From: Punctularia strigosozonata HHB-11173 SS5
Taxonomy: Eukaryota; Basidiomycota; Agaricomycetes; Corticiales; Punctulariaceae
Direction of reading: 5' to 3'
NCBI RefSeq assembly: GCF_000264995.1
Contig: NW_006767433.1
Location: forward strand, 1,520,876 to 1,584,875
Length of the DNA: 64,000 nucleotides
The notes beneath the pieces were generated by a model that worked only from the letters and a program-made list of their open reading frames with translations, ran no database searches and had not been told where the DNA came from. Made by a program: the position numbers and the translations under genes. Numbering within the stretch: the first letter of the stretch is position 1; the number at the start of each line of letters is the position of its first letter. Positions 1 through 64,000 of this stretch are shown here, in pieces.

Positions 1-415
1 AGGGTTTCTTTGTCGCTTCATCTGATATGTTTTCTCCTTTGGCTTCGCCGATCATCATTGTTCATTGGACTTCACGTTGATGCGTCGTATGGAGCACCTT
101 CACAACCCATTTACAGAAGCTGATGAAAAGAGGATGCTGTGAGTATACCCACATGCACGAAACGTTCGTGTAGTACGTTGACGCGCCGTTGTCCGAATGG
201 AGCAACCTGTGTATATCTGCTCATGCACATGTCTTGACAACACTGATACTGCGCGCTGGACCCACGACAGCTCTGGAAAGATATACAGATATGAACGTTC
301 TGACCCCTGAGGCTGCGGGGACGCGCATGACGATGGCAATGCTGGCAGCCACGTCGACCGAATCGCGATAGGGTGAGACTATATATATCACGCTTATCCT
401 TACGCAGAGCGAGCC
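1..415. other. Left edge, no supported gene
   Basis: I see no convincing gene here. The only open frames are short and overlap on both strands. The stretch just before position 416 is probably promoter and 5' untranslated region of the BTB gene; the first 100 bases could be the edge of a neighbour cut by the window. Confidence 0.4.
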
Positions 416-1482
416 TTGAACACGATAACGGGGTTTTCGAATCCGATCAACTCTATTCGTCTCAATTCTACGACGGATATGTATGGCTTCCAAGCAGCAG
501 AGCCAGACTTTGTCATTCGGTCCATCCCAGATGGTACCGATTTTGCAGTGGAGAAGCGATGTCTTGTCTCCGGCAGCCAAGTTTTTCGTAGGTCGCACAT
601 ATATCGACAGCATTCGTTGAACTCGGAGGACCCGTATGCTCATACTTGGCCCCCAGACGATATGTTCTCCTCATGCCTGTCTGAGGGTGAACAGTTATTA
701 AATATCGACGAAACTTCATCGACACTCTCGCTGCTGCTGAGGGTCTTGCACGACCCCCCTCCTTTGTTGTTGACTGGACATGCAGCCATCCACGATGGTC
801 CTCGGGAGGCTTCAGAAGAAATCGTGATTCCCTTCCCTCTGTTGCCCATATTACTTCATCTTGCAGACAAGTATGCGTTACTCGAACCATCGTTGGCCGT
901 TATACGCTCCCATCTTGCTGCCTACTCCGCAAGCTTCCCTTTGCAAGTATATGGCCACGCGGTTCGAATGGGTTGGCGATCTGTAGCCGCAGACGCGAGT
1001 GAATTTCTGCTACACCCTTTGACAACCTATTCGGCGGAGGATGTCGCAATCATCCCAACGGCCGATGCATATCACCAGTTGGTGGTACTGCAGGAAACAC
1101 GGAGAAAGGCACTGAAGCAGTTTCTTCTCGGCGAGGAACTCTTTCCGCATGGTTATGGCTTCTGCACCAGACACGGAGCACAGATGACCATGCAATGGAA
1201 TCATATGAAGGCCCAACTATATGAGCAAGTGGAAGCCAGTGGGTCTGACGTCTACCCAGTCATCCGATTGTTTCAACGATTCTCTCTCTTCAGCAACGAA
1301 TGTACCTCTCGGCATGGGATCGATTACCAGTGCCGTCGGCAATTGTCCACACTGTCGCAAAGCTTGCGAGGCTGCTCTGGAGATGTTAGCGGTATGTCTC
1401 AGCGACAAACTGCTCGGAGCATGTTGTTTTGACGAAATCGTTGCGCGAAGTATAAATGCAGAAAAGCTCCGCGAAAAATTGA
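416..1482 (+). CDS. BTB/POZ domain protein
   Basis: A BTB/POZ-fold protein of the kind greatly expanded in mushroom-forming fungi; such proteins usually mediate protein-protein contacts, sometimes as cullin-3 adaptors, but the partner is unknown. The N-terminal part reads AEPDFVIRSIPDGTDFAV followed by VEKRCLVSGSQVF, the usual start of the fold, and the later half has the family-type CPHCRKACEAALEML Cys-rich segment. Frames and splice borders support exons 416-587, 657-1238 and 1294-1391, plus a last exon 1462-1482 if the strong donor at 1392 and acceptor at 1461 are used. The first intron (69 bp) is stop-free and in frame, so it can be missed. If the third intron is retained, the frame runs to 1646 and overlaps the last exon of the convergent PXMP4 gene by 138 bp. 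Family call is firm; the 3' end is uncertain. Confidence 0.75.
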
Positions 1483-1508
1483 TTATGCAGACGAGGATGA
1501 CTAGCTCT

Positions 1509-2227
1509 CTACGTGTTGTGCCACAACAGAGTCCGCAAGTCCTGCCATCGCTCGGAGTCGCGGTACAGATATGTCATCGAATTGAACATCCCGGGTTGTA
1601 TCGTTTCTCCACGGTTATTGAAGAGCCACATAACTGCGCCCCATGACAAAGCCGCGAAGATGGAAAATGCCCGCGCGTTGGGCGGTAGCGGTTTACCCGG
1701 AGGCTTGGATGATGCCCACGATGTATCACGCGGGATGAAGGACGCGACGACTCGGGAGCACACGTACAGGACAATCTGCGACCTGGGTTACTATGCTATG
1801 TTTGATACGCACCATCATTGCTACGTACCTGCTCGTTGATTGCTGTACGTTCGCCGAATACGATGTATCCTCCTAATAGGCCCGCAATGAACGTATCCAG
1901 GTCGCGTTCTTTCCCTCCGCTGGCCTTCTTCTGAAGTAGCAGCAGGGCCTTGTACAACGCCACGAACTTTGCTAAATTGAGCGCGTGGGTTCTGGTCGCT
2001 TTGAGTACCATCTTCAGCCGGGAGAGCCAGCTGTCATATTTTATCAGCAACATCTTGGGAAACCTTGAATGATCGTCTTACTCGCCGCGCCCAAACAGAA
2101 TAGCCATAATGAGTGCGTGAGGGAATCGCACTTTAGCACCGTATACCAGGCCATTGCGAGCGCCCTTTACGATGGCGAGATAATCATGGTAATTCGGATT
2201 TGAAATAACGTGCTCTATCGTAGACAT
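1509..2227 (-). CDS. PXMP4: Peroxisomal membrane protein 4 (PMP24/PXMP4), Tim17/22/23 fold
   Basis: Multi-pass peroxisomal membrane protein of the Tim17/Tim22/Tim23 superfamily, related to PMP24; its transport role is not firmly known. Three exons join with consistent phase: 2227-2082, 2030-1829 and 1775-1509, giving 204 residues. Recognisable segments are VKGARNGLVYGAKVRFPHA near residue 20, KATRTHALNLAKFVALYKA in the middle, GGKERDLDTFIAGLLGGY with glycine-rich packing, and GERTAINEQIVLYVCSR. Length agrees with the family. The start is the first ATG before the conserved N-terminal block. It converges on the BTB gene with only about 26 bp between stop codons in my preferred model. A second peroxisomal protein, the thioesterase at 23 kb, is in the same window. 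Confidence 0.88.
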
Positions 2228-2422
2228 ATGGACGACACAGAACCTCTAGACGTTGCAAGGAGTGGGGGAGACGGGACCAAGGCGAGACAGCAAGGTGGAT
2301 ATTCGGTCACGTGGTAAGCATACAATCACATGGTACGGCACCGGCCTAACCGTTGCGGAAGAAATCATCCTTGAAGAGGAAAGTCGTGGTTGTTGCAGCT
2401 TCAAGCTGTAACATCGTGTTAG

Positions 2423-5400
2423 TCAATCACAGCCGATGATACGCATGTGTACGCTCACTCCGGCGCTAAGGGCTCCTTGCTTCTCTTGTACCAGAACGAA
2501 TCGTCTATGATGGTCCATAACCGCCGGAACCGTTTGCATGGCAAAGAGGTCCGCAACGACAGCGCGCCATGTTCCAGCGGCGTCTGCAACGATTTCAGAT
2601 TTCTCCATGCGACTTGCGAGACACATCTCTAGAACTCCTCGGCTGCCGATGTTCCGTAGATGACATTGTAAGGAGGCCCATCTCATAGCATCCTTCGAAG
2701 ATAAGCAGGGATCAGCCGCATTGTCCATAAGCAATATGTCTCCATCGGACAACATCTGGAGGATGTCATCCAGGATTGCCAGAGACCCTCTAAATCCAGC
2801 TTCAGTCTTGCTTCGTGGAGTGAGTTTACCATCTCACCGATCAAATTCGGATAATGGTTCCTCTTGACCGCAAAATTCGTTGACCACGATACCCACAACC
2901 CATGGAAGCAGGTAGACAGTCCACAAGGGGTGCTCTGCAAGCTGCCGTAGAAGCTTGAGCGATCCAAGCGGGTCCTCGATGATTGCCCGTGGTGTGAAGG
3001 TAACGATGCCGCCTGGGCATTTTGCTGTCAGCGGGGAAATACAAATACAGGCAGCAGCATGTACCAAGAGGGTATATAGGCCGAATACCCCATCGTTCTG
3101 GAGGAACATTGTCGTGGCTTCCGTAAAGGTAGAACTGGATCTCCGGGCGCTTGCATCGTCTATCAGCGAGTGCCTCCAGCTTGTGCAGGGTTGCCAGTGC
3201 ACCAGCATGTACGAAAACTATTCTGACATCAGCTTTGTATCCGGCATCTCGGGCCCCATAGTGATCAAGCACGTTTCTTAGAAAGACTGTCTCCAAGCCA
3301 GGTCGCTCCGACGTGCCGTCTCCAGAGAAATACCAGATGCAATATGCTCGTCTTCCATGCGATAAGGTCTCATGCAAAGCCCGGGGAATCTTGAGCACGT
3401 AGGATGCTCTGCGGAAGGCCGGAGTGATGTCCCGGCGATGTTTACCGGGACCCAAGTCACCAACGACCATCAGATCCCCTGCGCTTCGCGGGAAGTCGGG
3501 TTCGCGAGTTGTTTGCGGTTCAAGAAGCTTCACACAATCGGCGCTGGTGAGAACCCATGGAAGCAAAGCGGCCACGAGACGACATTCACGCATGCGTTCT
3601 GGCACCTGGAATTGTTTGCAAAGCCCCTCGATCCTGGGCGGGAAGAGCAATAGTAGCCCCACGGGGTCCTCTCCGACAAAGAGGTCAACGGAACTGACCT
3701 AAGATGACCTGTTCAGTGCTGAACACATGCGGTCCGTATGACGTACCATTCCCTTATAGTACATGTAATTCGCGAGTAATATGAGGCTTTCGTTGTTCGC
3801 GTCATCGGCCGTTACATGTGCTATCTGTTGAACAGGGCGACATGCAGGGAGAATCATGGGCAGTTGGGTTAATGGGGTCAGTTTCTTGAGCTGAATGGAC
3901 TCCAGGGAGGTGAAGCAGTAGTTGAATTTAAGACCAGATGGTAAATGCGGGTCGGTCGGTTCAGAAATCATCACGGAGCAGCATGTCTCGAACCCTTCTG
4001 CGTCAGTTCGCAATAGCAGGGAGCCAGACCATTTCCACTTCTTGGGGATTCTGCCAGAAGGATAATCGTGAAGTCATACAGCGCCTCGCAGGAGCAGAAT
4101 GTAGACCTTACTTGTAAGAGCCTGATGCGACCGGTGCAGATCGTCGTTGAGGGGTTACATCCACCGCTTCCCTGATGAGAGTTAAACTTGAGCCTGTGGA
4201 CACGTACGCCAGCGCAAAAGATCCGTACACAAGAGGAGCAGCAAGCCTGGAAGCATCATCAGTGGTGTATGCCTTGTGGATATGCTATTCACATACTCCG
4301 TTGGCATATTGGCTGCTAAAAACTTCTCGGCCTCGGCCAAAGGATCCGGTGATTGCATCTCGTTGGGAACTACGTTGAATGGCTTCGCAGTATTAATGGA
4401 ATGAACGCCGGCCGAGGTCGATAGGGTGGGTGCTGGCATTTGCGTCGTTGGTCGGCGAACTGGCGCGGGTCTTCGCGTTTCTGGAAGCACGGGCGATGGT
4501 GGAGGCGCTTCCTCGGTAGGCGTTTCCGTTGATTTCGCGACCTTCTTCTTGAAGCTCAGGTTGGCAAGACCGTTCTTCTTGGGAAACGCGGCCGCAGCAG
4601 AGGTGGTTGTGGGGGTAGTTGTCGTAGTGGAGGCAAGACGATTTTTGGTAGCTAATCCACCAGCTCCAACAGCCAGAGGCAAGTTCCTGATTTTAGGTAG
4701 TTTGTGATGGGCCTTGACTTGCGATACAGGTACCTGATCACTAAGCCCTTTGGTCTTCTTTGGGAGCGTACGCGAGAGGGGTTCATCTGAACTTGACGAT
4801 GATAGGGAGATGACAGAGTTATTGCTCGGTGATCCTGGCCGCTTGATCTAGGCGATGTTTAGTTCAATAGAAATGGAAACAGCGGTCAACTAATGGATGC
4901 TGCTCACAACTTCGCTGTGGCTGTCGGGCGCTCTTATTTTCCCTTCCTTCAACGGGTTCCTCAAAGATAACAGGGGTTTACCGTCAGATGTAGAATCCTA
5001 GTGCATATGACTTCAACACCTCATCAAATCACAGAAGGAGTCTTTTACCATGTCTTCGTCATCATCCAGGATCATAACCTTTCGCTGCTTCTTGGCCTTC
5101 TTTATTGAGTTAGCAAGTGGTTGATCATCATCGGTATCCATACTAGTATCCTGGATACAACCATTGAGTTGATGAAGCGAGTGGTCGCTGGAATACCGAT
5201 GAATTACACGCCGTGTCGAGCTGACATTCTGTTCAGCCTTCTTGTTTGACCGCTTAGAGTTCGTTAATGGTCCTGGGAGATGAACATCCGACGATACGGA
5301 ACCGGATCGCGACTTTGCCGCCTGCGCCTTCTGAACATAGGAAGGTGGGCGGTGAGTAGGGGTGCGTTCCCGGTTCACGGACGAACCTACGGCTTTCTTC

Positions 5401-6108
5401 TTCTCCAGCTTCCCATTGGCCCTAGCTGCTTTCTTCTTGTCTCGTTCTGCATTCAGCGTTTGTTGTTCCGCAAAACTGCGCGCCTTTTCCTTGTCTGTGC
5501 GATGATGGGTGGTTGAGGTCGGCTAGCAATTGTCAAAGGACCCTGCTTGGGAACGAACCAATCCATTCTTGCGGAGGTATGAGTTCCTGACCGATATCAT
5601 AGTCCACGTCGGGATCAGGGAACTGCGCCCAAAAGCTGACAATGGTCAGAAAGATAGCTATGCATGTCATGGCGGGGGCAACCTTTCTAATAATCTTCGG
5701 CAGCTAGCAAGATTTTCGTCTGGTTCCCATCTACGTGAGAGGCAATATGAGCGTCCACCATGTTAAGTATCACTTCATATGAAGCCCACGTATTCTGATC
5801 CGCAGGATATCCGGCCCACTACACGATGTATCTCAGTGTTTCTACATTGAGACGACAGGATCACTGCTGACTTTGACATAGTATTCCTGAGGGCGCGCAA
5901 TCGGTGTCTCGATCAATTAAGTAAGAGGGTGCGACATGGATCACACACCCATTGACTGTGTTCGTCCACTCGAGCTTTCTCGATGACCTCTGAAGTCGAT
6001 GATTCATTGCATATACGTTTTTGATAGCCATGCACGTAGCTCACCAACTTGGTACAACTCATCTTCGGTCTCCTCTTCTTGGACCCGAACTTTGCTCTTT
6101 CGCCCCAT
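2423..6108 (-). CDS. Chromodomain protein with large conserved C-terminal domain (possibly Chp1-like)
   Basis: N-terminal chromodomain, expected to read methylated histone tails. It is assembled from three small exons: MGRKSKVRVQEEETEDELYQ continues through VEVIEKARVDEHSQW, ARPQEYYVK and WAGYPADQNTWASYE, which matches the fold including the YxVEVIEKAR strand, the EYYVKW strand and the NTW turn. All three joins keep phase with GT-AG borders. Next comes DPDVDYDIGQELIPPQEW, then a basic, Ser/Thr- and Lys-rich linker (about 5500-4200) with nuclear-localisation-like KKAKKQRK. The C-terminal third (about 3660-2423) is well ordered, with blocks such as VVGDLGPGKHRRDITPAFRR, FVHAGALATLHKLEAL, YGSHDNVPPERWGIRPIYPL and GGIVTFTPRAIIEDPLGSL. 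I do not recognise that domain with certainty; the overall plan (chromodomain plus distant C-terminal domain) resembles RITS subunit Chp1, which is inference. There are many introns and exact middle borders are unresolved. Its start faces MTC1, 186 bp away. Confidence 0.72.
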
Positions 6109-6294
6109 ATTTCGGGCAGCTCAATGACGATGACGAGCAGTAAGGTAGACGAGCAGAATAGCGGATTCGCATTCAAAGATGTGCGCGTTGGAGCCTGGAG
6201 GCGCGAAGCCGGGAATCGGGACGCGAGCCGCGACTACGGCGACGGGCGGCCAAAGCGTGACCGGTATGATCGTGTTCATTCTGTTACCAGAGCC

Positions 6295-7744
6295 ATGACC
6301 AGCAAAGCCAAATCTAAGGCAGAGGAGGCCGAACAATTCCTCAACGACCTTGATACACTGTCTCCTTCGCCAGCACCGAGCGGCAAAGCCACTCCAGCGC
6401 CCGCAAACCAGGGCGACCCCGCAGACGTCCTCGCTTTCCTGGACGAGATCACTCAGAAGAGCTCGGAGCCGACTCGCATTGCCCACATTGATCGACCACT
6501 CTCAAGAGCGGGAACTCCTACTCTGAGGAAGAGCGGGGAAAGGGTCAAAGTGGGTGCTTCTGGGTCAATACAGAAGGTATCCTCTGTATCCTCGACGTCG
6601 CTGCCTTCGGCTGCGCCTGCAGCGGCCTCTGCCCCGAGCTCCTCGGAGCAACAGGAAGCCTCTTTTAAAGGTGGATGGGGATGGGGCAGCGTTTGGTCGA
6701 GTGCATCTGCCGCCATACAACAAGCGCGCACTGTTGTGGATGAACAGGTCAAGAACCTACCGAAGAACGAGCAGGCTAAGAAATGGAGCGAAGGCGCCAT
6801 TGCGTATGCGAAGACAGCCCAAGATTATGCTAAAACAGCGCAGCTGGACAAACTCAGTGAGCAGAGCGCAGCTTTCTGCTATCGAACTCCCGTTCATGTT
6901 TTGTTAAGGCCAAGACTTCAAACGAGTCGGGCTATCCACTTTGACTGATATCTTGAATGTCGTTGCCCCTCCCATCGCGGAGCATGAAGTTATACAAGTT
7001 TGGTTGAGCTATGATATGCAAGGATACGATGGAGTGCAGTCCATCGTCTATCGTGCACTGGCCCGGGTATGGTCATCTTCCAGGATTCTCAAGCGACTAT
7101 CGTAACAGTCTCCTTTCTGCAGATCATGGAGCAGGTAGAAGGCGGTGACCTGATTGTTAACAAGGGCGACGAGTCGCATCCCAAAGATGAAAACTCTGCT
7201 GCTCGAGACATGAATGCTGCCGAAGGTCTGGAGGCCGCCATAAAGCTTGCTCAGGTCAGTCACATAAACTGAACTGAAGAACCTTATGCTAATCTTTTGA
7301 TACACATGTCAGGCCAACCTTGAGGAGCTCGTGAAACGAGATGTTAAGCCCACTGTCTCACAACATTCGTCTGCGGAAGTGCCGGTGACCTACACCCATA
7401 TCTACATCCGCATACAACCCTTCACCACATCTATCACCGTCCCGGCTTCTCCCACCCCCGCGGATGCGGAACCCAATTCACAAGGCGAACAGTCGTCACA
7501 ATCTATCTTGCAATTTCTTATACAACTTGTGGATCCCGGGCATAACCTCTCGCACGTGACTATAACGCAGAGCGTGCCTGCCCGGTGGCTGGAGATTTGG
7601 GACAAGTATGAATGGGTGGAAGATATGGTTGTCGAGACGCTGCGTCAAGGCGTCGAGGTTCTCGGACAAGAGTACGTCGTTGCTCGGATGCGATGGGACG
7701 ATGAAACGAAGAACGAGGACGCGCCTGCCCCCGCGGCAGCTTGA
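6295..7744 (+). CDS. MTC1: MTC1-family protein (maintenance of telomere capping 1)
   Basis: Homologue of yeast Mtc1, a cytoplasmic protein found with COPI vesicles and named for a synthetic defect with telomere capping. Exons 6295-6856, 6909-7066, 7123-7254 and 7313-7744 join in phase to 427 residues. The N-terminus KAEEAEQFLNDLDTLSP is the family start, which is why I take the ATG at 6295 over upstream in-frame ATGs at 6049 and 6124. A Ser/Pro/Ala-rich linker follows, then GWGWGSVWSSASAAIQQA, VVDEQVKNLPKNEQ and KWSEGAIAYAKTAQ, and the second half has VGLSTLTDILNVVAPPI and MQGYDGVQSIVYRALARIM. The end is an acidic tail. It is divergent from the chromodomain gene, and the two probably share a promoter in 6109-6294. 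Confidence 0.87.
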
Positions 7745-7931
7745 GCGTGTTGGTCAAATCCGGCTCCTGTTTCAGCCATTCTGCTTGTGGGGGAGAGTGA
7801 CCGGGAGTAGCTCTGTGTCATATTGTATTTTAACGCTCATTTCGGACTATCACGGCTGGAGAATCCATGACATATATAATAGCACGTGGCTAGAACGATG
7901 ACACAAAGGGTGGTGATATGGGAAACCCAGT

Positions 7932-9084
7932 TTATTTCTTTTCCTCCTTCGGCGGCGGGGGAGGAGGGGCAGGCTTGAACTCGTCTGGCCTTGGCGGAGC
8001 CGTGCCCTGGCCGATCTGCTCCCAAGGAGATAACGACTCGAAGTTTCTGGAATGTTGATGTGGGTGAACTGGATCGTCCAGAAATGATGTTCGACATACC
8101 TGAAGGCCTGAGTGAGTTGAAGGGGTTCGTACACGATCCGTTTCCGCTCTTCATCGTAGCGAAGCTCAGTGTAACCCTATCATGTAAACGTAAGCAAAAG
8201 CGGCCGTCTTCTGAGCTACTAGTGCCGACCGTTAGGGGGAAGTCCTTCCTGAGAGGGTGTCCTTCGAAACCTATTGTGCGATTATGAGTATGACAGCCCT
8301 TCAGGAATATATTCGGGTGCCATTACCGTAGTCGGTCATGATGCGGCGTCTAGCACAATCATTAGATTTTACGTGGGTCCAGATAACATGGACAAGCTCA
8401 CAGATCGGGGTGGTCCTTGAAGAATATCCCATATAAATCCCAAGCTTCACGCTCATACCTGGACCGAGAGAGAGATCAACCCCCGTTTCTTTACATTCCA
8501 GGCCAACATACCAGTCTGCACCCCGGTACACAGCAGTTGCGCTTGGGACAGTGTCGACTTCGTTGGCATATGTCTTCACCCGAATGCGCCCGCCAAACCG
8601 GTAGCTGAGCAAATGGTACACGATTTCGAACCTCTTCTCGCGTTCTGGGAAGTCCACGCCGCTGATGTCCTGGCAGCTCTTGAACTGGCACTGAGAATGG
8701 TCCCGAAGGAAGGTAAGGACCGGCACGACACCCGAGGGACAGATGTAGAGTGTGAGCTCGTCGCGGAGCACGGAGAATTGCTGCACGTATTTGGGCAGGC
8801 ACTGGATCAGATACGAGCCGTAGTTGTGCAGCTTTGCCGCGGTCTCAGAGTGTACGGTCACAGAGGGATTGGGAGAGGTGGGCTCCTCAAAAGGAGCTGC
8901 AGAAGCTGGTGGTGCAGCTCAGTATCGGACGTGGCCCCTTCGGGTGCGGGTCGGACACACCTTTGGCAGATGGGGTGGAGTGCATACGACGGGCCCAGTG
9001 GGTTCCTGCCGTCGCTGCAGGCCGTGCAACGGCATTCTGCAGCGACCTCGTCGCCCGAGCGGCGACTCGGACGTACATCGACAT
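7932..9084 (-). CDS. NDUFS3: NADH:ubiquinone oxidoreductase 30 kDa subunit (NDUFS3/NuoC), mitochondrial
   Basis: Core subunit of respiratory complex I in the peripheral matrix arm. Residues 1 to about 40 are rich in Arg and Ala (MSMYVRVAARATRSLQNAVA), a typical mitochondrial presequence. The mature part shows LRDHSQCQFKSCQDISGVDF, VYHLLSYRFGGRIRVKTYA, then the signature [39 protein letters not shown], and YTELRYDEERKRIVYEPLQL, ending SPWEQIGQGTAPPRP and a Pro/Lys tail. Exon 9084-8961, exon 8896-8512 and exon 8458 onward join in phase, with further introns between the DHPDL, DYG, PLT and AFR segments. The internal joins are clear because every piece fits the highly conserved family. The start is 48 bp from the start of the divergent SPF27 gene. 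Confidence 0.94.
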
Positions 9085-9132
9085 GGTTCGGGAAAGAGCG
9101 TGCGGTGGCTGAGACGCTTTCGCTCCTCCACC
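9085..9132. promoter_or_regulatory. 48-bp divergent start-to-start spacer, NDUFS3 and SPF27
   Basis: The whole distance between the start codons of a minus-strand complex I gene and a plus-strand splicing factor is 48 bases. Untranslated leaders must therefore overlap or start inside the opposite coding region, or the start of one gene lies further downstream. No TATA box is visible. Confidence 0.5.
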
Positions 9133-9950
9133 ATGTCTTCTGACGAACTACAACCGGCTCAGCCAGCAATATTCGACGCGCTACCGTACTACGACAATGA
9201 ACTGGAACAGTTCCCCGCCTTAAGGCAGAAAGTAGAGCAGGAGCTCGCACGCGAGGGCAAACCGCCGGAGACGTTACATCCGCGCGTACCCCCTCCTGTC
9301 GAACTTTTCGTTGTCCGTGCGCGAGACGTAACATCCACGGCTTGTCTGGGAGCTGATGTGTTGCTCCTAGAACAACCCTTTGTTGCAGGAGGAGATTAGA
9401 CGCGTGGAGGCACGCGAACCTTTACAACCTCTGGATACTTTGCGGTATCAGCTCCCTGCACCAACGTCAACACCAGGTTCCGATGAAGAATGGCAGGCTG
9501 CGTTGAAGAATGCGCAAGCGCAGCTTGAACATCAAAAAATACGGTATACAGGAATTCGAGATATGGCTGTAACGCATATGACCAACCCGCGTCCTCAGGC
9601 AGACCAACCTTGCCTTACTGCAACAATATGGCTCTAATGCATGGCGTATACACAATTACCTCCTCGAAGCCACAGCCAAGAAAGCTGAGAAAGACCTCGA
9701 GGAGCTTAAGCAAATGACCACTGAGCTTAATCGCGAGCGCAAGAACTTCCAGGTATGTTGTTCGTTGCAGTCCAGCACCGCGTTCTGTTGATAATTCTTC
9801 TAGACGAGATTAGGGGCTGAACTTACATCGCTGGAAACGCGGTGGACAGAGCTCATCTCCACGGTCCTCCAAATCGAGATGGCGAATGTCGCGTTGGAAG
9901 CGGAGCTGGAGCGGTTGAACAGGCAGGAGGTTCAACTCTCTGGGTCCTGA
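9133..9950 (+). CDS. BCAS2: Pre-mRNA-splicing factor SPF27/BCAS2 (Cwf7)
   Basis: Component of the Prp19 (NineTeen) complex of the spliceosome. Four exons (9133-9309, 9389-9543, 9599-9752, 9804-9950) join in phase to 210 residues, close to the usual length. Visible family blocks are IFDALPYYDNELEQFPALRQ at the N-terminus with a REGKPPETLHPRVPPP segment, then EEIRRVEAREPLQPLDTLRY, LRYQLPAP, and a long C-terminal coiled coil with NAWRIHNYLLEATAKKAEKD and LEELKQMTTELNRERKNFQ. The C-terminal coil normally packs against Prp19 and Cdc5. The ATG chosen is immediately before the conserved N-terminus. Confidence 0.9.
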
Positions 9951-10399
9951 TCCACCGGACTTGCCATTTATGTATGCTACGCCATATGATATAGTTGTAT
10001 TCCCAACCTAAGTCCGAGTGGTTGCTCTGTTTCACCGCGTTGAGTGTCCCGAGCGCCCACAAGAAGTTGGTGGCAGAGAGGATCGTGGCGCGTGGCTGAA
10101 AGCTGTTTCGCAAGCTCCGGAGGTTTGAAGCATTCCTCCACACTCGCGTACGGGGCGCATTCGCTCGGTTGCACGCAGGTATACGCGCTCGGTATGTCCT
10201 CGCTGTTGTCCGTGCATGGTGTATCCTGACTTGCCCCATTCTACTTGGTGTAATCCGTCGCGTGGACCTACGTCGCTGGATGCTATGCGATCCCGCCCGT
10301 CGCTCGCAACGCTGTGTCGTCTGCCAACCTGCTGCGTATCGTCAACAAGAACTTTTCTGACTAACTGAAAACAACGGTTTTGCGTCCCTGGACGCGTCT
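9951..10399. other. Intergenic stretch, no supported gene
   Basis: Presumed terminator of SPF27 and promoter of the long disordered protein. A 128-codon minus-strand frame (10239-9853) runs into the SPF27 last exon and has no family resemblance or clear splice context, so I do not call it. Confidence 0.4.
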
Positions 10400-13300
10400 A
10401 TGGCCGATAACGAACACGCAAATGATGGGCTCAATGAACCGCTGCTGAAGGCGGAGTACGCAGAAGGGGCAGGCACGGGCGGGGCTGGAGCAACCTCTGA
10501 TGAAACGAGTGCGGAAGAGCGGGTTGAGAGTGCTGAAGAGAGGACGAAGAATGATGATGCAAGCTCGACGCATGGAGCGGCGGGTTCGGACGCAGGGAGT
10601 ACCGCGAGCGGAACGCCTTCAGCGCATGGCGCTGGGACCGCGGCACGAGTCGCCTTGCAACACAAGAAGTTTAGCGCATCGAATATCAACCAGCAGTGGC
10701 GGCAGAAGGCCTCGGGGCCGTCAACAGCGACGCACAGCGCGCCTCATCCTGTTGCAGTGAAGGCGGCTGCAGGGCCAGTTGGTGCGCTGTCCGCCTGTTT
10801 TTCACTCCATTCCTCTCATCGAGAGTCCTCGTAGCGAAACCAACGCCGATCGCGCCAACGCAATCACGGCTTGTTACAGCAAAGCTCACTGCTCTACCCC
10901 CGTCCGCTTCACCAGCGGGCTGGTCACGCCCGTCGTCCGCTGCCAGTCCGGCCGCCTTTTCGCCAGCACCCGGCGCTGCTAGCGCGAATGGCAACGCGCC
11001 TGGAGCCCCCGCGCCTACGGGTGTTGGCACTCTTTCGCATCCGCACGGCGGGAAGACCACTGATCTTCAAACACGCCTTGCTCCGACGGCCGGTGGCCCT
11101 GCACCTGTTGGTGCTAACAAACCGGCTTGGCGTAATGTACAGCCTGCTCGGGATCCTACAGCCTCAGATAACGATTTCCCAACCGCTGCCGAAGTAGCCC
11201 AGGGTGAGTCATGATTATTCGGTGCTTTCCGCATATATGGCGAAGATAAGCTGAAACTGTCATTTTATCAGGGCGTGTTCTGCGCGACCAAGATCGCAAG
11301 GAGGTAGAGCAAGCTCACGCAGCGCAACAACATGTTTTGCAAGAGCAAGCTGACGCATTTCGCGGTGTCCATCTCAATCCGAACGCACACCACTGGGACG
11401 AGGTGGGTTATTGCAAGCTATATTCAAGTTTGGATCCTGACTATCGACCGGAAATACAGATGGAAGAAGACGGGGACAACTTCCTGGACGACGTCATCGA
11501 CTTCGGCGACGGACGACAGTACAAGGTCGCCGAGTCTCCTGTGACAGCGGTGCAACCGGGACATTTGACTGAGAGAACCTTTCGCGACGGCGAGGGCCCG
11601 AAGCATCCAGAAGGCCCTGTCAGCAAAGAAGAGAGATTTCAAGAGGATTTCGATCGAAGCTGGCCTCGGAGTAGAGAACATGCGCGTCATCAGTTCGCCC
11701 CGAGAGATGCCCCGCCACATGCATCACTTCCTCCTGCGCAGGCGGGGTCCCGAGCTCTGTTCAACGAGCGATTGAACAAACTTGAGCCGTACGCCTCAAA
11801 CCACGTACCCTCAAGGCCGGCGGCGCCCTCCGCGGGCCACCGGGACGTAGTGCCTTCTCCGACGGAATCAAGACATAGTCGCGACGAGCCACCTCATGCG
11901 CAACGGAGCGGCATGCAACTGCTGCAGAAGTCTGATCCTAACGTCCTGCTTGAACGCAGGGGCCAGCTTTCCAGCGGTCCTTCGTCCCGGGCATGGGGGC
12001 AACCACCGGACAGAGATTTGAGTCGGCGCGATGGTCTTCCTGCACTGTCCCCCACATCACCTCGACTGCCTCTGCAGAGCCCAAGAGACCAGCGTTCGCC
12101 GTTCCAGACCGCGCACTCACTCTCAGACAGCAGGTTCCTGCAGAACGGTCGCGAGTCTCGACCTCAAGCTTTAGAACCGGAGCAACATGGAGCTGGACGT
12201 CAGCTGCCTCCTCACTTGGCAATAGCTTCTGATACGGCTTCCGCCGCCCTTCAGCAACCCGAGCCCTCGATTAAGTCGCCAGCTGCATCCGAGGCTTCTG
12301 CTGCGCCAGCGCCTCCCGCACAGCTAGCACCTCCTGCACAGTCGGCACCTTCCGCGGAACCAGCACCCACTCCGGTTCCCGAGACAGCCCAGGAGGCTCC
12401 GGCCCCACAAGCCGTCACCGTGATTGACTACGAGGCCGTTAGTAAAGCTGCGATGCATACCGCGGCGGAGCGAGCAAGGCTTCGGCGACAGCAAGAGGAA
12501 GAAGAACGGGCTCGTGCGCAAGAGCGAGCACGGAAGAAGGCAGCTGAACTAGAGGAAAAGCTGAAAGCTGAACAAGCTGCTAAGCAAGCAGCCAGCCAAT
12601 CGCAGCTCGCAGCCTCAGAACGAGAATCGATGGTGCGTGGGGCGGCGGCCAATTGCGTTAGTTTGGTTGTGCTGAAAATTGGTGGGATAGGATGCGACTG
12701 TTGTCAGTATCATAGAGGAGGCTGCCAAGTCCGCGCAGGTTCCGAACGAGCAGGAACCTCGAGAGCGCTCTTCCTCTTTCACCCGATCCACAGCCGCTCC
12801 GCCCACTCGCTTGACTCGCCCCCCCTCCCTACGAGGTGATCCTCGGACGGGCATGAGTCAACCTCGACCGCCAGCACGAAGGCTCCCTTCTCAGGTTTCG
12901 ACTGCAAGCGAAGTATCTTCGCCTGCTATGGCGGTGGAGTCGTGGCGTTCGAACGCCCATCCACTTCCTTCCGCCCCTGCTACCAAGTTTCCCACGCGCG
13001 CAACTGCATCGGAAAGCGTACCGCTACCACCTCCACCACTGATGGATGGGCTTGACTCCCTCTCAATGAAGCCTGGAGAGGACATCGAGGAGGTCGACTT
13101 TACAGAGCTAGGCAAGTTTATGGATGCCGATCAACAGGGAGATGCCCCGCACGAACACCGAGCGCAGAGGCCCATAGCAAGTGACTTCTTCGAAGATTCG
13201 CCTACCACAGCTTCGAATGATTCCGCGACATGGAGGCGACATGCCCCTGTTAGGGAAACCAATGATCACTCTGCGATCATCCCTCCACAAGGTGCACTCC

Positions 13301-15711
13301 CTGCTACCATTCATGCGACGAGCCAAGCGAAAAACTTGGAAGTCAATGCGGAGGCATCTCGCAGGCCTGCTCCTCTCCTGCCATCCTCAGTTCCTGCGAA
13401 ACCGCCTGCGAACGGGAACCACCTTCACGCACACTCGCATTCGCAGACTACCGTACCCGATGGCTTCTCCGTGCAGAGATCACCACGATCGGCCACTTTC
13501 CGAGATGCATCTATGACGGCGTTGGATGACGCCATGTCTCGAATCAAAGGGGCCATCGATGGCATGCACCAAGAGACAAAGCCGGGATCCGACGATACTC
13601 CAGAGCATGCATCGCTCCAGGAAGACGCCATAGGTCGTCCGCCAGTCCCTCAAAGTAGAGAGAAAACTAAATGGGTCCCCCCTGCACTCCGCTCCAACCC
13701 ACCAGTCTTCAAATCCCGTCATCATTTCGAGGAACCATCCACTCCGCGAGAGGAGTTTAATGTCACCCAACTCCCACCTCCACCTTCTCCCAAGCCGGCG
13801 TGGAACACCTTCACAGTCCGTCTTGCAAAGCGCGGCGTCCTTCCTGAGCCTGTATCCAAGAAGCAGATTAACTTGACTAAGAATGCTGGTACTCAGGTTC
13901 GATGGGACATACTGTCATTTGTACCGCCTGTGGAGGGCATGACGAGACGAGATCTATCGGTCAACGACGTGCTATTCAAACCCCAGTTCTTCAAGGGCAA
14001 GATCAGCTACAAAGTCCGGTTACCGAGACCTTCCCCTCGAATTGCGAACCTTGCTAGGACTTCAGGACAGGGTGTAGGCCCTCGTGTCAATTTACCTGCA
14101 AGCAACGTTGGACTGAAGCCTGGCAGCAACGGGGCTTTCGGCAAGCCAAAATCCCCTGCCGACGGCGCGTCATGGCGAAAACCATTATCAAACACGCCAG
14201 TGGACGATTCTGGACCCTCTCAAGAGGTCCTCAACCCTGTCAGCCGCTCGCCGCCGCCAGAGCTTCAGAGGACAGGTGGTGCTACTGATTCTAGTGAACC
14301 GCCATCCGTTAGCACGGCTGAAACGTCGGGCTCGAGGCGAAACTCACAGCCGAAGATGCCGGAGGGTTCCTCAGTAGCCTTCTATCGGGACTCGCGAGTG
14401 GCGACTAAGGTGGCAAGTACTGTGAACTTCACTGTGTTGAGCGAACTGGAAGATGGTGCTGAATATCAGCAACCCGATCCCGCGCCGACCGCCACGCGTG
14501 TGGACATCGACCCGCCTGCAGCTTCTCGACTACCTTCGGCTCGGATACCCCTGGCTCCTCTTCCGTCTCGTACAGAGGGCGCCGGGAGCGCGAATACCGA
14601 GGGACCATCTGACACCGCCCCCCGGCAAATGGACCACAAAGGTCCCACCGATAATTCAGTGAGTGTTCGTACCAGATAGAAAATGCATAATCTCATGCTG
14701 CCATAGGCAGACTCGCGTGTCATAACCCCAGCTGCCCAGCCAACGTCCACTTGGACCAAATCGCCCATCGCGTTCCCTGTCAAGGAAATGCTTCCTCGCG
14801 GGGCAGAGGATGAGCGTTTAAAGGCAGTCTGGTCGCAGGCGTCAGATAAGGCGGGGTTCTCGGCTGCTAACTCTTTGGAGAAGATCGGTGATGATTTGAC
14901 TGGATTACCCTTCACCTTGCACGATGTCAAGTCAGAGCAGGGCACTCCCCCGCCGACATCCGCAACCAGCGGTCCATTGCGGATGTCCCTGTCAGACGTA
15001 ACCCGGGCTTTCCAGCAAGTACCACAGTCTTCGGGCAATCCGCCGGCGCAAAACAATGCAACTAGTTCCCCATCGGGTAATACGTCGAATCAGGCGCAAT
15101 ACCGTCCAATGACCAGCTATCCCTACGGTCCGCCAATGCCTACGGGTAACCTCCGACCGGTATACGCACCATATGGTTCACCTATGCTCAGTTCGGCGAG
15201 TCCCACCATGATGTACCCCCCTCCAGTGGCTTCTAGCCCCGCACCACGACCGATGAATGGCCAAACCCCGTATGCTCCACCGTTGTGGATGCCGGTTTCA
15301 TCCGCCACTGCGGTGCCGAACGGCGTAATGAGACCTATGCCATCCCCATACGCGCAACCCGTCATGGCATATCCGGCCCCCGGATCGCCAATGTACCCCC
15401 AACCGGGAATACACCCGCCTGGTACTCCGATTCATGCACATGGAGCCACAAGCAGGGGACGTGGCATGCCGATGGGCAGCCCAGTAGTCGGGCACGCACA
15501 CCCGCCTGGCAGTGTACCCATGTACGCGGGCAGCCCCGTTCTAATGCAACCGCCTATGGGCATGACCCCAAATCATTCCCAATCTTACCCCTCGCCAGTC
15601 TCGGTCGCACGGGCACCCGCTCGTCCGTATGACGCCCCTTCCGCCATTCCACAAGCTGGACATACGCCTTACGCTCCCGCCACGGCATCTTTCGCCCGAC
15701 CAGGGTGGTAA
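10400..15711 (+). CDS. Large intrinsically disordered protein, 1666 residues, function unknown
   Basis: Six exons join in phase: 10400-10781, 10835-11203, 11272-11402, 11460-12632, 12718-14658 and 14707-15711. The third intron (11403-11459) is stop-free and in frame; I place it because it brings NPNAHHWDE directly next to MEEDGDNFLDDVIDFGDGRQ. Almost all of the protein is Ser/Pro/Ala/Arg-rich and low in order. Islands that look conserved are NEPLLKAEYAE near the start, the NAHHWDE-NFLDDVIDFGDGRQY block near residue 295, a charged helix with RARLRRQQEEEERARAQERA near residue 655, and RWDILSFVPPVEGMTRRDL near residue 1075. The last 200 residues are Pro, Tyr, Met, Gly-rich repeats such as MYPPPVASSP and MYPQPGIHPPG, prion-like in composition. 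A role in RNA-granule or coat assembly is possible, but nothing identifies it. Confidence 0.75.
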
Positions 15712-15913
15712 AATAACCTTGTCACGACTCCGATCCATGACCAGCGTTTCGTCGTTTTTATTGGGCTCGTCCTCTATGCATTTGTCTTGTACACAGTCCC
15801 CTGCATCAGTTTGCTGTCACTCCGATATTCTAGGTATCATGCTGTCCAACCACGTAAATCCAGGATCAGCTGTCTAGAGGACCATGCGAGAAAGGTATCT
15901 ATTATGCATACGA

Positions 15914-17543
15914 CTACTGTGTTGCTAACTGGACGGCACGCTCCGCGGCATCGTCGAGGCCGTCAAAGGCGATGATCTTCAGGCCAGAGTCAGCTATCAT
16001 CCTGATGAAAGTATATCATGAGCAAGGCCAACGACAGATAAAACGCGTACTCACTTCTTCGCTTCGTCTTCCTTCGTGCCCTTCAGGCGAACAACGAGAG
16101 GGATCGTGAGGCCAAGTTCCTTGGTCGCCTTGATCACACCCTCCGCGATGTAATCGCAGCGCATGATGCCACCGAAAATGTTAATGAATATGCACTTGAC
16201 GTTAGGATCAGCTAGCAGGAGTTCGAACGCCTTCTTCACGGTCTCCGGTGTAGCACCTCCACCGACGTCAAGGAAGTTGGCGGGTTGACCGCCGTGGAGG
16301 GACAGGACGTCCATGGTGGCCATGGCCAGCCCAGCGCCGTTCACCAAGCACCCAACGTTACCGTCGAGCTTGATGAAGTTGAGGTTGGCCTTGGCTGCCT
16401 CAACCTCGGATGGCTCCTCCTGCGAGACATCCCGAAGCGCGAAGACGTCCTTCTGGCGGAAGTCCGCGTTGTCGTCGAAGCCGAACTTGGCATCCATGCT
16501 GCACGGATCAATCAATTTCAGGGCGACAAGGACAGCAGCAGACACGACGAACCATAGCACGGCTCCGTCAGTCGTCTCGGCCAGAGGATTAATCTCAATC
16601 TGAGTGGCATCCTTGTCCTTGAAGATTTTGTAAAGGTTGATAAAGATGTCGGCAGCCTCGTCCTTCGCGCTGCCCTGGAAGCCGAGCTTCTCGGCGACGC
16701 TGAGCGCTGTGGCCTTGTCCAAACCCTGCAAGGGGATCGAAGTAGTGATTATGGCCTCAGGGTCCTTGGCGGCAACCTCCTCGATATTCATGCCACCCTG
16801 GGCAGACGCCACGAGAACAGGGCCGTTCGAGGCACGGTCGTTGAGGACGGCAACGTAGTACTCGTGCTTCGGTTGACGCCGCTCGGCGAGCATGACCTGC
16901 ACAAGGGTCAGCAACGAGTATTCCTCAAGTGCACTTCGTACGCACCGCGTTACAGATGCGTCCGGCAGCGCCTGTTTGCTTGGTGATGAGCTTTGCACCA
17001 ATCATCTTGCTAGCATAGTCTTTGGCTTGCTCAGGGCTATCACACTTTCAATCTTGAGACTGCTGCGCCCAGAGTTGATCAACTTACGATGAAACCATGT
17101 GTACACCTCCCTGGAGCCCATTATCAAACTTGCCCTTGCCGCGACCGCCCGCCAGAACCTGAGCTTTGATAACAAGCTGGTCGGTACCTGCGTGCAAAGC
17201 GTAAGGTGACGAGTCTAATGCCAGCAATTTCAGTGAAGTATAACCGAAGTTTTTGGCAACGTCATAGGCCTCTTCCGGAGATTTCGCGGGCACGCTCTTG
17301 GGAGTAGGAATGTGGTACTGATATCGTGTAAACTGTGTGCACGCGTGCATGACATGGGAAAGGCGAGCCCACCGAGTTCAAGAGGCCCATCGACTGGTAT
17401 TCATGAATGGACAGGAACCGCTTCTGGCCTGCAGAGGCATTCTGGATCACCAGCGAACGGTCATATCAGGAGGGTTCGCATTGCAACGCGACATGTATAC
17501 TGACACGAGCCAAAGAACCCGCTTTCCTTAGAGTGGCAAGCAT
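15914..17543 (-). CDS. LSC2: Succinate-CoA ligase beta subunit, mitochondrial
   Basis: Beta subunit of succinyl-CoA synthetase in the citric acid cycle; it binds nucleotide through an ATP-grasp fold and makes ATP or GTP from succinyl-CoA. Exon 1 (17543-17505) gives [13 protein letters not shown], a presequence, followed by [20 protein letters not shown]. Family blocks are [61 protein letters not shown], then [56 protein letters not shown] and [16 protein letters not shown]. The last exon encodes [20 protein letters not shown] and ends at 15914. About seven introns; one begins inside the VLC codon run, so the uninterrupted frame shows a false insertion ([15 protein letters not shown]). Complete and apparently intact. 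Confidence 0.95.
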
Positions 17544-18072
17544 GGCGAGAGTATTCCGGTATACGTGCAACTGACCGCGGCGGTTATAACCTGAAAGACA
17601 GCAGGAGAACGCGGAGGACGGAGGACCGCGGCGAGGACCGGTCGGAAGTAGAGTGGCTATGGTGTCCCGGTGCCGCGCCGTCGAAAAACACTTGGACCAG
17701 AACGCCGACGACGGCTCATCTGGTTTGCTGCTCTTTGCCTGTCTCGACACCCCGTCGTCTCATTACGAGATGATGGCGGTTATGTTCTGGAAAACTAAAT
17801 TCGTCTCTCCTTGAGTTCGGACTGCTTATTTTTGCTTGGGCTGTCCGAAATTTGGCTGAGGTACAATGCTCGCGGTGATGCACGTGTATATACCGCTCCT
17901 GTATTTATCTCATCGTTCCCTCTGCAACCTCGATGTTGCCGCGTTGCGTCCTGGCAGAGAATATCAGAGCGACCGAGCATGTCCGAAGCCTGACACCTGC
18001 GTTCGTCCTTGCTCCACACTGAGCTGGGCATATCCCTCGCCGCATTCACGCTTCGATTCTTCGTCTCACACG
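17544..18072. promoter_or_regulatory. Divergent promoter region, LSC2 and DinB-like gene
   Basis: About 530 bp lie between the two start codons. The frame of the DinB-like gene stays open upstream to about 17866 but without family-like sequence, so I treat it as leader. No strong TATA box or palindrome stands out. Confidence 0.45.
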
Positions 18073-18877
18073 ATGACGGCGCTGGAGGAAACGGCTCAAC
18101 AGGACGAATCCGCGAAGCTTCAAGAGCTCCTGCTCGTATCCATCACAGTGCTCGAACAGGGCGTGGACCTCGTGGAGAACGTTCTTAAGCAGGATGAGCA
18201 CTTGACAACTCACTCTCAATACTTACCCGGATCGACGATAGGTGAGTATTGCGCTAAGTCAGCCCCTAGGAGAGAACCTGAATCGTGATAGGAAAACATT
18301 TGCGGCATGCATCCGATCATTTCAATTCTCTGACGGACAGTTGGGCCCAAGAACCCCCTCGCATCATGTCCTATGACACTCGAAAACGAGGCACAGCGAT
18401 GGAGTCGAACTTGCTGGCAGCGAGCGAAGCTCTGAAGCAGTGCATATCCCAACTGGAGGATGTCGTTCCAAAAGCCGCGATGGACGCGCCCATTACGCTG
18501 CAAGCCATCACTCCCTACCCCCAAACAGTACAGACTAGCTTCGGCCGCGAGGTGAGTGACGCGACCATACTATGTTACGTTCTCCAAACCAATTGGTATC
18601 TAGCTATGGTTTTGCGCGTTGCATGCTGTGCATCATTGGGGAATGGTACGTGACATCGGGCGTTACGAATATCGCATGACAGCTGAATCTGACTTGTTAC
18701 CAGGTCCGAGTGATAGCGGGGGAGCTTGTGCGTTGCATCATTTGAACAAGCCAAAGCCAGTATTACTCACGAAACTTGTAGGGTTTCAAACTCGAAGAAT
18801 CCTTTGGCTTCGCCCCTTCGACCCTAGTTCATCAAGGAGCTACGGATGCACCTTTAGGGCGCAAAGCCAAGATATGA
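18073..18877 (+). CDS. DinB/YfiT-like four-helix metal-binding protein
   Basis: Small protein of the DinB-like superfamily, a four-helix bundle that normally holds one divalent metal with three histidines; the substrate in fungi is unknown. The joined exons give MTALEETAQQDESAKLQELL, then STIGKHLRHASDHFNSLTDS, SYDTRKRGTAMESNLLAASE, ALKQCISQLEDVVP, DAPITLQAITPYPQTVQTSF, and the C-terminal LHAVHHWGMVRVIAGELG followed by LEESFGFAPSTLVHQGA. The histidines in KHLRHASDH and HAVHHW are the likely ligands. Exon 1 is 18073-18241, exon 2 starts at 18292, and three more short introns follow; the reading frames of single exons run on past their ends and should not be taken as protein. Start chosen at the first ATG in the frame with family sequence. 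Confidence 0.8.
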
Positions 18878-19139
18878 GAATTACCCGTTGTTGTCCTGTT
18901 AATGATACTGTAACGCTTAATTCGATATCTCTGTTTCTTGGGTATCGTCCCTCTGGACGCATTTTCCTGTCGTTTCGACAGAGTTCCAAGCTGACGTGAG
19001 ACTACGGGAAAGCAACAAGAACTTGGATATGCACAATGTAAGTATGAGACGCGAGGTCCGCGCACGTGAACGAACACCCGCGCTCTTGAGATTCGTAGTT
19101 GCTCAGGTTGACTCCCAACGCTTTCTGTCCTCCGTTACC

Positions 19140-21377
19140 ATGACGGAATCTGCACCAGCCCCCGCGTCCGAAAAATGGCTTTCCGTCGATAACGAGAAGA
19201 AGCGGGTGGTAGGTATTCTAGTTTTTTCTTGGTCCATGCACATTTCATGATATCATGCTGACCCGGCGCTTGCTGCCCAGTGTTATTTCTTCGATTCTGA
19301 TATTGGGGGCTTTCATTATGGCCCTGGACACCCGTAAGGGCTGCCTTTATGCCGATTGACATATATTCAATTAACATGGACAATAGGATGAAACCAACTC
19401 GAATACGCATGTGCCACTCACTGGTCATGAACTACGGCCTGTACAAGAAAATGGAGATCTTTGTACGTCTCCGGTTTTCTGTGAACATTGAAAGATCTCC
19501 GAATGTACTCTCTGCAGCGCGCCAAGCCAGCAACCAAGCGTGAAATGACCCAGTTTCACACTGACGAGTACATCGACTTCTTGGGCCGGATAACTCCTAG
19601 TAATATGAACGCATATATCAAGGAGCAGCATAAATGTAGGTACTCCGAGCGACATATTCTTTGAATCTGACGAAGATGATGTTTAGACAATGTGGGCGAC
19701 GACTGTCCCGTCTTCGACGGGATGTTCGACTACTGTTCGATATCTGCTGGTGGTTCAATGGGTTAGCATCCGATTCAAAACATAATCGTATCGATCCTTA
19801 CGATAAATGTGAAAGAGGGAGCAGCGCGACTGAGCCGCGATAAATGTGACATTGCTGTCAATTGGGCAGGCGGCCTCCATCACGCGAAGAAAAGCGAAGC
19901 TAGCGGTTTTTGCTACGTCAACGGTTGGTACTAACCTACGTGGCGCATCCTATAGACTCATTCTCTCCACCAGATATTGTGCTTGGCATCTTGGAACTAC
20001 TCAGGTATCGTCGATATTTTCTAGCATAGTACAGGGTGAACAGGAGCTGATGCATCCGCAGGTATCACAGCAGGGTACTTTACATTGACATCGATGTTCA
20101 TCATGGCGACGGAGTGGAAGAAGCATTCTATACCACTGACCGTGTGATGACCTGCTCATTCCACAAGTATGGGGAATTCTTCCCCGGAACCGGTGACATA
20201 CGGGTGAATCCACTCCTGCATGACACCGTCGCCTCGTCCGCTATTCTGACCGCGTTTGTGTCAGGATATAGGAATCGGCAAGGGAAAACATTATGCGCTG
20301 AACTTCCCGTTGCGAGATGGTATCACTGATGAAAGTTACAAGAGCGTATTCGAACCGGTGAATATGCCGGTCTGTGGGCCGTCGCGCTCTGCATTTACGC
20401 TACAAATACAGGTCATTCGACAGGTAATGGAGTCTTACGATCCTGCCGCGATCGTGTTGCAATGCGGTACGGATTCACTCTCAGGAGACAAACTCGGTTG
20501 CTTCAACCTCTCGATGAGAGGTGTGGACTCTCGTACTCGATGACGATGCTAATGTCTGACCACTTCTTCAGGGCACGCCAACTGCGTGAAATTTGTCAAG
20601 TCATTCAACAAACCACTGCTGCTTCTCGGCGGTGGCGGCTACACCATGCGCAACGTAAGCCGAGCATGGGCGTTCGAAACAGGGCTGGCAGCAGGCGTAG
20701 AGCTCGGCCCTAGTAAGAAGGATTCGCACAGATATTCGAATCAGCACTCATCATACCCGCAGATATACCGGTCAACGAGTACTACGACTACTTCGGACCT
20801 ACCTATGAACTTGACGTGAAACCCTCTAATATGGAAGACCTGAATACGCGAAGGTATCTTGACCGTGTGAAGGGCATGGTTTTCGAGAACTTGCGCGCAA
20901 TCGGTGGTCCACCGAGCGTCCAAATGCAAGGTAAGTGTGCATCTCCACATGATGGTACCTCTGCGCTCGACTAAAGGCATTTCGAGTATAGACATACCGA
21001 GAGTCCCTATAGACGACCACATGGACGATATACGGGCTGATGACGACTTGATTTCACCGGACGAGCGCCGGCCGCAGAGATTACTCGATTACCGACGACA
21101 ACCTGAAGGGGAACTTTCGGACTCAGATGACGAAGGAGAAGGAGGTAGAAGGGACCGTACTTCTCATCGCGAAGGCAATGGAGAAGTCCACGCCCAGCCT
21201 GCAGGGCGTCCACCTACTGGGATCATGAGGACTGGATCTACTGGCGGCGCCGGTCCGAGCGCTCATGGTCAGGGCGTCGTCCTGACGACGTTACCAGCCA
21301 CGTCAGAAGAGGTTGAGGAGACTAAACCTGAACCTATGGAGGTCGATGTGGAAGCTGCGATCGCCCCCGCGACGTGA
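19140..21377 (+). CDS. RPD3: Class I histone deacetylase RPD3/HDAC1
   Basis: Zinc-dependent lysine deacetylase, catalytic core of the Rpd3L and Rpd3S corepressors. Nearly every residue of the catalytic domain matches the family: [175 protein letters not shown]. Zinc-binding and charge-relay residues (HH pair, DVHHGDG, D in CGTDS) are intact. About ten short introns. After [20 protein letters not shown] the tail is acidic and Arg-rich and ends [13 protein letters not shown]. The Rpd3L partner RXT2 is encoded at 51-52 kb in the same window. Confidence 0.96.
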
Positions 21378-21652
21378 ACTCGCTGCGCGATAGCCACGAA
21401 CCATTTGATTGAGGGTTGATAGAGCCCGGTCGTGTCGAATCATATCGGTCGCTTGTATGTACCACTCAAATGCTGATATCCAAAATCTACAAAGATTTAG
21501 TCGAATTCACCGTCAGCGACTCGTGCAAGTTTGCAACCATGGAACCTACCTACTTAAGTACCTACCGTCGGCGAGATCACGTGTACGCGACTCATATCCA
21601 GAACGCGTACCTGTCGATTACTTCAGCTCTCCGCACTTGCTCGCACTTCGCC

Positions 21653-22838
21653 ATGACGGATATCGCGAGACCTGCAACTCCGCGGTCACAAGCGCATTCA
21701 AGATTAGACCTCACGCCAGAGCAGGTTAAACAGATTGAGTTGAACCGTTTACGAGGTCCGTCTTACAACCTGCACCCCTGAATGACCTCCTACTCATGCA
21801 TAGCAATAACCAATACAGCGAAAGCTAAGCAAAGACAGAGAGAACAGGAAGAGTCGTCTTCTTCGTCTACTCGGACAAATCTAAACCACAAGCGACCATT
21901 AGATGTCGTCCCAGCCAACTCAACATCACCGACTGCCCCCGGTGCATCAAAATCTAGACCGTTGAAGCGGGATTCGCGTTTGGGAAAGTACTTCGATTAT
22001 GATCTGTCAAAGATGGCGAACTCGAAGGCAAGTCACCCAGTTTCACCTTCATGACCCTGAGGCACTGCGCTGACAGCACACAGGGCGGGTTCTTAATAGA
22101 GGATGATAAAGAAGTGGACGAAGATATGCGGGCGAAGGAGAAACAACGAGAGCGGGAACGGGCCATGCAGAATCTAGACCCTCGTAAGCGCTTTACGGAT
22201 ATGTAGGGTATCTCGCCCAACTTACAGTGCGACGATAGCCATTTTCCTTGAGCGTTCCAAGAATCCGGCGTGTCAGGAATGCGGATCCATAGACATTGAC
22301 CAGACGTACCGCAAAGTCCTTCGATGTCTTGTGTGCAACAAATGCAAGAACGATAAACCCGAAAAGTATAGCTTACTTACCAAGACCGAATGCAAAGAGG
22401 ATTACCTTCTGACGGATGGTAAGTGCTTCTTCTCGATGCTCAGCCCGGCGATTGCTCATGCCGGGTCCTTTAGCGGAACTTCGTGATGAAGATGTGATGC
22501 CTCACATCTTGAAAGCAAATCCTCATAAATCGACTTATGCGAATATGATGCTCTTCCTAAGATGTCAAGTCGAGGACTTCGCTTGGAAGAAGTGGGGATC
22601 CCCAGAAGCCCTCGACGCAGAGTGGGAGCGGCGTACAGCAGAGAAAAAGAAAAAGAAGAACAAGAAGTTCGAGGAAAGTCTGAAGGATCTGCGACGGAGG
22701 ACGCGTGAAGGCGTATGGCAGAAGAGACGAGATGAAGAGCATAAGCATGTGTTCAGCGGGGTGGAAAGGAGGGAAGCCGGGCGAAGCGTGCAGGTTTGCC
22801 ATGAGTGCGGGTTCACGATTGATGTGGAAGAACTCTAG
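21653..22838 (+). CDS. RAD14: DNA repair protein XPA/RAD14
   Basis: Damage-verification factor of nucleotide excision repair; binds kinked DNA, RPA and TFIIH. The N-terminus carries [20 protein letters not shown], the family helix. The zinc module is CQEC, 17 residues, CNKC, exactly the XPA spacing. Before it is [20 protein letters not shown] and [10 protein letters not shown]; after it [59 protein letters not shown] and a lysine-rich helix. The C-terminus adds [16 protein letters not shown], a second CxxC. Exon 1 is 21653-21755, exon 2 starts at 21819. The intron after SK uses a GC donor (AAG|GCAAGT) at 22028, with acceptor before GGCGGGTTC, and no GT alternative keeps the frame. Likely complete. 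Confidence 0.93.
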
Positions 22839-23042
22839 TTTTTGGTTACCGACCATGCTCACCATCTACTTGCGTGTACGTCGTAAATGAAACGGAAACT
22901 GTGGATCGTCAGTGGAATGACGATATCACGCGCTACATTCCTTGGTTGTTCCCGGAGCGCCGGTATTGCCGGCTTGCAACTACGAACGGTTTCGGAGAAC
23001 CCTATAATTGCTTATAGGCACTGAGGTGGTTCACCTGCTTGG

Positions 23043-23050
23043 TATATAAA
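23043..23050 (+). promoter_or_regulatory. TATA box of the thioesterase gene
   Basis: TATATAAA lies 58 bp before the first ATG of the thioesterase. Most promoters in this window lack a TATA box, so this one may mark inducible expression, as expected for beta-oxidation genes (inference). Confidence 0.5.
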
Positions 23051-23107
23051 GGATCTACGCGTGCCGGATAGCTCTTGGCTAGCGAGACACTCCATCCAGG
23101 AATCCAG

Positions 23108-24512
23108 ATGGCTGAGCCGCATAATCTATCGGACCAGCGCGACATCGCTAGCTCTCTCCACGTCGAACAACTGGACACCAGCCTGTTCCGCTCGACGTCG
23201 TTATGGACTCCTTACCGTGCAAGAGGAGTCTTCGGCGGCCAAGTCATATCGCAAGCGACGGTAGCTGCAACCCAATGCGTGTCTGCCGAATACGCGCTAC
23301 ATGTGAGCTCTCTGTCAAAATGTTATGCAGTGATGAGTTGACACTTTCGTACGGTATCGACAGTCTCTTCATGTAGGCTCGAGTCGACACAAGTCCTCCT
23401 TGAACTAATTCCGAATCTTTCAAGTGTTACTTTCTACTGAGTGCCTCCACGACTGTTCCCATTCTCTACTACGTTGAGCGCCTGCGGGAAGGCAGGTCCT
23501 ACGTTACTCGCTCTGTCAAGGCAGTCCAAAATGGCAAGGTCATCTTCATGCTGCTCTGCTCCTTCCAACGCCCGGAACCCTGGCAGCCTTCTCATCAGTG
23601 GCCCATGCCGCCTAATGTCCCGTCGCCCGTCGCATGCGAGCTGGAGGAAGACAGGATGTGGAGGTTAGCCAAAGACCCCGCCACGTCCAAAGCACATCAA
23701 CAAGTTTGGGCTGACTATGCAGCGGTGGGATCTTCATCGTTTTTGGAGGATGTACGTGCTTCCTGACCAGCAAGGTGACACAGGAACGAGAACGAAGCCC
23801 AGTGGCGATTAAGCTCGCGGACGTGCGCACTCAGGGCGATGGGACGAAGATCTACATGTACTGGATGCGTGCCAAGAACATCCCAACGCATGAAGCACCG
23901 TTTCAAAAGGTATTGGACGCTCGTCTGGCCTTCTCCGACCGTTGACCATTGCCATTGGACAGTGCATCCTTGGCTATATATCTGACTTCCATTTGTGAGT
24001 GACCATTTCCCGAACGAGATCGCGGCCCTGTCACTCAATTTGGCACTATACCAGCATCGGCGTGGCCTCGAGTACGCTAGGACTCAAGAGATTCAGCAAA
24101 GGCCCGGATGCCGTTAGCATGATGGTCCGTATTACTCTGCGCCGAAGTCGCATGTTCACATCTCTTACGCGTACCACCTCTCCAGTCCAGCCTAGACCAC
24201 TCTATATTCTTCTACGAGTAAGTGCATGCATGGCCGGACCGGTTGTGCCGTATTGACACTTTTGCAGCGATCACTTCGACTGCGGCGAATGGCTACTCTA
24301 TGTGATTGCATCTCCGCGGACTGGCTCTGGGCGGGGAGTTTCCTTCGGTCGGGTGCGTCCGTCAAGTCAAAGGTCATGAGGTACACGCTGATAGTCTCCC
24401 ACAGATGTATACGCAAGGCGGGAAGCTGATTGCCGTCATGTCTCAAGAGGGCGTCGTAAGAGCAGATGTCAGGAAGCCAGATGGCAAGGATAGTGCGTTG
24501 GCCAAGCTCTAG
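23108..24512 (+). CDS. TES1: Acyl-CoA thioesterase II (TesB/ACOT8 type), peroxisomal
   Basis: Double-hotdog thioesterase that hydrolyses acyl-CoA to free acid and CoA. N-terminal hotdog: LDTSLFRSTSLWTPYRARGV and FGGQVISQATVAATQCV; then SLHCYFLL, ILYYVERLREGRSYVTRSVK and VQNGKVIFMLLCSFQRPEP. C-terminal hotdog: IGVASSTLGL, SSLDHSIFFYD, FDCGEWLLYVIASPRTGSGR and GKLIAVMSQEGVVRAD. The protein ends ALAKL; the last three residues AKL are a type 1 peroxisomal targeting signal. At least eight introns. Between exon 1 (23108-23302) and the exon at 23425 lies a 9-nt exon, 23364-23372, coding S-L-H, needed to restore the invariant SLHCYF. The start is the first ATG; the frame upstream to 23075 has no ATG. 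Confidence 0.93.
23364..23372 (+). other. 9-nt microexon of the thioesterase
   Basis: TCTCTTCAT is bordered by a CAG acceptor before it and a GTAGGC donor after it. It codes S-L-H and connects LH at the end of exon 1 to CYFLL in exon 3. Skipping it would keep the frame but delete three residues conserved in this family, for example in human ACOT8 (SLHCYF). Confidence 0.85.
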
Positions 24513-24599
24513 GCTGACGTACTACTATCCAGGAACTTTCGGACACTGACCTTAATACTATACCCGTACACCATGCTCAGCGTAGCAGACAATAGTTAG

Positions 24600-25284
24600 A
24601 GAGAGCGACTTATGCATATGGATTCGGATGCATGGTTACATGACATGGGCACAGTTCACGCTTGTGGCGATGGAAAGTCTAACTACCACATATCCACCCA
24701 CGGCTGGAGAGATAATGATAGATTGACGAATGTGCTACAACCAGGACAGTGCGGTGCTGACAGCGATGGAAATGAAGATACACAGCAAGGGAAAGGCAGT
24801 TTACGACTTTCGGCGGAAGCTGCAGCCTGCATACAATAGGTCAGTGCCGATCCCGCGAACGTGATGCAGGAGGATTACGCACCCTCGGTCAATCTTGCCT
24901 TACCGCCTGTGGGTTGGCAAAGCACGCTGGCGCACGAGCCGCAGATGACGACGGTCTGGGCGTGCGAGAAGACGGTGGTGATGGCAAAGCAGCCTAAAAA
25001 GAGTGATAATGTGCACATTAATTCCCCGATGGTACTGACTCGCAGCGGCGTGCGCTTTTTCGAACGGGGGTCGACATACCAGGGCACTTGACGTCCATAA
25101 AGTACGAGTTGGGCGACTGCACAAGACGCTTGAGCTTGTGCTTCCTCTTCTCGGCCTCGATGGAAGGATTCAAAAGGTCGACGGCGAGAGTCTGTGTGTT
25201 CCCCCCACGATCAGTTTTCTATCGGATGCGCGCAACACGCCCGAGCATATTCTCACCATGGTGATTTGCGGTGAGCGCGACTAA
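24600..25284 (+). CDS. Unrecognised probable multi-exon coding region
   Basis: Three stretches in different frames look like real protein: [20 protein letters not shown] near 24635, [20 protein letters not shown] with KLQPAYN near 24755, [20 protein letters not shown] with [20 protein letters not shown] near 24885, and [20 protein letters not shown] followed by [20 protein letters not shown] near 25120. They are separated by plausible short introns. I could not fix a consistent exon model, a start codon or a family. It may be a small gene, a damaged gene, or two fragments. Coordinates are the limits of coding-like sequence, not a model. Confidence 0.35.
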
Positions 25285-27275
25285 CTTGCAAGGTTGACGA
25301 AGATGGGCGCTGGGGCCGCTTTTTGAGAGGGAGGAGGGTGAGGGTGAACCGGTGATGACTGAAAATAAGGTTCAGCCATATTGGGGGGTGCCACGCGGAC
25401 CGTGTGAACTATACTCTGACTCTTGCGATACCATTTGCGATAAATCTGTAGTGATTTTTCCTCGCCTTTACCTGACGATGCTTGGTGACATACAACCCTG
25501 GGACGGTCGTACTCGTCTGCAACGTCTTGACGGACCTCCTGTGCCAGCATATTTCATGGATAGAACAAGGCTTTTGTCCGAGCAAGACAGTCAATTGTGC
25601 AATACTTCCCAGTCACACGATCATGAATGACATCTTGAGCAACATCGATCCCAGCTTGGCTTGCATCATTATACTCGTACTACTGGGATCGTATGTCTTA
25701 GCGGAAGCGTTTCACTGTGTCTCAAGTTCTCGTCAGGATGAGACTTGCTCTCATCTCCTCGAGGTGCTTCGAACGATATCGATTGACGACGATGGATGAT
25801 CACGCGCCGAGGGCGCGGATGTTCGCAATCTGGGTCGCCTCTCAGCAGCTACCAGGAAGCGGTCCCGGTTTGCCCGGTTTGCTGTGCTAGAATGAGCGAT
25901 GCAGGTTCCGGAGTCTTCGCCTGACTCCTCCAAGCCCCTATTGCTGGGAAATATGATGGTCCTGCTATAGGGCTGCCTGCGCCGACTGCTATTCCGCGGA
26001 GAGGCGGTTCAAGGTACCTTCGAGCGACGGCTCAGGACGTTCAGACGCTGTGTTCGCCTTGACCGCGCTGTGCATGTTACTGTACTGTGGCCGCAGCCAA
26101 GGGCATCCGTCGCCGAATGTCGGTCGTCAGCCTGAGAACAGTGTGGATACTCTGGCCAGCGATATCGCAGGTGTCGATGGACGCGCACAAGCAAGCATGT
26201 ACGGGCTTGTACAATTATATACGTTCGTCGGCTACCAGGGTTTACTTCCGTACCTGATCCTGAAGGACGCCCCTCTCGGCCTCGTCGAAGCTGTGGCTGA
26301 GGGAGGGCCAGAGCGGACACTTGGCGACCACGTCCTTGTTGTTTGTGGACGCGAAGGGGACCAATTCGGTGTTTCACCGCAGATCCGGTACCACGTACGC
26401 TGATGTCGCCAGAGCCCTCAATATTGCAGGATAGACCTGGGAAGGTGGCTATTGTGTTGTGGGCTGCAGCATCAGAACGACCTTGTCCGAGTAGAGTTGT
26501 ATTATTTGCAATTGACGGGTTCGAATGTCGTAGGCCGGGCTTCGTGGGCGGGGTTGGAGGCCGAATCGAGAACAACAATATGAAGAGTATTGTGTTTACG
26601 AGGGAACCGGCCGTTGCCGCTTCCGGTTTTGGACGGGGTCTCTTTGTGTTCGAGCCAGCCGGCGTCGCTTCGTCTGTCTTGCTTTTGTTGTCCTGTTGCG
26701 TGGCCTATACGCCGGGCGCGGGTGCATTGTCTCGGCCATCGGCCGCTTCCCTCCCACAGATGTATAAGAACTAGGTCGTCGGTGACTATGGATCCCTCAC
26801 CCCAGGATTCATTTCCTCCGCTGCCGTTCTAATACATTTATCTATCCCCCATTAATCTTGCTAGGTGAGGATCACTGCCCAGTCTGCCGATCCTGACTCC
26901 TCGATCTGACTGCTGTTGACTCCTGTCCTTCCGCCTATTCTTTGATCCGTCCTTGTCCCGCCCCGCGCAGCTCGTTAGGTAAGACTGCTCTCAGCCTCAC
27001 CGGCCGGCACTACATAAACCGCAGAGCTGACAAGCAAACTTTTCTGCTAGACCTTCGTTATCCTCGAGGAGTCCCTCCCTTTGCTACGCACCCAACGCAC
27101 ACGAGTCCAGCGTTCCCGACGATTGCCCATACGCACCGCCCATAATCTTTCCGCGAGCAAGTTAATCCCGCACCAGCCCATCGCAGGTCGATCCCACTAT
27201 CAGCCAGTTCCATAACTTTTCCTTCTGCATTCGACCAACCGAATCACTCTCATTCTCGACTCCCTGATCATCGCA
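25285..27275. other. Intergenic region, no supported gene
   Basis: No recognised product. Overlapping open frames of 117 codons on plus (26050-26403) and 189 codons on minus (26578-26009) compete for the same bases without family resemblance. From about 26860 to 27275 the plus strand is C/T-rich, which fits a promoter and leader of the strongly codon-biased BTG gene. Confidence 0.4.
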
Positions 27276-28265
27276 ATGGCCTCGCCCTCTACTTCGCTCT
27301 CCGTCACCGTCGCGCACGCGATCTCTTACCTCACCCGCGGTCTGGCCGCAAGCTACTCCCAGGCTTCCATCGCCCGCCTGCAGCTCGTCCTCGAGGCCAA
27401 TCTGATGGCGCATTACGCACCTTCCTGGGTCCCCACCGAACCGCTCCGGGGATCGGGCCGTCGCTGCTTCACCCTCTCCCCGAACGCACTGCCTCCACGC
27501 CCCATCCACAACGCCTGCATGTCCGCGAACGTCAAGTGGTCGGACTGGATCGCCGCCCTCGGCGGCGTCGAGTTCGATCTCTTCGTGGACCCCGGCTGCG
27601 TCTCAGTTCGTTTCGCGGGTGCCCAGGGTGCCGCCACCAAGTTCTTCACCGTGTGGTCGGAGGAGGTCGATGCCGAGCAGAAGCTGCAGGCGCAGAAAGC
27701 CGCCGCTGAGGCCAGACTCCGTGCCAACCTCGACGCCCACGCTGCGCTCCGCTCTAGGACATTCGCCCAGCAGCTGCTCCAGCACGATGAGGACGAGGAG
27801 AACGAGCTTTTCGCCCGCATCGCTCAGGAGGTCCATGAGCCGACGTTCAAGACCCCCACCGTCGACCGCTTCCCTCCCACCCTGAGCCTCAACGTCCACG
27901 TCCCTGCCCGCCGCAACGCCGTCTCACCCGCGATCTCCACCGTGTCCACCCACTCGCGCTCCAGTTCGTCCTCCTCGATGTCGAGCTCCGGCTTCTCCTT
28001 CATGTCGACCGATTCGTACGACTCGGACACCACCGTTTCGTCCGCTTCCTCGTCCTCGACCGCCGGCTCCAAGCAAAGCCGTCGCGAGCGCGCTCGCCAG
28101 CAGCGCGTCTTCATCGACTCGACCAGGAAGGAGGTCACCCCTTACGACGGCGGCAAGACCACGGTTCTCACGGGTGGCGTCATGCTCGGCGCGAAGCCCG
28201 CCGCTTCGTCGCACCGCAAGACCGGCTCCAGCGCTTCGGCCAGCTGGCGCGCCATCCGCGCATGA
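27276..28265 (+). CDS. BTG/Tob (anti-proliferative) domain protein
   Basis: Single-exon gene, 329 residues, with a BTG domain at about residues 8-125. Box A reads LMAHYAPSWVPTEPLRGSGR followed by RCFTL, aligning with the animal signature (Y..HWYPE.P.KGS.YRC). Box B reads GVEFDLFVDPGCVSVRFAG, aligning with ELTLWVDPGEVSYRIG. In animals BTG/Tob proteins bridge the CCR4-CAF1 deadenylase to mRNA-bound factors and slow growth; the same role here is inference. After the domain come a Gln/Lys/Arg helix, a Ser-rich region and a basic tail with SRRERARQQRVFIDSTRKEV and TVLTGGVMLG. GC-rich, strongly biased codons and no intron, unlike nearly all neighbours, suggest high expression. Confidence 0.82.
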   Translation: MASPSTSLSVTVAHAISYLTRGLAASYSQASIARLQLVLEANLMAHYAPSWVPTEPLRGSGRRCFTLSPNALPPRPIHNACMSANVKWSDWIAALGGVEFDLFVDPGCVSVRFAGAQGAATKFFTVWSEEVDAEQKLQAQKAAAEARLRANLDAHAALRSRTFAQQLLQHDEDEENELFARIAQEVHEPTFKTPTVDRFPPTLSLNVHVPARRNAVSPAISTVSTHSRSSSSSSMSSSGFSFMSTDSYDSDTTVSSASSSSTAGSKQSRRERARQQRVFIDSTRKEVTPYDGGKTTVLTGGVMLGAKPAASSHRKTGSSASASWRAIRA

Positions 28266-28879
28266 AGCGCTACAACGACCGCGATCCATCGCAACGATCT
28301 CCCACATTCGTTACCCTAGTGCCGTATAATCCTGATCCGCGACGTCCGACCTTACAGGATCCTCAACTAAACCCCTCGACGTCCTTCACGAAAACCCCAC
28401 AACGCATATACGGCACCGTACCTCATTTAATACCGGGTTTCCTCCACCCGATCTGCATTGCATGCATCATTCTGTTTCCACTACGCAATTCCCTTCGTCG
28501 GCATTTCCTTCAACGCATTCTTCACTGGCTGTTTCGCAATTCCAATCCAATCCAACGCATCGAATGTGTAGCAATCTCACGAACTCGACTCCTGATTCCT
28601 GGGCTTTAGTGTACATGGTCTGTTGTTGTTAATCCTAACCCCTTTTTGCTGAAGTAACCCCCGGCTCTTCGTGTTGTCTCCGTACTACTTGCTTCATTGT
28701 CTACATACTGTACACGCATAACGCAATCGACTTGCCGAGAATGGCATCCTTATATATCGTCATGTGCCTTCTATCTGAGCTTGAGCAGCCCGCTGCATGA
28801 TGACACTGACAGGCGGGCTGTGCTATCAGGACAACGACTCGTTTCCAACTCCTTTCGTGAATAACAAACTGCAACCAAC
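28266..28879. other. 3' flank of the BTG gene, no supported gene
   Basis: Pyrimidine-rich at first, then balanced. A plus-strand frame continues from 28262 but lacks ordered sequence. Probably 3' untranslated region and spacer. Confidence 0.4.
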
Positions 28880-29800
28880 CGCCCAAGATGCGCTTATATC
28901 TGCAGCTGGTATATATCTGCGTCTGCTGTGCATCGACATGGTCGCGCCGACAATCTCCGACGACTTCTCGCGCTCGCTCACAGCCTCATTGCCCAGGACA
29001 ACGTTCGAGTCTCGTAAATCGCCCGGAAGCCTCTTATCACTTGCATTGTCGTTCAGTCCGTGTCTGCACGACCGGTCAATGAGTACCTGGCGTCCGCAGG
29101 GCCCTACGCGTCACCCCGCATTCGAATGTGCGCACACCATATGTCATTACCCTAAGCCTGTTAGTGTGTACACTCTTCTTCATATATCTCAGATTCAATA
29201 CTAACACCTCCGAAAAAGCAACCGCGACGTCATAGAGAAGCGCGGACTGGGTGACATGGACGCAAACGTCTCCGCCGCTCACAGCCTCGCAGAGGGAAAT
29301 GCAACCCTAGAAACCCGGACTGCGTGGTCGGAGTCTGTGATTGGATGCATGTGTCTACTGTGATGCGGGATGGTGGCTCTTACACTCCCACCGCACTCCG
29401 TTATCCTGCGCTTGGATTGGTTGCCGGTGACGCCAGCGTCAGTCAGTCACGAGGAGAAGACGCCCTTCCTCTTGGAATTGCGAACGTTGCTTCTACGGGG
29501 TCATCTGTGGACGACTCTCGGGCTTCTCAACTATCCCCCTCCGCGCGAAGACGGGGTGACCGCTCTCTGACGGATCCGAGCCAAGGCTAAGAACCTCTCT
29601 GATAGAACCCGAATGCGAATGGCGATGTCTCAAATCGGATATTTTCTTCGCATGAATATCACCGGCATGGCATGGTCCGAAAGCCTGTTGGAGACTATCA
29701 GGCTAACCCTCGTCTGTAGCGGATGCAGAGAAACATCCCCGCGACCGAATGTATCAGCATCATTGCGGGAACTCCACAGCTGTACACCGGAAACTTAGCG
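28880..29800 (+). CDS. Unrecognised coding-like region
   Basis: Several segments read like protein: RADNLRRLLALAHSLIAQDN with VR near 28945, SVSARPVNEYLASAGPYASP near 29055 after a credible intron acceptor, a hydrophobic stretch VITLSLLVCTLLFIYLRF near 29140 that could be a membrane segment, and RDVIEKRGLGDMDANVSAAH with SLAEGNATLETRTAWSES near 29225, then EEKTPFLLELRTLLLRGHLW near 29455. They fall in different frames, so introns or damage must separate them. No family recognised; no start or stop can be fixed. Confidence 0.3.
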
Positions 29801-30182
29801 TGTGTAATTCATATGCACTGTAACTTTCCGGAGCCATTTGAGAAGATAGTGACGACAGTCGCGATTTGGAGCTGAAGACGAAGGGTAACTCCAAAACGAT
29901 GAGATAAGTAGTCAGTTATCAATGCACTCTATTGTTACATGTTGCGATAGTTCCAGGTTAGTATATGCTACAGGGTCAATCTGCAAGGCGCGGTGTCGTG
30001 GTTCGCGTGATAAGTCATGGCGGCCATCGCATATAGCGCGTAGCGTTGTCCCGAAAGAATCCTATTTCCTGAGTCACAGACGCACCGTCGTCAATGATTC
30101 TCCAAGCAGGCGATTGCAGAACTTACGATGCGGAGCCAATATCCTTTAGTTCATTCGGATTGTGAGGGCTTCACTCGCCATT

Positions 30183-30440
30183 TCACCGTCTTCGCGAGCG
30201 ACCGTAATCTACTGCCTGTACTCCTTTCCGGCAGTCAGCAAGTGATCAAAATGAGCCGATGAACACGTCGCACTGACCGTCGCGACCATTGGGAGACTTA
30301 ATCTGTTCTTCAGGTACGGATGCGCTCGGCGGGCGTCCTTGCTCGGCGGACCTGCGCGCCATGTCGTACTGCTTCATGGTATATTCCGCAAGCTCGTGGG
30401 CGTAACGTTGCTTTTGGATGTTGACGGATTGAGCAACCAT
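30183..30440 (-). CDS. Small protein, 67 residues, unknown function
   Basis: Two exons, 30440-30278 and 30223-30183, join in phase with GT-AG borders to 67 residues beginning MVAQSVNIQKQRYAHELAEY and continuing TMKQYDMARRS, then a Pro/Ser-rich linker and a basic end DYGRSRRR. The first 40 residues would form one charged helix. Support for a real gene comes from the clean intron, a TATAAAG about 100 bp upstream of the ATG and a perfect TGACGTCA further upstream. I do not recognise a family. Confidence 0.5.
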
Positions 30441-30537
30441 CGCGGTCAGCGGCGACGAGAAGGCAGTGGTTTTGTGGGGAGGAGGCGGAGGGCTGAGAGA
30501 TATTCTTGATGACCACCTCGTAACGCACTAGAAGGGT

Positions 30538-30544
30538 CTTTATA
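30538..30544 (-). promoter_or_regulatory. TATA box of the small 30.4-kb gene
   Basis: TATAAAG on the minus strand, about 98 bp before the ATG at 30440. Confidence 0.45.
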
Positions 30545-30607
30545 GGCTGGTTTGGGGGCTGTAACATTTATGCCGCATTACTGACAGCCATTCAGTTCGC
30601 TCCCCGC

Positions 30608-30615
30608 TGACGTCA
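30608..30615. promoter_or_regulatory. CRE-type palindrome TGACGTCA
   Basis: Perfect 8-bp ATF/CREB-type palindrome, 168 bp upstream of the small minus-strand gene and 64 bp beyond its TATA box. In fungi such sites are bound by bZIP factors of the Atf1/Sko1 class acting in stress responses; that this one is used is inference. Confidence 0.4.
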
Positions 30616-31944
30616 CGACTTTCTTTCGAGGGAGCGCAATGCGTGCGAACGCCCGCATGTTATCGTGCGAAACCTCCAATACTACTTCCTCTTCCGGAAG
30701 CGATCGCCGCCCCTTCAAGGTTTAACGTGAACCATCCGCATGCGTGTCCTGCCGGTCCTGTCCGACGTTTCGATACTGAGTCGCTGTTGCTCGATCCAAC
30801 AAGTCTAATGGGCATCATAATGCTCACACAAAGCTGATCTCTGAACTAAGTCGGCTATGCGTCGTCGTCGGGGCGCTACGTCACTCCAACACAGGAAGCT
30901 CCGTGATTTGACTTCCAGCTCCTCCTGCCCGTTCATTGATACCATTCGTGTGCGGCAGTAGCCATGAGGCATGCCGAGTCCAGGGCATCACGCCTGGACA
31001 TTCTATGGCGCGCTACAATAGTGTGCCGGCGTCCATGGCAAGAAGGCCCGCCCCGCGAATCACGCGGGCTGCGGCGTGAAGCCACAAGATGCGAATATGG
31101 ACCACGTTCCTTTCCTCTCCGCAAGGACACTTACTTACCGCGGCTGCTAACAGTCTAGACTCAAGGTCAGCCCGACAACTTCGTTATCAGCTTAGAAGGA
31201 AGTGAGGTTCAGCTGCAGGCTTCGAGATTACTGATGGCGCTGGTGGAGCAGTGTTTCGGTGGAACGGGAGTGTGTTGTGTCATCGCTCCCACTGCATCTT
31301 TGGCTTGCAACCTGTTTATTTGGGAAATTGCTCAGCCCGGTTACACTTTGTTCACGCCGCATATATAAATCAGTAAATTCCGATGGCTACTTTGGCTCCG
31401 CTATCTCAAGAACGAGGTACAGTCTCTACTTGGGTGCCGTTTGCTCCTCTGTTTCATCGCTTCGATTGAAAATGGATCATTGGAACGTGTATGCGCGATG
31501 GTTTCAACTACTTTTAGGCAAGAGCACTCCCCTTGAAGTTCGGCTAGCCCGTCGGCCGGTCTTGCCGGACACGGGCAGCCGGAAGTTCATTACTATGATC
31601 TGACCTGTAGAGTCCGCCTTATCTAATCGTTAGTTATGAGAGAGTGAGTGATGAAGAGCAAATGCTGTCATGCTTCGTGGTTGCGTATGCTCCACTATGC
31701 CTAGGTTCATTCGAGCGTGTGCACCAATCCATCAGTCTTAAGGCTAGATCTATTCACATTGCTATGCCTTATCTGCTTTAGAAAGGCGAAGGATACAATG
31801 CAACCAAGAAAACATCAGGGAAAAACGCAATTATCACGAGACTATAGGAGTTATCAATGACAAAGTAGTGGAGCAGGAAGTGTATCCCCAAGACTTTAGA
31901 CGTAAGGAAGCCATCCTAGCTTTTGCTCATGTTCGTGCTAGCGA
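30616..31944. other. Intergenic region, no supported gene
   Basis: Frames of up to 114 codons exist (31259-31603 plus) but none shows ordered or family-like sequence or splice context. I see no repeat or element either. Confidence 0.4.
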
Positions 31945-32856
31945 TCAGGTGAAGAACCTAGCGTATGCCGATGGCGGGAGAGCACAAGGCCAGGCGCCCG
32001 ATGAGACGGAAGTCTCCCAGACTGTCTGCGAGGAACGAAATAGATCGAGCGCTGCTCGCGCTTGCTCCAGCTGGGAGAAGCGCATTATGACGCAAGGTCT
32101 GAGACTGCATATCGGGGCGACTTACTGGGTGCTCGTACTCTTGGGGTAGCCTGGACATCTCACGCCGCATCAGACCATGCATCAGCGTCGGGAGGCTGAC
32201 CAGGCTGTGGCGCTGTAGCGTTCTCCGGAAAGGAAGGAAAAGCGCAACATCGCGAGTGTTGATGGCCGGGTGAGGGAGCTCCAGTACCGACAGAAAGTTC
32301 CAAAGGCTGTGTCCAATGATGATTTTGCCCGCGATCCTCTGAGCCACCAAGGCTTTCACCTGGTTCAAAGGAAGGGCGTGCGGACCATAGAGGTGCTCCG
32401 CCTGTAAGCCGGTCTGGGCCGTGCGATAGTCCGTAATGTGTTGACTATGTAAGATACGATCAGCACGTAGTTCAAAAGCTGCATTTGCATGACTCACGTG
32501 GGCTGCACAAAGCAATCGAGTAATGCTTCTCCTCGATAGTTGGTGATTGATACACGACTATTAGGAACCCAGTTCAGATATGGCGACGAGGCACTAAGTA
32601 CCGAACAAAGGCGTACGCGACGATGCACTGAGTACCGGCCCTGAATGAACGAAACGTCAGTCATGAATGCGGAAAGAAAGCTGAACCAAGTTTACGCACA
32701 ATACCACCTGAGCTGCGACGGCTAAGTATCTACTTGAGCGGTCAGCAAAGATGCCCCGATACGAAGGACAATACCTCACTTATCATTCGAGTGAGAGCCG
32801 CCGGACCCACTCGATGCGACGGACGACGGCGAGTATGAAGTAGGATAAGAGGTCAT
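31945..32856 (-). CDS. REX4/RNase T-like exonuclease fold without catalytic acids (pseudoenzyme)
   Basis: Five to six exons join in phase to about 230 residues of the DEDDh REX4/ISG20 type: YLAVAAQVV, ITNYRGEALLDCFVQPT, ITDYRTAQTGLQAEHLY, VAQRIAGKIIIGHSLWNFLS, LPHPAINTRDVALFLPFRR, LVSLPTLMHGLMRREM and EHPLEQARAALDLFRSSQ. In active relatives the corresponding places are D-C-E-M-V (ExoI), GHSLWND (ExoII) and H-x4-D before AR (ExoIII). Here these read A-A-Q-V-V, GHSLWNF and HPLEQAR, so all four carboxylates are replaced, while the scaffold is kept. The ExoII and ExoIII changes are read directly in long exons; ExoI depends on a short exon near 32706-32729. Start at MTSYPTSYSPSSV. The intron before LEQARA starts GTAAGT. 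Either a scaffold protein or a decaying copy. Confidence 0.68.
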
Positions 32857-33816
32857 GACTGCGAGTATAATTTTCGACTCAATGCGACCAAGTACGAGGA
32901 TCGAAATGGCCTGGGGTTCGTTGGGAGGCGTGTCTCTGGGGATGCGCTCGGCGCCTGGACCTCCTCCATTGCAATGCATGGGTATTTAAAAGCATAACCA
33001 GAGTTCATTGAAAACAAGCAGGTTACTGACGGCGCGGGCGGCCACGGTCGATTGGGGGCATACTCTCATAGATCAGATCGAAGCCCGAGCTCCGAGGTCT
33101 CATAACGCGTAGGGCACCTGTCGTCGACGAAATGAGTAGTGCGACGACTTAACTCACGATCTCTCAGCTGCGGGGCGTGCATCGCCAGTCCGGGACCGAC
33201 CCGCCACGCAGAGTTGAGGCAGGGGTTGGTTACCGGTGAATCTGTCGTTGAACTGAGGACTTCGATTGATGCTCCATACGCGGATCCGCAAGGTCGGGGC
33301 CTGAAGTAGACTTATCGCCCAAGCGAGGACGCCGCCGCACATGTAAAGTTCAAGCCCTCGCCGACGCGAAACGGTCAAGTCCATAAGGCAACGCGACCGT
33401 CGGCGCCCGCTTGCTCCGAGATGAGCGCGGACGGGGAGCTTCAACGAGCATGCAGTGAAATGGCGGGGGAGAGCTCTGCATTGGGACTCGGATCGCCCTG
33501 TTGTAGTCATATCATGGACGATACAGGCAATACGCGCCCCAAGACGCGGTTGGGCGGGAGCGACGTGGTAATTGAAGGAGGCGCAGCGGATCGCGGCTCG
33601 GCTACCGACGTCTTCAGCCACACCTTCCGCATTCGGCCCGGCAAGCACACGGTGATCAAATACGGCCCTTTTTATAAAGCTACATCTTATCTAGCAACTA
33701 ATGGTAATCTGTTAACGACAGGCTGGCCGGTATATATCACAGAGCCTTCTGATAGCGTACGCTTGTCTAATGTCAGTGGCGTCCCGCAGCTCGCACAAAG
33801 CACCGAAGGCACAGCT
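32857..33816. other. Intergenic region between two minus-strand genes
   Basis: A 202-codon plus frame (33421-34029) and a 164-codon minus frame (33648-33154) overlap here. Neither shows a family pattern; the plus frame runs antisense into the last BIO2 exon. I read the region as BIO2 3' flank plus promoter of the exonuclease-like gene. Confidence 0.4.
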
Positions 33817-35391
33817 CTAACGAGCCTCCTCCGTCGTTGGTCTCGTATCATGCGGTATCTCTCGCGTTTCTTTCATGGAGACCCTCTTCGATGTGAAACT
33901 GCGCATTCCTTCCAGACCCCAACGCGCCATCATCGCTTTATCCTGGATTCGCACCCTCAACGTTCGCGCCAAGAGCTCACATCGGAGATCCGAGACGTAC
34001 CTCATCCCATGGAGAGCACGGGGTTGTGAGCATTTGTTCACCAGTAAAGACGGCGTTGGCCCCAGCCATGAAGCACATGGCTTGTTCGTTCTCTGAGAGC
34101 GTCTGCCGGCCTGCAGCTAAGCGAATGATAGTCGTCGGGAGCACTATGCGGGCGGTCGCGATTGTACGCAGCAAGGTTTGATATGCCACCGGCTAAAGCA
34201 CGCATATGGTAGGTGAGTCCCAAATCCCAGAGACGGTTCGTTCACGTATTGCGCACCTCGTTATTCTCCAAGGGTGTACCCTTGATTGGAACAAGCGCCT
34301 ATACGAAGACAAAAAATAACGCCTCCCGTACGGCGCGGGATGGATGGCTGTGACTCACATTGACAGGGAACGATTCGGGGTGCTCGGGCATGCTACCCGA
34401 GGGTGGTCAGCTACGGAGATGAACGAGAATGACAAATTCGACACACTTGGACACTTCCCAGATGAGGCCCACTCGATCTTCGTTGGATTCACCGAGACCA
34501 AGGATACCTCCGGAGCAGACGCTTATGCCGGCTTCCCGCACGGCGCTAATGGTGTCCAACCTCTCGTCATACGAACGAGTAGTGATGACCTGAAACTGTT
34601 AAATTGCGATCGAGCGATCTGCGGAACCTCCCATACCTTGGGGTAGTGTTCGCGCGAAGTGTCCAAGTTATGGTTGTACGCCGTCAACCCGCTACCGAAC
34701 GTTGTCAACAACCCCATAAGTTCCGCGATGCAGAGAAACGCACGCTTCCTTGAGCATCTTCGCTTGCTCCGGACTTAGCATGCCTAATGTCGTGCAGACC
34801 TCCATGCCCATCCCGCGCACTTCACGGACCATGGTCAGAATTCGCTCGAAACCGCGCTTTCGCCCCGCGAGATCCCGCCATGCAGCCCCCATGCAGAACC
34901 GCGTGCTGCCGTTCTCTTTTGCCTTCCGCGCGGCTTCCAGTACCGGCTCAATGTCGACCAGCTTAGATGCCTTTGTCGCTGTAGAGTATCTTGAAGATTG
35001 GGAGCAGTACGAGCCTATTCGGAAAGCGGGATAGGCTGATCGAGCTATTTCGCGATCGGAAAACACTCACAGTCTTCGGAACATCCCCCAGCTGGCGAGC
35101 GAAGCAGTCGTGTCAAGATCGTGGCAATGCACTATTGAGATCGCCACACGCACTTTTGATGTTCATGAGTGTGCAGAGCTGCACTTGACCCGGATCGAAG
35201 TGCTGCCTGTGCACAGTTGCAGCTCGGAACACCAGATCCAATAGGGGGCTGTCATATATCTTCTGTATCTCCTGTTTGGACCAGTCATGTCGTGTAACCC
35301 CAGAGACCGGGGACACAACCGATGGGGCATGGGTCGCAAGCGCGCGACGGAGCGAGATCGCAGATTCCGCGGCGAAACGACGAGCGAGCAT
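33817..35391 (-). CDS. BIO2: Biotin synthase, mitochondrial (radical SAM)
   Basis: Inserts sulfur into dethiobiotin, last step of biotin synthesis. Presequence [20 protein letters not shown], then [44 protein letters not shown]. The radical SAM cysteines are rebuilt across two introns as [16 protein letters not shown] (CxxxCxxC), with Ser where most relatives have Pro. Further blocks: [58 protein letters not shown], and near the end [39 protein letters not shown], the TIM-barrel part that holds the [2Fe-2S] cluster. The tail [20 protein letters not shown] continues to 33817. Many introns. The start faces the RING gene, 472 bp away. Confidence 0.94.
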
Positions 35392-35556
35392 GGTCTACGT
35401 TCAGCGAGACAACAAGAGGGTGGTAAGGGTCATGCACCAAGCCTTGTTGGCGTCGATAAGAACGGGGACAAGCCTGAATGTTTTGGATCTCTCATCCTTT
35501 GCGCTTGTCGGTCGATCTAACTCCGAGTCCGCCGCCCCAAAGTGGACTTTGGGGCA

Positions 35557-35562
35557 CACGTG
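35557..35562. promoter_or_regulatory. CACGTG E-box in the BIO2/RING divergent promoter
   Basis: Palindromic CACGTG about 166 bp upstream of the BIO2 start. bHLH factors of the Cbf1/SREBP type bind such sites in fungi; use here is inferred. Confidence 0.35.
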
Positions 35563-35788
35563 ATGCGGGAGTCCGTCGTCCAGTGAGCGTCGGTTTTTGA
35601 CAAATATTGAACACCCACAGGTAGTACTTGGTCAGTACTTAGATTTTATTTCCAGCGCCCAGCGAGGATGGATTTGCTACATGCTTGCAAAGTCAGAGGG
35701 TCTCGGTATACGATAGCGTGCGGGCGATGCCGATGAGACTACCTGAGTACTACTGAAGGAAAAATCTGTGACAGGGTTGTCTTCTTGC

Positions 35789-35808
35789 ACGTGACTCCTT
35801 GACGTCAG
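35789..35808. promoter_or_regulatory. Paired CACGTG and TGACGTCA sites
   Basis: A second CACGTG is followed, six bases on, by a perfect TGACGTCA, about 56 bp before the RING gene start. The close pairing of a bHLH-type and a bZIP-type palindrome makes a composite control site likely. Positions may be off by one. Confidence 0.45.
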
Positions 35809-35863
35809 TTCAAGGCGCGTTACCCCGGTGTCTTATCGTCCTATACTGTACATACGCCCACAG

Positions 35864-36885
35864 ATGCCGCCAACTGGCGCTGACTCAGAGGATGAGTACG
35901 ATGCATATGACAACTTCGATGGCGTAGACTGGTCAACAATCCCTGGATTGGACGCCCCAACAGCGTCTGGTTCGGCTAATAATGGCTCTCAAGCAACCAG
36001 TTGTAAGGCGACGCATGGTGAAATCCAACCGAGAGGCTGGCAGCCCGAAGCCACACAATTGTGCTTGCTCGATCAGCGTGGCGACGCTGAGGATCGTCCC
36101 AGCTCACCACGACCCGATCCAGTGAAGACAATAGTAGACTCTTTCGAGGAAGAACTCACTTGCTCTATGTGAGGCATCTCCGATACTCTGAAACGATCCT
36201 TCTGACTAATGTCCAGATGTTACGATATATTGTACATATGTTCTGCGACTATGGCATTGCATCACAGACTTATATCGATCATCTAGTGCCGCCGCTCATT
36301 TGGGCGTTCCGTGCGGGCATAGCTGGTGCGGCGAGTGTGGCTTAGACTGGATACAACGCGAGGTGGGTGTTTAAGCACGGTTTTCTGCCGTTGTTGTTCC
36401 AATCTCCTTTCAGAAACGTGTGCCTAGATGCCCAATTTGCCGAGCCTCACTGTCGAAGAAGGCCCCGATGTCTCCAAATTACGCCCTGGACTCCATCGTT
36501 GAGAAGTATGTACAGATCCTCGGCGCCACTGGCCAGAATGAGTGGAAACCTGGCGGTGCAAAACATACCCAATGGAGTCTCAGGAAGCGGTGCGCACTTC
36601 CGTTGCCTCCACATGTTGGCGTGCCGTGACTCACAGCCCCGGTGATCCAGGAGGTGGAAGAGGGAAGCTGCTGCTCGAGAAGCGGCAGAAAAGGCGAAGA
36701 AGGAGGCCGCAGCAAAGATCGGTTTGTCACGCCGCGGTCAAGTCGTCCTTGATCTGACAGACTTCATCGTGCCCGATGACGATGATGATGAGGATTATGA
36801 CGATCCGGAGGTCGAGGAGCTGGTCCCGATTGCGCCTCGGAGGCAGCCACGGAGACATGCCAGAGTTCATCTAGTGGGAGGATGA
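35864..36885 (+). CDS. RING-finger protein with SUMO-interacting-type motif (candidate STUbL)
   Basis: Likely RING E3 ubiquitin ligase. An acidic N-terminus (DSEDEYDAYDNFDGVDW) precedes a RING built from several exons: ELTCSIC, then PCGHSWCGECGLDWI, then RCPICRASL, giving the C-x2-C, C-x-H, C-x2-C, C-x2-C ligand order. After it comes YALDSIVEKYVQILGATG, then a charged helix EAAAREAAEKAKKEAAAK, and then VVLDLTDFIV followed directly by five Asp. That hydrophobic-acidic run has the form of a SUMO-interacting motif (compare VVIDLTD in RNF4). The end is Arg-rich. The join CG|G before RWKREAAA is phase-consistent (donor GTGCGC, acceptor GATCCAG). RING plus SIM is the plan of SUMO-targeted ubiquitin ligases; that function is inferred. 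Confidence 0.78.
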
Positions 36886-37270
36886 ATCATGTCGGCCTCT
36901 CACGCGCCTCGCGTTGTAGGCATTGTTCTGCTTATACTAAAACTCTGATGTGCATAACTTGGGCTCCAACTATCGCGTGCACGCCTGCAATGAGGCGACC
37001 ACATATGCTTAAGCTTTTACATAACTCGTGTTCTATCGCTGCATCTGAGACATTTGCTGGGAAATCGGCTTCTGTATGAAGTTTGATAGTGACACGCAGT
37101 GCTACACGAACATAGGTCTCGTGCCTCGAGGCTGGCTCGACCCCGGCTCCATCTCTGAGATCCACTTCGTGCTCCCGCGGCCGCAGATAGCGACTATATA
37201 TCTCGGCCAGCAAGCAGAGAGCGCTTTCCAGGGCGCTACCTCTCCTACGCTCTGCTAGAACAGTAGTGCT
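36886..37270. other. Intergenic spacer
   Basis: No supported gene; probably terminator of the RING gene and promoter of the next gene on the same strand. Confidence 0.45.
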
Positions 37271-39451
37271 ATGGTCCTCTCATGCACGCCCGGGTTGGAT
37301 GCGACGACGCTGGTCGCCATCGGCGTTGACCAGCCTTCCGTTCGGCTCGCGTTCACGGCCTCCTACGACTCGCAGGACGAGTATGCACAGGCCATCAGGG
37401 CTGGTGCGAGGCTGGAGATGTGGACGGACATCCCTCATCGCAGCCGGGGAGCGGGCGAATGGGGCGCGATTGCATTTAACGCCCCCGCTGCGGACGACAC
37501 GACGAATAAGGCGGAATTAACTTTCTCGCTAGATTCTCCAAGAAAGCCGGCGTCGACGGACAATAGTTCGTTGCAGCTCGAATACGATATGCGCCTCCCC
37601 GACTGGCTCGCGACCGATCGGCCAGCGCGATTCTCGTACACCTACCGTCTCAGGTGGCCATCTGGAGAAGTGCGATGGCTCGGTCAGTTTGGTCGTAATG
37701 GAACGATCCTCGTCGAGCGCAAAGACCCTCGTTTCATCTTGGGCGACGGTTGGGTCAAGCGTTCCGATGGCAGCCTCACTCATACCGGCGAAGAGAAGGC
37801 CGATGGGACTGTCGAGGTCGGGCGGCTCTCTCGCGAGCTCGAATGGTCCTATTGGACCTTCGGCAAAAGGTGAAATTTCTACCGGCCAGAACGCGCTGGT
37901 CATATGCTGATTCATACCTTGCTCAGTGGTGCCCACCGATACACCCCCGGTGCCAAGACGCAGGCGGATATTTTGCTCTGCTTGCCTCGCGCTCCTGCGC
38001 ACTGGATCATCAAGCCCCAGCCTCTAGCGCTGGCATTTTCTTTCGCAGCTGAAGGCACAGTGTCGGTCTCACCCTCTGGAAGCATCATCGTCGCGCCCGC
38101 CAGCGCGGTGTCCGTGCGATTGGGTACACCTGGGCATGGCGCCTTCTTCGAAGAATACCTTTCCAGTCGCTTCGGGGGCGCCTTCCGAAAGCTTGCAGTA
38201 TCTGCATCGGGGGATCTCCTCCTCGCCTCCGTCGACGAACAAGCCCCAGTTCGTGTCTCCCTCGTACCTCTCTCGATGTCGAACGGGAAGGTTTCCCTCC
38301 CAGTGCGCACCATCGCGGGCGCGCTCAAAGACGATGTGCACGCCGGTATCATGTTCTATTCGGACTCCCTTCCCAGTGCCAAATACGTCGACGCCTCTGC
38401 CATGGATTCCACTATCACCATCCTAGCGGGGGGCGAGTTCGTTGTTGCGTCCGTCTATGGCATCGAGCCGAACGGTTCTGCCGGCCCTCAGATCGCACTC
38501 CTCACCCCTCACGAGCAGGTCGAGGAGCCCACGGTCGACCCCATCGCGACTCTTCCCTCTCCACCTTTGACTCCGCCCCTGACTATGACCAACCTTGCTT
38601 CCTACGACTCCGACATCCTAGAGCGCGTTGAACCGATTTCCTTGACAGCCGCTGTAAACGAGATGCTTGCTCCAGCTGCACCTGAACCCGAGCCGGTCCA
38701 GATGGAGGAGACGCCGTCCATCGAGGAGGATGAGACATCGGTCGAGGCCTCGTCTGCTTCACTGCGTCCTCGCAAGGATACCGAGCTCGCCCGCCGGCAG
38801 TACTCCCGCGACTGCGTGCGGTACTTCATGTTCTTCTTCTTCGGCATGACCACACGTTTCTTCAGGGCCCTCTTCTACCAGATCTTCGGTCCCAGCCGTT
38901 CGGCAGGGAGATTGTTGGCATCCCTTCAGTTCGGATCGTCGCGCAGAGTGACCACCACCACCCGTGCCGAGCCGATTCAACAGGCGGAGGTGGAAGAAGT
39001 GGAGGAAACCTTGCCTCCGTCGTTGTCGTTGGACACCGTGGTAGAAGAAACTGAAGATCAAGAATCCGAGCCGGAGCCGGTGCGGGAGCCCGAGGTCGAG
39101 CAGCCCGAGGCTACAGAGCAGCCCGAGTACACGCCACGGCCGCGGATCATATCCATCCGTCGTTCCTCCACTCCAGTCCTTCCGAAACCCATCAGTCGCG
39201 CCGTTTCCGCGTCCGTTTCCGCGGCGATCAGCTTCGACGTCAAGGGCGAGGTGGTGCTTGCCATACGTTCCGCACCCGGCCACAGCCAGTTGCGCTGGGC
39301 GTCCGTGCCCTTGGTGTATCTCAGCTTCAAGCTCAATGGCAAACCAGTTGAGATGGGCGAGAACGAGGAGATCGACGAAGGCATCTGGATTGTCAGGTTC
39401 CCGAGCGCGGACAGCGGAAGATTCAGTGTGCACCTCAAACAGGATGCATGA
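37271..39451 (+). CDS. Two-domain protein with a membrane-like segment, 707 residues, unknown
   Basis: Exons 37271-37869 and 37927-39451 join in phase. The first 200 residues are rich in beta-strand patterns (RLAFTASYDSQDEYAQAIRA, FSYTYRLRWPSGEVRWLGQF, GNDGTI-like RNGTILVER), resembling an Ig-like or carbohydrate-binding sandwich. A second ordered part spans about residues 200-400. An acidic Pro/Glu linker follows, interrupted near residue 495 by CVRYFMFFFFGMTTRFFRAL, a very aromatic hydrophobic run that could be one membrane segment or an amphipathic anchor. The C-terminal 90 residues again look ordered (VVLAIRSAPGHSQLRWASVP, IWIVRFPSADSGRFSVHL). No signal peptide. Codon use is GC-rich and strongly biased as in the BTG gene. 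I do not recognise a family; the protein may be basidiomycete-specific. Confidence 0.7.
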
Positions 39452-39702
39452 TTTTCCCTGCCAACGCGAGTCAACTCCTCTGGCTTGCATAGAGGTTGGA
39501 AAAGGCGGTGCCACTGGAGGGTATCCCGCACAACGATGGGCTTCGATTTTTTCCTCGTCATCTTCTCAGTTGTCATTGCTATCCGTGTTGTTGTACCTCA
39601 TTCACGTCTCGAAATGTTGTTCATTACGATTTGTATTCCTTCACGTCGCGTCATTTCACACACTATGTACGAACCCGATGATTCACGCATTCAATGGCAA
39701 TA

Positions 39703-40826
39703 TCAATTTGCACTGTGAACGATGGATGGTGGGTCGGAGATGAGAGCGCTGTGAACGTCTAAGGATGCGCGCGTCAATAGTCGTCGTCGATCTGCATATA
39801 GTCCTGCCGCCTGTGCGGCGGAGCCTCCCACATCCGAGATACATTGCGAGACAATCTCGTCGAGCATTTCCTGCGGAAGATCATATTCGGCGGTGCGTAC
39901 CGTGATCGCGTAGGCGGCTGAACCGTAGTGACGCATGTCAGAGGGACCGCGCGCTAGGGACGGGAGAAGAGAAGCGGGCTGACCATCCTCTATCTTTTGC
40001 AATGAACTCGCGGTGACTCGCTGCTTCTTGCGCAGCTCTCGGATGTGCGGGGTGAAACCCTCAAAATCTGCCATACTGGGTTAGCGGGCTCGTGCCTTTT
40101 GGCAAGGGAGACGGAGCGCCGACCGACGGACCTGCTTTGATGTTCCTTACGAAACCGCAGACTTCCGAAGCTTTCGCGCGACCACTTTTCCGGGAGATGG
40201 CGGAGACGGCATAGCGCATGAGTTCTCCCGTCAGATCCGATATTCCTAGCAGGTAGTCATCCACAGGCAAAGGCAAGTACTGCAGAGTAACGTCAAACAG
40301 GACTGTTCTGACTATCTTCCACTTGTCGGACTGACCATAATGCCATCTTCGCCTGTCAGAGTCTTTTGGACGGTCTCATAGGGAATTAGGTTGCCATGCT
40401 CGAAATAATGGGCCAGGCTGAGGGCCTCTATGTATTCCTGTAGACCGCCAGAGATATTTTGCTTGTACCGCCAGAAACGCTCGTTTTGGAGATCTTCACG
40501 TAGGCCTGCGAACAAGCGCTGGATGTCGGCCAACTTGTCCTTGGCACCATCCGCAGCCCTCTTGGTGGGTGAAGCACCCTCGGCCACGTCCTCCGTCACA
40601 AGGCGATGGAGCAGAAAAATTGTTCTCTTCGACGCGTTGGTAATGTCCCGGCTCGCCTGTCGGATATATCGCAAGACACCACGGCAGCTAGAGTTGGAGC
40701 AATTGACGCCCGTGAACGGCGGCCGAGGATGCGGACCTTGATGATGCGCTCCCTCCTGTCGTTATGGTCGTCTAGCTCATCACGAAGGGCGGCAAAGTCG
40801 GCGAGGACGCCGTCGCGGGAAGACAT
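39703..40826 (-). CDS. TSNAX: Translin-associated factor X (TRAX)
   Basis: Member of the translin/TRAX family; TRAX is the nuclease subunit of the C3PO RNA complex. Family blocks in order: SSRDGVLADFAALRDELDDH, SRDITNASKRTIFLLHRL, LREDLQNERFWRYKQNISGG, LQEYIEALSLAHYFEHG, LPLPVDDYLLGISDLTGELM, RYAVSAISRKSGRAKASEV, DFEGFTPHIRELRKKQ and SLQKIEDAAYAITVRTAEYD. The segment between KIED and AAYA in the open frame is an intron (donor GTCAGC, acceptor TTCAG). The C-terminus after DLPQEMLDEIVSQCIS is poorly conserved and its last junction is uncertain; an alternative end in another frame would read QDYMQIDDDY. Divergent from the HIT gene with 212 bp between starts. No translin gene is in the window. 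Confidence 0.88.
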
Positions 40827-41038
40827 CAGCGGCGGATATACTGCAAAGATCAACAAAAAAACCCAAAGGAGTTGGGGGGACGGAGAGGTCGTTTGGTTCT
40901 GCAATTAGCTCTGCGCATCACGCGCCGTCGCCCTCTTGCTGCATCATACGCTCTCGGACCCTCCTTTCCATCCATCCACCAGACGCTCAACTCCAAGTTA
41001 CATCCGCGCATCCACCTCCTTCGCTCCATCCTTTCGCG

Positions 41039-42070
41039 ATGGACTTCGCACCGAAACCAGGCTGCCCAATGTGCGGCATCGTCGCGTCTGCCCAGCGGGA
41101 CCCTCTGGCTTCGCCGACCACCAGGCCCCGAGGCGGTACTGGAAGCCTTCAACCTGAGATTCTGTGGCGCGACGACAACTTCACGATCTACCGGGAACGC
41201 GCGCACCCGGTCTCCAGCAAGGGTCATATTATCATCGCGTTCAAGTCCGTGATTTTCTTTGATTGTTCGGTCGAGCGCGAGCTATCGATCGCTGAGACCC
41301 ATTCTCTTGACCCAGCCTACACGTGCCGTCCATATACACGCTGGTGCGTCTCTTGTGGGAACGGCCAGGGGTGACCGTACTCACTGGAGCTCTACAGTCT
41401 TCCAGCGACCTGCCCCTGCTCGCCGCCGTCAAAACACTCGCGACAAAGCAACTCTCTGGGCTTCTCGCCGCCGGCAACCTCTCTACCCCCAGTTCGCCGC
41501 TGACACCTGGCACCCCAGGGTTGAGAAGTTTGGCGCTCGGATCGACACCCATCGACGCATCCCAGTTCAAAATTGGGTTTATTACGCCTCCCTTCAGAGA
41601 TAACAAGATCCCTGTCACCGACCATCTTCACGCGCACGCATACATTCAACCCGCGGATTTGGCGGGCTGGTGGCGCTCCGTGGCATATGGGCCGCTAGCA
41701 TGGTACTCCATCGACGACCTCATCGCCGAGATTCGGTGAGTGCGACTAATTAATGAGAAAGCGCCACATTATCTCGCGCGCGCGCAAACCTCCGTTCTAA
41801 CCCCGCAACGGCAGGGAATCGACGTCGAACAACCGCATCAGGTCTGGATATGACGACACGGGTCGCGCTGAGCGTAAGCGCCCCATCGACCAAATACCGG
41901 ACGCCGGCGCGCGGACTGGCACCGCGTACGGCGTCGACATGACCGACCCCGGTATTGCGTCACCTGACCTCGAAACGGGCGAAGGGCCTGTTACACCGCT
42001 CGCCACTAGGCCGCTCACGCCGAATATGCTTTCGCCCGTGCCGCACCTCTCCTTGTCGCCTCCTTCATGA
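41039..42070 (+). CDS. HIT-family (histidine triad) nucleotide-binding protein
   Basis: Histidine triad protein with motif HLHAHAY (H-x-H-x-H) in VTDHLHAHAYIQPADL, expected to bind or hydrolyse nucleotide conjugates. N-terminal PKPGCPMCGIVA has a CxxC, often zinc-binding in these proteins; then LWRDDNFTIYRERAHPVSSK, HIIIAFN, LHVPSIYTL, and LPLLAAVKTLATKQLSGLLA. An insert rich in Ser, Thr and Pro (NLSTPSSPLTPGTPG) separates this from FKIGFITPPFRDNKIPVTD. Introns after AFN, after YTL and after AEIR join in phase. The C-terminal 90 residues are disordered, with possible Ser/Thr-Pro phosphosites. It lacks the zinc-finger end of aprataxin, so I keep the general name. Confidence 0.85.
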
Positions 42071-42326
42071 AGGTCGGGAAGGCAGTTGTCATTCGTCCAA
42101 TTTCGTCCCTGCCCGTACATTTTATACCCTAATCCATCCGCTCACTTTTGGTTGTACTGCAATAACATCATTCGAAGGGCCTCGTCATGCATTGCATTAT
42201 TTCTCAACACCGAACGGCCACCGTTGTGTATCATAAACTATCGTACAGGGCAGATTATTATGTCTCGCGATTAGACGTGCTCCAGCAAGGTCAGATAAGA
42301 TGATTCTGATGATTAGTTGTTTCATA
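42071..42326. other. Spacer between convergent HIT and BLM10 genes
   Basis: A/T-richer stretch between two stop codons, presumably both 3' untranslated regions. No gene seen. Confidence 0.5.
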
Positions 42327-42334
42327 TCAGGCGT
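42327..42334 (-). other. 8-nt terminal coding exon of BLM10
   Basis: The exon holds two bases completing Tyr, then Ala and TGA. The intron before it (42385-42335, 51 bp) has a GTGAGT donor and CTCACAG acceptor. Reading through instead would give a 20-residue tail lacking the HbYX motif. Confidence 0.85.
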
Positions 42335-45300
42335 CTGTGAGACGTTTAGCATGCAGATATGCGACGGTCTGTATACGGGACTCACAGTAGGAAGACCCGG
42401 TCAGGAGGGTCGACAGAGCCGCCAACTGGTCTTCGTCAAATCGTTTCGAGTCTTCGTGCCAAGTGTCTTGGTGAGTCTTCTTGAAGTTGCTCGCGCATTT
42501 GCGCACGGTCGTTGAGATCGGCGGAGGGAAGTACGTGAGCTCGGCCAGCACGGTGGTGAGCAAAGGAGGCATCCAGCGCTCCACGGTGTATGGATAACTG
42601 TCCACCAGTGCACAAATGCCCAGTACACCCGCGTGCAGCTTCCGAACGGCATTGCTGTACCCAGCTTCCTTCTTGCCCGGGAGTTTGATGTTCTTGACTA
42701 GACGTACAAAACGGTCCTGTAGGCGCATTAATCAAGGCATATAAAATATATGCGCATATATCCGACCTTGAGCACGAGCACACTGCGTCTTGGGGAAAGT
42801 CTCAGTATGCCGGCGAGCGTTCTGGAAATCGACAACTGAGTATTATGGTGAGTTGGTGCACTTCTTGAGACTCACGTTGCGGCCATCGTCCGCACTTCGA
42901 TGATCTCGTCATCAAGACATTTGCAGATCACCTCCAATATCTCGATGATGTGCAAGTCATCGATAAGCGGCATATGGCGGAAGTAAAACACTTTGAAACT
43001 TTTAGCATCGTAGGCACTATTGAATCGCGGACTGCCGCTCACCTTGAAGCAGGGGCAACGCCTTCAGTCGCACTCTCCATGACTGCGCAAGTGGGTCAGC
43101 ATACGACGTATGCGGCAAAAGACGGGGCCTACAGTAGACGATTGGATCGCCTCGAAGATGCGGAGTAGCAAGGGCTTTATCAGTCGAGGCGGTGGCACAA
43201 CGCCGCACATCCGTACGAGGAGCATATCTGCTCGCAACGACAACTCATCATTGTCGTGCACTGGCGTATGGTCAGCATGTTGGCAGCAATTATCAGAGAT
43301 GGACATACATTCCGCAAATCGGAAAAGCTCTGGCATTAACGGGAGTATGTATTGGAAGGCTAACACCGCATGAGTGTCGTGAAGAGTTGAATGCAACCAT
43401 TTGCACACAGCGATGCCAACCCTGAGAGATGAACTAGTTCAACAGGATAGAAGACGTGGTTGCGATATGCTCACTTGTCGTAAGTGGACTGGAACGCCCT
43501 GACACCAGGCAGTCGTTCTCCTCTCCATTTCTCGAACCTATCAACGAGCTCGTGCACTCTCCCTTCATGGTACCCATGCAAGATGCCCATGATGTCATCG
43601 TCTTCAGTTGACTGACGACATTCCACGACAAAGGCCTCCGCCGTATGAGCGTCAGCAGAGGCTCTTGGCAGCCACTACGGAAGCCGGGTCATGTCAGGCC
43701 CTCAATTGAGAAATTGGCCAGTGGAGTACTCACTTTCACTTTGTCGGAAAAAACAAGGATCTCCGATATGTAGGCGCGGACCTGGTCAAGCAAAGCATGA
43801 GGCGAATACGGGAGTATAGTTTGATCCAACATACGTCGTCATGTTCCCCTGGGAGTTCCGGCCAAATGCGGCCCATAACGTCATCCATCCATGCGAACGC
43901 CTTCCAGTTCAATTCTTCATAGAACGCTCGGAAGAAGCACAGGATCTTTACGGCATCGAATGACGACTCTGCATTATAATCCGTAGTTGTGAATTCCTCA
44001 ACCAGATAATCCACTAAAGGCTGCACTCGTCGGGGGTCCTTGTTGGATAGCACGTACTGCAGTTTCGATAAGCCATTATTCCTTCGTAGGTGTGACGAAT
44101 GAACTCGCCTCCAGGAAAGAAGTCCATACAAGAAGAGTGTCGGTTTTGATGCCTTTGAAAACAGTCCTGAGCTGAGGTATAAACCAGTCCCAGAGGTCAT
44201 CTTGGGAACTTGTCGGCCAGTGCTTCGAACCACCGATCAACCCTGCCAGCAGCTCGGCTGCACCTCGCTGTTTATTCTTGTCCGAGTTCCCTAGGAGTTC
44301 CTCTAGGATCGGCTTCATGTGTACCAGAGGTTTAGGTCCGAGTAGCTGCACTGCAGTAAAATCAGCAACCGGGCTCACTGACACGGCTTCTGCTCACATA
44401 TTGACTTCACGGATGACGCATGGTCCTGCGATATGGCTTCGGCATGAGTTTCTGCTGAAAAATGTTTGGTGATCTCCTTCCAAAATGCGGCGCTGTTCGC
44501 AAACTCTTCGATGACCGACATGCACTCCGAGCTAGAAGGATCCCAAGCGGGGAACGGCCATTCGGTGGCAGATGGCAGCAGAAATTTATCTTGATGCTTC
44601 GCCCATGCGATCCAGCCGCTGGTTGGCTTCTCACACAACAAGCTGATAGTGACATTAGCATAATACAACAGCATTGGAGCGATCCATCTCACGGATTCCT
44701 TCGTGCCTGGCACAAGTTGAGTTCGGATTTGAAGTCTGATAAGAAGCGTATGGTCGTTTCATTGCCCGGCTCCCCGACGGGAACCTTGAGACGTAGAGGG
44801 TTGTGATTCTGTTCTAAAGCTAGGTCAACTTGAGTTTGGCTGAGCGTCCTCAGCTTGATGTAACGAGAGCACTTCATGATCGCACGCTGCGCATACTATC
44901 TTAATCATTAGTAATCCGCGAAGTAGGGTGCTGTGTGATATCTCACGTAACGCTGTATTAGAGGCTTAATCAATGCTTTGCGAGTCCCGATAAATGATTG
45001 TTTCTTACCAAACTTGGATGACTATCGTACGTCTTCTCTAAAAGGCACCGGATATGCGCGGCTTTCGTCGGTCGATCCTTCCTGATGAGCGATCTTAGAA
45101 TCCTAACGGCGACGATGCTATATCGCCAGTGTGTTTTCGAGGAATTAGCGATGTCGATGATGAGTGAGGTCTGTCCGAGGTATCAGTGACGGATTCCTAT
45201 CAATGACCAGATTCCGCACCGTTGCATCGCTTGCGTCATCTATGAGGCTTGTACGCTTCGTTCGTTGCTCAGCGCAGCGCAAGACCAAATCGTTCCCTTC

Positions 45301-48300
45301 GTTCGAGAATTGCGTAACGGATCGCAGATCCCGAAGTGCAGCATCAAGGTCCGTATTCTCAACGTTGTAGACCACATGGTTTGGCTCGACGAAACTACCG
45401 AGACAATTGTCGGATAGCGTGGATACGCAAGACTGAATAGAGGGCTGATTTAGGAAGTGGTTAGCTGGTTACATGTTGAGGAAATCGCGTTAATAACCTT
45501 CTCGTTGTGTTGACAGGCAAACATCTTGTCTAGCAGTTCCCTCGTGAGAGTGGGTTCTGACATCGCATATTTTGCTGAAATTGATTGAGATGATGTGCCG
45601 CTCGCAGATCTCATGAGGATGCATACCAAAGACGGGGGAATTCAGTGTCCATAGAGCACCCTTCATGCGATCGTCTTCTGTTCCAGGCTCTAGTGCCTTG
45701 TATAACACAGGAAGACAGCGATTCCGTACACCGTCGTACACCTACGACCAATCCGCCAGATTAGAGCGAACGAAATACCATCAGTAAAAAGGACGTACCG
45801 AACACAATGACTCAAGGACCGATTGGCTAATTTCCCGCACTGTACATGATAACGTGACGTTAGAGTGCGATCCCGAGCCAGAACACACGCTGCGCACCCG
45901 ACGCGTAATGCCACATAGCCCATTCTAGCAGATCACCTATCAGATGATTCTCTGTCTGCCCTCTTCGTCGCTCCAGCGAGTTCCAGCGAAGCCGCGCGGA
46001 GTGGTACAATCTATAGGGTTGTGAGCGTCAAAGCAATAGTTGATATTGTATGGAACTTACCGCGCGCGACGTACGAATACCGCACGAGGCCATACTTTCT
46101 GGCCGGCGTATTGTCGAGTGACGCTTTTCTCGCTCGAGAATTGCTCCCGCTGCAGGTAGTAACTGTCCCTGCTGTCGCCGTACTCGAGCATGTATGTACG
46201 GATGGATCGTACCTAAAAAAGAGTTAAACGCCATCGAATGCCAGACTGTCGTTACTTACAAGTATGGTCACTGCGTCGACTGTATTGTATTCACCCTGCT
46301 GGCGCAGAGAAACTGAAGCAGTATGCAAGAAGTTGCCAAAGCGTCGCTTCAGAGACGTGATGTACACATAACGCGGATCTTCAGGATCGACCAGGGGAAA
46401 GCCAGCGAGTAGAGGCTCGATAGTCGCAATCATTTCCGGTATTTCATTTCTGGGTGGTTGGTTAGGACATTTGTGGCGAGGTATCGGGCCAAGAACGCAC
46501 AAGATATCGCTCTCCGCTACGGAGGCTGCAATCTCTTCCTTTGTCCGTGTCTCCTTTGCCAGTGTTGGTATGCCGGAAAAGGCGTCGCGCACTAAATTCA
46601 GATGTCTATTACGATACGTCAATGTACGTGATCGGGCAAGCAGCGAGAATCTCTCTGACCGGCAGAAGTCATTGCGCCAAACAGCGTCCCGCACGGGACC
46701 TACGACAGCGGGGGAATGGATTAGAGGGGAAAAGATAGGTAACCTGACGGGACTCACCATGCTGGAGGAGACCATCCAACGAATCCATAGCCGGCTCGAC
46801 CACCTCGCGGAAGATGCGAAGAGCGAGATCGATTTCCTCTGCGCTAGGAACGTGCCAAGAGATCTGTAGCAGATGAGAGATTTGGTCCAAGGCGCTGGTT
46901 ATGCCTACGGACCTTCACGTCTTCGGCCTTGTATAGTTTGCCCCAATAACGATGATGATTCTTTTGGAACTCTACCGGTTCGTCAGGCTGCTGCAGCGCT
47001 GAGTTTACTTGATACAGAAGCACAAACCTGCACTATCCCACTCCTCTGGATTTACGAACCTATTTTCCGTAGGATATGTGTGAGTCAAAGTCAGCAAGGT
47101 GCTAGACAAAAGTCTGCCCGTCCACGTCCACCCTCGCTTCGAGAACGTCTTCTCATGCAGAAGCTTGAGCAGTGCGACAAGTTTCTCACTGTACTTGAGC
47201 ACGACACGTCCGTCACTAACGCGGACGTACGTCAGTTTCCACGTCTGTGTACAAGCTCAAAGAAGCTCACTTATACATTGCTCCGCGGAGGATGGCAAGA
47301 TCTATTAATGAATCAATGACGGAAGAATCGAATCATAGGGAATGCATTACTCCAGTGAAGAGTAGTGTCGGAGGGCAAAGGTGTCGAATCCACGGTTGTT
47401 CTCAGAGAACTGGCGCCGTGTTCCAGCTCTATGATTATGTTCTGCTCTGCAAACGGGAAGAACTTCGCCAGTGTCTTCTCCGGATTCGCGTTTGCGACAC
47501 ATTCAACGAGTTGATGGATGGCGCGAACTGCGTTTGACCGGACGTTGTTGCTGGCAAAGTCGAAGACAATATTCAGGACCAGATCATAGAGAGGCTCTGA
47601 AAGGTGAACGCAGATCTGACTGAGTGCCCCAGTGACGGCGTCCACAACTTGCGCTGAGATGAATACGTTCAGTCATCATCCGTAAAAGAAAAGAGTTGTC
47701 CGTACTTTCCGTGGTGCCAGATGAACCGCTGGCACCTTCCTCCGGCAGGTTTTCCAGCAGAACCAGCACTCTGCGGACGAAGGCATGCACCCAGCTCGCG
47801 AAGCTGGACGTTGATTCCCTCAATAGAATATCTTCCTCTTCGTCTGGTAAACGTGGCTCAAGCTCCAAAGCTTCTTCGCTGCTGGAAGACCCGAAGCCAT
47901 CAAGCTTGAATGATGGTAGCCCATTAGGTCGTTTCTTGTCCTCTGGGGCCTCGCTCAGTTGGGCATCCTGCGTGGTCTCTGGCTCGGGAGATTCTGTGCC
48001 TAGCTCGCCAATCAGTATATATTGCGAGATTTCCACGAGGAATGACGTGGTGCAAAGCGTCTTGGAGGGATCATTCTAGGGAAGTTTAGATGATTTCTGG
48101 GTGTAGAGTCATACGATGCTCACCAAGTCGATCCCAGGAACCAGCAGCTGCAGGATCGGAATGAGATGTTTGGCACCAGGGTAAAACACGTCTCGGCACA
48201 CGAGCGAAGGAGCAATGGCGCCAAGAGCTTTGATAACTGCGAGCGTGCGCTGCGTCTCGACAAGCGCTTCGAGAGCTGGAAAAGCGCGCTCCAGCACGGG

Positions 48301-50306
48301 ATAGAGGATCAAGTCTGGTTCCATCACACTCATGCTCTTCAGGCAACTCTGTATGTTGCTAACGGTCGTGGAGTCTTGGCTGAACATGGCTAGCAACGCC
48401 ACCGTGCGCAAGGACTTGACCAGTTCGCGCTTCATATCACGCGTCAGACGACGGTGCTTTGGCGTTCGGCAATCTGGCTGCTGCTCTTCATGCCATCCTG
48501 CGAGATGTCAATATTAATATCGGGGAACGCTGGTATGACGTACGCTTGTTGAAGTCGTAAACGATATACTTGATGAAGGCGCTCAAGTCATGCGTCCAGC
48601 TTCCAGATGTGGATGGATGGAAGAAGCTCTCCGTCGATGCAATAAGGCGAACAAGCGAATCCAATGCTTTGGACCCAGCCAGGTAGGTCTTTACGCGTGA
48701 AACGCCCTTTCGGCTGAGATTGGCAGACAGGTAGTCCCCCAAAGATCCGCCATTGACTCCTGGGGTCGTAGGGGTCATCATCCCAGATCCGAATGGAGTC
48801 ACCACGCCTGATCGCGGAGTCATCATTCCCGGGCTGAATGGTGTGAAGGGAGTTGGAGCAGACGACGGTGGTGCCGGTACACCGTCAGGTGCCATCGAGT
48901 ACACTATGATCCGTGCTAGAGACGCTGTAGAACAAGCGAGGGTCAGCCCGAGTCGACATCTTGAAGCTCGATGAAGACTCGCCTATGCGCCAGCTAGGTT
49001 TAGGCAATCGTCCGATCTCAAAACCTGCTTGACCATCCGCAGACGGTCCAGTAGTCAAAGAACCGGAATCCTTCAACGATATTTCTGCCGGATTGAATAC
49101 TTAAGCATCATGCATCCGTTCCGGCGTATCAATATGGACTAACCCATGGAAGCTAGGCACTTGCACATTATATGCGACCATTCTTGCTCCGTATATATGC
49201 CAACGTCCTTATACACACCGCTCCACCGCATACGCGAATCGTGTTTCAGGTCGTCCTTGTTCCAGTCCGGACGCTCCTCATCTGGTGATTTGGCGTCGTC
49301 GGGTATCTCCTCAATCCGCTTCGGGTCACTGACCGTGGGATCAACATGCATCTCTGACAGCTGCGCGAGGAATTGGAGCATGCGCTCATCATAGTTATAC
49401 GAGTTGATCGACTGCCATATTTGAAAGAGACTGGGAAGGTATGACTGGGGGTGTGATTGAGGGAGGAACGTGAGGAGGTAATACTGAGAGGATAGCACGC
49501 TCTGTAGAAGTGTTCCTTCAGGGCAATGTTATGGTGGTAATGGGTGTGTAGGACTGACATCGAGTGATGTTCCATTCATAAGTGGCAGAAAAGTTGAGAG
49601 CATGTCCTCAGTCGCCGCGGGGTGGAAAAACCGTCGGCATATGCTCGCCAGGTATCCCATATACCATGACGTTTGGCTGCAAACACAGCATGAGAGAGAC
49701 GATCGGGCCAGGAAATAGGAGAGGAATGTACCTGATCTCGAATTGTCGACGCGTTAGAAATAGGTCCTTGCTGAGAATCTTAAAGATGGGTTGCCAAGGT
49801 AGCCGCATATCCTCCACAGAAAGCTTGTGCTTGGACCTTGTCAGCGTTGATATCGCATCCGCGCAGTTCGCCACGATGTGCGTGGGCATGCCTGGCGTTG
49901 TGGCTACATGGAAATAGACCCTCGCCAATTGTACGCGCTTCTCCTTCGGAATGGGATACTTGAGCATGAGCCAGCTATAAAATAGAACACAGATTAACTC
50001 ATTATCCGGCGCTGATGACTTCGGGGCGCACTAAGTCAACATGCTATCCCACTGCACAAGCCCCGGGTCGTAATCTTTTGCCTCCACGCATTGTGCTATC
50101 CGTAGCATAATAAAGTCGAGCATCTGCTGCATGTAAGAATTCGACTCCACCGAGTACGGTAACGCCTGCGCATAGTCCTTGAGCTTGAGAAGATACTTGT
50201 CGGTGGCGTGCCGAATGTCCTCCGGCACCTGCACGGTGCTCGTCGACCCCGTCGGCGGCGACACACCGGGGTCTATGGATAAGCGGGATATATCGGGTAT
50301 GTTCAT
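42327..50306 (-). CDS. BLM10: Proteasome activator BLM10/PA200 (PSME4)
   Basis: Giant HEAT-repeat ring that caps the 20S core particle and opens its gate. About 8 kb with some two dozen short introns. The start MNIPDISRLSIDPG leads to HATDKYLLKLKDYAQALPYS and FIMLRIAQCVEAKDYDPGLV; next come MLKYPIPKEKRVQLARVYFH, RRQFEIRYIPLLFPGPIVSL, SLFQIWQSINSYNYDERMLQ and IYTEQEWSHIMCKCLASM. The second half has QRGAAELLAGLIGGSKHWPT with DDLWDWFIPQLRTVFKG. The C-terminal family block is HAGVLGICALVDSYPYTVER, KTHQDTWHEDSKRF and DEDQLAALSTLLTGSS. A last exon of 8 nt (42334-42327), joined across 42335-42385, turns the end into SSYYA, the HbYX motif that docks into the 20S alpha-ring. The upstream frame to 50315 has no ATG, so 50306 is chosen. 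Confidence 0.93.
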
Positions 50307-50811
50307 CGTCTTCAAACCCGATGGTCAAGGTAGAGGTAGAAAAAGGAGCAAGATTTTGACGCCGTCTCCGACGCAGCGACGGCGGCACCCCAGTTCGACC
50401 AGCATACCCGCGCCACAAACGGAACGCCACGGTGGGAACGACGAGTACGTCACCACAAGCACTGCTTCAATTGGCAAGAAGCCCGATGGCCTCGGAATCA
50501 AACCTCAATCTCTTGATTTCGTAGATTCCGTAGATTTCAAGACATGAGCAATAATAACAGCCGTTCCACACATGTGTCTTCAACAGTAGATAATAGACGC
50601 CCTTGTTCAAGCAGGAAATTTGCTGCGAAGCATCGGCAGTACGGTGGAGTAACAGCATTCGCATGATCTAGGTCCAGCTTGTTGTAGGAAAAGCCGGACC
50701 TGTATGCAGGCCAGCATAGTATACGCAGGGGGTGATTGGCGCAGAGCAACGCTGAACAATAACTGCGATTAGAATTACTTCAGAAAGACGGATTGCCTTA
50801 CCAAACCTGGG
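50307..50811. other. Intergenic spacer between BLM10 and RXT2
   Basis: About 500 bp between two minus-strand genes; promoter of BLM10 and 3' flank of RXT2. Plus-strand frames here are antisense artefacts. Confidence 0.5.
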
Positions 50812-52152
50812 CTAGGCCACTGCGGCAAGGGCCGCGCTCTCCAGTTCTTTGACAGCCTTGCTCCTAATCACGTCCCAAACTATCGCCCGTTGCGCCTTCA
50901 TCTCCCCAAGCCCGTTGCGGATCTCTTCCAGCCGTTCAACATACTCCCGTCCATCGTCCGCCAACTCATGTAACGCCGCAAGGCTCTTCTCTAGGCTCTC
51001 GAGCTGCGCCTCCACGGGTACGAACGCCCGTTCCTGTCCATCTCTATCCCTCCCCCGGTCAGGAGGTTCGGGCACAGACTCCACGTGCCCGTTCACGCCG
51101 TTGATGTGTGGCTGGGAACTTCGTGCGGTTCCGGCGCTGTATGCGGGTGGGTGCTCGGTGATGAAGATCTTATGCGTACTCGGTGTAAGATCGGGAGCCC
51201 GTGCAAGGCGTCTGCGTCTTTCTCGCTCCTCCTCGTCGACGTCGCTTCCCGCGGTCATGTCCTCGTCCTCCTGCTCTTGCTTGGGCTCTACCAGGGAATC
51301 GTCTTCCATGTGTTCGTCGGGTAACGATTTCGGTATCCCGTTCGCCCCCATTGTTCGGGTTCCCTGCTGTTCGGTTGTAATGTGATGACGGAGATCAGGG
51401 TCCTCACTCATAACCTGCCACAGCCTTCCCAATGCGCGTTTCATGACGCCCTCCGCTTGGATAAAGCCACTCGCAGCCCGCTCCAAATCGTCGATCATAT
51501 GACTCCGGAACGTTCGTGCGGCACTCTTGTCCATGACGAGAGAAGTATAGCTGAGGTGTTCAGAGTGTGGGTCTGGGTAGGGCCCCGTCAAGGGCGGGGA
51601 AGGTGAGCGAAGGTGGGGCAGTCGTGGAGGCGAGGGTGAACGATCTCGATCGCGGTCCTCTTCGGGAAGTAGCAGTTTGACTCGCTTGCGAGCCCGTTCT
51701 TCTGCCTGTCCACGTATTGATAACATACGTACACCTCAGTGTGAGGCAAGACAACATAGGTTGAACACACACCTCCCATTCATCAATGCCAGGGCCCCAT
51801 GCTGCTATTTTACCTCTCCGTGTCCAACGCGAGCCTTTCATGGCTTTCCGACCCCAGTTCCCTCCCGGTAGTCCGGCAGGCAAAGACTCCTCATCGGAAT
51901 CGTGACCACGAGATGGATAGTACCATGCGTTCTCGTCATTAGATGGCGCATGTTGTATTCTATATCGTCGTCGGAGTATAATGGGTGGGGTGGAAGTCGG
52001 TCAGTCACGATGGAAGGCAACACAAACGCGAAGGACACCGACGGAAGGGCAGATTCGAACATGGGCCGAATGGATCCCTCAGGGAACGGGGAGTGCATGG
52101 AGCCTGAAGGCCCGGGTAATCCAGAGAGTGAATTCGTCGAGGTGGTAGCCAT
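50812..52152 (-). CDS. RXT2: RXT2, subunit of the Rpd3L histone deacetylase complex
   Basis: The conserved RXT2 N-terminal region is recognised as GGNWGRKAMKGSRWTRRGKI, AAWGPGIDEWE, then across an intron AEERARKRVKLLLPEE. Upstream sequence NDENAWYYPSRGHDSDEESL and MATTSTNSLSGLPGPSGS completes the start at 52152. After it come Ser/Pro-rich sequence, LERAASGFIQAEGVMKRALG, a strongly acidic stretch, and a C-terminal helix AQLESLEKSLAALHELADDG with VERLEEIRNGLGEMKAQRAI. The exon junction before IQHAPSNDENAW uses donor GTCGGT and is less certain. Its catalytic partner RPD3 is at 19-21 kb. RXT2 helps anchor Rpd3L at promoters; detail for this organism is inferred. Confidence 0.82.
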
Positions 52153-52401
52153 GGGGTCGCCAAGTTTGATTAAGTGTAGGCTGGTGTGAGTATGCCGACT
52201 GGAGGAAGTACTAGGGCGACGAAGCTTTCGAGTCTGACTTCATCTGTTGCGGGTCACATGAACCGTGAAAGTGCCGCTTTGTGCTCAAGAAGTCACCTCC
52301 ACTAATCCCGGCCCGTGCACACTACAATATGTACTAGTACAACATCGACCTAGATGTGAATGCGAGCAGACATCAGAACGACAGCTAGAGTGAGCGATCG
52401 A

Positions 52402-53896
52402 TCACCAAAACTGAGGCTGGCCTCCATCACTCCTGCCTCTGCCCCTACCCCTACCATGACCCTGGCCTCTGCCACCGCTGCCCTCACCACCATGACTTCC
52501 GCCTCTAAACCCGCCTCGTCCCCTGCCCCTACCTCTTCCCCGCCCTCCATCCGTACCGTTGTCTGAGCCCTGACCACGCCAGTAGCCACCTCCTCGCCAA
52601 CCTCGTCCTCGGACATAGCCCCTGGTTGGGGCTTCACCTTGTGCACGACTGTTCACAGAAGGGAAGGTGTTGACGGGGCCATCGATGCGACTCTGCGCTG
52701 CATACGTCCCTCCAACGGGAGTAATGATATGTGAACTGATGATAGGCTGGTCTAGGACAGCGACCGCGATGGGGACACCCTCCAACGGCAGGTGGCCCGA
52801 TCCTGATGGTATAGTCCCGCTACCACCAGCCTGTTCCTTTGCGCGGGCCTCTAGACGTAGCCTTCGCTTTTCTTGCTTGGCCTTGAGTTTCTCCTCTTTC
52901 TCCTTAGGATCTGGCATGGGGCCAGGATCATAGTTGGGATTTTGAGCTTGCCACGGTACCGCGCTGGGAAGCGTAAATGTGCTGGAATATACAGCAGCTC
53001 CATCTAGGCAGTCGAATGAGTAGTATTGTGCGGGTGTCGGATTCTCCATCGCCGCGAGGAGTTCAAGGAGGTGGTTGTAAATGGCCAGACCTGCGTGAGC
53101 ATCGTTCGCAGCGTCTACATTTCATCCTATCAATCAATGGATCGAGTACTATAGCGTCGATCCCGCAGCTTACATTCCTGCTGCTTGTCGCTGAGTAACG
53201 CCTCCCAATTGCTCCTCTGTATCTTCCCCTTGCCTTCCAGGGTGAATCCTTTGTATGTCTCGAGTAGCCTAGCCAAGCCTAGCGGGTGGCTATATTTGCC
53301 CTTCCAGTTCGCGTTGTCCACGGAGCGCGCAAGGAGCGCCAGCTCTACGCAGCTGCGAACGTTGATATGGTAGTCTCTGAAAAGCTTTTTGCAATCATCT
53401 GCGAACCGTATAAGGAATTGTCATGCGCCAACGCAGGAGGCTGGACGGCACCTAAAATAGCGACTCCAACCTTCCGTTGAGCGGGATTCTCGAGCAAAGT
53501 CTTCAAACGTTGGGGGAATCCTGTCGCAGTTTCAAGAGGCTCGCCCTCTCTGACGACATCGATTTACATACGTTGCATGGCCGAAACCTGGAGTAGCAGC
53601 GTAAGGGTGCTGCTGGCAATTTGCACAAGTGCCACAGGGTTTTGTGGCGCATCCTTTACGAAGACCGGCTTCCATTCGAGGTCAAAGCCAACAGGCTCGT
53701 CTGCCTGTATACCCGAGAGCACATCATCTGCTGTGATGTGGTCACGGATATAGAACAGTCTCTGCGCCGGCGAGACGGTACGCCAGGAGTATACGGGCAA
53801 GTCGGAGGGTGGTTTCGGGACCTTCTTCTTTCTCCTTGACTGCTGTTCAGACGCGCTTGAGGCCGCTATCGCAGCGGGAGGTAACCTGGTGGCCAT
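52402..53896 (-). CDS. DEDDy 3'-5' exonuclease (WRN-exo type) with RGG-rich tail
   Basis: RNase D/WRN-like exonuclease domain. ExoI is VGFDLEWKPVF (D-x-E present), ExoII is KVGVAILGADDCKKLFRDYH, and ExoIII is YAANDAHAG (Y-x3-D), rebuilt across an intron (T|AC split codon). Between them are VALVQIASSTLTLLL, VELALLARSVDN and LGLARLLETYKGFTL. All catalytic residues are present, so it should be active. After the domain come SFDCLDGAAVY, a Lys/Glu-rich helix (KEKEEKLKAKQEKRRLRLEA) and a glycine/arginine-rich C-terminus of about 60 residues with repeated GRGRGRG, which suggests RNA or nucleolar binding. The ATG at 53896 begins MATRLPPAAIAAS; an upstream in-frame ATG at 53992 would add an Arg-rich leader, possibly mitochondrial, so dual targeting is conceivable. 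Confidence 0.85.
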
Positions 53897-54456
53897 GATG
53901 GGGAGAACGGCAGGAACGGCTCGTCTTAGACTGGCCGTCAGACGGCGGAGCTGTAGCCTCATGCGAAGGTGGCGATGTTCGATGCTGTCCAAAACATTGA
54001 GTGTTCACGTGACGTACGGGGCCCAGACTCGCCACGCTTGTGGCTGTGTAATATTGCTAAAAACAGTCCGCTTGGTCTTTTTCCATCGCAACTCTTGCCA
54101 AGGCCCGTGGCACGCAACGGTCCGAAGTCCTCATCAGCACAGTAACTGTCGCGTCGCTCGCTATCCCTACGTCCTCCCGCATTTACATCGCGAAAGGCGT
54201 CATTGCTTGTGCTCAATGCTAATCTTGAGCTCACCGATACGTATTTGAGCACTGGGCTCAGTTATATTGGAGCGCCACCGACGGACGTCCGAGAAGTCGG
54301 AGCCAAGCATAATATGGTCTTGGCATCCGTCTATCTTTGCCGGCCTGGCCTAAGTTTAGATGACCGCTCCTCTTGGCCGCCTTCATAAGGGCGTGCTCCT
54401 CTCAACGGATCGACGACTCGCTTGGCATCCTCAACACCTTGCGCAGAGCTTCCACC
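53897..54456. promoter_or_regulatory. Divergent promoter with TCACGTGA at 54005-54012
   Basis: About 560 bp between divergent genes. A perfect 8-bp palindrome TCACGTGA lies 109 bp from the exonuclease start, the type bound by bHLH factors. Short frames near 54203 look non-coding. Confidence 0.4.
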
Positions 54457-55411
54457 ATGAATTCCATCGCCTCTCTCCCACAGGACGGGACCGTCGACAG
54501 AACGCTTGCTGCATCGTACAACGTTCTTGAGCAGGTAGCGTCACCCTTCCCCACATTCGTTTCAAATACTGAAAGGATGTGCCTTCTCAGGCCCCTCCTC
54601 CGACGTTGCGCGAAATACTGGGCGCTTACAAGGCCAAGGGCGATGGCGACCGCGACCTCCTTATGGCCATGCTTAATGCCAAAAGCGCGGAGGATCAGGT
54701 CGGCATCCTTCCCCCAGCCTCCATTCTTCTGTCGATACTTATTCGATGTTGGATACTCAGCGATTAGCATCGGTGGCGGCGTTACAACGTACTATGCTCG
54801 AAATTCACCAAGCACATTCAGTTTCAGCAACGGTCACGGAGTCACCCGCACGCGCAGCACACCCATCACCACTTGGAAACAGCCGTTACGACTATGGAAT
54901 GGCTTCCCCTGGCTATGAACATCGGCACTTGCCTGAACGCTCACCGCGTTCGGTTTATCGTTCTCCCCCTACAGACGCCGAATACAACCACCATCCGTAT
55001 TCTTCCTCGCATCGCCGCTCGCATGCGCACCAAAGTACTCGGGAGTACCATCCTGAGCCGCATACATACTCGCACTCCACTACCCAATCCGCATCCACCT
55101 CAAGGAAACGAGTGCGAGCGGCCCGTTCACCGAACCCAGCCTTAACGCCGTCACCGCACGACCTCCCACCTTCCCCTTATTCGTCTGCCAGCGAGTCGTT
55201 ATCAGCAATTGCAGACTCACCCCGGTCTAGGGGCGCAATGGATATCGGTTCGCTCATATCGTCGCATTCCTCCCATACCGGGTCGCACTCGTACTCCCCG
55301 CCAGACAGGCATTCTCAGTTCCTGGCCGATTCTCAGTCTGTTGAGAATGCGACGCACCGACGCACCGGAACGACTCGTAACCGGCGCGACTCGGAGCGCG
55401 ACATTTCCTGA
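54457..55411 (+). CDS. Hypothetical Ser/His-rich protein
   Basis: Four or so exons: MNSIASLPQDGTVDRTLAAS and YNVLEQ; then PPPTLREILGAYKAKGDGDR with DLLMAMLNAKSAEDQ; then RLASVAALQRTMLEIHQAHS; then a long disordered region rich in Ser, Pro, His and Tyr with SRKRVRAARSPNP, a basic nuclear-localisation-like patch, ending RNRRDSERDIS. The two N-terminal helical pieces (TLREILGAYKAKGDGDRDLL and QRLASVAALQRTML) look like a short helical hairpin that could bind a partner. No family recognised. The intron joins in the N-terminal half are plausible (AGGTAGCG, CAGGTCGG donors) but not proved. Confidence 0.6.
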
Positions 55412-56332
55412 TGTTGTACCTGTGTATTCTCGTCTAGGGGCATGTGCACACGACCGGGGGAGCTTCGGTGAACTTTCGAGCACATTTTGGGCACACTGTA
55501 TCTATTCTTAGCAACTGATCCGAACCACCACGCATGCCAATAGCAATCCGCACGTTCCAATGTACTATGTATGGGTACCATTCGTGAACACCACGAAACG
55601 GCACATCGTTCCCTTCAGTCATTTCAGAGCGATCGAGACTGTTTTGGAGACCGTACTATATCGGTGTACACAAGTTGCAACAAGGAGGCTAGTCCTCTCT
55701 CGTCACAACTATTACGCATTCCGGGCCTGCCAAGTATATGAACGATCGATTCCATGATGATTGATCCAGGGTATCTGAGCAGCCTTAGTGACGCTGACCC
55801 CTGGCTTGGAATCTGGATTAATACTGCTCGGAGCGATCCAAACCAGGGCCATCCAAGCTTAGAGACGAAAACTCACGCATTCCGATAACATCGACCGTCG
55901 ACTGGCGTGTGATGTGCAAGAAAGACGCCTCTAGGCCACATTACTCAATATGCCAAGAGATAGAAGACTTAGATGTGCACACACATGATCATGCAGCAAG
56001 GCTACACTTGTAGACTCGACGTGCATTAGGTAGATTTTCGCGCGCTCAAGCGCAATGGCGCACGGAGGGCGTAATGTTGGCACACTCCGACCAACTGCAC
56101 AGGGGCTCAGCGAGAAAATCGGGCGTGAGTTGTAATCTGAAGCTGCTGGCAGCCAACTGGCATTCAGCTATACGACTGTGGCCGTTACAGTTAAACCTTC
56201 CGATATGCATAACCCCGATACACCAGATACACCTTGATATAGGAAACAATGAGCGACATTGGTAAATATTATTGAAATAGATCAAACGATTCCTCCCAAT
56301 AACGATAAAAATCGAAGTTGTCATGTCGTGAG
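55412..56332. other. Intergenic region, no supported gene
   Basis: About 920 bp between convergent genes, slightly AT-rich, with only short unconnected frames and no visible repeat. Confidence 0.5.
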
Positions 56333-59016
56333 TCATTGTCGGAAGAACCTCGAGCGCACGCGATTCTCAAGCACAGTCGGTTCGCTGGAGCCATCGGCTT
56401 TGATTCCGTCTGTCGCTAGGTCGGTATTCAGTCCAAGAGCTGTGGGTTTTACGTTGCATTGGACATTTCGTTTGCTTGGGCCTTTGGCAACAGCCCCAGT
56501 TAGGCTACTGCATGCACCATCGTCAGTCCAAACACCGGCAGAACCTGCATAGGGGCCGTTAATAACGTGGCAATGCGCGAGAGTGGATAACGGCGCAACG
56601 TACCACCGGGCGTGTCATTTTCAGTCCACCATTTGGCCGTCCAGAGATGACCACTGCGCAGGCAAGGCCGTCGGTTAACGGTTCAATTCCGCGTTCAGGG
56701 GAATACGGCAGATTTGGGAGTGGAGCAAGATGATAGGCCAAAGCTTACCTGAAAGTCACCTGAGAACCACCGGTATAAGCTATGGCCCCGGACCATGCAC
56801 CAACACCGGCGCAGCTTCCGGTCGCTGTCGAGGTTGTCGTGGAAGATGTGCTGGTAGAGGTGCCGGACTTAGTCGATGAACTAGACGTCGTTGTAGTGCC
56901 TGAAGCAGAGGTCGAGGTCGGTCCCGTGGAAGCAGTGCCTCCGGAGCCCACACAGGCGCTGACTGCGCGGAAGATTACGTCTCAGATATATTGCTCACTT
57001 GGCGCGCCGCGTTACTCACTTGCGCTCCATTCACCATTTGGATCAGTGGATGGCGTACTTGAAGCAAAGAACTTGGCCTAAGTCAAAGAATGCGTCAGAG
57101 ACACACGGACGCTCATCGATTTTTGATCCTGGGTTCCCGTACCTTCCAGATGTAACTGCGCAACAAATGAGTTCTGTGGATGTCACAAAAAGGCGCAACA
57201 CTTACCCATTGAAGGAAACCTGTGATCCGCCCTGGTAATTCGTGCCGGATACGAAGGCCGGAGCTGAGCACGCAGGGAAAGTGAATCCAGTACCTCCTGC
57301 CGCAGTTAGTGCGCTCTTGATTGCTGCATCGTAACGGCTGTTTGCTAATAGACGGAAGATTGGATACCGCATCGGACTTCCCAAGTAAGGATGCATACCA
57401 TAAGCTTGTGACGCATCCCTGATCGAGGAAAGAGCATATGAGTACATTAGGACATTCTGATAAAGCCCCACTGACCATAACATAACACCACCAAAAGACG
57501 GGAAACTTTTACGCATCTGCACGGCGATGTTGCTCAATGTTCCGATAGCTTGGTACCCAGTGCCTGCTGCGGAGCTAGAAGCAGGAGCGCCCACAAATAT
57601 CTTAACATTCTTGTTGGGACTGATAGTTCGTGCCCAGTTATCCCCTGCGTTATCGTGAGCTGAAGCATTCGACACGCATCACGAATTTTCATACAGATAC
57701 CGAAGTCCCAATCCTAAAAAAACATTAGACCGACAGCGACGCACACAGATATATCAAATTACCTGGGCAAGGTTGAAGTTCTGGAGCCCGCACACGTTGT
57801 TATCTATTTGACATGTCAGTCGTCGTAATGACATCGCAGTCGGCCCACGTGGGTGGCTTACAGAATTGTACGTATACCATGTCGAAGTCGGCGGCATTGA
57901 GGACGCTTCCTAGCGATGCATCGGGGTATGGACACTAAACACGACGATTAGACCGGTGACACAAGTGATGAAATTCAGGCGTGCCTGTGGAGCCGCGGAG
58001 ACGTAGTAACTGTTCTCCGTTTGAGCATCCATTCCAAAGATTTGGTCGTAATACTCACGGTTTGCTAGCCCCGCTGGCAAGGCTACGAATCTTGGTGACG
58101 AAGGCCGCATAGCCTGTTGAACCTGTAATACGAAACATTCATATCGTATGACGCGTCTTGCGAATGATGCAAGCTTACTCCCGCCTTCTATGTCGAGATC
58201 CACGCCATCAAGCACTGCATCTCCAAACGGTCGTGTAGAGCTCGATCCTCCTAGGAACAGGTTCCAGATCGTCTCTGCGAAATCTGTCGCTTGGTCATCG
58301 CCCGTGAAGCCGACAGAGCTATGGATAGATGTATGAGATTCGTGTTCAGTTAGGCCCACAAACACATGGACTGACCCTGTTGCGCCGCCCAATGAGAGGG
58401 TGATAATCTTCCCCTTTGCTTGGCAAGTTTTGATATCCGACGCGAGACCAGAACAGTCGAGAAGATTGGTACCAGGGAAGGTCGTATTGCCATTCACCGA
58501 GTTGCAAGTCTGGATGGGGTAATGTCAAATGTTGAGCGCTCCGTCTGCGGGTCACACGAATGCACTAACATTCGCGAGGTTGATTGAAGGAAGGTTTCCC
58601 GTACTGAAAAAGGAGGTGAGGAAGGCAATAGGAAAGACGTCGATTGAATTGTCCTGCAGAGGAATCGCATCATTCAACGGTCTAGCAGTCCGGGCAAAGT
58701 TATTTGACTTACTTGACAGTAGAATGCCAAACTCTTCTGAAAGTTGGCCGTGTCCGCAGCATTCGCCGCCCCATACGAGTTCTGGCCCCAATATCTGAAA
58801 CCCTCGCCGAATAAGTAAACATTCCGACCTCTCGCGGAGGAAGTGTGGCTTACACGGCAACCTGATAACAGAGCCTATTTAGGTTTCGCGACACAATGGC
58901 TAAGTGGGGTCAAGTGTACGTACGTTGTCATAACGTGCGTTATCAAACGCCCGTGAAAGAGGAAGGGAACCGATAAATGCTAGATATAAATAGATGCATA
59001 GCATATACGACTCCAT
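56333..59016 (-). CDS. Secreted GH18 class III chitinase with two CBM5/12 modules
   Basis: Endo-acting chitinase for wall remodelling or feeding. Signal peptide MESYMLCIYLYLAFIGSLPL, then VAVYWGQNSYGAANAADTAN, FQKSLAFYCQDNSIDVFPIA, KIITLSLGGATGSVGFTGD, and the catalytic DGVDLDIEGG (D-x-x-D-x-D-x-E complete). Further: YYVSAAPQCPYPDASLGS, FDMVYVQFYNNVCGLQNF, SFGGVMLWDASQAYA. After the catalytic domain are two carbohydrate-binding modules: SGTNYQGGSQVSFNGYLWQA and, after a Ser/Thr-rich linker of about 40 residues that is a likely O-glycosylated spacer, AWSGAIAYTGGSQVTFNGHL with WTAKWWTENDTPGG. A Cys-containing tail (NVQCNVKPTALGLNTDLATD) runs to SRFFRQ. Around ten introns. Confidence 0.92.
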
Positions 59017-59594
59017 GATATGATTGTCCAGATGGTTGCCCGGGGTAGGAATGCTCATGCGCCAGCTCTGTGCAGCTCGCCTTTAAGCGCGGAACGGGGG
59101 CGTAGCATATCTGGCCGCGCCGACTCGAAGAGGCAGTTGTCGGACGATTTCCGCACGATTAAACAGTCATTAGTCTTCATAGAGGACTCGATGGTGTGCG
59201 CACCGCGCGCATGATGCTCGCGAGGCGCAGAAGACGCCGTAAGAAGAATGCTGGAACGACCTTTGTGAGCAGTTTAGGTCCTCAATCCACATGGCGACAC
59301 GCAGGTCAAAATGAGCATCTCCGGAAGAACTGATAGCGGAAGGATGGAAGAGCATGCGGCACACACGATAATGGTCATCACGTGCGCTCATTGGCTGCCA
59401 AACGCAGCGGCGTGTAAGGGCGCGCACGCCGTACGGCGCAACCTTGCGATATCTTGAGAACAGCATCCATGCCCGAAGCACTACAGTACAACGTGAATAC
59501 AGTCAGCATCTCATATGCGCAGCCAAAGCGCAAAGAGAAGGATGCGCATAGCGGACAGGCGCGTGAAGTCCCGTTCCAGGGACACCGCTGATGC
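59017..59594. other. Spacer between chitinase and CK2 alpha
   Basis: About 580 bp. Promoter of the chitinase and 3' flank of the kinase. Minus-strand frames of about 100 codons exist (59481-59170) but look random. Confidence 0.45.
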
Positions 59595-61093
59595 TCAAGC
59601 AGCCCGCGGTTCATCTGCTCCGCTCGCCGCAGTCCTCACCGGGTCTGTGTTCGGCAAGTTAGCATCGTAATGAATGAACGACGCTTCACATACCAAAGTA
59701 AGGGTGCGCCTGAGCCTCGCGCGCGGTGAGGCGCTCCTGATGATCATATCGCCTGCACGGTTGTTCAGCAACTTGCCTTCGGCAACAAGGCTTGGTAACG
59801 TACAGTAGCTTGTCCAGGAAGTCGATCGCTTCGTTGGAGATGAAGCGTTGATTCTCAGATGTGATAAACCGCGACCAAGGTTTTCGTGGGTACCTGATGC
59901 AGCGGTGAGAATGGTAAACGTACGTTCACTGCATCCAGATTCTCACCTCCCCAGTATATCGTCATATTGCGGGTCTAGTGCGATGTTGTACTTTTCCAGA
60001 TAGACGAAGAACTCGTCGGTGCCGAGTACTTTAGTGATCTTGACAAGTTGGTCGTAATTGTCGTGGCCATGAAAGAATGGTTCCTTCCTGAAGATCTATG
60101 CGAGTCGGGACATGTCATTGACCGATTCTATGCGCGTCGAGAAGGATCAATGGCGGCTCACCATAGAAGCGAACATGCAGCCGAAACTCCACATGTCTAG
60201 GCTGTAGTCGTATTCTTGGAAATCGACCAGAAGCTCAGGACCCTTGAAGTATCTGGAAGCGACTCGCACGTTGTAGTCCGTCTTGGGGTGATAAAATTCT
60301 GCCAAGCCTGAAGATATGTCGGCACACACTGCGCGTTCTCATATAATTGTGATTACCCCAGTCAATCAGCCGTAACTGCGTTTCGGTGTTGATGAGAGTA
60401 GTGGCGCATGGAAGCACCTGATTCGCGTACCTTTCGCCGTTCGTGATCGATCATGACATTGTGCGGCTTCACGTCACGATGCATTATACCCTTGGAGTGA
60501 CAGTAATCGAGCGCCTGACAAAAAGTTCACTCCTTTGACGAAAGATCAATCAAGCGATGCTCGAACCTTCAGTAGCTCGAGCATGTAGAATCGTACATCG
60601 AAGTCGGTGAAACGGGGATACAGGACCTTGAAGTCCACGTTGTGGATATATTCTGTGATGAGACTGGGTATCTTGGAAGTAGGATCTCGAACAACATCGA
60701 GTAGCGCGACAATGTTCGGGCCACCAGCAAGATTCTGCAGGATTTTGATCTCGCGTTTGATCTTCTTCTTCTTGACGGGCTTGAGGACCTTGATAATGCA
60801 CTTTTCTTCGTTTACAATATTCACTCCTTCGAACACCTACGCGCCATCAGTCATCCAAAGTTCAGCGAAGGGATAGAGTACCGGGCATACCTCCGAGTAC
60901 TTTCCCCTGCCGACCTTACGAACGATCTCATAATGGTCTTGAGACCCCCACTGAACTTGCAGATTGTCTATCGAACGTCGGTGAGATTGGTTTTGTCGCG
61001 GTGGGTCTACTGACCATATTCGTGCCACGAAGGACCGAGTTGAGCGTTCACATTAGGATATATCCTTGATACAGACTTGACCGGGCGGCCCAT
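59595..61093 (-). CDS. CKA1: Casein kinase 2 catalytic alpha subunit
   Basis: Constitutively active Ser/Thr kinase of nucleus and cytosol. Start [20 protein letters not shown], then [20 protein letters not shown], glycine loop [38 protein letters not shown] (the basic cluster unique to CK2), [38 protein letters not shown], and [19 protein letters not shown] with the CK2-type DWG in place of DFG. Then [40 protein letters not shown], and [20 protein letters not shown]. The last intron precedes [16 protein letters not shown]. Seven or more introns. Complete; divergent from the SET gene with 122 bp between starts. Confidence 0.96.
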
Positions 61094-61215
61094 TGCAGAT
61101 TCGTTGTGTAGCGACAAGAACCAAGACCGTATACAGGGGGTGACCGCGCCAGAGCGCGCCAAAGACGCACCGGTCTCTCACGCCCTGCTTTGCCTTTTGC
61201 CACAGGTCGCCGGAG

Positions 61216-61823
61216 ATGAAGCTCACCGACCAGAAACCGCCTCGCTGGCCCTCCCATGTTGAATACATTCCGTCTCAGGTGTATGATCGCTCCGTTCCGC
61301 ATGAACTACTCTGTCTAATCCGGGGCAATCAACTATGTCCGCCGACACGCGTGTCTTCGGTGACGATCCGACCTGTTACTGAACGATCCCATCCGGCTTT
61401 CGGGCAGTACGATCAAATCGCTGGACTTTCGAGACACCGATGTCGATGAACTTCAATAGGCACGGCCTCTTCGCCGCGAAAAGAATACCACCGCGTTCTC
61501 ACATAATAGACTACGCTGGCGAGGTTCATGCCGACGACCGGCCTAGCTCGGACTACGATCTATCGTTACATCGAACTCGGGACGGCATCAGCATCGGTGT
61601 CGACGCCAGCCGTAAGGGTAACGAGGCCCGGTTTGTCAACGATTATCGTGGCATACGCGACAGACCGAACGCGGTCTTCCAGGAAGGCAGACCCGTGCCA
61701 GATGGGGAGCTCAGGATGAGCATTTGGAGCTCAAGCGAGTGTATCCGCAAAGGTGACGAGATCCTGGTATCCTATGGGAAGGGGTGGTGGCAGGCGCGGC
61801 TGCAGTCCTCCGGTGGGCTCTAG
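61216..61823 (+). CDS. Small SET-domain protein
   Basis: Putative lysine methyltransferase or SET-fold regulator. The exon MKLTDQKPPRWPSHVEYIPS continues to AFG and joins (CA|G) across an intron (donor GTACGA, acceptor AATAG) to HGLFAAKRIPPRSHIIDYAG, then EVHADDRPSSDYDLSLHR, ISIGVDASRKGNEARFVNDY, RMSIWSSSECIRKGDEILVS and YGKGWW. The SET pattern (GLFAAKRIP; GNEARFVND for the usual RFxNHS; GDEILVSYG) is clear, but the NHS motif reads VND, as in other small fungal SET proteins. There are no pre-SET or post-SET cysteines. About 180 residues. Substrate unknown. Confidence 0.82.
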
Positions 61824-62184
61824 GTTACTGGTGCTGCTTGCTCGCCAGTACTGATGTGCTGTATATGCACGCTCAGCGGAAACCACGCACGAACGCGGCG
61901 CATGAGCCGCCGAGCGGGGCGAAACGATGGCCACCGTGAATCATGTGAATATATTACTTTACCTACGCGTTGTTTTTACGAACGAAAGCACCATTGGCAT
62001 CAGCTTTCGTATGTCGAGACATGCATAACGTGCCAAGAACTTGCGGGTCCAGCTATGACGGAATGCTGAAGAACACTCGAGTTTATACGTACGTCACGTG
62101 ATCGGAATTTTACGCCATGGCACCGACGCCCGAAGCCTGCTCCCTGCAGTGCTACCTACCTTTACTGTACTTCTTCCGACCCAA
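61824..62184. promoter_or_regulatory. MDJ1 promoter region with GTCACGTGAT at 62093-62102
   Basis: About 360 bp between two plus-strand genes. A near-palindromic GTCACGTGAT lies some 83 bp before the MDJ1 start, a bHLH-type site, the same core as at 35557, 35789 and 54005. Confidence 0.4.
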
Positions 62185-63971
62185 ATGCCACCCCGGTTGC
62201 CTACTCAAGGGTTCCACGCATACGTTTCGTTCTACTCGAGCGCCGTAGCGCCGTCAAGGGCCCGTGCGTCACGGTCATTAACGACATCCTCCACACCCTG
62301 TTTGCGACATGCATCTACGCGGCGTATTCTCACAGGCATATACTCCTCGGGCACTGATGCCAGTGGACGGGTTTGTCGTCTCCCGTCTGCCTCTATGAGG
62401 TGATCTCAATCCCCTAGCACAGCGCGGATTCCATGCTTCATTATCACGTCCAGCACCGAAGGATCCGTACGAGGTTCTCGGGGTCAAGAGGGATGCAACG
62501 GCAGCCGACATAAAGAAGACCTACTTCTCGGTGCGCAGCATGGGAGTCTTTCGTGCGCCATCAGCAGTCTAACGTCGTATCAGTTGGCGCGCAAATATCA
62601 CCCGGATACAAATCCCGACAAAAACGCGCGGGAGAAGTTTCAGGAAATTCAGGATGCATACGATGTACGTTCCTCATCGACCCTTCACCCGAGTTCTGAT
62701 CTCGACTGCCAAGCATAGACACTGAAGGATGACTCGAGAAGAGCGGCATACGACCGATATGGGTCTGCGTCTCAGCAACCTGGCTTTAACCCTGATGCCT
62801 TCGAACAAGCACAAAACCCGTTCAGCGGAGGGTTCTCCTTCTCTTCTATGTTTAGGTCGGGACGGGAAACAGGGGCACGACCGGACGATTCGGACATGTT
62901 TGAAACGCTATTCGGCCCATTTGGTGGCGGTCATGGACGTCGAACGGGCTACACGGAGGTGATCCAGGGAGCGGATATCGAAGCAAGCATTGGGATAAGC
63001 TTCCAGGAAGCCTGCAAGGGAACGTCGCGCACTATCGATCTCACTCCCGTCAACGACTGTCCGACATGTACAGGTACCGGCATGCGCAAAGGCGCCAACC
63101 GTGTTACTTGCAACTCTTGCGGAGGGACGGGTACCCGGACATTTGTGATAGACAACGGGTTCCAGATGTCCAGCACTTGCACGACATGCTTAGGGGCAGG
63201 AACCACGATACCGCGTGGTGCTCGATGCGGAGCATGCTCCGGCGTAGGGAAAGTTCGCGTCAAGAGCACCACCAAAGTGGACATACCCGCCGGTGTGTTC
63301 ACAGTTGCGCCGTAGCGGTTGACAACCTTCTTATCCGATATTCGTTGCAGGTGTCGAAGACGGTATGCTCATCCGGATCCGCGGCGCTGGAGATGCCCCG
63401 GTACAAGGCAAGGGAGTTAGGGGAGATCTCCTTGTCCGTGTCAGTGTCGCGCCCTCGAAGGAGTTTAGACGTCAAGGCGCGAACCTGTACTATACCGCCC
63501 GGATACCGCTCCATACCGCGTTATTAGGCGGTAGAGTACGGGTCCCGACCCTGGACGGCGATGTCGACGTCCGCGTTCCTGCCGGCACCCAGCAAGCGGA
63601 ACAGATGGTTCTCAAAGGTCGTGGAGTAACACCCGCTCTCGGAGGTTCCAAAGGAGATCTACTTGTCGAATTCTTGGTCCAGATCCCTCGGTACGTGATT
63701 GAGACTGCATGTTTTCGCACCGCTGACCGCTGTCACCAGATTGCTGACGGATCGTCAACGAGCTCTTATCCAAGAATACGCTGATGATGTGGAGGGTCGC
63801 ATCGCCTCCACGCAGAAAACGGCCAAGAAGACTGCAGAGGCGCCGAGCGACAACACCTCCGAGGCCAAGACAAGCACGAATGGTACGGATTTCAATTCAC
63901 CGTCCCCGTCGCCGGACGAGGGTGGGCGGATCTCGCTATGGCAGAGACTGAAAAAGCTCATCGGGTTCTGA
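62185..63971 (+). CDS. MDJ1: Mitochondrial type I DnaJ chaperone Mdj1
   Basis: Hsp40 co-chaperone of matrix Hsp70. N-terminal Arg/Ser-rich presequence starting MPPRLPTQGFHAYVSFYSSA. After an intron RGFHASLSRPAPKDPYEVLG opens the J domain with KYHPDTNPDK (HPD present). A Gly/Phe-rich stretch (NPFSGGFSFSSMF, FGPFGGGHGRR) follows, then four zinc repeats: CPTCTGTG, CNSCGGTG, CTTCLGAG, CGACSGVG. The substrate-binding barrels follow with DIPAGVEDGMLIRIRGAGDA, GDLLVRVSVAPSKEFRRQG, HTALLGGRVRVPTLDGDVDV and KGDLLVEFLVQIP. The tail is lysine-rich and ends SLWQRLKKLIGF. Intact; the stop is 29 bp before the window end. Confidence 0.95.
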
Positions 63972-64000
63972 TCTCCGTGTCGTATGTTGAAGGTGCCAGC

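Follow-up and report, generated by a model that had tools for sequence, protein, structure and literature searches.

A REX4/ISG20-branch exonuclease gene of Punctularia strigosozonata, probably maintained without its catalytic acids

The gene described here, on contig C1 of the Punctularia strigosozonata assembly (33.6 Mb, 32 contigs), probably encodes a maintained protein of the REX4/ISG20 branch of DEDDh 3'-5' exonucleases that has lost catalysis and now binds rather than cuts. It lies within a window of 64,000 nucleotides (C1:1520876-1584875, the whole stretch of DNA analyzed here), and the best reading is that, together with a second copy farther along the same contig, it makes up a dispersed pair of pseudo-exonucleases beside a normal REX4.

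The gene model is complete and runs on the minus strand over six exons, from an ATG at 32856 to a stop codon ending at 31945, exactly the extent given in the preliminary description of this DNA. The reading frame (636 nt with the stop) encodes 211 residues and has no internal stops, and the five introns of 50, 59, 59, 53, and 55 nt are all of the GT-AG type, which agrees with the earlier statement that frame and splice sites look intact. Intron density and size would fit a basidiomycete. A short exon had been placed at 32706-32729; its end at 32729 is correct, but its start is not, the exon being 32700-32729. The features are as follows.

Exon 1, 32780..32856, minus strand: start codon and Ser/Gly-rich N-terminus MTSYPTSYSPSSVASSGSGGSHSND(K), from the gene model and the splice-chain search described below
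Intron 1, 32730..32779, minus strand: 50 nt, GT-AG, with a CTGAC branch-like site
Exon 2, 32700..32729, minus strand: ExoI motif, (K)YLAVAAQVV, with A-A-Q in place of D-C-E
Intron 2, 32641..32699, minus strand: 59 nt, GT-AG
Exon 3, 32617..32640, minus strand: (L)AGTQCIV(A), which closes the ExoI region; the second copy has three residues more here
Intron 3, 32558..32616, minus strand: 59 nt; site and phase (2) match an intron of the second copy, by eye
Exon 4, 32498..32557, minus strand: RVSITNYRGEALLDCFVQP(T), from the gene model
Intron 4, 32445..32497, minus strand: 53 nt, not present in the second copy
Exon 5, 32126..32444, minus strand: QHITDYRT...GHSLWNF...EYEHP, where GHSLWNF is ExoII with F for D; an unbroken stretch that two introns interrupt in the second copy
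Intron 5, 32071..32125, minus strand: 55 nt; site and phase 0 common to the second copy and REX4 (EHSS/VTD), by eye
Exon 6, 31945..32070, minus strand: ExoIII as LEQARAALDLFRS with Q for D, followed by the tail WPCALPPSAYARFFT and the stop codon

The loss of all four catalytic acids, which had been proposed from the window alone, is borne out by comparison with the intact REX4 of the same genome (C10:748.3-749.0 kb, with motifs ALDCEMV, FND, and VTDAR). This locus at C10:748 kb we take to be REX4 from its match in the own-genome protein search, named by eye. In MAFFT alignments that include both proteins, ExoI goes from ALDCEMV to AVAAQVV, ExoII from GHAIFND to GHSLWNF, and ExoIII from VTDAR to LEQAR, and the phmmer alignment to ISG20L2 contains the same motif replacements. 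The acid positions are therefore replaced in four of four cases (D to A, E to Q, D to F, and D to Q). Where a DEDDh exonuclease carries the D-x-E of ExoI, the Asp of ExoII, and an ExoIII Asp with a His five residues before it, the window protein has A-A-Q, a Phe (TTT), and a Gln with a Glu, respectively. The change of the general-base His to Glu, with a His one residue away, was absent from the preliminary description. The replacement codons are GCA, CAG, TTT, and CAA; the changes D to F and D to Q require two base changes each and the changes D to A and E to Q one each, with the GCA codon showing one additional silent difference from any Asp codon. By eye, the former ExoIII Asp is the third codon of exon 6, and the alignment here is anchored by the intron that REX4 and both copies have in common in position and phase.

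The homology of the window protein to ISG20L2 and REX4 is, on the strength of its sequence similarity, real and not a matter of chance. A phmmer search of the PDB with the full protein matched ISG20L2 (7yw5) with an E value of 7.8e-20, ISG20 (1wlj) with 1.8e-12, and plant SDN1 (5z9x) with 3.1e-11, and this significant similarity over the exonuclease domain supports membership by descent in the REX4/ISG20 branch of the DEDDh family. (In ExoIII the deposited ISG20L2 chain of 7yw5 reads VEAAQAT, as compared to VEDARAT in ISG20, and may have been inactivated by design.) The protein may be closer to REX4/ISG20 than to REX1, REX3, or SDN1. An unrooted eight-sequence tree groups REX4, ISG20, and ISG20L2 at 73, with a stem of 0.80 for the two copies, and the phase-0 ExoIII intron favors REX4 in a comparison that covered REX4 and both copies. 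The Pfam RNase_T profile (PF00929) gave no match to the window protein even at E<=10; it scores 24.9 bits for the second copy (cut-off 24) and 44.9 bits for the REX4 domain of this genome. A single-sequence AlphaFold prediction of exon 5 alone had a mean pLDDT of 50.6 and is not interpretable.

The earlier statement that the scaffold is well kept turns out to be too strong. Taking as conserved those columns identical in REX4, ISG20L2, and ISG20 (49), or a looser set from REX4 and ISG20L2 (70), and leaving out columns gapped in REX4, ISG20L2, or the target, the window protein keeps 28 of 49 non-catalytic columns vs. 0 of 4 acids (Fisher p 0.043), or 35 of 70 in the looser set (p 0.12). The second copy keeps 28 of 51 columns vs. 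1 of 4 acids (p 0.33), or 37 of 72 in the looser set (p 0.61). The difference between the acids and the remaining conserved columns is modest, and this counts against the reading given here.

The second copy is located on the same contig at 2.894 Mb.

Second copy, C1:2894473-2893611: 194 aa, six exons, open frame, GT-AG introns

It is identical to the window protein at 90 of 190 aligned residues (47%) and has lost three of the four acids, with ExoI reading STS (S, S) and the ExoIII D replaced by R, while it retains the ExoII Asp and the general-base His; the acid replacements differ between the copies. Two intron sites are common to both and three are private to each, by eye. A segmental duplication was considered and set aside, as among the window ORFs of at least 70 aa only the REX4-like one matched the surroundings of the second copy (24 kb around it, cut-off E<=1e-4). 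Near C1:2894.4 kb an out-of-frame ALDLEV overlaps the GVGPGG codons and adjoins the replaced ExoI motif; we judged it a chance reading, since the GVGPGG frame aligns with REX4.

To describe what such a protein might do, we begin from the chemistry of the family, in which DEDD enzymes use four conserved acids to position the metal ions that hydrolysis requires (PMC12934764, in part). Because the window protein lacks these four metal-binding acids, it would offer no carboxylates for two metal ions and would not be expected to hydrolyze RNA by the family mechanism. The residual fold and the C-terminal tail, WPCALPPS, may instead serve binding, most likely of single-stranded RNA 3' ends (the pre-rRNA ends trimmed by REX4 would be an example) or else of a protein partner, and the bound protein would then shield, tether, or regulate rather than cut. 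By analogy with Maelstrom, Exuperantia, and PML-1 such a binding role seems plausible. In yeast, Rex4 trims off the final six nucleotides of the 25S 3' ETS, although its deletion causes no growth defect (PMC11417381, in part); pre-rRNA 3' ends would therefore be a natural candidate ligand. A pI of 9.1 is predicted for the window protein and would suit RNA binding, whereas the 7.0 predicted for the second copy does not particularly, and a basic character is accordingly not common to both.

This neutral second copy also enters the account in which the protein has given up its RNA contact and acts as a regulatory subunit or as a scaffold between proteins, binding through its tail, a possible role that we regard as somewhat unlikely. 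Nowhere do the copies have a longer identical run in common than WPCALPPS itself (eight base changes and no residue changes), it sits outside the exonuclease core, and no tail of this type was seen in our reading of the genome's own REX4. A search of the genome with the tail pattern found four places, with none in the control, and two of these are the copies; by eye the other two look unrelated and hold no related gene. Such a tail hints at a partner. Against this account, the core runs IGHSLWN and DYRTA are likewise kept in both copies, and we know of no partner for the pseudo-exonuclease. A search with the core pattern GH..W is at chance level, with 11 places in the genome (the two copies included) vs. 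12 in the control, and six of the remaining nine look unrelated by eye and were not taken as further family members.

The gene may instead be decaying: the activity may have been lost first and the frame may be open only because decay has not broken it yet, in which case we would be looking at a future pseudogene. We consider this relaxed constraint unlikely, though several observations are compatible with it. In the eight-sequence tree, where the copies are grouped at 100, the branch of the window copy is the longer one (0.73 vs. 0.36), one relative-rate test of five gives a low p value (0.043 with the REX1-like outgroup; REX4 0.38, ISG20L2 0.71, ISG20 0.25, REX3-like 0.21), the RNase_T match has been lost, and 21 of the 49 conserved non-catalytic columns, or 35 of the 70, have changed. 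The excess in rate is non-significant for four of the five outgroups, and in the count relative to ISG20 it is the second copy that has more unique changes than the window copy.

The synonymous divergence of the two copies speaks for a maintained gene. Differences fall at 132 of 190 third codon positions, 83 of 190 first positions, and 60 of 190 second positions, and of the 84 residues common to both copies (Met and Trp excluded) 53 use different codons. The value of dN is 0.55, and dS is saturated by the NG86 method, for which reason we use only the position counts and dN. Residue differences are BLOSUM-positive in 41 of 101 cases, a bare count that comes without a neutral yardstick. Any selection acting after the loss of the acids would have to be judged from this single pair of paralogues.

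We then simulated neutral change directly, evolving the genome's own REX4 domain without selection over seven distances with an assumed transition bias of 2 and 0.1 indels per substitution. Runs that lost the four acids and kept a frame with no stop numbered at most 22 of 20000 (0.11%, the peak, at distance 0.2) over the range 0.02-0.2 and at most 5 of 5000 at distances of 0.3-0.8, and multiplying the marginal frequencies by the estimated survival of splice sites and indels brings the figure to at most 4.3e-6. On these frequencies plain decay of the window gene is unlikely. The same frequencies speak against relaxed constraint, as do the two replacements that require two base changes each, the GT-AG borders of all five introns, and the tail with its synonymous changes only. 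An open frame and splice sites that persist despite the loss of catalytic residues are the marks of a pseudonuclease, and the window gene has both; the earlier proposal of a pseudoenzyme kept in frame is consistent with the simulation and with the existence of a second open-frame copy carrying its own replacements. Repeat-induced point mutation (RIP) or AT-biased decay was rejected, with a composite RIP index that is negative in 64 of 64 one-kb bins of the window and replacements that are not of a single base-change type.

A very recent loss, which had been offered as the alternative, is disfavored for two reasons: D to F and D to Q need two base changes each, and the copies, both without the ExoI acids, are saturated at third positions. 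The order of events admits more than one history. The ExoI and ExoIII acids may have been lost once, in an ancestor, with drift thereafter, or they may have been lost twice and separately, and since the second copy retains its ExoII Asp, not all of the losses can be common to the copies. If the acids were lost separately in each copy, the loss in the window gene could be younger than the duplication, and if these separate losses also came late, part of the constraint seen between the sequences would predate them. As a more specific conjecture, and a rather doubtful one, the pair may form an old fungal family whose ExoI and ExoIII acids disappeared either ahead of the duplication or shortly after it, with the dead domain sitting on the RNA 3' ends that REX4 trims, the tail recruiting a partner, and the dead copies pacing the active REX4.

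That the fold might still cleave RNA through other residues is very improbable. Maelstrom has been called an endoribonuclease despite an absent DEDD motif (PMC7968707, in part), and in the window protein the GH of GHSLWN is still present and a His adjoins the former general-base position; against this, acids remain at 0 of 4 positions in the window copy, and inspection of the alignment by eye shows no new Cys/His cluster common to both copies.

The least certain portion of the gene model is its 5' end, for which we carried out a splice-chain search that could begin at any ATG, ended at the fixed exon-4 acceptor, and took its scores from comparison with REX4 and the second copy; the splice patterns and intron length limits were chosen once the model had been obtained. 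The best of four open chains has the same three 5' exons as the gene model, and 2 of 400 dinucleotide shuffles score as high as the real chain. That another exon or start restores D-x-E and leaves an active enzyme is hardly tenable despite this uncertainty, as no minus-strand frame of 31945-32856 contains D-x-E (which rules out a hidden exon there), the only one in 32401-33400 is found ahead of the start codon, near 33161, and the ExoII and ExoIII exons align clearly with their Asp lost regardless.

Protein searches of the assembly, in which the best candidates were scored, gave at least two pseudo-exonuclease copies and, besides REX4, matches that we presume by eye to be REX1-like (C9:177 kb), REX3-like (C4:883 kb), PAN2-like (C8:1487 kb), and, weakly, POT1-like (C9:819 kb). 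The ExoI D-x-E is readable in each of the REX4, REX1-like, REX3-like, and PAN2-like domains. The Pfam RNase_T search of the genome added two places on C10 that appear ERI1-like and oligoribonuclease-like by eye. The REX4 gene itself has an apparent GC-AG intron after NDLK (AAG/GCAAGT), again by eye. No relatives were confirmed in the viral_contigs, genome_contigs, and phages collections, the search among fungi having covered this assembly, and none of the matches listed in a search of titles and abstract openings, with most subscription journals outside its scope, concerned an inactive fungal REX4 paralogue.

Two further features of the window may be recorded here. A DEDDy exonuclease with its acids had been described at 52.4-53.9 kb, and this holds to the extent that pieces with D-x-E and with AANDA can be read: on the minus strand between 52405 and 54004, FDLEW (D-x-E) occurs in 53567-54004 and DAANDAHAGLAIYN in 52405-53121, the C-terminal part is Gly/Arg-rich, and Pfam gave no match per exon at E<=0.01. 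On the plus strand, 27216-28262 holds a BTG-family ORF (PF07742, E 9.3e-18), the sole Pfam match (E<=0.01) among five nearby ORFs scanned.

Among known systems, the window protein resembles most closely REX4/REXO4, ISG20, and ISG20L2 (DEDDh, PF00929), with which it shares homology across the domain and the DYRT, GH, HP..TRD, and ARA motifs, and, in the case of the genome's own REX4, an ExoIII intron of the same site and phase. It differs from them in lacking the four acids and the general-base His, in its added C-terminal tail, and in falling below Pfam detection. More distant parallels exist in other proteins. Exuperantia and the PXL domain of PML-1 are not known to derive from REX4, and Ssd1 and Dis3L2 differ from the window protein in belonging to the RNase II family, which has an unrelated fold, and in being larger.

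The MAEL domain of metazoan Maelstrom is a likeness in kind, a DEDD-type fold minus its acids that is reported to be an RNA-binding module with an active nuclease as its origin, and Bombyx Maelstrom, from which DEDD is gone, shows no activity and binds ssRNA (PMC4408791, in part). Maelstrom is nevertheless an animal protein with an ECHC zinc site and was not among the phmmer PDB matches of the window protein. Exuperantia and the PML-1 PXL domain are likewise DEDD-type pseudonucleases, and PXL has a single acid left of the four, shows no activity, and binds nucleic acid; it differs in having its nearest structural neighbors in Exu, Plex9.1, and other DEDD nucleases and in its SAM-like part (PMC12934764, in part). 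Within the fungi, the active site has been lost in at least four lineages of Dis3L2/Ssd1, a repeated loss of RNase activity in which the protein is retained as an RNA-binding factor (PMC8097288, in part). DEDD pseudonucleases are already known from animals, and fungal pseudonucleases from another RNase family. Two REX4-branch paralogues that differ in what replaced their acids, in a genome that also has an intact REX4, would offer a compact natural experiment in the reuse of an RNA-trimming fold for binding.
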